A stretch of 64,000 bases of DNA from an uncultured Ignavibacteriales bacterium (lineage in GTDB: Bacteria > Bacteroidota > Ignavibacteria > Ignavibacteriales > Ignavibacteriaceae): assembly GCA_903929035.1 (NCBI GenBank), contig CAIYTF010000091.1, forward strand, positions 1-64,000, written 5' to 3'. Under the pieces are notes generated by a model, which saw only the letters and a list, made by a program, of their open reading frames with translations, was not told the origin of the DNA and did not search any database. Positions 1 through 64,000 of this stretch are shown in pieces. The first letter of the stretch is position 1, and every line of letters starts with the position of its first letter. A program made the translations under genes and the position numbers.

Positions 1-1886
1 CCGCCGCGCAGGAGACGCGATCCAATTGGACTGCTAACCGGTCCTTTCGGATTACTCTCCTGACTATTTTTATAATAACTTTCGTCATACCAATCACTGC
101 ACCATTCCCATACATTTCCGCTCATATCGTATATGCCTAATTCGTTCGGCTTTTTTTCCGTCCCTACAGGATGCGTTTTCTTTCCTGAATTTCCATCATA
201 CCACGCGACTTCTTCTATATTATTACTCCCGCTGTATTTATAGCCGTTACTCTCTTTTCCGCCACGCGCCGCGTATTCCCACTCCGCCTCTGTCGGCAGC
301 CTGTATTTCTTTCCCGTGCTTTTCCTTAGCCATTTGCAATATGCATCCGCGTCATTCCAGCTTATATATATCACCGGATGATTATCTTCTTCGCTACTCC
401 TTCTTTCTCCTTTTACATCACAACGGTAATCAACCCCGTTCTTTTTATCATAGCTTGTGCCTGTCCATACATAGCTCCAACCTTTTTTTTCAGCATCCGT
501 TTGGTTGTAACTCCCGCTCTCCATAAATTTCTTAAACTCGCCTAACGTTACTTCATATTTCCCTATATAAAAATCACTTAATGTAACAGAATGCGTTGGT
601 TCTGCAACTCCGGTTTCGCCCATAGTGAATGTGTCCCCTTTTACTAATACCATATTGCCGGATACATCCGCCCCCTCTGCCAGTACTATATTTTCAACCG
701 TGTATTTATCCTCGGTGATATGTATCTTTTTATTCGTGTTTACATAACCGGAGGCGGAGCAGTCAAAGTCGTAGTCCCCGACAGGTATTCCAGTCAATTG
801 TATCAATCCTTTCCACGTTTTATATTCTGTGCCGTTCTTCGACAATTTGCATACCGCTTCCGCCGGGCTCACGCTAAACCGCAGACTTCCCGTTTTTTGA
901 ACAAGCGCATACTCTTTGGTGATTTTCTTTCCCATCTCTATATTTATCATTTCGCTTTGTTCGTTATAGCCCTGTTTGCTTAGCTCTATCTGATATTTCC
1001 CCGGTGCAAGTTTTATCTCTCCCGTTGAATACGGCTTCTTGTTTATCAGTATTTCAGCATTTGCCGGTATTACTTTCAAAATCAAATAACCGGTGTTCTT
1101 TTGCAGCGTGAAACTAAATTCGTTTTGCTTTTGGTCCGATACGACTGTAATTTCTTTCTCAATCGGTAAATATCCGCTCAAAGACAGTTTCAGCCTGTAT
1201 GTTCCCGGATACTTGAAAAACGTCTCTCCTTCTTCAACATCGTCTATATAAATTTTCGCTTGTTTCGGCTCTTTCCGTATCACCACGCCCGCTAATTGAA
1301 TCGCTTCAAGCGTGATATCGAACGGCGGGTTCTTTTGCCGAACATCTATTTCACGCTCTTCCGTTATATATCCCGGCATCTCTACCCTGAGCTTATGTTT
1401 CCCCTGCGTGGTTAACTGCGCTTTGTCTGTACCCATATCCTTGCCGTCAATAAATATAGAGGCACCCGCCGGTTTGGTTATTATATTTATCGGTATTTGG
1501 TCTTGTTTCTTATCACCCGTTAATTTCAATTTCCAAGTTTGCCCTATCTCCAACTTAATCCCGAAGTCTTTTAGAATCACCTGCAGTGGCGCGTAGCCTG
1601 TCAGCAATATCTTTATCTCACGTTCCTTGTGCTGTAAAAACAGGAAATCCCGACTCGGAAGGTGATTCATTTTCACCAATCCCAAGCTCGGGCTATATAC
1701 CAAGCCATCCAAGTCCGTTTCAATTATTAGTCCCGCGGCTACATCGCCGTTCGCGTCTTTAACATCGCGGTCTATCAGCTCTCCATCCTGTTTTTCTCCT
1801 CTGCCTACTACACGAAGCTCGTTCATTTCCTGTCCGTATATTGACAGGGTCAGCAAGTACAAAATGATAATTATTTTCTTTTTCAT
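1..1886 (-). CDS. Secreted PEGA-repeat protein with C-terminal formylglycine-generating-enzyme/SUMF1-like domain (truncated by window edge)
   Basis: Not in the ORF track because it has no stop inside the window. Reverse-strand reading from the ATG at 1884-1886 gives MKKKIIIILYLLTLSIYGQ (signal peptide), several PEGA-like repeats (KPAGASIFIDGKDMG, IPANAEILINKKPYSTGEIKLAPGKYQIELSKQGY) and an FGE-type domain (MVLVKGDTFTMGE..EVTLGEFKKFM..YRLPTEAEWEYAARGG..GNVWEWCSDWY..RLLRGG). Confidence 0.9.
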   Translation of the reverse strand, partial: MKKKIIIILYLLTLSIYGQEMNELRVVGRGEKQDGELIDRDVKDANGDVAAGLIIETDLDGLVYSPSLGLVKMNHLPSRDFLFLQHKEREIKILLTGYAPLQVILKDFGIKLEIGQTWKLKLTGDKKQDQIPINIITKPAGASIFIDGKDMGTDKAQLTTQGKHKLRVEMPGYITEEREIDVRQKNPPFDITLEAIQLAGVVIRKEPKQAKIYIDDVEEGETFFKYPGTYRLKLSLSGYLPIEKEITVVSDQKQNEFSFTLQKNTGYLILKVIPANAEILINKKPYSTGEIKLAPGKYQIELSKQGYNEQSEMINIEMGKKITKEYALVQKTGSLRFSVSPAEAVCKLSKNGTEYKTWKGLIQLTGIPVGDYDFDCSASGYVNTNKKIHITEDKYTVENIVLAEGADVSGNMVLVKGDTFTMGETGVAEPTHSVTLSDFYIGKYEVTLGEFKKFMESGSYNQTDAEKKGWSYVWTGTSYDKKNGVDYRCDVKGERRSSEEDNHPVIYISWNDADAYCKWLRKSTGKKYRLPTEAEWEYAARGGKESNGYKYSGSNNIEEVAWYDGNSGKKTHPVGTEKKPNELGIYDMSGNVWEWCSDWYDESYYKNSQESNPKGPVSSPIGSRLLRG

Positions 1887-2066
1887 ATTGGTAAATTTAT
1901 GTGGATTCTTTGAAATTCCCAAACTCAAAAATCGTAATAATCGTAATAATCGGGATTAAAGGATTGGCGGGATTTGGGGAGGCGAGATAGATATCCGGAA
2001 AGAATTATTATGTTTGGGTTATTTGCCCTATCTTGTTTGCGAAAAAGTACCATATTCGCGACCCAA

Positions 2067-2224
2067 CCTATATATTAATGTCACTAACATAGTAAAAGTA
2101 ATTGCCCATTTAGCAAAACCCACCCTTAATCCCCCGACTCATCGGGGCAGGCTCTCCCTTTTCAAGGGGGGGGCGGAGGTGGGTTTGTTTTATTTTGTTA
2201 AGTTAGTGCCATTAACCTATATAT
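2067..2224. repeat. MITE-like insertion: 14-bp imperfect TIRs flanked by direct repeat cctatata(t)
   Basis: TTAATGTCACTAAC (2075-2088) and GTTAGTGCCATTAA (2202-2215) are inverted repeats with 1 mismatch; cctatatat occurs immediately outside on both sides (2067-2075 and 2216-2224). Confidence 0.6.
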
Positions 2225-2434
2225 GGGCGCGGATATAGGTATGTGTATGCCTCAATATAAAAATATCCCGATGGAGCTAATTAAATATTAGGAGAGACAA
2301 GGCAGCAGCGGCTAATCCAAAAGTCGGTTCACTGGATAAAGGCATTCTATAAATATTTTCCTGAAATATCGTTTGATTTTTCCTAAAATATACTTATTAT
2401 TATGTGAATTATATTTTTTCACTTTATTATAAAA

Positions 2435-3052
2435 TTGGAGACTCTATTGAAAATGATGTTCATATTTCTATTGGTTATGCTTTTTTGTTCCATTCCGAAA
2501 GTATCATTTGCCCAGGATTCAGGAGGCGAGTTTGTTGAAATCAAGGATGCGGGCGCGGTTTTAGAGCAAATTGCAACTGGCATAAATGAAAAAGGCGGAT
2601 TAGCCGCGGTTGGCGAAGGTATTTCGAAACGCTCCGACCTCGCTAAAGATAAAGCGCGGAATGACGGGCTAGGCAAAATGGTGGAAACACTCAATCAAAA
2701 GATTTCCAGACTGACCAAACACTTTGTCGAAGAAGTAGGCGGCGGACAGGAAACCGAGATCAACGAAACCTTTTCGCGCGTACAAAAAAATATTGCCATT
2801 AACGAGTTGAAAGGGGCTATAGCTAAAGAGTCAAAGTTATCGAAGAATAATAAGACAGGACAATATATGGCGGCAGTACTTGTGACTATTACCCCGAAAG
2901 TAATTAATCAGTCTATAGCCGATGAAGTAAAAAACTCATCTCCTAAATTATGGGAGCGGTTCCGTTCTTCGCGGGCTTTCGATGAACTGCAAAACGAAAC
3001 CGAGAAGTTTGAGCAAAGCGAACAAGCAAAAGAAATAATCCAAGGACAATAA
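2435..3052 (+). CDS. Secreted LPP20-like protein (paralogue of next gene)
   Basis: N-terminal signal-like segment; shares GGLAAxGEGxSxRxDxAKDKAxN..ETLNQKISRLTK.FxEEVGGG with the 3070-3714 ORF. Confidence 0.65.
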   Translation: METLLKMMFIFLLVMLFCSIPKVSFAQDSGGEFVEIKDAGAVLEQIATGINEKGGLAAVGEGISKRSDLAKDKARNDGLGKMVETLNQKISRLTKHFVEEVGGGQETEINETFSRVQKNIAINELKGAIAKESKLSKNNKTGQYMAAVLVTITPKVINQSIADEVKNSSPKLWERFRSSRAFDELQNETEKFEQSEQAKEIIQGQ

Positions 3053-3069
3053 AATAAGGAAAACAACAA

Positions 3070-3714
3070 ATGAAAAAGATGATTTTCAGCACGGCGTACT
3101 TAATGATAACAGTCTTCTATTTGGTCGGGTGCGGTGGTTCAAGCGATACCGGTAACCAACAGACGGAAAAGAATAAGAATGAAGTCCCTGTCAACGAATT
3201 TAAAGAAGTTACCGATGTAAATGAATCACTTCATACATTGGCAGACTCGATTGTATCTGCAGGCGGTTTAGCGGCTTTGGGTGAAGGTCAGTCTAATCGG
3301 CAGGACATTGCTAAAGACAAAGCCAAAAATATCGCTATGGGAAATATAGTGGAATCTTTAAACCAGAAAATATCGCGTCTGACCAAATCGTTTATCGAAG
3401 AAGTAGGCGGCGGTGCCAACACGGAAGTAAACGAGACTTTCAGCAAAGTCCAGAAAAACATCGCCATTAACACCCTGTCCGGTGCAGTTGTGAGGAAAAC
3501 CAAGCTGTCTAAAAATAAAGAAGGAATATTTTTGGCGGGGTCGGTGGTGGAAATAAATCCCAAAGTAATCAACACTTCGATTAATCGCGAGCTGAAGAAC
3601 TCCAATGCCAAAATGTATGAACGTTTCCGATCTTCCAAGGCATTTGATGAACTGCAGAAAGAAACAGATGCCTATGACAAAAAGGAACAAGCAAAACCGG
3701 ACTTTGAAAAGTAG
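3070..3714 (+). CDS. LPP20-like lipoprotein
   Basis: Lipobox-type signal MKKMIFSTAYLMITVFYLVGCGG; close paralogue of the upstream ORF. Confidence 0.65.
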   Translation: MKKMIFSTAYLMITVFYLVGCGGSSDTGNQQTEKNKNEVPVNEFKEVTDVNESLHTLADSIVSAGGLAALGEGQSNRQDIAKDKAKNIAMGNIVESLNQKISRLTKSFIEEVGGGANTEVNETFSKVQKNIAINTLSGAVVRKTKLSKNKEGIFLAGSVVEINPKVINTSINRELKNSNAKMYERFRSSKAFDELQKETDAYDKKEQAKPDFEK

Positions 3715-3723
3715 CCGATTTTC

Positions 3724-4485
3724 TTGAAGTTAGCGGACATTTTATTATTTATTTTTTTTATTCGCGGCGGGTTATCAGCCCAAGTTACGGATTTACCGGA
3801 TTGGTTCCTACATCCGGCTCGGTATCAGGGGCTGATAACCGGATATTCAAATAACGGCACGGGCGCGGAAATTGACGCGCGGATACGTTACACTACTTAC
3901 GCTGATTGTATAATTCGGGGGTGTTTGGAGTTTTTTTACGCGAATGAACAATTCGATAATTATAGAAACACCGACTACTACTACTACTATAATGACAGTT
4001 GCGCGGAATCGCTAAAGGACAAAATCCTTTGGAGAGACGGATTCTATACAAATCTAATTGTTATGGACAGTATATCTGCTTTTGTCGTTGATACTGCTGT
4101 ACACCCTTCGAATTTGAGACTCAAAAAGGAAGAAATTCAACAACCGAAATGGGTCGATGGTCCTAGTAACTTTTCCGATAACGGACTACTCTATGGAGTT
4201 GGTGAATTTACAGGAGAAGGTAATGATAATGACGCTTGGAAAACAGCCGAGGATCGGGCAATATTTCAGATCCTCATTAACTATGGAGCAAGATTCGGAC
4301 AAATAACATTGATTGAAGAATCTTTGAACTCTAAAGGCGAATACATAAAAATTCAGTCTATAAAACTTGCACACTCGTTAAAAGGAGCACGGATTATGGA
4401 GCGTTACCCCGATTTTACCAACAAGATATATTACGTGCTGGCATCAGTCCCTGCGAACGCGATTTCCAAATTGCAAATAAAATAA
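3724..4485 (+). CDS. Secreted LPP20-like hypothetical protein
   Basis: Signal-like N-terminus (non-ATG start); PDWFLHPARYQGLITGYSNNG and LLYGVGEF..AWKTAEDRAIFQILINYGARF resemble LPP20-type repeats; follows two LPP20-like genes with short gaps. Confidence 0.5.
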   Translation: MKLADILLFIFFIRGGLSAQVTDLPDWFLHPARYQGLITGYSNNGTGAEIDARIRYTTYADCIIRGCLEFFYANEQFDNYRNTDYYYYYNDSCAESLKDKILWRDGFYTNLIVMDSISAFVVDTAVHPSNLRLKKEEIQQPKWVDGPSNFSDNGLLYGVGEFTGEGNDNDAWKTAEDRAIFQILINYGARFGQITLIEESLNSKGEYIKIQSIKLAHSLKGARIMERYPDFTNKIYYVLASVPANAISKLQIK

Positions 4486-4549
4486 TTTTCTTCTCCCGCG
4501 AAACACCGGAGAGTTTTACAGCAGAAACTGAATGAAACCAGGGAACAGC

Positions 4550-5311
4550 TCAGTTCGCGATTGTGTTCACCGTGGTTAGTTTACCGTTAACAAGTTTAAA
4601 TAATACCCAAGTTGTGCCCGAGAGGTTTTCGGGGACTTTATATATATGCAGTAATTCGTTCTGATTTCCATATACCTTTACGCTGGCTTTGGATTTGGAC
4701 AGTTTGTCGGATGATGAATTATTACGGTTCGAGTAATCGTGTACATAAAAGGTATATTCTTTTGTAGGATCAATAACATTGGCGGTAATTGTTTCCGGAC
4801 CCCAGCCATCGGTGTCATCTCTATCAAGGCGTGCCGAGCCGTCTTCGGCGGAGTGCATATCGCGATAAGAGATATGATAACCGCCCGCTTTTACAAAGTG
4901 AGCATCAAGGTCGCGGGGCGTGTCGCTCCAGTCAACAACCACGCGAATAGAACCAACAGGAAGTACGGGCGACACGGAAAAGCGGTTATAGAACAAAGTC
5001 CGCAGATTTATCTCGATATCGAAAGTGGCACTCGCATAGTCTTCAAGGGAAAATTTTACAGGGAAAGTACCATCCGATTCCGGAGCCTCGAAAAAAACCC
5101 GCCCTTTATAATCTGTTTGAAATGTGCCGATATTAGCTATTTCAATTCGTGCCCCCTCTATCGGGCTGCCGGTCAGGGCATTGATAAAATGCAGTGTCAG
5201 CTTATCTTCTTCCATCTCGCGCAGTGCATCTTCCGCCTTGCTTTTTTGTTTATTCTCCTGGGCATAAACCAAGCTCGCGGCTATCAGCAAAAGTACAAAT
5301 ATGTATTTCAT
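4550..5311 (-). CDS. Secreted DUF2135/YfaP-like protein
   Basis: ORF 4550-5392; likely start at 5311 (MKYIFVLLLIAASLVYAQ). Contains IRVVVDWSDTPRDLDAHFV..YHISYRDMHSAEDGSARLDRDDTDGWGPETITA typical of DUF2135/YfaP. Confidence 0.65.
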   Translation of the reverse strand: MKYIFVLLLIAASLVYAQENKQKSKAEDALREMEEDKLTLHFINALTGSPIEGARIEIANIGTFQTDYKGRVFFEAPESDGTFPVKFSLEDYASATFDIEINLRTLFYNRFSVSPVLPVGSIRVVVDWSDTPRDLDAHFVKAGGYHISYRDMHSAEDGSARLDRDDTDGWGPETITANVIDPTKEYTFYVHDYSNRNNSSSDKLSKSKASVKVYGNQNELLHIYKVPENLSGTTWVLFKLVNGKLTTVNTIAN

Positions 5312-5797
5312 TATATCTTCTCTTCTTACTTTTATAGATAAAAACAAATTATTTGCCAAGACTAAAATTATGATAATTTTGAAAATAACCATAATAAAAA
5401 GGGTACGCGATAAAAAAGTTTTTTGCTAAAAATTCATAAAATGGAGGAGTTTTCCCAAAAATCCTCCCATTGATTGCTGAAAATGCAGCAGTGCAAAGCA
5501 ATAACTCATTTCCCGCTATCCAATTACGGTTTTGCAGCCCGCTTCCAAGACGCCTAAACCGTCAAATAACCCGTTATCCCGAAAAGTCCACTATTTGGGC
5601 ACCGCATCCGGTAATAATTCAACTGCAAGATTCCATATCCAGCCTGGACCCTCGCCAATATTTAAATCTCCTCAAAACGAAATTTTATGTTGTTCACTTC
5701 ATAAAAGAAACCTATATTTTGTGATTATTTTTCGTAATTCATCGGAAATATTTTTAACAGGGTAATTCCGATTCTTCCTTTAACGATAGGAGCTATT

Positions 5798-7855
5798 ATG
5801 TCAGATCAAAAACCTTTTGTACCATTTGTTTCTCCTGAGACAAATATGGCGGAGTTCACTGCCCGCGCTTTGGTAATTGGTTTAGTAATGTCAGTTGTAT
5901 TGGGTGCCGCGAATGCTTATCTGGGATTAAAAGCAGGTATGACCATTGCCGCGACATATCCCGCGGCAGTCATAGGTATGGCTATCTTGCGTATTTTCAA
6001 AGGTTCAATACTTGAAGAAAATTTTGCAAGAACAGTCGGTTCAATCGGTGAATCAATCGCGGCAGGAGCTATTTTTACAATACCTGCATTTTATATAGCC
6101 GGTATTTGGGATAAGAATAATATGATGGGAGATTATTTTATTGCATCGGCAATTATGTTCTGCGGCGGTATTCTCGGTATTATGTTTGTCGCGTTGCTTC
6201 GGCGTGTTATGGTTGAAGACAGAGACTTACCATTTCCTGAATCAGTTGCTGCATCGGAAATACATAAAGCCGGCAGAGGCGGCGGCACAGGAGCGAAATT
6301 CTTATTTCAGGCTATGGGTATTGGCGCGGTAATCCAGGCTCTTGGGCAGTTCAAATTGTTTGCCGCGAGTTGGGAATATTTTATACAATTCTCGAAATCA
6401 TTAATTAACCTGCGTAAAGCCGGTACTGCAGCTGCAGAAGGCGGCATCCTGCTAAGTTCGCCCGGTATCAGCCCTGCATATATGGGCGTTGGTTACATCA
6501 TTGGACCAAAATTAGCATCCCTAAACTTCAGCGGCGGTTTACTCGCGTGGGGTTTCCTCGTGCCGATAATCACGTATTTTCTTGCCCCGCAAATTATGCC
6601 GGAATTGTTAAAGTTAAATACTCCTGTTGGGCAGGCTGCAAAAACAGCTGCTGAGCAGGGTGACTGGATTCTTCTTTCTAATATGGTTTGGAGGTTTATT
6701 GTTCGTCCGATTGCTATCGGCGGTATGCTGGTTGGTGCCGGATTAACACTTTTCAGAATGCGTAAAAGTTTAGCAACGGGAATTGCCCGTTCTGTTTCTG
6801 ATGTAAAAAAAGCCGCTACCGGTGAAGCTGCAACAATCAGAACCGATAAAGATTTAAATTTTAAACTGATTATGGCAGGTATCGGCGGTGCATCTATTCT
6901 TACATTTTTTCTCTATCTTCATTTCGCGCAGGACGTTTTTGCCGCGTTAGTTGCTACCGTGGTTATGATTATCGCGGGATTTTTCTTCGCCGCAGTCTCC
7001 GGCTATCTTGTCGGTATCATAGGCTCAAGCAACAATCCAATCAGCGGTTTGACACTCTCCACGCTTATTATGGCTGCCTTGCTTATGGTTAGTCTTGGAA
7101 TGAAAGGCAATCAGGGTGTCGCGGCAGTTCTCGGTGTCGCGGCAGTAGTCTGTGTTTCCGCGGCAGTTGCCGGTGAGATGCTACAGGATTTGAAAGTCGG
7201 GCATATCTTAGGCGGTACTCCCTGGCGAATGCAGTTTGGTGACATTATTGGTGTTGGTATTGCCTCCGCGGTTATGTTCATTCCTCTCGTGGTTTTGCAG
7301 CAAGGCGATATTAACGCCGGGAAAATGTTAGGATATGAAGGCGGTTTCGGCAGCGCGAAATTAGCATCTCCGCAGGCGGGTTTAATGGCATTACTTTCTC
7401 AAGGAATCGTTAAAGGTGAAATGGCTTGGCCCCTTATTATTGTTGGTATGTTAATGGGTTTCGGGTTTATTTTGATGCAGGTGAAAAGCCCGATGCTTAT
7501 CGCGGTTGGTATGTATCTGCCCTTAGAAACAACATTTGCCATTTTCATCGGCGGAATGGTGAAAGCAGTTGTTGAAAGAATGAACGCTGGCAGGAAGCAT
7601 AACGATGCTCAGAAAGCGCGGGTTGAGAATACCGGTGTTCTGCTCGCGGCGGGCTTAATTGCAGGGGAAGCACTTGTAGGGCTGGTATTCGCGGCATTCG
7701 CTTTCTTTGAAGTTCATCTCTTCGAGTTCTTCGCGCAGCCGTCTATTATTGTCAGCTTAGTGGTTATCGGGTTAATCGCGGCATACTTGGTGCTTGTCCC
7801 TGTAAAGAATGCCGGTAAGGCGGATGAACCTGCTCCTCCAACCGCGGTGATGTAG
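5798..7855 (+). CDS. OPT family oligopeptide transporter
   Basis: 685 aa, many TM segments; EFTARALVIGLVMSVVLGAANAYLGLKAGMTIAATYPAAVIGMAIL typical of OPT transporters. Confidence 0.9.
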   Translation: MSDQKPFVPFVSPETNMAEFTARALVIGLVMSVVLGAANAYLGLKAGMTIAATYPAAVIGMAILRIFKGSILEENFARTVGSIGESIAAGAIFTIPAFYIAGIWDKNNMMGDYFIASAIMFCGGILGIMFVALLRRVMVEDRDLPFPESVAASEIHKAGRGGGTGAKFLFQAMGIGAVIQALGQFKLFAASWEYFIQFSKSLINLRKAGTAAAEGGILLSSPGISPAYMGVGYIIGPKLASLNFSGGLLAWGFLVPIITYFLAPQIMPELLKLNTPVGQAAKTAAEQGDWILLSNMVWRFIVRPIAIGGMLVGAGLTLFRMRKSLATGIARSVSDVKKAATGEAATIRTDKDLNFKLIMAGIGGASILTFFLYLHFAQDVFAALVATVVMIIAGFFFAAVSGYLVGIIGSSNNPISGLTLSTLIMAALLMVSLGMKGNQGVAAVLGVAAVVCVSAAVAGEMLQDLKVGHILGGTPWRMQFGDIIGVGIASAVMFIPLVVLQQGDINAGKMLGYEGGFGSAKLASPQAGLMALLSQGIVKGEMAWPLIIVGMLMGFGFILMQVKSPMLIAVGMYLPLETTFAIFIGGMVKAVVERMNAGRKHNDAQKARVENTGVLLAAGLIAGEALVGLVFAAFAFFEVHLFEFFAQPSIIVSLVVIGLIAAYLVLVPVKNAGKADEPAPPTAVM

Positions 7856-7868
7856 GTAAATAAGTAAT

Positions 7869-8237
7869 ATGAATTTTTTTCAAAGAAGAAAACGCTTGAA
7901 GGGAGTAAATTATTTGGAGTTGACTCCTTTCAGACGTTATGGTCATAAAGAAGGGACTAATTCCAACGTTGTTGTACTTACTCCGCGCTTTGAAAATTCG
8001 TTTTTTAATAATGTTTTTGGCAGGATGAACCGGCAGGAATTTGTGAATACGAAATTGGATGAATTAGGCAGTGATACTTGGCTGCAAATTAACGGCACTA
8101 CAAAAGTTAGTGATATATGTTCTGTTCTCACTGAAAAATGGGGAGATAAAATAGCTCCCTGTGAAACGAGAGTTACAAAATATTTAACACAACTGTATTT
8201 AGATAAATTTATTTCATTTAAAGAAATCGAGAATTAG
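7869..8237 (+). CDS. PqqD-like (RiPP recognition element fold) small protein
   Basis: 122 aa; LGSDTWLQINGTTKVSDICSVLTEKWGDKIAPCETRVTKYLTQLYLDKFISF matches the PqqD-type pattern; tightly spaced between OPT and pepD genes. Confidence 0.6.
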   Translation: MNFFQRRKRLKGVNYLELTPFRRYGHKEGTNSNVVVLTPRFENSFFNNVFGRMNRQEFVNTKLDELGSDTWLQINGTTKVSDICSVLTEKWGDKIAPCETRVTKYLTQLYLDKFISFKEIEN

Positions 8238-8245
8238 GAGATTTT

Positions 8246-9706
8246 ATGGCAAGTGTACTTGGTCATTTAAAGCCGGAAATAGTCTGGCATCATTTTGAAG
8301 AAATATGCAAATATCCGCGTCCTTCAAAATTTGAAGAGAAAATTGCAGCATATATCGAAAGTGTCGGCAAAAGGAATAACTTGGAAACGGTTCGTGATGC
8401 ATTCGGAAATGTCATCATCAAGAAACCTGCAACACAGGGAAAGGAAAACCTTAAAACAGTTGCGCTGCAGGGGCACATTGATATGGTTTGCGAAAAGAAC
8501 CGCGATGTTGAGCACGATTTTGATAACGACCCGATTCAGCCTTACATTGACGGCGAATGGGTAAAAGCAAAAGGTACAACTCTTGGTGCCGATAACGGTA
8601 TTGGTGTTGCTGCCGCGCTCGCGGTAATTGAAGATAAAACATTAGTTAACGGACCGCTTGAATTTTTGTTCACGCTTGATGAAGAAACAGGATTGACCGG
8701 CGCGGCTAATCTTGATACGGAAATTTTGAAGGCAAATATTCTATTGAATTTGGATTCAGAGGAACTAGGGACTTTGTTTATCGGCTGTTCAGGCGGAAAA
8801 AATACTGAAGTAAAATTTCCTTTCGCGCAAGATAGCGTGGACACAAATTCAAAGGCATTTGAACTTAAAGTTGCCGGATTAATAGGCGGTCACTCGGGGC
8901 TTGAGATTAACGCGGGTCTTGGCAATGCAGTCAAAATCCTTAACCGCCTGATGTGGCATACGCAATCACTGTTTGGTTTGAGGCTTGCAAAAATCGAAGG
9001 AGGGAACAAGCATAATGCAATTCCGCGCGAGGCATTCGCGGTTGTTGTTGTTCCGGCAGATAAAGCTAATGATTTTGCAATATATGTTGCAGAATATAAC
9101 ACGCTTATTAAATCAGAAAACTCAACAAAAGAGCCTAACCTTTATGTATCTGCAGAAGCGCGTAGTTTACCTTCTTTCGTGATTGATGCAAAGACCCAAG
9201 CCGCATTATTCAATTCACTCTATGCTGTGCCTCACGGTGTATTGAAAATGAGCGCAGACATTCCGGGCTTGGTTGAAACGTCAACTAATCTTGCCACTAT
9301 TATTTCAGATGATAAATCAGTTCAGATTGTTACAAGCCAAAGAAGTTCAGTTGCATCTGAAAATGAAGAAGCAGTGGAAATGGTTTCTTCAGTGTTTAAT
9401 TTAGCCGGTGCTGAAGTATCTTACGGAGACGGCTACCCTGGATGGAAACCTGATGTTCATTCAGAAGTGTTAGTATTATTCAAGGAAACATACAAGAAAT
9501 TGTTTGGCAGTGAACCTGAAGTTACCGCTATTCACGCGGGACTCGAGTGCGGGATTATCGGTGAAAAATATCCAAAGATGGATATGATTTCATTTGGTCC
9601 GACAATGTTTGGCGTGCATTCTCCTGACGAGCGTTTGAAAATTCCGACCGTGGAACCATTTTACAAACTCCTTACAGAAGTACTCGCTAATATTCCTTCT
9701 AAATAA
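8246..9706 (+). CDS. pepD: Aminoacyl-histidine dipeptidase (M20 family)
   Basis: 486 aa; LQGHIDMVCEKN, TTLGADNGIGVAAALAV, TLDEETGLTGA, SEELGTLFIGCSGG, IHAGLECGI are PepD signatures. Confidence 0.9.
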   Translation: MASVLGHLKPEIVWHHFEEICKYPRPSKFEEKIAAYIESVGKRNNLETVRDAFGNVIIKKPATQGKENLKTVALQGHIDMVCEKNRDVEHDFDNDPIQPYIDGEWVKAKGTTLGADNGIGVAAALAVIEDKTLVNGPLEFLFTLDEETGLTGAANLDTEILKANILLNLDSEELGTLFIGCSGGKNTEVKFPFAQDSVDTNSKAFELKVAGLIGGHSGLEINAGLGNAVKILNRLMWHTQSLFGLRLAKIEGGNKHNAIPREAFAVVVVPADKANDFAIYVAEYNTLIKSENSTKEPNLYVSAEARSLPSFVIDAKTQAALFNSLYAVPHGVLKMSADIPGLVETSTNLATIISDDKSVQIVTSQRSSVASENEEAVEMVSSVFNLAGAEVSYGDGYPGWKPDVHSEVLVLFKETYKKLFGSEPEVTAIHAGLECGIIGEKYPKMDMISFGPTMFGVHSPDERLKIPTVEPFYKLLTEVLANIPSK

Positions 9707-9712
9707 TTATTT

Positions 9713-9747
9713 GAGCGGGAGAAGGTTAAATATCTTCCGCTCTTTTT
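9713..9747 (+). terminator. Rho-independent terminator after pepD
   Basis: gagcgggaga...tcttccgctc followed by ttttt. Confidence 0.6.
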
Positions 9748-9771
9748 CATATACTATAGATTGCAGAAAGA

Positions 9772-11097
9772 TTGAACAAAACATTTACAAATCCAAAACC
9801 TGAACCGACTTTTCTAATCCGCTGGTCTGTCTTACTGTTAATTAGTCTTGCAATGTTTGGGAATTATTATATCTATGATTGTATCAGCCCGCTTGCTGAT
9901 GTTCTGAAAGAACAGCTAAAGTTTAGCGACTCCAATATAGGTTTGCTGCAGGCAATATATAGTTTTCCTAATATTATTATGGTGCTTGTAGGCGGCATTA
10001 TTATCGATAAATTCGGTACAAGAATATCCGTGGCAGCTTTCACATCATTGATTTTTTTTGGTGCTGCAATAACAGCGATAAGCAGCAATCTATATATAAT
10101 GGCATCCGGAAGACTCGTTTTTGGACTTGGCGCGGAATCAATGATTGTTGCCATAACAACAATTATTGCAAGGTGGTTCAAGGGGAAGGAATTATCACTT
10201 GCTTTCGGTTTAAATCTGACAGTTGCACGGTTAGGTTCATTCCTTGCATTGAATTCTCCCACTTGGGCAAGAGAATATTTTGTCTATTGGCAAAAACCAT
10301 TGTTGATTTCTGTCGCGGCAGGAGTATTCGCGGTTACATTTATAATACTGTATTATTTTCTCGATAAATATGCATCCGCTAATTATGAACTACCTAAAGA
10401 AGGCGCGCAGGATAAAATTGAATTTTCTGAAATATTTAAGTTTAGTGCCCCATTTTGGTTTATTTCTGCATTATGTGTAACGTTCTATTCAGCAATATTT
10501 CCCTTTCAGACATTTGCAGTCAAGTTTTTTCAAGATGTTCATAGCACAACGCGGGAAGTTGGCGGCAATCTTTCAAGCCTGCTTACGCTTGCTGCTATGT
10601 TTTTTACTCCACTCTTTGGATTACTTGCCGATAAGATTGGGAAGCGTTCCTACTTAATGATGTTCGGTTCACTGTTAATTGTTCCGGTCTATCTCTTGAT
10701 GGCATATAAAATTAATTTCGGTATTACAGGTATGTGGTCAATCAATATAGATTTTATTGATGTACACTCGGATATACCTAAGTATTTAATGATACCGATG
10801 TCAATGATGGGTATCGCGTTTTCACTTGTTCCGGCAGTTATGTGGCCCTACGTTTCGCTCGTGGTTCCGGAAAAAAAATTAGGCACAGCCTATGGACTGA
10901 TGACAATGATACAGAACATAGGATTGTTCTTTTTTAACCTATTGATTGGATGGGCAAATGATAGTCAGCAAGCCGGTGCGCAAAACCCGGGCGGATATAT
11001 ATATGGTATGTGGATATTCTCGATACTCGGTTTTGCCGGATTGATATTTGCAATACTATTGCGTATCAGTGAAAAACATTTGAATAAAGAGTTATAA
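9772..11097 (+). CDS. MFS transporter
   Basis: 441 aa, 12-TM-like pattern, GGIIIDKFGTRIS and GLLADKIGKRSYL MFS loop motifs; TTG start. Confidence 0.85.
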   Translation: MNKTFTNPKPEPTFLIRWSVLLLISLAMFGNYYIYDCISPLADVLKEQLKFSDSNIGLLQAIYSFPNIIMVLVGGIIIDKFGTRISVAAFTSLIFFGAAITAISSNLYIMASGRLVFGLGAESMIVAITTIIARWFKGKELSLAFGLNLTVARLGSFLALNSPTWAREYFVYWQKPLLISVAAGVFAVTFIILYYFLDKYASANYELPKEGAQDKIEFSEIFKFSAPFWFISALCVTFYSAIFPFQTFAVKFFQDVHSTTREVGGNLSSLLTLAAMFFTPLFGLLADKIGKRSYLMMFGSLLIVPVYLLMAYKINFGITGMWSINIDFIDVHSDIPKYLMIPMSMMGIAFSLVPAVMWPYVSLVVPEKKLGTAYGLMTMIQNIGLFFFNLLIGWANDSQQAGAQNPGGYIYGMWIFSILGFAGLIFAILLRISEKHLNKEL

Positions 11098-11153
11098 AGT
11101 AATTGTTAATGGTTAATGTTTAAAAGTTTATATGGTGAAAGAAATATTTATTA

Positions 11154-11243
11154 AGTGTTCGTTCATAAATAACCTTAACAATTTTTCACGCGAAGATGCG
11201 AAGATCGCAAAGGTTATCTTTAGAAGATGTAAAAGTTATTTCC
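11154..11243. repeat. Dispersed intergenic element, family R1 (~90 bp)
   Basis: agtgttcgttcataaataac...ttttcacgcgaagatgcgaagatcgcaaaggttat...gttatttcc; same layout as copies at 28605, 31653 and 48340. Confidence 0.65.
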
Positions 11244-11280
11244 TAATATGTTCATAGAATTAACAACTAACAATTAACCA

Positions 11281-12039
11281 TTGATAATTAATATTAAAGT
11301 ACTCGTTTTCCTGCTGCTTAGTTTGAGTTACGCGTCAGCACAGGAGATGGGCTTTGGCTGTCTGGGTCTTGTAGGCGGCTACATCGGATACTGCTCGCAA
11401 CAATATCAGCCGGGCGGTATCAATGCATATATACTTGATGTGAACGAGTTTAACAAAGACTCTATCGCGGTGCCGCTGTCCAATTTCAATCAGCTAAAAG
11501 GATTTCGTTTTGGGTTATACTTTTTTCAGTTTACATATACAGGATTCGTAGTGACAGTGAAGGGATATTATCAGTCGCTCAACGAAAAACAAGATGTGAG
11601 ATTTTTTGGTCCTGGTGCGGTTACTACTATTCACACTTATGAAGTAATTTCAAAAAATATTGGATTTGGTATGGATGTTGGTATGGAAATTACTACATCA
11701 TTCCATTGGAAAATTTTGGAGAGCTGGTTATTGTTTAATAATTTTCAATTTAACACGTCTGTTAACACGGTTTTCGGAATTACTTCTTCTGAAACCTATA
11801 AAGACCCTGAAACTAATGTGGGCTATACCGTGGGTACAGGATTTATTTATTATCTAATCGATAAATACGTGAGTATAGAAAGTTCTGTCGGCGTTTCAAA
11901 GCTAAAGACAAATATGTTAAAAGGGAATTCAGGTAAATATTTACAGCTTGAAAGCGGTAATCAAAAATCGGTTGACAATTCCATACAAAGCGGCGGGCTA
12001 ACCGTGGTTTTGCAAATAAATTTCAGTTTCCCATTATAA
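11281..12039 (+). CDS. Hypothetical secreted/outer-membrane protein
   Basis: Signal-like N-terminus (VFLLLSLSYASAQ), aromatic-rich beta-strand-like pattern, C-terminal FSFPL; TTG start. Confidence 0.5.
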   Translation: MIINIKVLVFLLLSLSYASAQEMGFGCLGLVGGYIGYCSQQYQPGGINAYILDVNEFNKDSIAVPLSNFNQLKGFRFGLYFFQFTYTGFVVTVKGYYQSLNEKQDVRFFGPGAVTTIHTYEVISKNIGFGMDVGMEITTSFHWKILESWLLFNNFQFNTSVNTVFGITSSETYKDPETNVGYTVGTGFIYYLIDKYVSIESSVGVSKLKTNMLKGNSGKYLQLESGNQKSVDNSIQSGGLTVVLQINFSFPL

Positions 12040-12049
12040 GGTATATAAT

Positions 12050-13039
12050 ATGAATACATTAACATCATTAGACAAAGCTTCACGGATTGCAATCGTGGAG
12101 TGTATGGGCGCAAAACCCGAAGAAAAAATACTTATCATTAGTGATGAAGCTAAAAGGGAGATAGGTCTTTCTCTCTTTACAAATGCAAAGCAGCTTGGTT
12201 ATAAAACTATATACTGCGAAATGCCGCCAAACAAATACGATGGACAAGAACCGCCCGATGAAATTGCTAGTATGATGCTTGATTATGATGTAGTTTTGTG
12301 CCCTACTTCCACATCTTTAACGCACACTATCGCGCGAAGGAATGCCTCGTTGAATGGCGCGCGTGTTGCAACTTTCCCCGGTATCACGAAACAGGTAATG
12401 ATTCGGGGTTTGAATGCAGATTACCATAAGATTTCAGATTTGTCCATACAATTGAAATATATTATAGAAGGATGTGAAAATATCCGCGTTACTGCACCAA
12501 GCGGAACTGACCTAAGTTTTTCTATCCGCGGCAGGCAGGTATATGCTTCCAAAGGGCTTTTCCATAGCAAAGGGGAGAGCGGAAATTTGCCCACGGGTGA
12601 AACTTTTCTTGCCCCTGTTGAAGGAACTGCTAATGGAGTGTTTGTTGTTGATGGTTCGATGGCAGGATTAGGACTTATGAAGAAAGAAAATCTGCGGATA
12701 GAAGTAAAAGACGGCTTTGCTGTATCAATAAACGGAGGTGTGAAGGCGGAAGAATTAGAACGAATATTGAGCGAGGTTGATAATCCGGATGCCTATAATA
12801 TTGCAGAATTCGGTATTGGAACAAACGACAAGGCAAAACTCAGCGGTGTCCTGCTTGAAGATGAGAAAGTGTTAGGCACAATTCATATCGTGCTGGGAAA
12901 TAATAAATCTATGGGCGGTGATATTGACGTGCCGATTCACCTCGATGGAGTAGTCAAGAAACCAACAATTTATATTGATGGGAAAATATTGATGAAAAAT
13001 GGCAAACTTATGTTAAAGACTTTGCACGGTAACGATTAA
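12050..13039 (+). CDS. Aminopeptidase, M29 (leucyl aminopeptidase/aminopeptidase T-like) family
   Basis: 329 aa; TSLTHTIARRNASLNGARVATFPGIT, NLPTGETFLAPVEGTANGVFVVDGS, NIAEFGIGTNDKAKLSG, LGTIHIVLGNNKSMGG. Confidence 0.8.
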   Translation: MNTLTSLDKASRIAIVECMGAKPEEKILIISDEAKREIGLSLFTNAKQLGYKTIYCEMPPNKYDGQEPPDEIASMMLDYDVVLCPTSTSLTHTIARRNASLNGARVATFPGITKQVMIRGLNADYHKISDLSIQLKYIIEGCENIRVTAPSGTDLSFSIRGRQVYASKGLFHSKGESGNLPTGETFLAPVEGTANGVFVVDGSMAGLGLMKKENLRIEVKDGFAVSINGGVKAEELERILSEVDNPDAYNIAEFGIGTNDKAKLSGVLLEDEKVLGTIHIVLGNNKSMGGDIDVPIHLDGVVKKPTIYIDGKILMKNGKLMLKTLHGND

Positions 13040-13079
13040 AGTATTTGCAGTTCAATTTTATTTAAGAATCATATTATTT

Positions 13080-13784
13080 ATGAAACAAAACTTCAAGCTT
13101 CGGTGTTTGGTTGTTGATGACGAACCAATTTCCCGGGATATTTTAGAAAAATTCATCAGGAAAACCGATTTTCTTTCCTTTGAGGCATCCTGCACAAACG
13201 GGTTGGAGGCTTCAGAATACTTGAGGGATACAGAAATTGATATAATTTTGCTTGATATTGAAATGCCGGAAATGACCGGAATGGAACTAATAAAGAATCT
13301 TAGGAAAAAGCCTCATATTATTCTTATTACTGCAACCCCGCGATATGCCGTGGATGCATTTGAATATGAAGTTTCGGATTACTTACTAAAACCTGTCCAA
13401 TATGCACGTTTTCTGAGAGCGGTAACAAAAATATTGGACAATAACAGCTCACAACTGTCCTCTGAGCATAATAGTCACTCTATTTTCATAAAAATAGATT
13501 CAAGATTCTTGAAGATTGATAAGGTAAATATCGATTTTATAGAAGCAATGGGCGACTATGTGCAGGTATTTGCAGGCAGTCATAAATATACAGTATATTC
13601 AACTCTTGCATCAATGATTGATAAAATCAATGATTCAAATTTTATACGTGTTCACCGCTCTTATATTGTAAATGTAGAGAAGATAACATCGATTGAGGAT
13701 AACACGATTGTTGTGGCAGGCAAAGTTATTCCTATTGGTTCGATGTATAGAGATGTCCTTATGAAAAAACTGCGCATTATATAG
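13080..13784 (+). CDS. LytTR-family response regulator
   Basis: REC domain (VVDDEPISRDILEKF..DIILLDIEMPEMTGMELI..DYLLKPVQYARFLRAV) and LytTR domain (IDFIEAMGDYVQVFAG..FIRVHRSYIVNVEKI). Confidence 0.92.
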   Translation: MKQNFKLRCLVVDDEPISRDILEKFIRKTDFLSFEASCTNGLEASEYLRDTEIDIILLDIEMPEMTGMELIKNLRKKPHIILITATPRYAVDAFEYEVSDYLLKPVQYARFLRAVTKILDNNSSQLSSEHNSHSIFIKIDSRFLKIDKVNIDFIEAMGDYVQVFAGSHKYTVYSTLASMIDKINDSNFIRVHRSYIVNVEKITSIEDNTIVVAGKVIPIGSMYRDVLMKKLRII

Positions 13785-13867
13785 AAAGAAGTTGGTACGT
13801 TTATGACAGAGATTAAATTCATTTACTTTGGTTACAGAATATATTATAAGAGCAGGAATCAATAAAT

Positions 13868-14713
13868 ATGTTACGATTATTTTTACCCGGCTGGCTGCAG
13901 GAAGTAATACAGAATTATAGCTCCATTGATGATATTCCGGAAGAATTAATATCGGATACTAAGGAAAAACTATCCAAGTTCCGTTCGGATAATCCGGAAG
14001 TATCAATTGTCATACCTGTTTGGAACGAGGAGAATAAGCTTTTTAGCACTCTGCGCACGCTCGCGCGGCAAAAAACCTCTTATCGTGTTGAACTTTTAAT
14101 TGTAAATAATAATTCGACTGACAGAACACAGGAATTATTGGACAAGTGCGGAGTTTATACAATATTCGAAGGACGGCAGGGTATCACGAGGGCGCGGCAG
14201 ACAGGATTGGATGCGGCGAAAGGCAAATATCATTTGTGCGGTGATGGCGACAGTTTTTATCCGCCCCTATGGTGCGAAAGTCTTGTTAAGGAGTTGGAAA
14301 ATTCTGAAATTGCTGTTGCTCACGGCAGGCATTCATTTATTCCTCCCGATGGTTCCGGTCGGTTCCTTTTAAGCATTTATGAATTAATAAGTGAATTACT
14401 GTTCGATCTCCGTAGAAAAAGGCGGCCTTTCTTGAATGTATTAGGGTTTAATAATGGATTTAGAACAGAAGATGCGCGTAAAGTTGGGGGTTACAATCTT
14501 AATCGTCAGTTCTGGCAGGATGGATGGATGGCAATGCAGCTTAACCAGTTTGGTAAGATTTCACTTATTCGATCTGCAAATGCTCGGGTATGGACCAGCC
14601 CGAGGAGGCTGCTTGCAGATGGCAGCATTGTCAAAGCTTTTATAAGAAGAGTGAAAAAGGAAATTGTAAGGTTAAAGGAATATATTATCAAAACCCCGAT
14701 TAAATATGATTAG
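13868..14713 (+). CDS. Glycosyltransferase family 2
   Basis: SIVIPVWNEENKLFSTLRTLARQ..LLIVNNNSTDRTQELL..GRQGITRARQTGLDAAKGKYHLCGDGDSFYPP. Confidence 0.88.
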   Translation: MLRLFLPGWLQEVIQNYSSIDDIPEELISDTKEKLSKFRSDNPEVSIVIPVWNEENKLFSTLRTLARQKTSYRVELLIVNNNSTDRTQELLDKCGVYTIFEGRQGITRARQTGLDAAKGKYHLCGDGDSFYPPLWCESLVKELENSEIAVAHGRHSFIPPDGSGRFLLSIYELISELLFDLRRKRRPFLNVLGFNNGFRTEDARKVGGYNLNRQFWQDGWMAMQLNQFGKISLIRSANARVWTSPRRLLADGSIVKAFIRRVKKEIVRLKEYIIKTPIKYD

Positions 14714-14761
14714 GACTCGTGCAGGTAATATAACAACAATCTATCAAACGATAAACATTAT

Positions 14762-17700
14762 GTGTTTGGAAAGAAAATGCAATTAAATAGGTCTTCATTT
14801 TTTGAAGAGTTCAATGATTTTGCCGGAAAAGCAAACTCTTCAGATAATCTATTGAGCCTGAAAACGCTGTTCAGGGAGAGTATAGGGCGGCTTTTCCCTG
14901 CAGATTCTATTTATATATTTTTTTTTAATCATAGTAGCGAAGCTTTGGAACTATTTTATGTGCCGGAACTGCCGGCTATTGAGTTATCCAAAATGTTGTC
15001 TATTGCCCAAAAGGTTTACAAAAAAGAAAAAAAATATAGCCTGACGACAAAGAAAATAGATGAACTGCAGAAACAGGGTGATAATTCTAAATTTATTTTG
15101 CGGTCTATTGTTTTAATACCGCTAAAAAATTGCGATAAACATAATGGCGTACTTGTTATTGCAGGTACAAAAACATCGAGATATTCAAAGGAAGTACTCT
15201 CGGCTTTTTCTTTACTCGGGAACATTACATACATTGCATATACAAGAGTCATTACTGCTGACAAAAAGGATGAGTTATCCTTGTTATATGATCGAGCACT
15301 TATGTCAGTCGGTAACGGAATTATTATTACTGATGCCACGAAGCAGGGGAATCCTATTATATTCGTTAACTCTGCTTATGTACGAATTACCGGTTACAGT
15401 ATTTTAGAATCAATAGGTACTAATTGCGGATTTTTGCAGGGAACGGATACAGATCCTAAAGAATTAAAAAAACTGAATGACGCGATTAAGGCAAAAATTG
15501 AATGCGCGGTGGTCCTAAGGAATTATAGAAAAAACGGAGAATCATTTTGGAATGAATTGAAAATATCTCCGATAATAAATAATGAAGGAATAACCACTCA
15601 TTTTATAGGTGTTTTGAATGATATTACCTTAAGAATTGAATTTGAGAACAAGATAAAAGAGGCAACAGTTAGAATTTCTGCTTTGATACAGAATTTGCAG
15701 TCGGGAATCCTTGTTGAAGACGAATCTCGCAGAATAGTGGTAACAAACAGGGAGTTTTGTAATATGTTTTCTATTCCATATTCTCCGGACGAACTCATTG
15801 GCTTTGATTGTAATAAAATGGTGGATAACTCAGGTGATACTCTCCCCGAGGCAAAAGCGTTTGCCGATAGGCTTACGGAAATTTTGAAAAACAGGGAAAC
15901 GGTCAAGGGTGAAGAAATATATTTACCCGGCGGGAGAGTTTTGGAGAGAGACTATATTCCAATCTTTATTCTTGAAGATTATTGCGGCCACCTTTGGCAA
16001 TACAGAGATGTTACTGAAAGGTTTAATTTTGGGAAAGAAATTGAAAAACTAAAAAGTTTCTATGAACAGATACTTAATGATTTGCCGGGGCAGATCGCGG
16101 TTTTTGATACAAATTTAAATTATTTATTCATTAATCCTGGAAGTATGCAGAATGCAGAACTCAGAACTTGGATAATTGGTAAAAATGATATCGATTATTG
16201 TATAAAACGTAATATTGATATTGAAATAGGAAGACAAAGACAGCAAAAGCTGCGCAATGCTATAAACGAAAAACAAGCACAGGCATTTGAGGAAATTGTC
16301 GTTCGCGATGGTCAACGGCAGGTATTTACGCGGGTAATTAGTCCTGTATTGGATAGTTCGGGTGAAGTAAAGCACTTGCTTGGTTACGGGTTGAATATTA
16401 CTGACTTGAAAAACGCTGAAAAAAAGTTATCGGACTCTCAGCGTCAACTGTTGGCTGTACTAAATACTGTTGGAGAAGGTATTGTCTCTTTTGACCAAAA
16501 TGCTAACATTGTAATGATAAACGATGAAATCGAAAAAATATGGGGATATTCGAAAGAGCAGCTTGTTGGGGAAAGCGTACAAATTCTATTCCCAAGAGAT
16601 GATTGGGAAGACCGCTTCAACATACTAATAAACGATGTATCAATCCAAGAGAAAAGTATCTTGGGTAAAAGGATTGAATCGGAAGGAGTGAGAAATGACG
16701 GCACTCGTTTCCCTTTCGCGGTTAAAATTCAAGAAACAAGGATTGATAACGAACTGTATTTTACCGGGGCAATTTCAGATATTACAGAACAGAAACGCGC
16801 TATTGAAAATTTAATTCAAGCTCAAAAAGATGCTGAAAAATTAATGCAGGCGAAACAGGAGTTTCTTGCTCATATGAGTCACGAGATAAGAACTCCATTG
16901 AACGCGATTATAGGTTTAAACAATATTCTAATTGAAACCGCGCTGAATAAAAAAGAACAAAAATATTTAAATGCAATTAAGACTTCAGCTGATAACCTCT
17001 TATATATAATTAATGATCTACTAGATTTTTCAAAATTAGATGCCGGTAAAATTGAATTTGATTCCCTCGGTTTTAGTATTGCCGAAGTCTTTCAGAAAGC
17101 TCTGCAAATTGTAAAAGTCAAGGCTGACGAAAAAAGGATAATGTTACGATCAAAAATAGATTCACTGATTCCGGAAACACTTATCGGAGATCCGGATAGG
17201 TTAGGGCAGGTGCTGCTGAATTTATTGACAAATGCCGTAAAATTTACCAATATAGGTTACATTAATCTTCAAGCAAAATTAATTGAGAAAATTGAAAGAA
17301 ATGTAATAGTTGAGTTTACAGTGCAGGATACCGGGATTGGTATCAAGGAAGAAAAACTCGTATCGGTTTTTGAGAGTTTTGTACAAATAAGGAATCAAAA
17401 TGCAGTAAATCCCGGTGGAACAGGATTAGGACTCGCGATATCTAAGAAATTGGTTGAAATGCAAAATGGAACAATTCGAGTCTCAAGCACATTTGGAACA
17501 GGCTCAACATTTGCATTATGTCTGCCGTTTATAGTTGGGGATAATGTTGTAAAACAGGCATTGCCGAAAGAACCAACCACATCTTTGAATAAGGACATTT
17601 CTTCAATTCATATTCTGGTAGCTGAAGACAATGAACTAAACATAATGGTTATCGAAAATACCTTATTGTTGTGGAATGCCAAATTTATGATTGCAAAAAA

Positions 17701-18367
17701 CGGTAAGGAAGTGTTGTCATTGTTAGAGGAAAATAATTTCGATATTATTCTAATGGATATTGAAATGCCGGTAATGGACGGCTTTGAAGCTACGCGGAAT
17801 ATTCGCGATAATTTTCAACCACCCAAAAGAGATATACCAATAATAGCACTGACCGCATCTGTGCTTATTCCCGCGAGAAACAAGGTTATTGAATCGGGGA
17901 TGACGGATTTTCTTTCTAAACCTTTTATTCCTGTTGAATTATTCAATAAAATTGTGCTTCACACGAGACTAAGTAAATCTGCAGTTCCTTTTATAGGAAG
18001 GGTAGATAATCTTCAAGGAGATGAAAAGTTATTCAGTACGGACTATTTCAAAGAAAATTTTGGTGATGATCAACAGGTTTTGCAGGAATTTCTTGGTAAA
18101 TTTTTGCTTCACACGGAAGGATACATTTTTGAGCTGCTTACTTTATTTCTTGGCAATAAAATGTCTGAAGTGGCAAAACTTGCTCATAAAATACGACCAA
18201 CATTTGAATATCTTGGTATTCAGGTAATATCTTCCGTACTGAAGAGTATTGAATTAGATATAAAAAATAATAACATTGACGATTCAATTGAACCGAGAAT
18301 AATAGAGATTAGTGAATTGTGGAAAAAACTTAAAATAGAGATAGAAGAAGAACTTTATGAAAAATAG
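14762..18367 (+). CDS. Multi-PAS hybrid sensor histidine kinase with REC and C-terminal Hpt-like region
   Basis: Several PAS segments, HisKA (FLAHMSHEIRTPLNAIIGL), HATPase (LLTNAVKFT..GTGLGLAISKKLVEMQNG), REC (LVAEDNELNIMVI..DIILMDIEMPVMDGFEATRNIR), Hpt-like AKLAHKIRPTFEYLG. GTG start. Confidence 0.92.
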   Translation: MFGKKMQLNRSSFFEEFNDFAGKANSSDNLLSLKTLFRESIGRLFPADSIYIFFFNHSSEALELFYVPELPAIELSKMLSIAQKVYKKEKKYSLTTKKIDELQKQGDNSKFILRSIVLIPLKNCDKHNGVLVIAGTKTSRYSKEVLSAFSLLGNITYIAYTRVITADKKDELSLLYDRALMSVGNGIIITDATKQGNPIIFVNSAYVRITGYSILESIGTNCGFLQGTDTDPKELKKLNDAIKAKIECAVVLRNYRKNGESFWNELKISPIINNEGITTHFIGVLNDITLRIEFENKIKEATVRISALIQNLQSGILVEDESRRIVVTNREFCNMFSIPYSPDELIGFDCNKMVDNSGDTLPEAKAFADRLTEILKNRETVKGEEIYLPGGRVLERDYIPIFILEDYCGHLWQYRDVTERFNFGKEIEKLKSFYEQILNDLPGQIAVFDTNLNYLFINPGSMQNAELRTWIIGKNDIDYCIKRNIDIEIGRQRQQKLRNAINEKQAQAFEEIVVRDGQRQVFTRVISPVLDSSGEVKHLLGYGLNITDLKNAEKKLSDSQRQLLAVLNTVGEGIVSFDQNANIVMINDEIEKIWGYSKEQLVGESVQILFPRDDWEDRFNILINDVSIQEKSILGKRIESEGVRNDGTRFPFAVKIQETRIDNELYFTGAISDITEQKRAIENLIQAQKDAEKLMQAKQEFLAHMSHEIRTPLNAIIGLNNILIETALNKKEQKYLNAIKTSADNLLYIINDLLDFSKLDAGKIEFDSLGFSIAEVFQKALQIVKVKADEKRIMLRSKIDSLIPETLIGDPDRLGQVLLNLLTNAVKFTNIGYINLQAKLIEKIERNVIVEFTVQDTGIGIKEEKLVSVFESFVQIRNQNAVNPGGTGLGLAISKKLVEMQNGTIRVSSTFGTGSTFALCLPFIVGDNVVKQALPKEPTTSLNKDISSIHILVAEDNELNIMVIENTLLLWNAKFMIAKNGKEVLSLLEENNFDIILMDIEMPVMDGFEATRNIRDNFQPPKRDIPIIALTASVLIPARNKVIESGMTDFLSKPFIPVELFNKIVLHTRLSKSAVPFIGRVDNLQGDEKLFSTDYFKENFGDDQQVLQEFLGKFLLHTEGYIFELLTLFLGNKMSEVAKLAHKIRPTFEYLGIQVISSVLKSIELDIKNNNIDDSIEPRIIEISELWKKLKIEIEEELYEK

Positions 18368-18425
18368 GCTTCTATACTAAAAACGGATAAAATAATTTCT
18401 TTTAGAAAAGAAAAATAGTAATTGT

Positions 18426-18842
18426 TTAGGTCGTATTAGAGAAATCAAAATTGTCAGAAAAGAAAACATTGCTGAGCTCATCGAAAATATTGAATTTGTT
18501 TTTTCTTAAAGAGGAAAGATAGCCTTCAATACGGGCATAAACTTCCGCTCCGTGAAAAGAGCGAAAACAGCCGGATATTTTTTGTTTCAGCTTCATCGGA
18601 CGAATATCCCTTTCAGCTTGATTATTTGTAAACGACACTTCATCATTATAAGCGAACGCGAGTACGACTTCTTTGTGTTTTATCAGCCGTACCAATAAAT
18701 TTCTTCCCTTGGTCTGTTTCTTTCTGCCCCTTTTTCCTGAAGATACAGACAGAGGTTCTTCGATGTCGGCTCTGGCACAGACAGCATCGTAATCAGTTTT
18801 CGATTCGGCTGGATTGTCTTTCCGAAACGTATATATATCCAT
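18426..18842 (-). pseudogene. IS66-family transposase C-terminal remnant
   Basis: LLVRLIKHKEVVLAFAYNDEVSFTNNQAERDIRPMKLKQKISGCFRSFHGAEVYARIEGYLSSLRK is the IS66 transposase C-terminal pattern; the N-terminal two-thirds are absent. Confidence 0.85.
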
Positions 18843-18946
18843 TAAAAACAGCTTGAATTCTAATGGCCAAAGGCTTTCCCCCTCTATGCTGCTAAATTTT
18901 TTACCTAAACAGTTACCAAAAATCGATGATTATTTTTCTCTCCTGT

Positions 18947-21900
18947 TTATATATACTCTCCCCACGACTTAATACTCATATCCTTGTTTGAATACATCTT
19001 ATATGCTTTTATAAACCGCTTTGCAAACTGGAGGTTTGTAATGAGAGGAACATTATAATCAATCGACTTGCGCCTTATTATATAGTCGCTGTCAAGCATT
19101 GTCTTTTCGGAATTTTTTGGAATGTTTATTACTAAGTCAATTTTCCTATCTGCAAGATAACTAAGTATTGAAGGCTCTTCGCCGTCAAAAGGACGCTTTA
19201 GTAAGTTAATTATTATCCCGTAAGCCGCATAATATGCAACAGTTCCATCCGTTCCATATAGCTCAACTCCCAATGTCTGCAAATCGCGCAAGCCGATAAT
19301 TAACTCTGCTTTCCCTTCCGCTGGACCTGTTGATAGGAGAACAGACTTCACCGGAATATTAAATCCGGTGGCAAGCAAACTTTTGAGAAATGCTTCATTA
19401 AAATCATCACCGAGACACGCGACTTCGCCTGTTGAGGACATTTCCACGCCAACAACAGGGTCAGAACCTTTCAGCCGGGTAAATGAAAACTGAGAGGCTT
19501 TCACTCCCACGTAATCAAGATCAAAATACGAGCGGTCAATCTTGGGTACTTTCTCGCCAAGCATTAAACGTGTCGCGATTTCTATAAAATTCAGTTTCAG
19601 TGTTTTCGATACAAACGGGAAACTCCGCGATGCCCTGAGGTTACACTCGATAACTTTAACATCATTATCCTTTGCAATAAACTGAATATTAAAAGGACCG
19701 GTTATCTCTAATTCATTCGCGATTTCTTTCGTGATGTGCTTTAACCGCCGCATTGTTTCCAGATAGGTTCGCTGCGGAGGCAGTACTATTGTTGCATCCC
19801 CGGAATGCACGCCGGCATTCTCAACGTGTTCGGAAATCGCGTAACAAAATAATTCGCCTTCATTCGCGACAGCATCCACTTCTATTTCTCTGGCATTGGT
19901 AATAAACTTGCTGATAACCACGGGGTGTTCCTGACTGATATCCGAGGCTTTCAACAAATAATCCTCTAACTCTGCATCGGAAAGCACTATACTCATTGCC
20001 GCGCCGCTTAGGACATAACTTGGGCGGATAAGTACAGGGTACTCTACTTTGTTAGAAAATAGTTTTGCTTCTTCCAGACTTGTCAATTCCTGCCACTCCG
20101 GCTGGTCAATATCAAGCACGTCAAGTATCGATGAAAATTTATTTCTGTCCTCAGCGCAGTCAATTTTTAGCGGCGAAGTACCTAATATATGAACTCCGTT
20201 ATTATAAAGTTTCATTGCCAAGGTATTTGGTATCTGTCCGCCCATTGAAACAATAACACCGAGAGGATTTTCTTTTTCATAAATATCAAGCACCCGTTCT
20301 AACGATATTTCTTCAAAATAAAGTTTATCGCAAATATCGTGGTCAGTGCTGACTGTCTCAGGATTATAGTTTATCATTATGGATTTATAATTCATTTTTC
20401 CGAGAGCCTCAACCGCGTTCACGCAGCACCAGTCAAACTCGACAGAGGAACCAATCCGATACGCGCCGCCGCCCAGCACGACAATCTGATTTTCTTCTCC
20501 CGCTGCAATATCATCCTCCTGCCCGTTATAGGTCATATAAAGGTAATTTGTCTGCGCCGGATATTCCGCGGCTAAAGTGTCTATCTGCTTTACCACAGGA
20601 ATAATACCAAGTCCTTTGCGATAACCGCGAACAACAAGTTCATCTACTTGGGTGCTTTGGGCAATCTGCCTGTCTGAAAAGCCGTTTCCTTTCAGTTCTT
20701 TGAGAAAATCAGAATCTATATCAGCTAAATTTTTACCCGAAAGGTTTTTATGTAGTTCGTGTATGTTCTTCAGTTTATATAAAAACCACTTATTGATTTT
20801 TGATAGCTCGTGCATTTTATCTATGCTCATACCCTGCTCAAAAGCCAAAGCGAGTTTGAACATTCTTTTATCAGTCGGAATAGCAACATCTTTTTCTATA
20901 TCTTCACTCTCAACTGCATTGCCTGTAAATCCGACCATACCGGTATCCAGCATCCGGATTGCTTTTTGGATTGCCTCTTCAAATGTCCTGCCGATTGCCA
21001 TTACTTCACCCACTGATTTCATCTCTGAGCCAAGTTGTGTATTGACGTACTTGAACTTTTGCAAATCCCATCGCGGGAATTTTACAACTATATAATCAAG
21101 TGCAGGTTCAAAACAGGCTGATGTAGCTTTGGTAATTGAATTTTCCACTTCGTTCAAATCATAGCCGATAGTTAGTTTTGCAGCCACAAATGCCAGCGGA
21201 TAACCTGTTGCTTTTGATGCAAGTGCAGAGCTTCGGGAAAGTCGCGCGTTCACCTCGATGATACGGTAGTCAAAAGAATCCGGATTCAGCGCGAACTGTA
21301 TGTTGCACTCGCCAATTATTCCAAGTGACCGGATGAGTTTGATCCCTATTGAACGCAATTGAAAATTTTCGCTTGATGAAAGTGTCTGGAGCGGAGCAAC
21401 TACAATGCTGTCACCCGTGTGAATGCCCATCGGGTCAAGATTTTCCATTGAGCAAATTGATATGCAATTATCAAATTTGTCGCGAATAATTTCATACTCG
21501 AGTTCTTTCCATCCATAGAGGGATTCTTCAATCAATATTTGCGTGGTAAATGAAAATGCCCGTTCGGCTTTATCAATTAATTCACGCTCGCTGTTTACAA
21601 TGCCGGAACCCAATCCGCCAAGCGCGTAAGCGATGCGGACCATACAGGGATACCCGATTTCTTCTGCTGCTTTTATTGCTTCTTCCGTTGAGCCAACGGT
21701 TTTGCTTCTAGCAACTTTTAATCCGCACTCTCTGACTCTTTCACCAAACAAATACCTATCCTCGGTATCCTTAATCGTTGATACAGGAGTTCCCAATACC
21801 TTAATATTATACTCTTTCAGTATCCCCTTATCGTAAAGTTCCACCCCCGCGTTGAGTGCAGTCTGCCCGCCAAAGCTCAGCAATATTGCATCGGGAAGTT

Positions 21901-22141
21901 CTTTCTTGATAACACGAAGAATAAATTCATATTTGAGCGGGAGAAAATAAACAATGTCTGCAAGCTGTTCGGATGTCTGTATCGTTGCAATGTTGGGATT
22001 AATAAGCACGGTAGTTATACCGTCTTCTTTAAGAGCTTTTGTTGCCTGACTGCCGGAATAATCAAACTCTCCCGCCTGACCAATCTGGAGCGCGCCTGAG
22101 CCTAATATCAATACTTTTGACGGTTTATCTTTCTTAATCAT
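18947..22141 (-). CDS. carB: Carbamoyl-phosphate synthase large subunit
   Basis: 1064 aa; KVLILGSGALQIGQAGEFDYSGSQATKALKEDG and duplicated ATP-grasp/synthetase organisation. Confidence 0.97.
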   Translation of the reverse strand: MIKKDKPSKVLILGSGALQIGQAGEFDYSGSQATKALKEDGITTVLINPNIATIQTSEQLADIVYFLPLKYEFILRVIKKELPDAILLSFGGQTALNAGVELYDKGILKEYNIKVLGTPVSTIKDTEDRYLFGERVRECGLKVARSKTVGSTEEAIKAAEEIGYPCMVRIAYALGGLGSGIVNSERELIDKAERAFSFTTQILIEESLYGWKELEYEIIRDKFDNCISICSMENLDPMGIHTGDSIVVAPLQTLSSSENFQLRSIGIKLIRSLGIIGECNIQFALNPDSFDYRIIEVNARLSRSSALASKATGYPLAFVAAKLTIGYDLNEVENSITKATSACFEPALDYIVVKFPRWDLQKFKYVNTQLGSEMKSVGEVMAIGRTFEEAIQKAIRMLDTGMVGFTGNAVESEDIEKDVAIPTDKRMFKLALAFEQGMSIDKMHELSKINKWFLYKLKNIHELHKNLSGKNLADIDSDFLKELKGNGFSDRQIAQSTQVDELVVRGYRKGLGIIPVVKQIDTLAAEYPAQTNYLYMTYNGQEDDIAAGEENQIVVLGGGAYRIGSSVEFDWCCVNAVEALGKMNYKSIMINYNPETVSTDHDICDKLYFEEISLERVLDIYEKENPLGVIVSMGGQIPNTLAMKLYNNGVHILGTSPLKIDCAEDRNKFSSILDVLDIDQPEWQELTSLEEAKLFSNKVEYPVLIRPSYVLSGAAMSIVLSDAELEDYLLKASDISQEHPVVISKFITNAREIEVDAVANEGELFCYAISEHVENAGVHSGDATIVLPPQRTYLETMRRLKHITKEIANELEITGPFNIQFIAKDNDVKVIECNLRASRSFPFVSKTLKLNFIEIATRLMLGEKVPKIDRSYFDLDYVGVKASQFSFTRLKGSDPVVGVEMSSTGEVACLGDDFNEAFLKSLLATGFNIPVKSVLLSTGPAEGKAELIIGLRDLQTLGVELYGTDGTVAYYAAYGIIINLLKRPFDGEEPSILSYLADRKIDLVINIPKNSEKTMLDSDYIIRRKSIDYNVPLITNLQFAKRFIKAYKMYSNKDMSIKSWGEYI

Positions 22142-23208
22142 TTTAATGCCCTTATAAACATTCCGAAAATAAATTCTGTGTCATCCGGTCCGGGTGAGGC
22201 TTCGGGATGGAACTGTGCGCCAAAGAAAGGTTTGTGCATATGTATTATTCCTTCGTTTGTGCCGTCATTGTCATTTGTAAACCATTCGCGCCAGTCTTCT
22301 TTTAAAGAGGAAGTAGTAATAGCATAACCGTGATTTTGTGAAGTAATATAACAGCGTTTTGTACCTGCTTCATTCACAGGCTGATTGTGACTGCGATGAC
22401 CGTATTTCAACTTATAACTCTCTGCGCCTGCAGCAAGAGCGAGTATCTGATTGCCAAGACATATTCCAAGTATCGGCAGCCCCATACTCATTGCTTTCTT
22501 CGCGTGTTCGATTGTTTCTTGGCAATTCTCAGGGTCTCCCGGACCGTTTGAAAGCACAATGCCGTGTACTTTTTCCTTAGTAAAATCATAATTGTATGGA
22601 GTACGGATAATGGTAATATCTCTCCGAAGGAATGCCTGAATAATATTATTTTTAACTCCGCAGTCAACAAGGGCAATTGTCTTTCCGGATTTTGCATAGA
22701 CAACAGGCTCGGTAACGGAAACCTCTCCGACAAGATTTGTTTTATTGGGGTCAATCCACTGCAAATTATCATTCTCGGTGAACAAAATTTTCCCGAGCAT
22801 TGTCCCTTTTTCTCTTAATATTTTCGTGAGCATACGGGTATCAATCCCATATAGCCCCGGTGTTTTATTTTCCACTAACCATTCACCTAAAGACTGCTCC
22901 GCGGCTCTATGGGAATATTCAGATGAATAATCAGCAATAATGACTGCCCTCGCAAAAATCTGTTCTGATTCAAAATTCGCGAGCAATTCATTTTCGCGCT
23001 CTCGGCCGGGTATGCCATAGTTTCCTATAAGCGGATAGGTCATCACGAGTATCTGTCCGCAGTAAGAAGGGTCAGTCAGGGTTTCAGGATAACCAACCAT
23101 ACCGGTATTAAAAACGACTTCTCCGCTAATATCTTTCTCATAGCCAAAGCTATAGCCCTCGAACACTGTACCGTCTTCAAGTAGTAGTTTTGCTTTAATT
23201 TTTGTCAT
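22138..23208 (-). CDS. carA: Carbamoyl-phosphate synthase small subunit
   Basis: 356 aa; LSNGPGDPENCQ, LGICLGNQILALAAGA, GAQFHPEASPGP; 4-nt overlap with carB. Confidence 0.97.
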   Translation of the reverse strand: MTKIKAKLLLEDGTVFEGYSFGYEKDISGEVVFNTGMVGYPETLTDPSYCGQILVMTYPLIGNYGIPGRERENELLANFESEQIFARAVIIADYSSEYSHRAAEQSLGEWLVENKTPGLYGIDTRMLTKILREKGTMLGKILFTENDNLQWIDPNKTNLVGEVSVTEPVVYAKSGKTIALVDCGVKNNIIQAFLRRDITIIRTPYNYDFTKEKVHGIVLSNGPGDPENCQETIEHAKKAMSMGLPILGICLGNQILALAAGAESYKLKYGHRSHNQPVNEAGTKRCYITSQNHGYAITTSSLKEDWREWFTNDNDGTNEGIIHMHKPFFGAQFHPEASPGPDDTEFIFGMFIRALK

Positions 23209-23460
23209 AATTTGAATTATAATTCATCGTGGTTGTTGGGGAAAATTTAATTCGGATGCAAATGTAAGAATTTTCACGGATATATTTATAAGGGCAAATA
23301 AATAACATTTAATATTTTAAGGCTTGGTGTATAGATATGCGGATTATTATAATGGCAAACAAAAAAAATCAGAGCAATAACAGTGCCCTAAAATAAGATA
23401 AGAGAAAACAACGATTATTATCAACAATCCATCGCGATTCTATTTTAGTTTATTGATTTT

Positions 23461-24244
23461 TTATTCTCCGTTCATATTTGGCGGCTTCATCCGCGGTATT
23501 AAAATAACCGATTCGTACTCTATATGACCCTTGTTAATGAGTTTTTTAACTTCACTTTCGGCGGCGGCTTTCTGATTCGATGATAAAACCTGAAAACAAT
23601 ATAAGTTGTTGCTTTTAAAAATTGTGTTTGTGATATTGACTTCTTCTGAAGCAACGTATTCAGCATCTTTAGATTTATTTATTACTTTATTTGTTTCTGA
23701 CAGCTTAACTTCTGTATTGATTTTTGGAATAGGAATATTAACCAATGGAGGATGCTCGGAAATAATTTTATTTTCGGATATACTATTTACAGGTTCTTCT
23801 ACTTTTGATTCTTCCAATTTGAGTTGCTTTTGTTTGCTTTCTTCTATTATGGGTTTTTCCTGTATAGACTTTTCTATTACAGGTTCTTCTACTTTTGATT
23901 CTTCCAATTTGATTTGGTTTGCTTTCTTCTATTATAGGTTTTTCCAATTTTACGGATAATTCGCCGGGCTGATCATTGGATAATTGCGATACGCTTGTCG
24001 ATGTAAACAAATACGAGAAGTAAATAAAATATTTTGAATAATCAAAAATAATTATCGGTATTTTTTCTATATGTAATAACTCGTTAAAAATGTCAGTAAA
24101 AATCGACAATATTGGACACAGGGAAAAAATGAAGGGGCAAATGAAAATAGAACCTAGAAATAAAAATATTTTTTTCACTTTTCTCCCTTTTTTTCGCATT
24201 AAATCCGTAATTTTAGTATTACCTTTTAAAATTACCAAATGCAA
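23461..24244 (-). pseudogene. SPOR-like C-terminal protein with low-complexity Glu/Lys/Pro repeat, apparently frameshifted
   Basis: Two overlapping frames (23783-24244 and 23461-23907) share the same repeat (KPIIEESK..LEESKVEEPV); one DNA copy is 5 nt shorter, shifting frame. C-terminus YCFQVLSSNQKAAAESEVKKLINKGH..SVILIP is SPOR-like. Confidence 0.55.
23787..23945. repeat. Direct tandem repeat (period ~90 bp) within SPOR-like gene
   Basis: ttacaggttcttctacttttgattcttccaatttga...tttgctttcttctattat(a/g)ggtttttcc occurs twice, differing by a 5-nt indel. Confidence 0.8.
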
Positions 24245-24958
24245 AAAATATTTTTATTACTCACTGTTTCATTTTTGGTGCTTTCAACGGTCACATCCGC
24301 TCGGCACTCCGACTCAACATATACTAAAGTTGAGATTAGCTTAGAGGGACAGGAATTAATGCGAATTGACACTACCGGCGAGATGTTTGTAGCGTGGACT
24401 TTCATTCATCCTGAAATGTACCGCATAGATCTTGACGGCGATGGCATTGAAGAAGCATTTATTATTGATAATAAGGGCAGCAATTTACTGCCAAACTATA
24501 CTTTGTATGTCTTCTCTCTATACCGTGAACTTGAATTTGTTGATTCGATTTATTCCGGAAGAGTGGAACCTACTGCCGAGTTTAATGAAGAAATGAATGC
24601 CACCTTGTTATCGGTCGGGATTCACCAAATGGATTCACTGCTTTTTCTGCAGGCACAGGATACGCTTATTGTTCCGAGAAAATATTATGTCTATGACGGT
24701 TACGATCTCATTAACATCAGTTATGATTTATATTCTTTATATATGGATCAGAACAATTCTTTATTGTCGGATTTTCCGAATTTAATGGAGAATGGTAAAA
24801 TAGACTGCGAGCGAGGCGACCGCCTCATTGGAGTTATTTTTACAATTTACTATAACTATCTCCAGGCTGCGGAAGAATCGTCCGCCACAAATTTTCTTAA
24901 ATCCTATCAAATATGTTCAAAATTTAGTAAATTAAAATCTTTACTTGATACACTATAA
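24239..24958 (+). CDS. Hypothetical secreted protein
   Basis: 239 aa with signal peptide MQKIFLLLTVSFLVLSTVTSA; no recognised family. Confidence 0.6.
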   Translation: MQKIFLLLTVSFLVLSTVTSARHSDSTYTKVEISLEGQELMRIDTTGEMFVAWTFIHPEMYRIDLDGDGIEEAFIIDNKGSNLLPNYTLYVFSLYRELEFVDSIYSGRVEPTAEFNEEMNATLLSVGIHQMDSLLFLQAQDTLIVPRKYYVYDGYDLINISYDLYSLYMDQNNSLLSDFPNLMENGKIDCERGDRLIGVIFTIYYNYLQAAEESSATNFLKSYQICSKFSKLKSLLDTL

Positions 24959-24967
24959 GGCAAAACT

Positions 24968-25207
24968 ATGCAGATGAACTGGAAACAATTTGTCGGGAAA
25001 ACCGTACATATTACTATGCAAGAAAATTATGGAATAGTTATGGACCCAAAAAATGATTCGGCAATTTACGAAATAGTCTTTAAAAGCGGTACCCTAATTG
25101 ATGCTTTCGATGAAGGTTTGCTGCTGGAAACTCGGAGAGATGCTGAACAAGTTAAAATTTTTGTTTTTTATAAATCAATTAAGTGCATAGAATTTTTCAA
25201 TTTTTAA
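24968..25207 (+). CDS. Hypothetical protein
   Basis: 79-aa ORF directly after the previous gene, same strand. Confidence 0.45.
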   Translation: MQMNWKQFVGKTVHITMQENYGIVMDPKNDSAIYEIVFKSGTLIDAFDEGLLLETRRDAEQVKIFVFYKSIKCIEFFNF

Positions 25208-25275
25208 TTGAATCATTTACATTTAAACCGATATTATATAATAATCACTGTCAGCAATTTCAGTAAGGATACAAT

Positions 25276-26277
25276 ATGTCCGTAAAAATTGGGGTCATCG
25301 GAACAGGTCATTTAGGCAAACTTCATACCAAACTGCTCACGCGAATTCCGGATTGCACTCTTGCAGGCATTTATGATATTGATCAAGAACAAGCTGCGAC
25401 AGTGGCAAGTGAATTTCAAGTAAAATGCTTCAATTCCATAGATGAACTATTTGATTCTGTTGATTGCGTGTCAATAGCCGCTGTAACAAGCGCGCACCAC
25501 CAACTCGCGAAAGCCGCGCTTCTCGAAGGCAAACATATCATTGTTGAAAAACCAATCACGGCAACTATTCCCGAAGCAGAAGAAATTGTTGCATTAGCAA
25601 AGGCTAATCATCTAATCCTGCAGGTTGGACATATTGAAAGATTTAATCCCGCGCTTCTCTCGCTGCAAGAATATGACTTAGAGCCATTATTTATCCAATC
25701 CGATCGTCTGGCACAGTTTAATCCTCGCGGCACAGATGTAGCGGTTGTACTTGATCTAATGATTCACGATATTGATATAATTTTATCTCTTGTTAAATCG
25801 GAAGTAAAAAGGATTGATGCAAGCGGTGTTCCGGTTGTATCACCTACTGTTGATATTGCAAATGCGCGAATTGAATTTGAAAATGGCGCGGTAGCCAATG
25901 TTACCGCGAGTCGTATATCCCAAAAGAAAATGCGAAAAATGCGCATTTTTCAGCGTGATGGTTATATTGGAATCGATTTCCTAACGGGGACTTCGGAGGT
26001 TTTCCGGTTATTGCCAGAGGAACAGTTGCTTGGTGCAGGCACGATAAATTTTGGCTCACTTGGTGTCGGTGAGAATAAAAAGAAAATTGTATATGAACAG
26101 CCTGAATCTAAAGAAGTAAACGCGCTGCAGCACGAACTCGCTCTTTTTGTGCAGGCAGTAAAAACAGGCGGTGAACCTGTTGTTTCTGGTTATGACGGCT
26201 TACGGGCGTTGCGTGTTGCAGATGAAATTATAAACAAAATCGAAAGTTCAGCACGAAGAATACTCGCGGGGAAGTAA
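25276..26277 (+). CDS. Gfo/Idh/MocA-family oxidoreductase
   Basis: IGVIGTGHLGKLHTKLL, AAVTSAHHQLAKAALLEGKHIIVEKPI, QVGHIERFNPA, LDLMIHDIDIILSL. Confidence 0.92.
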   Translation: MSVKIGVIGTGHLGKLHTKLLTRIPDCTLAGIYDIDQEQAATVASEFQVKCFNSIDELFDSVDCVSIAAVTSAHHQLAKAALLEGKHIIVEKPITATIPEAEEIVALAKANHLILQVGHIERFNPALLSLQEYDLEPLFIQSDRLAQFNPRGTDVAVVLDLMIHDIDIILSLVKSEVKRIDASGVPVVSPTVDIANARIEFENGAVANVTASRISQKKMRKMRIFQRDGYIGIDFLTGTSEVFRLLPEEQLLGAGTINFGSLGVGENKKKIVYEQPESKEVNALQHELALFVQAVKTGGEPVVSGYDGLRALRVADEIINKIESSARRILAGK

Positions 26278-26391
26278 TAATGGAACATTAAAACCTTTCT
26301 CAAGCAAAGATGCAAGTCCGGAAGAATATCAGTTGTCCGGATTTTTAAAATAAATTTCTGACTTCACATTCGAAAAACTATTCAAGAACTT

Positions 26392-28461
26392 ATGCCCAAT
26401 AGATTAATAAACGAAAAAAGCCAATATTTACTACAACATTCAAATAACCCTGTTGATTGGTTTCCTTGGGGAGATGAAGCATTTGCCAAAGCCGCGGAAG
26501 ATAATAAACCTGTATTTCTTTCAATAGGTTATTCAGCCTGCCATTGGTGCCACGTTATGGAACGGGAATCTTTTGAGGATGAAGATGTTGCTGATTATTT
26601 AAATCAATATTTTATAGCAGTCAAAGTTGATAGAGAAGAACGTCCCGATATTGACTCCGTATATACGCGTGTTTGCCAGATGATGACAGGCGGCGGCGGA
26701 TGGCCAATGACAATAATTATGACACCCGAAAAGAAACCTTTTTTTGCAGGAACTTACTTTCCCAAAATTACCAAAATGAATCGCCCTGGACTTTTGGATA
26801 TATTGACTCGCGTAGCGGATTTATGGCAGAATGAACAAGATGACATTATTGATTCAGCAGAAAACATCACGAAACAACTCCGTTCAGAAACACCGGCTAT
26901 ATTAGGTGAAGATATAGGTCCCGCTACACTGCACACCGCGATAGAGCAATTCGCGCGAAGCTATGACAATGAATATGGAGGATTTGGCAGTGCTCCAAAA
27001 TTTCCAACTCCGTATAATCTCATTTATCTGCTGCGCTATTCTCATTTTTCCAGCAACGAGCATTCACAAAATATGGCTCTGGAAACACTCAAAAAAATGT
27101 ATGCCGGCGGTATCTATGATCATATCGGTTTTGGATTTCACCGTTATTCGACAGATAAAAAATGGCTGCTTCCCCACTTTGAAAAAATGCTTTATGACCA
27201 GGCTATGCTAATGCTTGCATACACGGAAGCCTATAAAAAAACTAAAGATACTTTTTACCTGAATGTTATAGACGAAATATACCGGTATGTTTCCCGTGAT
27301 TTGCGCTCACCGGAAGGTGCATTTTATTCCGCGGAAGATGCTGATAGTGATGGTGTTGAAGGAAAATTTTATATTTGGCATCAATCTGAAATTGAGAGTT
27401 TATTAGGCAATGATGCACCCCTTTTTATTGAAGCTTATTCAATTAAGGATGATGGAAATTTTCAAGATCCGCTTAATGCTGAATACACAGGAGAAAATAT
27501 TCTTCATATTGCAGCTTCACCGGAAGAATTGGCATTTCACCGCGGCACCACGGTTGAAAATATAAATGACAGTTTAGATAAATGCAGATCAGTGCTGTTT
27601 ACGGAACGACAAAAGAGAGTCAAGCCCCTTCGCGATGAGAAAATATTAACGGATTGGAATGGATTAATGATTGCCGCTCTTGCTTATGCCGGAGCCGCGA
27701 CAAATAATCAAAAGTACGTAATCGCGGCTGAATCAGCGGCAAATTTTCTGCTTGAAAAGCTATCGCCTGCAGAAACGAAACTAATGCACCGGTATAAGGA
27801 CGGCGAAGCCGCTATTACCGGAATGCTTGAAGATTACGCGTTTTTTATATGGGGACTTATTGAACTTTATACTGCTACACATAAAGCAATATATCTGGTG
27901 AGAGCAATTGGTTTCACGAATCAGGTAATTAAGCATTTTAATGATTCTATTTACGGCGGGTTTTATTTTACAGCGGACTATGGCGAAGAACTGCTTACGC
28001 GTCAAAAGGAGATTTACGATGGTGCTATCCCGTCAGGAAATTCGATAATGTTTCATAATCTTCTCCGTATCGGCAGACTAACCGCGGCGGATAAATTAAT
28101 AAATGAAGCTGAAATGATTATTCGATCATTTTCTGAAATAGTAAAGAAGACTCCCTCTGCTTTCACCTGTTTTTTAAGCGGGATGTTTTATTTAATCAAC
28201 AAGGTACACGAAGTTGTTGTAGCCGGTGACCCTAACAATCCCGAAACACGAACAGCATTGGAAATTCTGCGCGCGTGCTATCAACCTAATATGACAATAT
28301 TTTTACGTGACCCCAAGCTGAAAGACTCTTTCCTGCAGCTAATCGCGCCTCATACGGAGAATATGATTCCAGCGGATGATGATCCTATTTTTTATCTTTG
28401 CCATAATTTTGAATGCGAATATCCGACAGGAGATATTGCAGCTTTATTAGAAAGACTTTAA
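26392..28461 (+). CDS. Thioredoxin-domain protein, YyaL/SSP411 (DUF255) family
   Basis: [57 protein letters not shown]. Confidence 0.93.
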
Positions 28462-28604
28462 ATTGGGGTTCCTGAAAAAGTCCAAATATCAATTTAGTAT
28501 TATACTTTAAATTACCTTATTATTTTACCCAACTATCGGGATACGGTTCAGAAATCCCGACTAATTGTAGTAAATTACTAACGAAATTATTTTAAAAACT
28601 AACT

Positions 28605-28691
28605 AAGGGCTCGTTCGCAAATAACTTTATCACGCAAAGACCGCAAAGGGTTATATGTTGGAAGATGTAAAGGTTATTTCTTGACGAGTGC
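28605..28691. repeat. Dispersed intergenic element, family R1
   Basis: agggctcgttcgcaaataac...cacgcaaagaccgcaaagggttat...gttatttcttgacgagtgct; ends are imperfect inverted repeats (14/20 positions). Confidence 0.7.
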
Positions 28692-28723
28692 TAAAGTATT
28701 ATCTCCATTATTTTTTAGAGTTT

Positions 28724-29752
28724 ATGCCCAAAAAAGAAGGCTTACTTTCCAAACATTTTATTAAATTAATTCTCCTCGAATTTGCGGGCTTAGTGCTTTT
28801 ACTCTTCATCAAATATTGGAATCAGGATATTTCAGTCTTTCAATTCAATTGGCACTATACCGGAAATTTAATTAATATTATAACCTCCGGTGTGGTTATG
28901 TTAAGCCTCATTTGCGTCAGATTAATTAATCCTCAGTATTTTTATGCTTTCAGCAAAGTTTTGATGCGATTTTCGGTTGCAGGGACAGTATGCCTTGTTA
29001 TTGGCAGGCTGCTCCTTTTATTTCCTATTCAGGTTCCCGTCATATATCTATTTAATCAACCGGTAAAGCGAATAATGGTGGGCGGCTTTTTCAGTCTATA
29101 TCAAATCACGCAAATATTTATTATTATTTATTGTTGGATGATTATATTCGGAAGTACGGGAAATAATTTGTTTAGAGCTTTGATTTATAATTTAGGTATA
29201 ATAGTTGTCTTTGTTGCTTTCGTATTGTTTTTCTTGCTGAGTTACAAAACTCTTCCATTGCAAAAGAAAAACACAAAGTATGATGTAGGTGTGGTTTTGG
29301 GAGCCGCCGTATGGCCTAACAACCATCCAAGTCCGATTCTCATTTCACGGCTGCAAAAAGCGATTGAATTGTATCAAGGGAAAATAATCGATAAAATACA
29401 GCTAACCGGTTCAAATGCGCCAGGTGAAATGTCTGAAGCAGAGGTCTCACGCGCATATCTTGATTCAAACTACGCTTTGCCCAAAACAGATATTATTATT
29501 GAAGAAAAGACTTCATCGACAACCGAACAAATCAGATATATCAAGAATGAATTAATTGAAAAACAAGCATTGAAAAATATTGCCGTAATTTCAGATTCAT
29601 ATCACCTTCCCAGGATTAACGAGATTGCCAAATTCTATAATGTTAAACTCCACACGTTTGGCGTGGAAATAAAACTGAACGACCAAATTGGGATCGTGTA
29701 TCATTTGCGCGAAAGTCTTGCACTTATGATGTTCTGGTTGTTTGCTTTATAA
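28724..29752 (+). CDS. Membrane protein with YdcF/DUF218 (ElyC/SanA-like) domain
   Basis: N-terminal TM helices then VGVVLGAAVWPNNHPSPILISRLQKAIELYQ..IQLTGSNAPGEMSEAEVSRAYL..TEQIRYIKNELI. ORF opens at GTG 28688; ATG 28724 is more likely. Confidence 0.8.
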   Translation: MPKKEGLLSKHFIKLILLEFAGLVLLLFIKYWNQDISVFQFNWHYTGNLINIITSGVVMLSLICVRLINPQYFYAFSKVLMRFSVAGTVCLVIGRLLLLFPIQVPVIYLFNQPVKRIMVGGFFSLYQITQIFIIIYCWMIIFGSTGNNLFRALIYNLGIIVVFVAFVLFFLLSYKTLPLQKKNTKYDVGVVLGAAVWPNNHPSPILISRLQKAIELYQGKIIDKIQLTGSNAPGEMSEAEVSRAYLDSNYALPKTDIIIEEKTSSTTEQIRYIKNELIEKQALKNIAVISDSYHLPRINEIAKFYNVKLHTFGVEIKLNDQIGIVYHLRESLALMMFWLFAL

Positions 29753-29774
29753 CTCGAAGTACTTTTTTTTTCTC

Positions 29775-29806
29775 TAAGGACTCGTTCATAAATAACATTA
29801 ACAATC
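29775..29806. repeat. Partial family R1 element (left end only)
   Basis: taaggactcgttcataaataacattaacaatc. Confidence 0.5.
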
Positions 29807-29873
29807 ATTGGCTTTAGACTAATTGAAGTAGTGCTGCCTGCTAACTCATCAATAGTTTTGCAGAAAGAAGTAT

Positions 29874-30272
29874 CTACCGTATAGTTAGCCTGTTATTACG
29901 TAAACCGGAAGACCCTTGTCCCCCGTAACTTTCAATAGCAGCCTCAATATTTGGGAATACATCAAATTGGTGTATTATTCTTGTCAGTTCTAACATATTT
30001 CTAACACCCTGCTGCAACCCGACCAATCGCAAATCGCCGCCGACAGCAGAAATTCTCCGCAGAGAAACAACAATTGCACCTGTAAATGCCGAATCCATAT
30101 ATTCACACGCGCTAAGATTTACTATTAGCCTCCTGGTACCGAGATCAATATCACTTGAGAGGATATTTTTAAAATCTTCTGCTTCATTAGATGTTGCTCT
30201 ACCGGCAAGCACTACTTCAACAACAATGTCCGAATATACTTCTCGCCTGAAATCATAATTATTTGAATTCAT
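29874..30272 (-). CDS. STAS-domain protein (anti-sigma factor antagonist-like)
   Basis: VLAGRATSNEAEDFKNIL..RRLIVNLSACEYMDSAFTGAIVVSLRRISAVGGDLRLVGLQQGVRNMLELTRIIHQFDVFPNIEAAI; probable start at 30272. Confidence 0.85.
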   Translation of the reverse strand: MNSNNYDFRREVYSDIVVEVVLAGRATSNEAEDFKNILSSDIDLGTRRLIVNLSACEYMDSAFTGAIVVSLRRISAVGGDLRLVGLQQGVRNMLELTRIIHQFDVFPNIEAAIESYGGQGSSGLRNNRLTIR

Positions 30273-30769
30273 AATTGTCAACCTATTCTTTATTATCATC
30301 AGATGGTTTTGTAAAAGCATTTTTATTTCTTAGAGACACAATTGATAGACGTAAATATACCCGATGGTAAAATTAACCTGTTTACGCGATATCAAATCAT
30401 AGTGTTCCCTCGCTTTAATTTTGAATTTATCTCAAAAACTAAATATACTCATTTTTTTCTCAAAATAAATATTCTGAATCTATTTTTCTATTTTTCGCCA
30501 AATTGTGTTTGGCACTCTCCGGTTCGGCATATTTTTATAGTCGTAAAGATGCAAAGTGCAACGGCACTCCCGCGCTGAATTGCCCTTGAACAATCACTAC
30601 AAAGAGCAAATAGTCGAAACATTTTTCATTTTATACCGTATATTTCATATTGCCATTTCATTTTTTTTCGCGTTAGAACAGATTAACTACTAATTGTGTC
30701 TAACTCATTGTTATATAAGTGATAATCGCGATTGTTTATCAATTTAATTTTCTAAATATTATCTGAATT

Positions 30770-31654
30770 ATGTCCAAAACTCTGCATCGCCTGTATATCG
30801 GGCTGTTTGTTATTATAACACTTGGTTCACTATTTATGCTTATCCATTACGGTTGGAGTGACTATTATTCACTGTCACCTGATGACAAACCCTATTCATT
30901 GAAACACGAGACTCTCAATCCATCCGGTTATTGGGGACACGCCTACGGCATATTTGGCACGGTTATACTCATTATTGGAGTTGTAACTTATATGCTCCGT
31001 AAACGCGTTAAGTTCTTTTCGCGTATAGGATTCCTAAAACATTGGTTAGAATTTCACATTTTTCTTTGCACACTTGGTCCCCTTTTTGTTCTTTTCCACA
31101 CTGAGTTTAAATTCGGAGGTATTGTAGCTGTCAGTTTTTGGAGTATGACTGCCGTTGTACTTAGCGGTGTAATAGGAAGATTCATCTACGTGCAAATTCC
31201 CCGGAGTATTGAAGGCTCCGAACTGAGCAGCACGGACATTGATCTTCTTAATAAAGAGTTAGATGAAAAATTGGTTTCGAGCGGACACCTGACTCCGGAA
31301 CAAACGAAAAAAATTCAGTCGTTATTCCCGCGTGAAGCTGACTATGAACTTTCTTCTGTCGAAGCGTTATCTTTCTTTTTAAAAGATTTTTTCCTTTTAA
31401 AAAAATCATTAAATTTGATTTTGGTTCAAATCAGAACTTTTGGTATTACAGATGAATTACTTATCAAGAACACCATTCGTTCCGTAATTAAATCTAAACT
31501 TATCCTCAAAAGGAGGATTAAGCTGCTAAAGGCAATGCAGAAACTATTGCATCACTGGCATATTTTCCATCTGCCTTTTGCCATCGTTATGTTTATCATA
31601 ATGGTTATTCACGTGGTAGTTACTATAACATTCGGTTATCGCTGGATTTTTTAG
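30770..31654 (+). CDS. Membrane protein, possibly a b-type cytochrome
   Basis: 294 aa, about 4-5 TM segments with paired histidines (FLKHWLEFHIFL..LFHTEF; LLHHWHIFHLPFAIVMFIIMVIHVVV). Confidence 0.6.
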   Translation: MSKTLHRLYIGLFVIITLGSLFMLIHYGWSDYYSLSPDDKPYSLKHETLNPSGYWGHAYGIFGTVILIIGVVTYMLRKRVKFFSRIGFLKHWLEFHIFLCTLGPLFVLFHTEFKFGGIVAVSFWSMTAVVLSGVIGRFIYVQIPRSIEGSELSSTDIDLLNKELDEKLVSSGHLTPEQTKKIQSLFPREADYELSSVEALSFFLKDFFLLKKSLNLILVQIRTFGITDELLIKNTIRSVIKSKLILKRRIKLLKAMQKLLHHWHIFHLPFAIVMFIIMVIHVVVTITFGYRWIF

Positions 31655-31753
31655 GACTCGTTCAAAAATAACATTAACACTTTCTCACGCGAAGACGCAA
31701 AGACCGCAAAGGGTTATGTGTTGAAAGATGTAAATGTTATTTCTTTACAATGA
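31653..31753. repeat. Dispersed intergenic element, family R1
   Basis: aggactcgttcaaaaataacattaacactttctcacgcgaagacgcaaagaccgcaaagggttat...gttatttctttacaatga; left end overlaps the upstream gene's stop codon. Confidence 0.7.
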
Positions 31754-31851
31754 CTTAGTTAACTAAAATCCGCGTATTCTTTTCCTGCTCCGACTAATCA
31801 TCGGTGCAATGGGAATTTATTTATTCAATAAAATTAACAAAGTACTCTGAT

Positions 31852-33186
31852 ATGGATGATCTGTTAGGCACCGGTATTTATATTATTGCATTCGCGATAG
31901 CCGCTTTTGTGGTTTTGTGGTATATCCGCTCAGTGCGCAAACAAAACCGCGAAACAAAAAGTAAAATAGTAAAAGCGAAAGAATTTGGTCTCCACGAACC
32001 AATTACCCTGCACCCTGTTATTGACCAGGGAATGTGCATTGGAAGCGGTGCCTGCGTTGATGCCTGTCCCGAGAAAGATATTCTTGGAATAATCAACGGA
32101 CGTGTTGCAACTATTAACACTTCCAGATGTGTCGGGCACGGTGCCTGTTTCCACGCCTGCCCTGTCGAAGCAATTACACTTTGTATCGGTACTGAAAAAC
32201 GCGGCATCGATTTACCGCACGTGAATCAAGATTTTGAATCTAATGTTTCTATGCTATATATTGCAGGTGAACTTGGCGGTATGGGGCTTATTAAAAACTC
32301 CATCGAGCAAGGCAAATATGCCGTTGAAAACCTGACAAAAAAACTCAATAGAAATCTTGTTGCAGATTTTGATGTTATAATCATCGGGGCTGGACCTGCC
32401 GGATTCGCCGCTTCACTTGCAGCTCAGCAAAACAAACTTTCCTATCTGACTCTCGATCAGGACACGCTTGGCGGTACTGTATATCACTTCCCGCGCGCTA
32501 AAATCATTATGACTTCACCGGTTGATCTGCCTCTTCACGGGAAAGTAAAGTTGGTAGAAACTTCAAAAAAGGAACTCCTCGATTTATGGTCTGAAATTCG
32601 CGTTAAATTTAATCTTAATATTCGCGAACTTGAAAAAGTATTATCTGTCCGCAAAGAAAGTGATATTTTTCATCTCTCCAGCGTGAAACAAAACTACACG
32701 GCAAAAGCGATTGTTCTCGCGATTGGCAGAAGAGGAACACCGCGCAAACTTGGTGTCCCGGGCGAAGAAACTGAAAAGGTTTATTATAAACTTATAGAAC
32801 CGGAACTCTTAAAAGAACAAGACATTCTTGTTGTAGGCGGAGGGGATTCAGCTATTGAAACGGCTCTTCTACTCGCTGATGAAGGCAATAAAGTTACAAT
32901 CTCATATCGAAGCGATGCATTCGGCAGGCTGAAAGCAGGCAACCTTGATAAAATTTCAAAGGCTATAAAAAACAATGCCGTCAAGGTGCTATATTCCACA
33001 ACTGTTTCAGAAATCAAAGAGTCGGAAGTTATTCTCTCTGATAAATCCGGAAAAGCCGTCACGCTGCCAAACAACTTAGTATATGTGTTAATCGGCGGCG
33101 AACTCCCAAGCGAATTTATCCGCGATATCGGCATCTCAATAACCAAAAAGTTTGGCGAGGCTATTCTCTCCCATAAAAAGGATTAA
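31852..33186 (+). CDS. Membrane-anchored 4Fe-4S / FAD-dependent NAD(P) oxidoreductase
   Basis: N-terminal TM; two 4Fe-4S motifs (CIGSGACVDACP, CVGHGACFHACP); FAD motif VIIIGAGPAGFAASLAA; NAD(P) motif ILVVGGGDSAIETALLLADEG. ORF opens at 31804; ATG 31852 more likely. Confidence 0.85.
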   Translation: MDDLLGTGIYIIAFAIAAFVVLWYIRSVRKQNRETKSKIVKAKEFGLHEPITLHPVIDQGMCIGSGACVDACPEKDILGIINGRVATINTSRCVGHGACFHACPVEAITLCIGTEKRGIDLPHVNQDFESNVSMLYIAGELGGMGLIKNSIEQGKYAVENLTKKLNRNLVADFDVIIIGAGPAGFAASLAAQQNKLSYLTLDQDTLGGTVYHFPRAKIIMTSPVDLPLHGKVKLVETSKKELLDLWSEIRVKFNLNIRELEKVLSVRKESDIFHLSSVKQNYTAKAIVLAIGRRGTPRKLGVPGEETEKVYYKLIEPELLKEQDILVVGGGDSAIETALLLADEGNKVTISYRSDAFGRLKAGNLDKISKAIKNNAVKVLYSTTVSEIKESEVILSDKSGKAVTLPNNLVYVLIGGELPSEFIRDIGISITKKFGEAILSHKKD

Positions 33187-33251
33187 GAAAAGTGAATATA
33201 CTCCTATTGCATAATCAGCTTTTATCTCAATCATTTGGCAGAACTGACAGA

Positions 33252-34841
33252 ATGAAAATAGTTGTAACATTTCTCTTTTTGTTTAGTATAAATGTCTATA
33301 CGCAAATTTCCCCCGGTGATCTGGCTTCCCCTCACTCGAAACTTGAAGGCGTTTCTAATTGTACAAAGTGTCACGATCTCGGCAAAAAAGTATCTCCTGC
33401 TAAATGTTTGGAGTGTCACAAAGAGATTAAAAACCTGATTAATAATGGGAAAGGTTATCACGCTTCTTCTGAAGTAAAAAGCAAGGAGTGTATGCAGTGC
33501 CACAAAGATCACCACGGCAAAAATTTTAAATTGTTTCGTTTTGACCCTAATACATTTGATCATAAAAAAACAACTTTCGAGTTAACCGGCAAGCATACGG
33601 GAATGAAATGCACCGATTGCCATCAAGCCAAATATCTATCTGATTCAAAATATAAGAACAAGAAAGACACTTATCTTGGGCTTGGTACAAAATGCGTAAA
33701 CTGTCACGAAGATTATCACCAAAAAACTTTAAGCAGCGATTGCGGTTCTTGCCATTCAACAAAAGCATTCAAGCCTGTTGAGAAATTTGACCACAACAAG
33801 ACAAAGTATAAACTGACCGGAAAACATATTGGCGTTGAATGCTTCAAATGTCATACCAAAGAAACAAAAAATGATAAGGCATCGCAACAATTTACAGGGT
33901 TAGATTTTGACAATTGTTCGCCCTGCCACAAAGATGTGCATAATAATAAACTTGGTGATGACTGCAAAAAATGTCATAGCACCGGTGGATTCAATCTAAC
34001 TCCTTCATCATCAACAGGCTTTGATCATAACAAAACCAATTATCCGCTTTTGGAAAAGCATATTGATGTTAAATGTAAATCCTGCCATACCCCTGAGCGT
34101 GGTCTGAAACCAAAATTTGCTCTTTGCATTGATTGTCACAAAGACAAGCATAACGGACAGTTTAACGATAAAGCGGGAAAGCTGAAAGACTGCAAAACTT
34201 GTCATACGATACAGGGTTTTTCACCTTCGCTGTTTTCAATTGAAGAACACAGCAAGACTAAATATCAATTATCAGGGGCGCATCTTTCAGTTGCCTGCTC
34301 CAAGTGCCACAATAATGAGCAATCAAAAGACTGGACGTTCAAACCGATGGAAACCCGATGCATAAAATGCCATCATAATGTTCACGGCAGCGAAATTAGT
34401 GCTGCTTTTCTTGGCAAGGATGAATGTGAAAAATGTCACGGTGTTGCTTCTTGGAAAATTATTACATTCCAGCACGATTCAACAAAATTCAAACTATTAG
34501 GCAGTCACCTTAAAACAACCTGTAACAACTGTCATTATCCGGAAACATCAAAGGGTGATCACGTGTATAAATTTAAATCTCTAAATCAAGATTGCATATC
34601 CTGTCATAAAGATATTCACTTTGATCAATTTAGAGTCGGCGAAATTACTAACTGTAATCAATGCCACAACTTTGACAATTGGAAAGCAGTGAAATTTGAC
34701 CATAGCCGAACAGCTTTTCAGCTAAACGGTGTACACGCGAATGTCAACTGTAATAAATGCCATAAAGAAGTATTGAGCGCCTCAAGAAAATATATTTTAT
34801 ATAAAAATGGAAACATTAAATGCGCTGCCTGTCACAAATAG
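33252..34841 (+). CDS. Multiheme c-type cytochrome, 20 CxxCH motifs
   Basis: 20 CxxCH counted in the translation; signal peptide MKIVVTFLFLFSINVYTQ. ORF opens at 33192; ATG 33252 more likely. Confidence 0.9.
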   Translation: MKIVVTFLFLFSINVYTQISPGDLASPHSKLEGVSNCTKCHDLGKKVSPAKCLECHKEIKNLINNGKGYHASSEVKSKECMQCHKDHHGKNFKLFRFDPNTFDHKKTTFELTGKHTGMKCTDCHQAKYLSDSKYKNKKDTYLGLGTKCVNCHEDYHQKTLSSDCGSCHSTKAFKPVEKFDHNKTKYKLTGKHIGVECFKCHTKETKNDKASQQFTGLDFDNCSPCHKDVHNNKLGDDCKKCHSTGGFNLTPSSSTGFDHNKTNYPLLEKHIDVKCKSCHTPERGLKPKFALCIDCHKDKHNGQFNDKAGKLKDCKTCHTIQGFSPSLFSIEEHSKTKYQLSGAHLSVACSKCHNNEQSKDWTFKPMETRCIKCHHNVHGSEISAAFLGKDECEKCHGVASWKIITFQHDSTKFKLLGSHLKTTCNNCHYPETSKGDHVYKFKSLNQDCISCHKDIHFDQFRVGEITNCNQCHNFDNWKAVKFDHSRTAFQLNGVHANVNCNKCHKEVLSASRKYILYKNGNIKCAACHK

Positions 34842-37291
34842 CATTTATTATTTTTCTTTCATATTCTGCATTCGCGCAGTCTCCGCACGGGTCTGGTTTG
34901 TCGCTGGATTGCTCCGGATGCCACACTTCAACAAGTTGGAAAGTCAATCCGGCGAAAATATTTTTTAGTCACGCGAATACAAAATATGAGCTGACGGGAC
35001 AACATAAAAACGTTGACTGCAGGCAGTGTCACGTGTCGCTCGTGTTTTCTGATGCGAAAACCAATTGCATCGGATGCCATCGCGATATGCACAAAAACAG
35101 CGTGGGTACCGATTGCCAACGCTGCCACACAACAGAAAATTGGATTGTTAATAATACTAACTTATTGCATCAGTCAACGCGTTTCCCGCTTGTTGGGAAC
35201 CACGCGAAATCAGACTGCGGAAGCTGCCATACAGACTATAAACAATTGAATTTTTCAGTTAATGGAGTGACTTGTTACACCTGTCACACCGCCAACTATA
35301 ATTCGGCAAGAAACCCTAATCATATCGCTGCAAACTATTCAAGAAATTGCGATGAATGCCATCGTTCCTCCACACCAACCTGGCGGAGTTCTCAATTCAG
35401 ACACGATTCATTTCCTCTTGAACAAGGACATAAGATTGAAGATTGCTTCGCTTGTCATAAGTCCGGCGTTTTCACAGGGTTAAGTAAGGATTGCTATTCG
35501 TGTCACAATGATAAGTTTTCTGCAACGTCAAACCCTAATCATATTACTGCAAAGTTTAGTACAAATTGTTCCGAATGTCACGCGCCAACTGTTTGGACTG
35601 AATCTAAGTTTAATCATAATCTCACCACGTTTCCTTTGACCGGAAAACACACGGCAGTATCCTGCATTGAATGCCATAAAAACGGCAATTACTCGAGCAT
35701 ATCCAAAGAATGTAAATCGTGTCACGATGGTGCAGCAGCAGCGGTGGTTACTGTTAATCATAAGTTAGGAAATTTTTCACAAGTTTGCACTGACTGCCAT
35801 ACAACCTCCGCTTGGAAGCCTTCTTCATTTACTCACGATGCAACTCCATTTCCATTGACCGGCTTACATATTACTCAATTGTGTAATAGATGCCACACTG
35901 CTGTTTACTCCGGCACATCAAAAGAATGCAAGACCTGCCATCTTGCGGCAATGAACGCGGCCACTAATCCTGATCATAAAATCAGTAATTTCCCGCAAGT
36001 GTGTACAACGTGCCACACGACTACTGTTTGGAAACCGTCATCATTTAATCACGGTGCAACTGCATTCCCGCTGACGGGTGCTCACGTGACTCAGTTTTGC
36101 AATAAATGTCACGCGACACAATTTGCAGGAACAAAAACTGACTGCTATTCGTGCCATCAAGCTGCATATACAAGCGCGGTAAATCCTAACCACGTTACTG
36201 GAGGTTATCCAAAAGATTGCGTTCAATGCCACAACAGCAATGCTTGGAAACCTGCAACATTTAATCATAATGCAACCGCGTTCCCGTTAACAGGTGCGCA
36301 TCAAACAACAGAGTGCATAAAATGTCACGCTGCCGGATATACCGGAACCACGAAAGATTGCAAGACCTGCCACCTAACGGCAATGAATGCCGCGACAAAT
36401 CCAGATCATAAAGTCACAAATTTCCCGCAAGTGTGTACCGCCTGCCACACTACAAGCGATTGGAAATTTGATCACGGTACAGGAACTTCGGTTGATTGTT
36501 ACTCTTGTCATCAACCGGCATACGTAAATTCAACAAATCCAAATCACGTTGCGGGCGGATACCCGACTACTTGCAAAACTTGTCATACAACAACGGCTTG
36601 GATTCCATCAAACTTTAATCACACCGCTACCGGATTTACAATTGACGGCGGACATACAACCGTGACTTGCGGGCAGTGTCATCCCGGAAACATCACGCGC
36701 GTTGACCCTGCTTGCAAAACTTGTCATACACCTAAATATACTGCCACGACAAATCCGTCACATACAGCTTTGTCGATTTCGTTAGACTGCGTGACTTGCC
36801 ATACAACCGTGAAAGGCTGGATACCTGCACTTTTTCCTAACCACGCGGCATATTTCGCGTTTGCCGGAGCACATATTGCTATTGCAAGTAATTGCGCTTC
36901 CTGTCATAATGGTTCTTATCCGGTGCAGACCGCGAGAGTTTGCGATAATTGCCACTCGGTAAAATATAACGCTACCACGAATCCACCTCATTCTTTAGTT
37001 GCTTATTCCAGAACTTGTACTTCCTGCCATACTCAAACAGCTTGGACACCCGCGCCAACTTACGTACACCCAACATATAGCTATACAGTAAAGCACAGTT
37101 CAAAAAAATGTAACGAGTGCCATACGACTAATACAGCAGGCTATGTCCCTCAATGTATTAGTTGTCATCAATCTGATTTCAATGAAGAACATAAATCAAG
37201 CGCAAGAAAAGACTGCTGGGCATCAGGCTGCCATACAAACCCTAAGAATTTTGATCACAGACCTGCACGCGCAAAAATTAGGATAGATTAA
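34820..37291 (+). CDS. Large multiheme c-type cytochrome, 32 CxxCH plus one CX4CH
   Basis: 32 CxxCH counted plus CWASGCH near the C-terminus; signal peptide MRCLSQIAFIIFLSYSAFAQ; overlaps upstream ORF by 22 nt. Confidence 0.9.
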   Translation: MRCLSQIAFIIFLSYSAFAQSPHGSGLSLDCSGCHTSTSWKVNPAKIFFSHANTKYELTGQHKNVDCRQCHVSLVFSDAKTNCIGCHRDMHKNSVGTDCQRCHTTENWIVNNTNLLHQSTRFPLVGNHAKSDCGSCHTDYKQLNFSVNGVTCYTCHTANYNSARNPNHIAANYSRNCDECHRSSTPTWRSSQFRHDSFPLEQGHKIEDCFACHKSGVFTGLSKDCYSCHNDKFSATSNPNHITAKFSTNCSECHAPTVWTESKFNHNLTTFPLTGKHTAVSCIECHKNGNYSSISKECKSCHDGAAAAVVTVNHKLGNFSQVCTDCHTTSAWKPSSFTHDATPFPLTGLHITQLCNRCHTAVYSGTSKECKTCHLAAMNAATNPDHKISNFPQVCTTCHTTTVWKPSSFNHGATAFPLTGAHVTQFCNKCHATQFAGTKTDCYSCHQAAYTSAVNPNHVTGGYPKDCVQCHNSNAWKPATFNHNATAFPLTGAHQTTECIKCHAAGYTGTTKDCKTCHLTAMNAATNPDHKVTNFPQVCTACHTTSDWKFDHGTGTSVDCYSCHQPAYVNSTNPNHVAGGYPTTCKTCHTTTAWIPSNFNHTATGFTIDGGHTTVTCGQCHPGNITRVDPACKTCHTPKYTATTNPSHTALSISLDCVTCHTTVKGWIPALFPNHAAYFAFAGAHIAIASNCASCHNGSYPVQTARVCDNCHSVKYNATTNPPHSLVAYSRTCTSCHTQTAWTPAPTYVHPTYSYTVKHSSKKCNECHTTNTAGYVPQCISCHQSDFNEEHKSSARKDCWASGCHTNPKNFDHRPARAKIRID

Positions 37292-37294
37292 CTT

Positions 37295-38908
37295 ATGAAG
37301 ATGTATTTTTGGGTGGGTTTGTTTTTTTGGGGAACTGCATTCGCGCAGTCTCCGCACGGTGCTAATTTTTTGATGGATTGCTCCGGCTGCCATACTGCAA
37401 CGAGTTGGACTGTCAATCCCTCGAAAATATTTTTTAGTCACTACAATACAAAATATTACCTAACAGGGCAGCATATAAATGTTGCCTGCAAGCAGTGCCA
37501 TACATCAATGGTATTTTCAGAAGCTAAAACCAATTGTGCAGGATGCCATCGCGATATGCACAAAAACAGCGTAGGTACAGATTGCCAACGCTGCCACACA
37601 ACAGAAAATTGGATAGTAAATAAAACTAACTTATTACATCAGTCAACGCGTTTCCCGCTTGTTGGTATCCACGCTAAAACTGATTGCGGCAGCTGCCATA
37701 GCGGATATAAAGAACTTAACTTTGCAGTACAGGAAGTTACTTGTTATTCTTGCCACTCAGCTGCCTACATTGCTGCCAAGCTCCCAAATCATATCGAGTC
37801 CAATTTTTCAAAAGATTGTGATCAGTGTCATCGTTCTTCTGCTTCATCGTGGATAGAAGCCCAATTCAGACACGAACAATTTCAAGGAGTTGCCTGCAAC
37901 ACCTGTCATTCTGCCAACTATGCAGGTACCACGAACCCTAATCACGCCGCGAGCAATTATCCTAAAAATTGCAGCCCTTGCCATAGCACCACCGCTTGGA
38001 AACCTGCAACACTTGATCATAGCCTCACTCAATTTCCACTGACAGGTGTACATCTATCAACATCCTGCGAAAAATGTCACGTGAATAATGTTTACTCGGG
38101 CACATCTGTTGACTGTTACGCGTGCCATCAGACAGCTTATTCGAATGCTACAAACCCAAATCATATATCTGCAGGATACCCGACAAACTGCAAAACTTGC
38201 CACACGACAACCGCGTGGGTTCCATCAAACTTTAATCATACAGCCACCGGATTTACACTTGAAGGCGGACATACAACTGTCGCTTGCGCCCAGTGCCACT
38301 CGGGAACTATAGGGCACATTGACCCTGCTTGTAAAACTTGTCATACACCAAAATATACTGCCACGACAAATCCGTCACATACAGCTTTGTCGATTTCGTT
38401 AGACTGCGCGACTTGCCATACAACCGTGAAAGGCTGGAAGCCTGCACAATTTCCTAACCACGCGGCATATTTCGCGTTTGCCGGAGCGCATATTGCTATT
38501 GCAAATAATTGTGCTTCCTGTCATAACGGTTCTTATCCGGTGCAGACCGCGAGAGTTTGCGATAATTGCCACTCGGCAAAATTTAACGCTACCACGATCC
38601 CGCCGCATTCGTTAGTTGCTTATTCCCGAACTTGCACTATATGCCACACGCAAACCGCTTGGACTCCCGCGCCAACATACGCCCATCCAACTTATAACTA
38701 TAAAGTAAAGCATAGTTCAAAAAAATGTAACGAGTGCCATACAACCAATACCGCCGGATATGTGCCCCAATGTATTAGTTGTCATCAATCTGATTTCAAT
38801 GAAGAACATAAATCAAGTGCAAGAAAAGACTGCTGGGCATCAGGCTGCCATACAAGCCCTAATAATTTTGATCACAGACCGGTACGCGCTAAAATTAGGA
38901 TAGACTAA
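37295..38908 (+). CDS. Multiheme c-type cytochrome, 20 CxxCH plus one CX4CH (paralogue of previous)
   Basis: N- and C-terminal regions nearly identical to the 34820-37291 product; CWASGCH conserved; signal peptide MKMYFWVGLFFWGTAFAQ. Confidence 0.9.
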   Translation: MKMYFWVGLFFWGTAFAQSPHGANFLMDCSGCHTATSWTVNPSKIFFSHYNTKYYLTGQHINVACKQCHTSMVFSEAKTNCAGCHRDMHKNSVGTDCQRCHTTENWIVNKTNLLHQSTRFPLVGIHAKTDCGSCHSGYKELNFAVQEVTCYSCHSAAYIAAKLPNHIESNFSKDCDQCHRSSASSWIEAQFRHEQFQGVACNTCHSANYAGTTNPNHAASNYPKNCSPCHSTTAWKPATLDHSLTQFPLTGVHLSTSCEKCHVNNVYSGTSVDCYACHQTAYSNATNPNHISAGYPTNCKTCHTTTAWVPSNFNHTATGFTLEGGHTTVACAQCHSGTIGHIDPACKTCHTPKYTATTNPSHTALSISLDCATCHTTVKGWKPAQFPNHAAYFAFAGAHIAIANNCASCHNGSYPVQTARVCDNCHSAKFNATTIPPHSLVAYSRTCTICHTQTAWTPAPTYAHPTYNYKVKHSSKKCNECHTTNTAGYVPQCISCHQSDFNEEHKSSARKDCWASGCHTSPNNFDHRPVRAKIRID

Positions 38909-38912
38909 CTTT

Positions 38913-40511
38913 ATGAAGATATTTTTTTTATTATTTCTGTTCTTTTTAGCAAATATGTATGCTCAAGAACTGCCAAAAATTCGTACAGTAGGAACTATTT
39001 CTTATGTTTCGAGCCAATATTACTATGTTCAGTTTGATAACACGGAAGGGTTTTCAGCAGGTGACACATTATTTATTACGACAGAAATAAACACCGTTCC
39101 TGCTCTGCGGATTAAATTTATTTCCACGCGCTCGGCAGCTTGCGAGAAAATTTCCGGAATGACTATCCCGATGAAGAAAGGAACTGATTTGTTTGGGTAT
39201 AGGAAGCAAATAGCGCAAGAAGTTCAGCCGGATGATAAAACGGCAGTTGCTTCAACTAATACTGATATTTCAGGAAAAAATAAATTACCAAAAGTTATTG
39301 ATGACAACTTGAAAATAACAGGCAGGTTATCACTCCTTTCTGCAAGTGACTTTGCGTCTGCTTCTTCGTTTAATAGCCAGAGGTGGAGAAGCTCTATCAA
39401 CTTTACAGTGGAAAATTTTATTGTCCCGCGGCTTTCTTTATGTGACTATATGATTTATTCATATTCTGACAAAGACAGGCAATCCATCAAATCAGACCCT
39501 TTCAAGAACCTGAAAATTTATGATCTTGCTTTGCTATATAAACCCTCTCCTGAACTCTCTCTATGGCTTGGAAGACACCTCAATTATCGTATGGCAAATG
39601 CAGGTACTATTGACGGGCTTCAGCTTGAACGTACTGCAAAACCTTTTTTCTATGGATTCTTTGCCGGTTCGCATCCTTCTTTTACCGATTATGGATTTGA
39701 TTTGAACCAGTTTCAATTTGGCGGTTACATTGCCCGTGTTGACTCTTTTGGCAATAATGCTAATATGGAAAACACCGCGGCTTTTTTCAATCAAACAGTA
39801 AAACTAAAAACAGACCGCCGTTTCATTTATTTGCAGCATTCCGATAGTTTCCTCAAGGATATGGATATTTTAGTTTCTTCCGAACTAGATTTGTTTAAGA
39901 TTGAAAACAGCCAATCTATGAACACGCTTTCATTAACAAGTTTGTATAGTTCGCTGCGCTATACATTTACCCGCGACTTAAATGCTTCGATTTCCTATGA
40001 TGCGCGTAAAAATGTTGTTTATTATGAATCTTTCAAGACATACTTGGATAGTTTATTTTCAAACGAATTGTTGAAAGGACTGCGGTGGAATATTTCATAT
40101 CGTCCTTTCAATACAATGTCTATCGGGCTAAACGGCGGATTGCAATCACAGAAAAGCGATCCTAAACTTTCTCAAAACTACGGCAGTTATATGTATATTT
40201 CAGATTTGCCCATAATCCAATCAGATGCTAATATATCGGGAACATACCTTTCCGGATCATATATTAAAGGAATTACTGCCGGTGCGGAATTATCTAAACG
40301 CGTAACTGATAATCTATATCCATCTATAGGTTATCGATTTTTTTACTACAAGTATCAGTCAATTGCTGAAAGTATGACACAGCACGTTGTATTCTCCAAC
40401 ATATCTTTCACCATCTCACGCGATATTCAAATATCGCTATACTACGAAGGAACTATAGATAATTCAGGCAGTGCTAACCGAATATATATCGATTGCTCAA
40501 CACGGTTCTAA
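38913..40511 (+). CDS. Predicted outer-membrane beta-barrel protein (porin-like)
   Basis: 532 aa; signal peptide MKIFFLLFLFFLANMYAQ; alternating aromatic/polar strands (LSLWLGRHLNYRMANAG, GYRFFYYKYQS, ISLYYEGTIDNSG), C-terminal F; 4 nt after the third cytochrome gene. Confidence 0.6.
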   Translation: MKIFFLLFLFFLANMYAQELPKIRTVGTISYVSSQYYYVQFDNTEGFSAGDTLFITTEINTVPALRIKFISTRSAACEKISGMTIPMKKGTDLFGYRKQIAQEVQPDDKTAVASTNTDISGKNKLPKVIDDNLKITGRLSLLSASDFASASSFNSQRWRSSINFTVENFIVPRLSLCDYMIYSYSDKDRQSIKSDPFKNLKIYDLALLYKPSPELSLWLGRHLNYRMANAGTIDGLQLERTAKPFFYGFFAGSHPSFTDYGFDLNQFQFGGYIARVDSFGNNANMENTAAFFNQTVKLKTDRRFIYLQHSDSFLKDMDILVSSELDLFKIENSQSMNTLSLTSLYSSLRYTFTRDLNASISYDARKNVVYYESFKTYLDSLFSNELLKGLRWNISYRPFNTMSIGLNGGLQSQKSDPKLSQNYGSYMYISDLPIIQSDANISGTYLSGSYIKGITAGAELSKRVTDNLYPSIGYRFFYYKYQSIAESMTQHVVFSNISFTISRDIQISLYYEGTIDNSGSANRIYIDCSTRF

Positions 40512-40555
40512 ATACCAAACTGACAACAAGTTAGATTAAATCAACCGTGTTATTC

Positions 40556-40823
40556 CGAGTACTCTGAAAGAGTTCAATTTGAATAACCGTGAGCAAAGTA
40601 CCGCGAAGCGGTGCGATGCTCACGGAAAACGCGCAGAATTCACTCTCTCGTCTCCGTAGGAGGCGAACTTACCACTCAATATCGCCCAAAAGTTACTGAG
40701 TATACCGGATTTTGGTTGTCCCCTTGCAGGGAACAGTACTTGTTTGTGACGTTTTCCGTGAGCATCGCACCGCTTCGCGGTACTTCGCTCACGGTTATTC
40801 AAATTTTACTCCTTTGGAGTATC
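40556..40823. repeat. Structured inverted-repeat element, ~73-bp arms
   Basis: Left arm (40556-40630) and right arm (40751-40823) are reverse complements across aatttgaataaccgtgagc(a/g)aagtaccgcgaagcggtgcgatgctcacggaaaac (1 mismatch); each arm contains its own hairpin ccgtgagc..gctcacgg with inner accgc-gaa-gcggt. Confidence 0.85.
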
Positions 40824-40939
40824 GCCGCGAGCATTCCATTTACTGATTGCAGATTGATCGGCATACTATATAATGGACAGCTTCGTGTATAAAAAAAATA
40901 TTTACCGCTTACTGTTCGTGTATTCTTGATTTATTTCAA

Positions 40940-42376
40940 TTATTGCCGTCTTTCTAAAAGCGCGACATTCTCTATATGATATGTATGAGGGAACATATCC
41001 ACGGGTTTTATTTTCACCAGCCGGTACGCGGTTTCCATTAACCGGATATCGCGTACTTGTGTTGCCGGATTGCAGCTCACGTAGATAATTTTAGCAGGAC
41101 TTAATTTAATAATATCTTCGATAGTATTTTTGTGCATACCATTTCGCGGAGGGTCCACGATAATGATATCCGGCTTAGGTATAGAGTTTTCTTCAATCAA
41201 CGGGATGAATGATTTATATAGGTCGGATGAAAAGAACTTAACATTTACCGTGTGGTTTAATTCTTTATTCGCGTTGGCATCGCGAACCGCGGAGGCGATC
41301 AATTCAAGTCCATAGACCTCTTTAACGAACTCAGCTATGAAAAGAGCAATTGTGCCTGCTCCGCAATAGAGATCATAAACTATTTCATTTCCTGTAAATT
41401 CTGCAAAGTCAACAGCGGTTTGATAAAGAGTTTCTCCCTGTCTTGTATTTGTCTGGAAGAATGAGTTCGCGCTGATCCTAAATTTTAGTTTTCCGATTTG
41501 GTCAATAATGAAGCCGGTGCCATAATCTATATATTCAACTTCACCTGTTGCAGTCATAGCTTTTTTTGTATTAACATTGTTTATAACCGTGGTTACTTCG
41601 GGAACAGCAGTGAGGATCGCGTTTGTAAATTCTTTCATTAGAGCCTCATCCCGTTCCGATGTCACGAGGTTAACCATTATTTCACCGGTTGTGCCTGCCT
41701 GACGTACAACAAGATTGCGGAGATACCCTGATTCACTTTTGTTATTGTAAATGCTGAAATTTCTCGTGAAAAAAAAGTTGGATGTGGTACGCAGGATTAT
41801 ATTCCCAGGTTCAGGATGCAGCTTGCAGTCGTCGATTTGTATTACTTGGTTAAATCCGTTTGGCGGATGAAATCCGAGCGCGGGTAATTTTCTCTCCTCC
41901 GCGTGAGTCGCGAGTTGAGAAAATGGCACCCATCTCCTTTCCGCGAATGAAAATTCCATTTTATTTCTGTAATGGAAAATATTATTGCAGGGAACTATAT
42001 CTTCGCGAATGAAATTATGCAAGTCATTTAGAGGAAAAAAAAGTTCGTCAATCTGCATTTGTTTATATGCAATTTGCTGTTGATAATCAAGGTCTTGCTG
42101 CTTACACCCGCCGCAGGACATAAAATACTTGCAGGGGGCATCAACGCGATGCGGTGACGCGACAATAACCTCTTCAAGATCGGCTTCGGCATAATTTTTT
42201 TTCAGTTTCGTGACGCGTGCTTTAACCGTATCGCCCGGGTAGGCAAAACGGACAAATATCTTTAGACTTTCTTCTTCAGCAGGAACTTCCTGCAGGGTTT
42301 TGGATAATTTTCCTAGTCCGAAACCTTCGAATACAAATTTATCTATATCGATATAGTATGATTCAAATTTCTTCAT
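40940..42376 (-). CDS. Class I SAM-dependent RNA methyltransferase (RlmD/TrmA-like)
   Basis: CKYFMSCGGCKQQDLDYQQQIAYKQMQI; DLYCGAGTIALFIAEFVKEVYGLE; IIVDPPRNGMHKNTIEDI; IIYVSCNPATQVRDI. Confidence 0.93.
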   Translation of the reverse strand: MKKFESYYIDIDKFVFEGFGLGKLSKTLQEVPAEEESLKIFVRFAYPGDTVKARVTKLKKNYAEADLEEVIVASPHRVDAPCKYFMSCGGCKQQDLDYQQQIAYKQMQIDELFFPLNDLHNFIREDIVPCNNIFHYRNKMEFSFAERRWVPFSQLATHAEERKLPALGFHPPNGFNQVIQIDDCKLHPEPGNIILRTTSNFFFTRNFSIYNNKSESGYLRNLVVRQAGTTGEIMVNLVTSERDEALMKEFTNAILTAVPEVTTVINNVNTKKAMTATGEVEYIDYGTGFIIDQIGKLKFRISANSFFQTNTRQGETLYQTAVDFAEFTGNEIVYDLYCGAGTIALFIAEFVKEVYGLELIASAVRDANANKELNHTVNVKFFSSDLYKSFIPLIEENSIPKPDIIIVDPPRNGMHKNTIEDIIKLSPAKIIYVSCNPATQVRDIRLMETAYRLVKIKPVDMFPHTYHIENVALLERRQ

Positions 42377-43089
42377 AACGGCTTCTTCAATAAAAACAAA
42401 TGATAGAGAGTATGTTTTTGAGCCCCGCCGCGGAGATACATATTCGCCTCGTGCTGAAGGCTCTTGATATTTCTCCTCATCAGGTACCTGTCATCATCGG
42501 ATAGTCTTTCTTTTTCGGATTTGAGAACGGTTGCCTGCATCTTGTAAAGGTCTTCCATTGTATCGGTCAAATCAATGGTTTGGAATATTTCATAACCGAT
42601 TGATGCATAAAGCGGCGGCAATTCAGCCAAAAGAAATGGAGTAATATTTGACAAATTCCAGATATCTTTTACAGATCGCGGAGTTGGAAAATCACGTTTG
42701 ACAATTTCACCGACACATAGCATTCCGCCCTGTTTAAGAATACGAAACAGTTCTTTCAGTATTTTAGTATGATGTACCGTTGAAACAGAAGCCTGCGCGT
42801 AAATAAAGTCGAAAGAGTTCTCTAAAAAATCAGTGGTGTAGTAGTCCATAAACTTAACACTGCTCTTGATGTTTAATCGTTCCTCGATAAGCAGCGCGTC
42901 ATCATTAATAATAGTTTCTGTATCTGCGCCAAGCTCTCGTAACGTTATGGAGGCGTGATGCAAACCAGGTCCCATTAAAAGACCTTTCGTACCTTCAAGA
43001 GAATAGTTTTTAACAAAATAATTTAGCTGTTCATCCAATCCCGGAAGAATTATTTTGGCAGGCGGGATTTGTTGTTCATATCGTCTCAT
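42373..43089 (-). CDS. SAM-dependent methyltransferase
   Basis: DFIYAQASVSTVHHTKILKELFRILKQGGMLCVGEI; overlaps the rlmD-like gene by 4 nt. Confidence 0.7.
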   Translation of the reverse strand: MRRYEQQIPPAKIILPGLDEQLNYFVKNYSLEGTKGLLMGPGLHHASITLRELGADTETIINDDALLIEERLNIKSSVKFMDYYTTDFLENSFDFIYAQASVSTVHHTKILKELFRILKQGGMLCVGEIVKRDFPTPRSVKDIWNLSNITPFLLAELPPLYASIGYEIFQTIDLTDTMEDLYKMQATVLKSEKERLSDDDRYLMRRNIKSLQHEANMYLRGGAQKHTLYHLFLLKKPL

Positions 43090-43186
43090 AATACCTGATA
43101 ATTAATATCTAAATATACGATGGTTAATTGTTAATTTTTAATTGTTAGTGGGTTATTGTCAAGTTTCACAAGGTTGTTAAAAACAG

Positions 43187-43217
43187 CTCTCTCTTTGTAA
43201 GGATAACAAAGAGAGAG
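43187..43217 (-). terminator. Perfect 12-bp stem hairpin, terminator-like on minus strand
   Basis: ctctctctttgt-aaggata-acaaagagagag; on the minus strand it is followed by ctgttttt. Confidence 0.5.
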
Positions 43218-43320
43218 GAAAAAGCAGCTGCAGGTAATCTGCATTGTAGATGTGACATATTTACCAAAGCTTGATTGAAAAATGGTACGAGTTAAAACCA
43301 AAACTTTTTATACAAACCCC

Positions 43321-43351
43321 TTTGGATTTCAAATTAAAATTATTATCTTTA
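43321..43351 (+). promoter_or_regulatory. Candidate Bacteroidetes-type promoter (TTTG-N19-TAnnTTTa)
   Basis: tttg (43321-43324), 19-nt spacer, tatcttta (43344-43351), close to the Bacteroidetes -33/-7 consensus. Confidence 0.35.
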
Positions 43352-43388
43352 CAATAAAATTATTATTCAATTTTTCTTAAACAACCTT

Positions 43389-44885
43389 GTGAAACTTGAC
43401 ACACACTCTACACTCTACACTCTACACTCTACACTCTACACATTAATCATTATACTTTTGCTGATGAGCTTCAATATTGGCTGCAAAGAAGAATCCACTA
43501 TCATTCAGCCTATCCAAACTTCAAAGGATGGAACTATCCGAATAGGGCTTCCCTTGGAAAAAGCGGTTCCTTATCCTTCTCCTGCCCAACTTGATTGGCA
43601 GAATTCTGAAATGGCAATGTTTGTTCATTTCGGTATGAACACCTTTACGGGTAAGGAATGGGGCGATGGTACAGAAGATCCAAAAACATTTGCCCCTGTA
43701 AATGGGACAGTAAACGCCGCTCAGTGGGTTAGTGTTGCAAAAGAAGCAGGATTCAGAAATATTATCCTTACAGCAAAACACCACGATGGATTCTGCCTGT
43801 GGCCAAGTAAATACACCACCCATTCGATTAAATACAGCAATTACAAGAATGGAAACGGAGATATCGTGAAAGAATTCGCGGATGCCTGCCATACGGCAGG
43901 AATTAAGTTTTGTTTTTACCTTTCTCCTTGGGATAGACACGATAGTACCTACGGAACAGCAGCTTACAACACTCACTATTGGCTTCAGCTTGTTGAACTT
44001 CTCACGAATTATGGCGATGTAGGTGAAGTCTGGCTCGATGGCGCAAATGGAGAAAGCTCCGTACCCGAATATGACTGGACTTTATTCTATTCAACCGTTC
44101 GATTCTATCAGCCGAACGCCGTCATTGCTGTTTGCGGTCCTGATGTTCGATGGGTTGGCAACGAAGAAGGAGTCAGCCCTGATACAAACTGGTCAAAAGT
44201 ACAGGGACTTTTAAACATCATCCAGCCATCGTATGGGGGACAAATCTGGTGGCCAACGGAGTGTGATGTAAGTATCCGTCCGGGTTGGTTTTACCATAAA
44301 AATGAGGATTCACAAATCCGCTCATTAGATAATCTTCTTTCTATTTATTTTAAATCGGTTGGAAGAAACTCGAACTTTCTCCTCAATATTCCGCCAGATG
44401 CAAGCGGCAATTTCGCTGCCGGCGATGTTGCAAGAATTAGGGAATTGCGAAGCACTCTCGACAAAATATTTGCTGTCAACTTGTTTCGAGATGCATCCAT
44501 AGCAGCCTCTAATACCAGACTTAATAACGATGGCTATAGTGCAAAAAATACACTTGATAATAATCGCCAAACCTTTTGGGCTGCAGACAGAGATTCTACA
44601 AAAGCTGAACTTATGATTACTATGAGTTCTGAAAAACCTCTTAATGTCATTAAACTTGAGGAGACCATTGAATTTGGACAACGAATCAGTTCTTTTTCGG
44701 TGTACGTAAGTAATAATCAAGGAGAATGGAAACGCGTATATAACGGAGCTACAATAGGAAGAACAAGGTTAATTACATTTCCTGCTATTACCGCGAATAA
44801 AATCAGGATAGTGATAGAAGAGTCTTCAGAATCGCCAACATTATGTACAATAGCCGGTTATTATTCTGAATTAGTACCTCAATAG
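43389..44885 (+). CDS. Alpha-L-fucosidase (GH29), lipoprotein, C-terminal F5/8-type-C-like domain
   Basis: MAMFVHFGMNTFTGKEWGDGTEDPKTF..ILTAKHHDGFCLWPSKYTTHSIK; lipoprotein signal LIIILLLMSFNIGC; C-terminal discoidin-like region. GTG start at 43389. Confidence 0.85.
   Translation: MKLDTHSTLYTLHSTLYTLIIILLLMSFNIGCKEESTIIQPIQTSKDGTIRIGLPLEKAVPYPSPAQLDWQNSEMAMFVHFGMNTFTGKEWGDGTEDPKTFAPVNGTVNAAQWVSVAKEAGFRNIILTAKHHDGFCLWPSKYTTHSIKYSNYKNGNGDIVKEFADACHTAGIKFCFYLSPWDRHDSTYGTAAYNTHYWLQLVELLTNYGDVGEVWLDGANGESSVPEYDWTLFYSTVRFYQPNAVIAVCGPDVRWVGNEEGVSPDTNWSKVQGLLNIIQPSYGGQIWWPTECDVSIRPGWFYHKNEDSQIRSLDNLLSIYFKSVGRNSNFLLNIPPDASGNFAAGDVARIRELRSTLDKIFAVNLFRDASIAASNTRLNNDGYSAKNTLDNNRQTFWAADRDSTKAELMITMSSEKPLNVIKLEETIEFGQRISSFSVYVSNNQGEWKRVYNGATIGRTRLITFPAITANKIRIVIEESSESPTLCTIAGYYSELVPQ
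43404..43438. repeat. Heptanucleotide tandem repeat (CACTCTA)x5
   Basis: Five perfect consecutive cactcta units inside the 5' end of the fucosidase ORF. Confidence 0.92.
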
Positions 44886-45084
44886 TTCTTTTGCATTGTT
44901 AATAAACAGTAATGATAACTTCAATTCTATTCCTCGTCTAATTTTTTGCAAGACTTTAAGGATTTTTTGCGAATTATCCTTATAATATCTCCGGTAAGGT
45001 TCTAAAATATTCCTATTTCGGCTTGATTTCTTAAGGGAAATAATGTATTATTCATAAGCAAAAATCAACTCATCCAAAGAAGTA

Positions 45085-45669
45085 ATGAATATACGATTAG
45101 AATATTTTCGCTCAGTTTATAAAGCCGAGCAAATGCCTCCCGAAAGGTACCCTGAAATTGTGGTTTGCGGTCGTTCCAATGTTGGAAAGTCTTCGCTGTT
45201 GAATACTATCTCCGGAGGGAAGGTTATTGCTAAAGTTAGTTCTACTCCCGGCAAGACTGAATCAGTAAACTATTTTAGTACCACCGGCAAGTTTTATTTA
45301 GTTGATCTTCCCGGATTTGGGTACGCGCAACGCGACAAGGCAACAGTTGCAACCTGGGGAAGACTGATTGATAATTATTTTCGCGCATCGGGTCATATAG
45401 TTGAAGCATTGCATTTAATTGACAGCCGGCATACGGGAATGGAAAGTGATTTACGATTAGAGGAATATTTCAGAGGGCTGGGAATACCATCATATATAGT
45501 CCTTACAAAATCCGATAAACTTAGTCAGTCTGAAAGAAGTGCCGCGGAAAAGGCGATAAAAATAAACTATCCCGATGTTAAAGTGTTTCAAAGTTATCAG
45601 TTTTTTTCATCAAAAAACAGCGAGGGGAAAGACGAGTTGATCAAGGAAATAATGGGGAAAGTGAAATAG
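45085..45669 (+). CDS. engB: Ribosome biogenesis GTP-binding protein YsxC/EngB
   Basis: EIVVCGRSNVGKSSLLNTISG, STPGKTESVNYF, LVDLPGFGYAQRDK, IVLTKSDKLSQSE. Confidence 0.95.
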   Translation: MNIRLEYFRSVYKAEQMPPERYPEIVVCGRSNVGKSSLLNTISGGKVIAKVSSTPGKTESVNYFSTTGKFYLVDLPGFGYAQRDKATVATWGRLIDNYFRASGHIVEALHLIDSRHTGMESDLRLEEYFRGLGIPSYIVLTKSDKLSQSERSAAEKAIKINYPDVKVFQSYQFFSSKNSEGKDELIKEIMGKVK

Positions 45670-45772
45670 GCAGTGTCTGCTTTTGCCAAATACAATTCAC
45701 TGTAAGGTTTATTTTCCTTATATTTGTACACAATTATTTATTTACCACTTTTTCTATTAGGTATTATAGCTT

Positions 45773-46975
45773 ATGAGGTCGCACGATTACATTTCAATTG
45801 AGGAGCAATACGGGGCTCACAATTACCATCCGCTTGACGTAGTCATTCACAAGGGACAAGGCATACACGTGTGGGATGTTGAAGGCAACAAATATGTTGA
45901 CTGCCTTTCTGCATATTCCGCCGTGAATCAAGGGCATTGCCACCCGCGTATAATTGCTAAACTCAAAGAACAAGCCGATAAAATAACCTTGACCTCACGT
46001 GCTTTCCGTAATGACCAGCTGCCGCTTTTATGTAAAGAAGTTTGTGAACTTACCGGCTACGAAATGATGCTGCCTATGAACACGGGAGCTGAAGCTGTTG
46101 AAACCGCGCTCAAATGTGCCCGCAAGTGGGGCTACAAAATAAAAGGCATACCGGACGGCAAAGCCGAAATAATCACTTGTGAAAACAACTTCGCGGGAAG
46201 AACAATTTCCATTGTTAGTTTTTCAACCGAAGATCAGTACAAAGATGGATATGGACCTTTCACACCCGGCTTTAAGACTATCCCATATAGTGATTCAGCT
46301 GCGTTAGAAACTGCCATAACGCCAAATACTGCCGCGTTCCTTGTCGAACCTATTCAAGGAGAAAGCGGCATAATAGTTCCGCCTGACGGCTATTTGAAAG
46401 CGGCTTTCGATATATGCAAGAAGAACAATGTCCTTTTTATGGTAGATGAAATTCAAACAGGGTTGGGAAGAACAGGAAAACTATTTGCTTACGACTACGA
46501 AAACATACATCCGGATGTGGTTATTATCGGCAAAGCCCTTGCAGGCGGCTGCTATCCGGTTTCGGCAGTATTTTCAGGAAAAGATGTACTCGGCGTTTTC
46601 ACTCCCGGTGACCACGGCTCAACATTTGGCGGTAACCCGCTTGGTGCCGCGATTGCCCGCGAAAGTCTGAAAGTATTGATTGAAGAAAATTTAATTCAAA
46701 ACTCGTTCGAAATGGGCAGCTATTTCCGCGATAGGCTGCGCGCGGTAACTTCAAAACACGTGAAAGAAGTTCGGGGGAAAGGATTGTTTATCGGTATTGA
46801 ACTATTCGCGGAAGCCGGAGGCGCGAGAAGATTCTGTGAAGCACTAATGAAACACGGGGTACTCTGCAAAGAAACCCACGATAATGTTATTCGTTTTGCG
46901 CCTGCTTTGGTAATAACAAAAGAAGAAATTGATTCGGTTATGGAACAAGTATCACCCGTTCTTCAAATGGATTAG
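45773..46975 (+). CDS. rocD: Ornithine aminotransferase
   Basis: ISIEEQYGAHNYHPLDVVIHKGQGIHVWDVEGNKYVDCLSAYSAVNQGHCHPRI; PMNTGAEAVETALKCARKWGY; DEIQTGLGRTGKLFAYDYE. Confidence 0.93.
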   Translation: MRSHDYISIEEQYGAHNYHPLDVVIHKGQGIHVWDVEGNKYVDCLSAYSAVNQGHCHPRIIAKLKEQADKITLTSRAFRNDQLPLLCKEVCELTGYEMMLPMNTGAEAVETALKCARKWGYKIKGIPDGKAEIITCENNFAGRTISIVSFSTEDQYKDGYGPFTPGFKTIPYSDSAALETAITPNTAAFLVEPIQGESGIIVPPDGYLKAAFDICKKNNVLFMVDEIQTGLGRTGKLFAYDYENIHPDVVIIGKALAGGCYPVSAVFSGKDVLGVFTPGDHGSTFGGNPLGAAIARESLKVLIEENLIQNSFEMGSYFRDRLRAVTSKHVKEVRGKGLFIGIELFAEAGGARRFCEALMKHGVLCKETHDNVIRFAPALVITKEEIDSVMEQVSPVLQMD

Positions 46976-47002
46976 CAAAGACCGAGCGATTATTATACAT
47001 TT

Positions 47003-47035
47003 GCCCCGCAGGGAAACCCTGCGGGGCTTTATTTT
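47003..47035 (+). terminator. Rho-independent terminator downstream of rocD
   Basis: gccccgcaggg-aaa-ccctgcggggc followed by tttatttta. Confidence 0.92.
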
Positions 47036-47072
47036 ATTAAACATTACAGGCAGTAATACGGTTAATGTTAAT

Positions 47073-47682
47073 TCAAAAATCCAATCTCACCCTCTTTTTT
47101 GGATCGCTAAACACAACTTGTATTGGATCAAACTTTTCCGGATCAAAATCTTCGTCCATCCATTCACTCATTTCTTCATAATCTTCGTGTTTTGGATCCT
47201 TTAGAACCGATAAATAATGATAGTATCCCCACACTCCACCGCAGTCTTCCGGGGGACAAGCCATCTTACCTGCAATACATTTGGGATATTTTTCACCAAT
47301 TACCGCCGGAAGAATTTTCTCGAGCTTGATGGTGTGGGTCCAAGAATCTCCGAAATCATACTCGTATCTTGCTTTGGAATTACTCATTGTAAAATATTTG
47401 GATATTTGGGCTTTTTCCTCGGGATTATTCGAACTACGCGCTCCCGAATTAAAAGGGTCGGCATCATCATCGGGACTTCCAAACTCGACTGTCGTTTGTG
47501 TTTTGGGATTAATTATTTCAAGCGAATGCAGGTAAATCTTTCCACCCCATAGAGTCTTGAATGGCAACGTGCAAATCCCAGAATGTATAATTGGAAGGCA
47601 CAAGTATTCTTCTCCAGATCGATGGCTTGGTACTATTCAAAGTGATTTTGAATTGATATACTTCATCAATATTCTTACTCAT
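47073..47682 (-). pseudogene. Plasmid pRiA4b ORF-3-like protein, frameshifted
   Basis: Minus strand from 47682: MSKNIDEVYQFKITLNSTKPSIWRRILVPSNYTFWDLHVAIQDSMGWKDL then stop; continuation (LHSLEIINPKTQTTVEFG..YEYDFGDSWTHTIKLE) is in another frame (ORF 47073-47603). Confidence 0.75.
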
Positions 47683-47720
47683 ATTTTTTCTTTCTTAATT
47701 TAGTTATTAACCAAAAATAT

Positions 47721-47750
47721 TTAGGATTCGTTCAGAAATAACTTAACACG
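47721..47750. repeat. Partial family R1 element (left end only)
   Basis: ttaggattcgttcagaaataacttaacacg. Confidence 0.45.
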
Positions 47751-47791
47751 CATAATGATTCTTTCAAATACCCTAATCTTTAAGTCAAAAT

Positions 47792-48226
47792 TTACGGGGT
47801 CCCTGATATATAATGCATCAATTGCCCGATTAAATCTTTCATTTCGGAAATCGTTTCTTTAACGATATCCCCAATGGAAATTATGCCGACAACTTTGCCG
47901 TTTTCAATTACAGGCAGATGACGAATTTTTTTATCGGTTACTAATTCCATACATTCTTCAATGAGTTGATCGGGGTTTACTGAAATTAGATCCGCCGACA
48001 TAATTTCTTTAACAGGCATATCCTTTGAATGCCTGCCTTGCAGCACTACTTTCCTTGCATAATCCCGCTCCGAAAAAATTCCCTTAATGTCACCATCAGC
48101 TATAACTAATACAGCCCCGATGTCTTTATCAGACATTAATTGAAGAGCATCAAAAACCGTTGTATCGGGCTGAACCGACCAAATCAAAGAACCTTTAGCT
48201 TTTAGAATATCCTTTACAAGTCTCAT
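47792..48226 (-). CDS. CBS-domain-pair protein
   Basis: DTTVFDALQLMSDKDIGAVLVIADGDIKGIFSERDYARKVVLQGR..VKEIMSADLISVNPDQLIEECMELVTDKKIRHLPVIENGKVVGIISIGDIV. Confidence 0.93.
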   Translation of the reverse strand: MRLVKDILKAKGSLIWSVQPDTTVFDALQLMSDKDIGAVLVIADGDIKGIFSERDYARKVVLQGRHSKDMPVKEIMSADLISVNPDQLIEECMELVTDKKIRHLPVIENGKVVGIISIGDIVKETISEMKDLIGQLMHYISGTP

Positions 48227-48339
48227 AGTACCATCCTGTTAATTGATTACATTCAAATTTGTTTAATGTTAAAATAGTAAATAAAATAAAAATAAAAAAT
48301 AAAAAATAAACTTTGGAATTGTAATTAAAAAATTTGACT

Positions 48340-48432
48340 AAGGACTTGTTCAGAAATGATATTAACACTTTCTCAAGCGAAGACGCGAAGGTTATCTTTA
48401 AGAGATATAAAAGTTATTTGTGCACGAACACT
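48340..48432. repeat. Dispersed intergenic element, family R1
   Basis: aggacttgttcagaaatgatattaacactttctcaagcgaagacgcgaaggttat...gttatttgtgcacgaacact. Confidence 0.65.
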
Positions 48433-48651
48433 AATTCCTGAAATTCTTGGTGCAAATATAAAAACGGCTGCAAAAGTATTAATCGTAAAGTTTGAACAAG
48501 CGAAAATATCCTTTATCAAGTAATCCTCGGGATGGTAATAAATCCATTAACACAGAAATTATTCCAATCCCACAGCGTCTGTCATTAATTATCCGAACAA
48601 AATTGTAAATTAACATATATATTTCTTTTTTTTTGTTAAAGCATAATATTA

Positions 48652-49107
48652 ATGGATAGCAGCTTAATACTTTTCCGGATAGACCAATTCAATTGTGCCC
48701 TGCCAATTGAATATGACCCGTATTGCTTTCGTGCTGTCAAGATTCAATCCATCCCGATTGATGTGCCTTTCTTTCAGGGCACGGTTGATTTTCACGGCAG
48801 TAATATTCCGGTTTTTAATCTCAGGAAAAAATTTTCACTTCCTGCCAAAGATTTAAACCCGCGGCAAACAATGATAAAATTGAGAACTCGTCAAAATTAT
48901 ATAATTATCATCGCGGATACAGTTGCCGGATTCACGCGGGTTATGCAGGAAGAGATTAATCCAATAACCGGAGTGAACGATACAGCACTGCCTTTTGCGG
49001 CGTCTTTTTTCCGCGAAAATGAAAAATATTTACTGCTAAATTTTAATATTCTTATCGATGGCGAGGACCTTATAGCCATTGATTCAATATACTCTAACGT
49101 CAATTAA
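48652..49107 (+). CDS. CheW-like coupling protein
   Basis: LILFRIDQFNCALPIEYDPYCFRAVKIQSIPIDVPFFQGTVDFHGSNIPVFNLRKKF..MIKLRTRQNYIIIIADTVAGFTRV. Confidence 0.8.
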   Translation: MDSSLILFRIDQFNCALPIEYDPYCFRAVKIQSIPIDVPFFQGTVDFHGSNIPVFNLRKKFSLPAKDLNPRQTMIKLRTRQNYIIIIADTVAGFTRVMQEEINPITGVNDTALPFAASFFRENEKYLLLNFNILIDGEDLIAIDSIYSNVN

Positions 49108-49123
49108 CACTTTGAGCATCCAA

Positions 49124-64000: not shown

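What the first reader, a model, noticed from the sequence alone, without database searches (positions are those of the whole stretch)
30770..40511. Candidate extracellular electron-transfer conduit: membrane b-cytochrome, Fe-S/FAD reductase, three multiheme cytochromes, outer-membrane barrel
Seen: six consecutive same-strand genes; the three cytochromes contain 20, 32 and 20 CxxCH motifs (72 total) plus two CX4CH, followed within 4 nt by a predicted outer-membrane barrel. Knowledge: porin-cytochrome systems couple multihemes to a barrel; inner-membrane quinol or NAD(P)H oxidation feeds them. Inference: electrons pass from NAD(P)H/ferredoxin via the FAD/Fe-S protein and b-type protein to periplasmic or surface heme wires. 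The architecture does not obviously match Mtr or Geobacter PCC.
Basis: partly seen in the sequence, partly recalled or inferred. Interest (0 to 1): 0.75.

Follow-up and report, generated by a model that had tools for sequence, protein, structure and literature searches.

The report
Bacteroidota NAD(P)H-linked outward heme wire
This gene set probably builds an electrical cable across a bacterium's cell wall, running from an enzyme inside the cell through a fixed 20-heme link to an outer-membrane pore and a variable-length outer heme chain; it recurs across the Bacteroidota and is a variant of a poorly studied, untested class of extracellular electron conduit.

Summary
Observation confirmed: six co-directional genes at 30770-40511; 20, 32 and 20 CxxCH plus two CX4CH; a 22-stranded barrel in a confident AlphaFold2 model. 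The unit is conserved: 20 of 41 related genomes carry reductase, 20-heme cytochrome and intact barrel together, 20 carry none, one keeps only a truncated b-cytochrome and a barrel remnant. It also occurs in Bacteroidales, in divergent lineages with the reductase gene moved, and on an Emticicia plasmid. The architecture matches the PCC3 type proposed in 2017 for Proteobacteria (porin, long outer and ~21-heme inner cytochromes, inner-membrane protein with two WX3HX13H motifs and SGXXG). It adds a membrane-anchored NAD(P)/FAD plus Fe-S reductase. New here: the inner cytochrome has 20 hemes in 64 of 71 complete copies, while the outer one ranges from 10 to 88, almost always 3n+1 (84 of 91); its size changed at least 34 times on the barrel tree, the remainder mod 3 only twice. 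Best reading: NAD(P)H to FAD/Fe-S, to diheme b, to a fixed periplasmic wire, to barrel plus variable surface wire, mainly outward. Direction, substrate and localisation are inferred. The window copy has two outer cytochromes, each apparently one heme short of the rule.

The parts
30770..31654 (+). Inner-membrane diheme b-type protein (IMP), 294 aa; two WX3HX13H motifs (aa 92-110 and 263-281) and SGXXG (aa 132-136)
   Evidence: 63 of 64 distinct homologues keep both WX3HX13H and SGXXG; W92, H96, H110, W263, H267, H281, S132, G133, G136 conserved >95%; the same signature is given for PCC3/PCC4 IMPs (PMC5566968)
31655..31803 (.). Intergenic 149 bp holding a dispersed genomic repeat (core ACGCAAAGACCGCAAAGG at 31695-31712), where several Ignavibacteriales relatives carry a TPR-protein gene
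   Evidence: 13 copies in the genome at <=1 mismatch; TPR gene in L024, L026, L028, L033 etc.
31804..33186 (+). Membrane-anchored reductase: N-terminal TM helix, two Fe-S motifs (CX2[S/T]X2CX3CP and CX2HX2CX3CP), YpdA/TrxR-like FAD and NAD(P) domain without CxxC; probable start 31852
   Evidence: Pfam/NCBIfam, PDB sequence match to YpdA 7a7b/7a76 at 1e-28, motif conservation in 73 homologues
33192..34841 (+). cytA: signal peptide plus 20-heme c-type cytochrome; candidate periplasmic wire; probable start 33252
   Evidence: 20 CxxCH; 20 in 64 of 71 complete homologues; length 533 +/- 10 aa
34820..37291 (+). cytB: signal peptide plus 32 CxxCH and 1 CX4CH; repeated ~72-aa triheme modules; candidate outer or surface wire; overlaps cytA by 22 bp
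   Evidence: TIGR04257 nanowire_3heme domain 63.5 bits (cut-off 40), six stretches
35348..37015 (+). Triheme repeat stretch of cytB (aa 177-732); the module at aa 539-584 has only two hemes
   Evidence: module segmentation and spacing 32/15-16/25 aa
37295..38908 (+). cytC: second copy of the outer cytochrome, 20 CxxCH and 1 CX4CH; one heme appears lost near aa 175-201
   Evidence: DNA 87% identical to cytB over the last 810 bp and 78% over ~550 bp near the start; TIGR04257 44.9 bits
38913..40511 (+). Outer-membrane protein: signal peptide, small N-terminal beta domain, flexible linker, 22-stranded barrel, C-terminal Phe
   Evidence: AlphaFold2 pLDDT 87.4; profile found in 35 of 396 sampled genomes of the phylum; no Pfam/NCBIfam/PDB sequence family

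Best explanation
A dedicated extracellular electron conduit of PCC3-like architecture with its own cytoplasmic reductase. A membrane-anchored flavoprotein takes electrons from NAD(P)H (possibly ferredoxin) and passes them through two cysteine-poor Fe-S centres to a two-heme b-type membrane protein that works like the core of an NADPH oxidase or ferric reductase. On the periplasmic side electrons enter cytA, a 20-heme wire of fixed length that may bridge the periplasm, then the 22-stranded barrel together with cytB/cytC, whose triheme modules make an outer wire of freely variable length. Most likely direction is outward, disposing of reducing equivalents onto minerals, humics, electrodes or partner cells. 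Shown: gene content, motifs, barrel prediction, co-conservation, heme-number regularities. Inferred: cofactor occupancy, localisation, order, direction, substrate.
For: Reductase, 20-heme cytochrome and intact barrel occur in exactly the same 20 of 41 related genomes; adjacency is conserved in nearly all contigs long enough to show it. In divergent lineages the content persists although the reductase gene lies behind the barrel, so the grouping is not mere inheritance of a fixed order. Own genome has no MtrB, no second locus with cytB-like cytochromes, but has c-type cytochrome assembly genes. The IMP carries the PCC3/PCC4 diheme signature. The reductase has FAD/NAD(P) folds, no disulfide CxxC, Fe-S motifs, and an N-out/C-in TM helix by charge. 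cytA is nearly invariant at 20 hemes while cytB varies 10-88. Signal peptides by inspection on cytochromes and barrel.
Against: No experiment or expression data. The cytA model is poor (pLDDT 73, pTM 0.36, no PDB match), so the wire shape is untested. The barrel's fold matches are generic (TM <= 0.41), and no complex was modelled. The quinone pool rather than NAD(P)H may feed the b protein. A few loci lack a detectable IMP next to the cluster (L070, L078, L091, L114). Emticicia, which carries the set on a plasmid, is aerobic to my knowledge, which does not fit a purely anaerobic sink.
Confidence: 0.66

Rival explanations
1. Same conduit, opposite direction: electron uptake from Fe(II), minerals, electrodes or partner cells into the quinone pool, as first proposed for PCC3 in iron oxidisers.
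For: PCC3 was proposed in Fe(II) oxidisers with flow to quinones (PMC5566968); Emticicia plasmid copy; multiheme conduits may run both ways (PMC10734462).
Against: Near-universal pairing with an NAD(P)/FAD/Fe-S reductase: reducing NAD(P)+ with electrons from outside would be uphill in potential and against the membrane potential (established bioenergetics, inference). Prolixibacter strains carrying it give no support for uptake: nitrate-dependent iron corrosion by the genus is attributed to nitrite, and P. bellariivorans, which also carries the cluster (L084), does not respire nitrate (PMC8368055).
Confidence: 0.18
2. Quinol-fed outward conduit: the b-type protein oxidises menaquinol as in CbcL-like systems and the flavoprotein is a regulatory or secondary electron entry.
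For: IMP resembles quinone-active cytochrome b subunits (argument of PMC5566968).
Against: The reductase is as conserved as the cytochromes and stays linked even when the operon is rearranged.
Confidence: 0.11
3. Surface or periplasmic electron capacitor, or reductive detoxification (metalloids, oxidants), rather than a respiratory or fermentative electron sink.
For: Weak sub-threshold similarity of cytA to selenite/tellurite operon proteins ExtN/ExtO (far below cut-offs); plasmid location in Emticicia.
Against: No metalloid resistance genes were seen as constant neighbours of the unit, though most unlabelled neighbours were not identified; the barrel is always paired with the cytochromes.
Confidence: 0.04
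4. The barrel is an ordinary transporter or secretion pore and the cytochromes serve a soluble periplasmic pathway.
For: Best PDB fold matches are ushers and porins, all weak.
Against: Barrel co-occurs one-to-one with the cytochromes and reductase and is not found intact elsewhere among 41 genomes.
Confidence: 0.01

Closest known systems
PCC3 porin-cytochrome complex (He et al. 2017, PMC5566968; Gallionellaceae survey PMC10734462)
   Same: Porin, long outer cytochrome (median 34 hemes) and inner cytochrome (median 21), ~300-aa IMP with SGXXG and two WX3HX13H; 22-39 residues per heme (here 24.9-27.5); outer cytochrome highly variable.
   Different: Described from Alpha-, Beta- and Gammaproteobacteria; the named components are four, with no NAD(P)/FAD/Fe-S reductase. 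Here the inner cytochrome is 20 (rarely 23) rather than 21/24/27, and the outer follows 3n+1, unlike the 10-18 at nearly every value reported for Gallionellaceae. Homology of porin and cytochromes to PCC3 could not be tested.
PCC4 (He et al. 2017, PMC5566968)
   Same: IMP motifs; an additional Fe-S redox protein in one subgroup.
   Different: PCC4 has no extracellular cytochrome and three periplasmic ones; its Fe-S protein is Pfam PF13247, not a pyridine nucleotide flavoprotein.
Mtr/Mto/Pio
   Same: Barrel plus multiheme cytochromes.
   Different: No MtrB_PioB match; 20-heme instead of decaheme inner cytochrome; different inner-membrane entry.
Geobacter Pcc (OmbB-OmaB-OmcB), also reported in Ignavibacterium album (PMC4245776)
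   Same: Barrel, inner and outer cytochromes; 18-22 predicted strands versus 22 here.
   Different: Inner cytochromes have 5-14 hemes (I. album 14), outer 1-15 typical motifs; no IMP/reductase pair in the core described there.
NADPH oxidase / ferric reductase membrane module (works like, not member)
   Same: Cytoplasmic flavin plus two transmembrane b hemes on HX13H helices moving electrons outward.
   Different: No PF01794 match; flavoprotein is a separate YpdA/TrxR-type protein with Fe-S motifs; the acceptor would be a heme wire.

Membership tests
PCC3 | Outer-membrane beta-barrel gene in the cluster | tested here: met
   AlphaFold2 22-strand barrel, pLDDT 87
PCC3 | Two multihemes with very many hemes, ~21 inner and median 34 outer | tested here: met
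   20 and 33 (plus 21) motifs; relatives 20 and 10-88
PCC3 | 22-39 residues per heme | tested here: met
   27.5, 24.9, 25.6
PCC3 | ~300-aa IMP with SGXXG and two WX3HX13H | tested here: met
   Exact in window and 63 of 64 homologues
PCC3 | Five TM helices in the IMP | tested here: inconclusive
   Simple hydropathy finds four clear regions; the segment with the first His pair stays below the threshold
PCC3 | Sequence homology of porin and cytochromes to PCC3 of Sideroxydans/Leptothrix | not testable with these tools
   No PCC3 reference sequences could be reached; plasmid tblastn found none
Mtr/Mto/Pio | MtrB_PioB barrel (PF11854) | tested here: not met
   No match of the barrel at E<=0.1; none in the genome
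Mtr/Mto/Pio | Decaheme inner cytochrome (DmsE family TIGR03508 over cut-off) | tested here: not met
   46.6 bits versus cut-off 192.2; 20 hemes
Geobacter-type Pcc | Inner cytochrome with 5-14 hemes | tested here: not met
   20 hemes, conserved; range from PMC4245776
Geobacter-type Pcc | OmbB-homologous porin | not testable with these tools
   No Pfam/NCBIfam family hit the barrel and no OmbB sequence was available
c7-type triheme (TIGR04257) repeat cytochromes | Domain score over curated cut-off | tested here: met
   cytB 63.5 and cytC 44.9 bits versus 40; cytA 22.2, below
NADPH oxidase / ferric reductase | PF01794 ferric reductase domain | tested here: not met
   No Pfam family at E<=0.1, though two HX13H pairs are present

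The most novel reading that the evidence does not exclude
A phylum-wide, NAD(P)H-fed, quinone-independent extracellular electron system in Bacteroidota: an NADPH-oxidase-like inner-membrane module wired to the outside, in which a 20-heme cytochrome is a fixed ruler for the periplasm and the outer wire grows and shrinks in triheme units.
Probability: 0.35. Interest if true: 0.8.

Novelty: new variant of a known kind. Interest (0 to 1): 0.6.

Why it matters
It extends the untested PCC3-like type to Ignavibacteriales, Bacteroidales and Cytophagales, including culturable genera such as Prolixibacter, Labilibaculum, Draconibacterium, Maribellus and Emticicia, where a mechanism can be tested. It proposes a direct NAD(P)H entry into a heme wire. 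The contrast between an almost invariant 20-heme component and one whose size changes in threes gives a natural experiment on which part of an electron conduit is constrained by cell geometry.

Tried and rejected
MtrB/Pio membership: rejected. Geobacter Pcc by heme number: rejected. AlphaFold2 of cytA: low confidence, fold search uninformative. PDB sequence search for the barrel: nothing. Barrel fold search: only generic barrels, TM<=0.41. Iron corrosion by Prolixibacter as functional support: rejected, attributed to nitrite. Literature on Prolixibacter or Emticicia multihemes: none found. Chance as an explanation of CxxCH density: rejected.
Full report
What is there. Six genes on the + strand, 30770-40511, encode a b-type inner-membrane protein (IMP), a reductase with Fe-S, FAD and NAD(P) domains, three multiheme cytochromes (here cytA, cytB, cytC) with 20, 32 and 20 CxxCH (one CX4CH each in cytB and cytC), and a barrel. 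Shuffled versions of the cytochromes hold at most 4 motifs. cytA and cytB overlap by 22 bp and the next two gaps are 3 and 4 bp. The relatives brought in are mainly Ignavibacteriales and Bacteroidales; the only same-genus genome in the set (G001) corresponds to an uncultured Ignavibacteriales bin (L046), so the window most likely comes from an Ignavibacteriaceae-type genome.

Barrel. With 60 sequences AlphaFold2 gives mean pLDDT 87.4: signal helix, a small N-terminal beta domain (residues 22-98), a low-confidence linker and 22 strands. Foldseek finds only generic large barrels, usher FimD first, TM at most 0.49 on the shorter target and 0.41 on the query, and no Pfam, NCBIfam or PDB sequence family matches. 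An idealised 22-strand barrel has a backbone radius of about 20 A (geometry only), which leaves room for a slim cytochrome but does not show that one is inside.

Conservation. Among 41 genomes, the barrel (intact), the reductase and cytA are each found in the same 20 and absent from 20 others. The remaining genome, G013, has a truncated IMP beside a remnant of the barrel's C-terminus on contiguous sequence without gaps: a natural loss of the path between them. Across 80 loci from named genomes the order IMP-[TPR]-reductase-cytA-cytB-barrel is kept nearly wherever the contig reaches far enough; exceptions without a detectable IMP are L070, L078, L091 and L114. Of 396 genomes sampled over the phylum, 35 have a barrel match. 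In most of the more divergent ones the reductase gene lies after the barrel, yet the same components are present in nearly all loci. Emticicia oligotrophica carries IMP, reductase, 23-heme and 40-heme cytochromes and barrel, preceded by a cytochrome c biogenesis gene, on plasmid pEMTOL02.

Heme numbers. cytA has 20 hemes in 64 of 71 complete copies, those 64 being 533 +/- 10 aa long. cytB-type proteins run from 10 to 88 hemes; counting CX2-4CH, 84 of 91 are 1 mod 3 (naive binomial 4e-32, which ignores relatedness). On a tree of the barrels, cytB heme number changes at least 34 times among 43 loci with one copy, its remainder mod 3 twice. The window protein shows why: the repeat is a 72-73-aa module with three hemes spaced 32, 15-16 and 25 residues, and cytB matches the c7 triheme family TIGR04257. 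Module gain and loss is therefore the unit of change. That long multihemes gain or lose heme-bearing segments has been noted for Burkholderiales and Chloroflexi (PMC7399161); the strict triheme step and the contrast with a fixed cytA are, to my knowledge, new. In the window cytB (33) and cytC (21) break the rule because each seems to have lost one heme in one module (cytB aa 539-584, cytC aa 175-225). cytC is a duplicate of cytB: 87% identical DNA over the last 810 bp. Second outer cytochromes occur in other loci too, for example L045, L067, L079, L108.

Inner-membrane side. The IMP has two WX3HX13H motifs and SGXXG, as have 63 of 64 homologues, exactly the signature given for PCC3 and PCC4 IMPs, argued there to bind two b hemes as in ferric reductases and NADPH oxidases (PMC5566968). 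The reductase has one N-terminal TM helix preceded by acidic and followed by basic residues, so its cofactor domains should be cytoplasmic (inference). Its flavin part matches YpdA and thioredoxin reductases but has no CxxC in any of 73 homologues. Its two Fe-S motifs lack the usual second cysteine: that position is Ser/Thr in 70 of 73 in the first motif and His in all 73 in the second. These could be [3Fe-4S] or unusually ligated [4Fe-4S] centres; this is untested.

Mechanism. The parsimonious path is NAD(P)H, FAD, Fe-S, two b hemes, cytA, barrel with cytB/cytC, exterior. I prefer the outward direction because a pyridine nucleotide reductase is a near-constant partner, and inward reduction of NAD(P)+ would be uphill in potential and against the membrane potential (inference). 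The fixed 20 hemes of cytA fit a component confined between two membranes; 10-heme MtrA is about 104 A long (PMC4245776), so 20 hemes could reach about 200 A (extrapolation). Spanning of the periplasm was already suggested for PCC3 inner cytochromes (PMC10734462). The outer cytochrome is free to vary. The attempt to model cytA gave a low-confidence result and decides nothing.

Comparison. The best match is PCC3. The features of PCC3 that I could test conclusively are met, but homology to PCC3 proteins could not be tested, and the reductase is an addition not listed for PCC3. I therefore call it a PCC3-like variant, not a proven member. Earlier hints exist: unassigned PCC genes in Bacteroidetes bins of a humic bog (PMC6344600), and a seven-gene cytochrome and barrel cluster in an anode-enriched Bacteroidetes bin, described with six cytochromes and so probably different (PMC8258643). 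The Pcc of Ignavibacterium album has a 14-heme inner cytochrome and is a different cluster.

Noticed in passing
L124 6602-8756, L125 5258-8612, L126 5309-8663: Plasmids of Bradyrhizobium, Sphingomonas/Sphingobium and Methylophaga carry a 2Fe-2S protein, a membrane protein with two HX13H pairs and a class III cytochrome (7 hemes in L124 and L125), without a barrel; in Sphingomonas and Methylophaga near heavy-metal or copper genes. Possibly a simpler relative of the same inner-membrane module.
   Followed up: partly
L123 (Emticicia oligotrophica plasmid pEMTOL02) 6646-18444: Whole conduit operon on a plasmid together with a cytochrome c biogenesis gene ccsA.
   Followed up: partly
31695-31712 and 28632-28649: Dispersed repeat with core ACGCAAAGACCGCAAAGG, 13 copies in the genome at <=1 mismatch, one inside the operon.
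   Followed up: partly
L118 and L029: Outer cytochromes with 88 hemes (L118) and 58 hemes (L029); 88 exceeds the 85 that He et al. 2017 called the largest then known.
   Followed up: no
L040 8014-9136: Natural deletion joining a truncated IMP to the barrel's C-terminal remnant, removing reductase and cytochromes.
   Followed up: partly
L056, L059, L062: cytA appears split or shortened into pieces with 5+14, 10+8 and 11 hemes; frameshift, assembly error or real split not resolved.
   Followed up: no
50860-53462: C-5 cytosine DNA methylase followed with overlap by a 438-aa protein with no Pfam match, possibly its restriction partner.
   Followed up: no
49079-61269: Chemosensory cluster: CheR, MCP, CheA hybrid, CheB and a response regulator-histidine kinase.
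   Followed up: no
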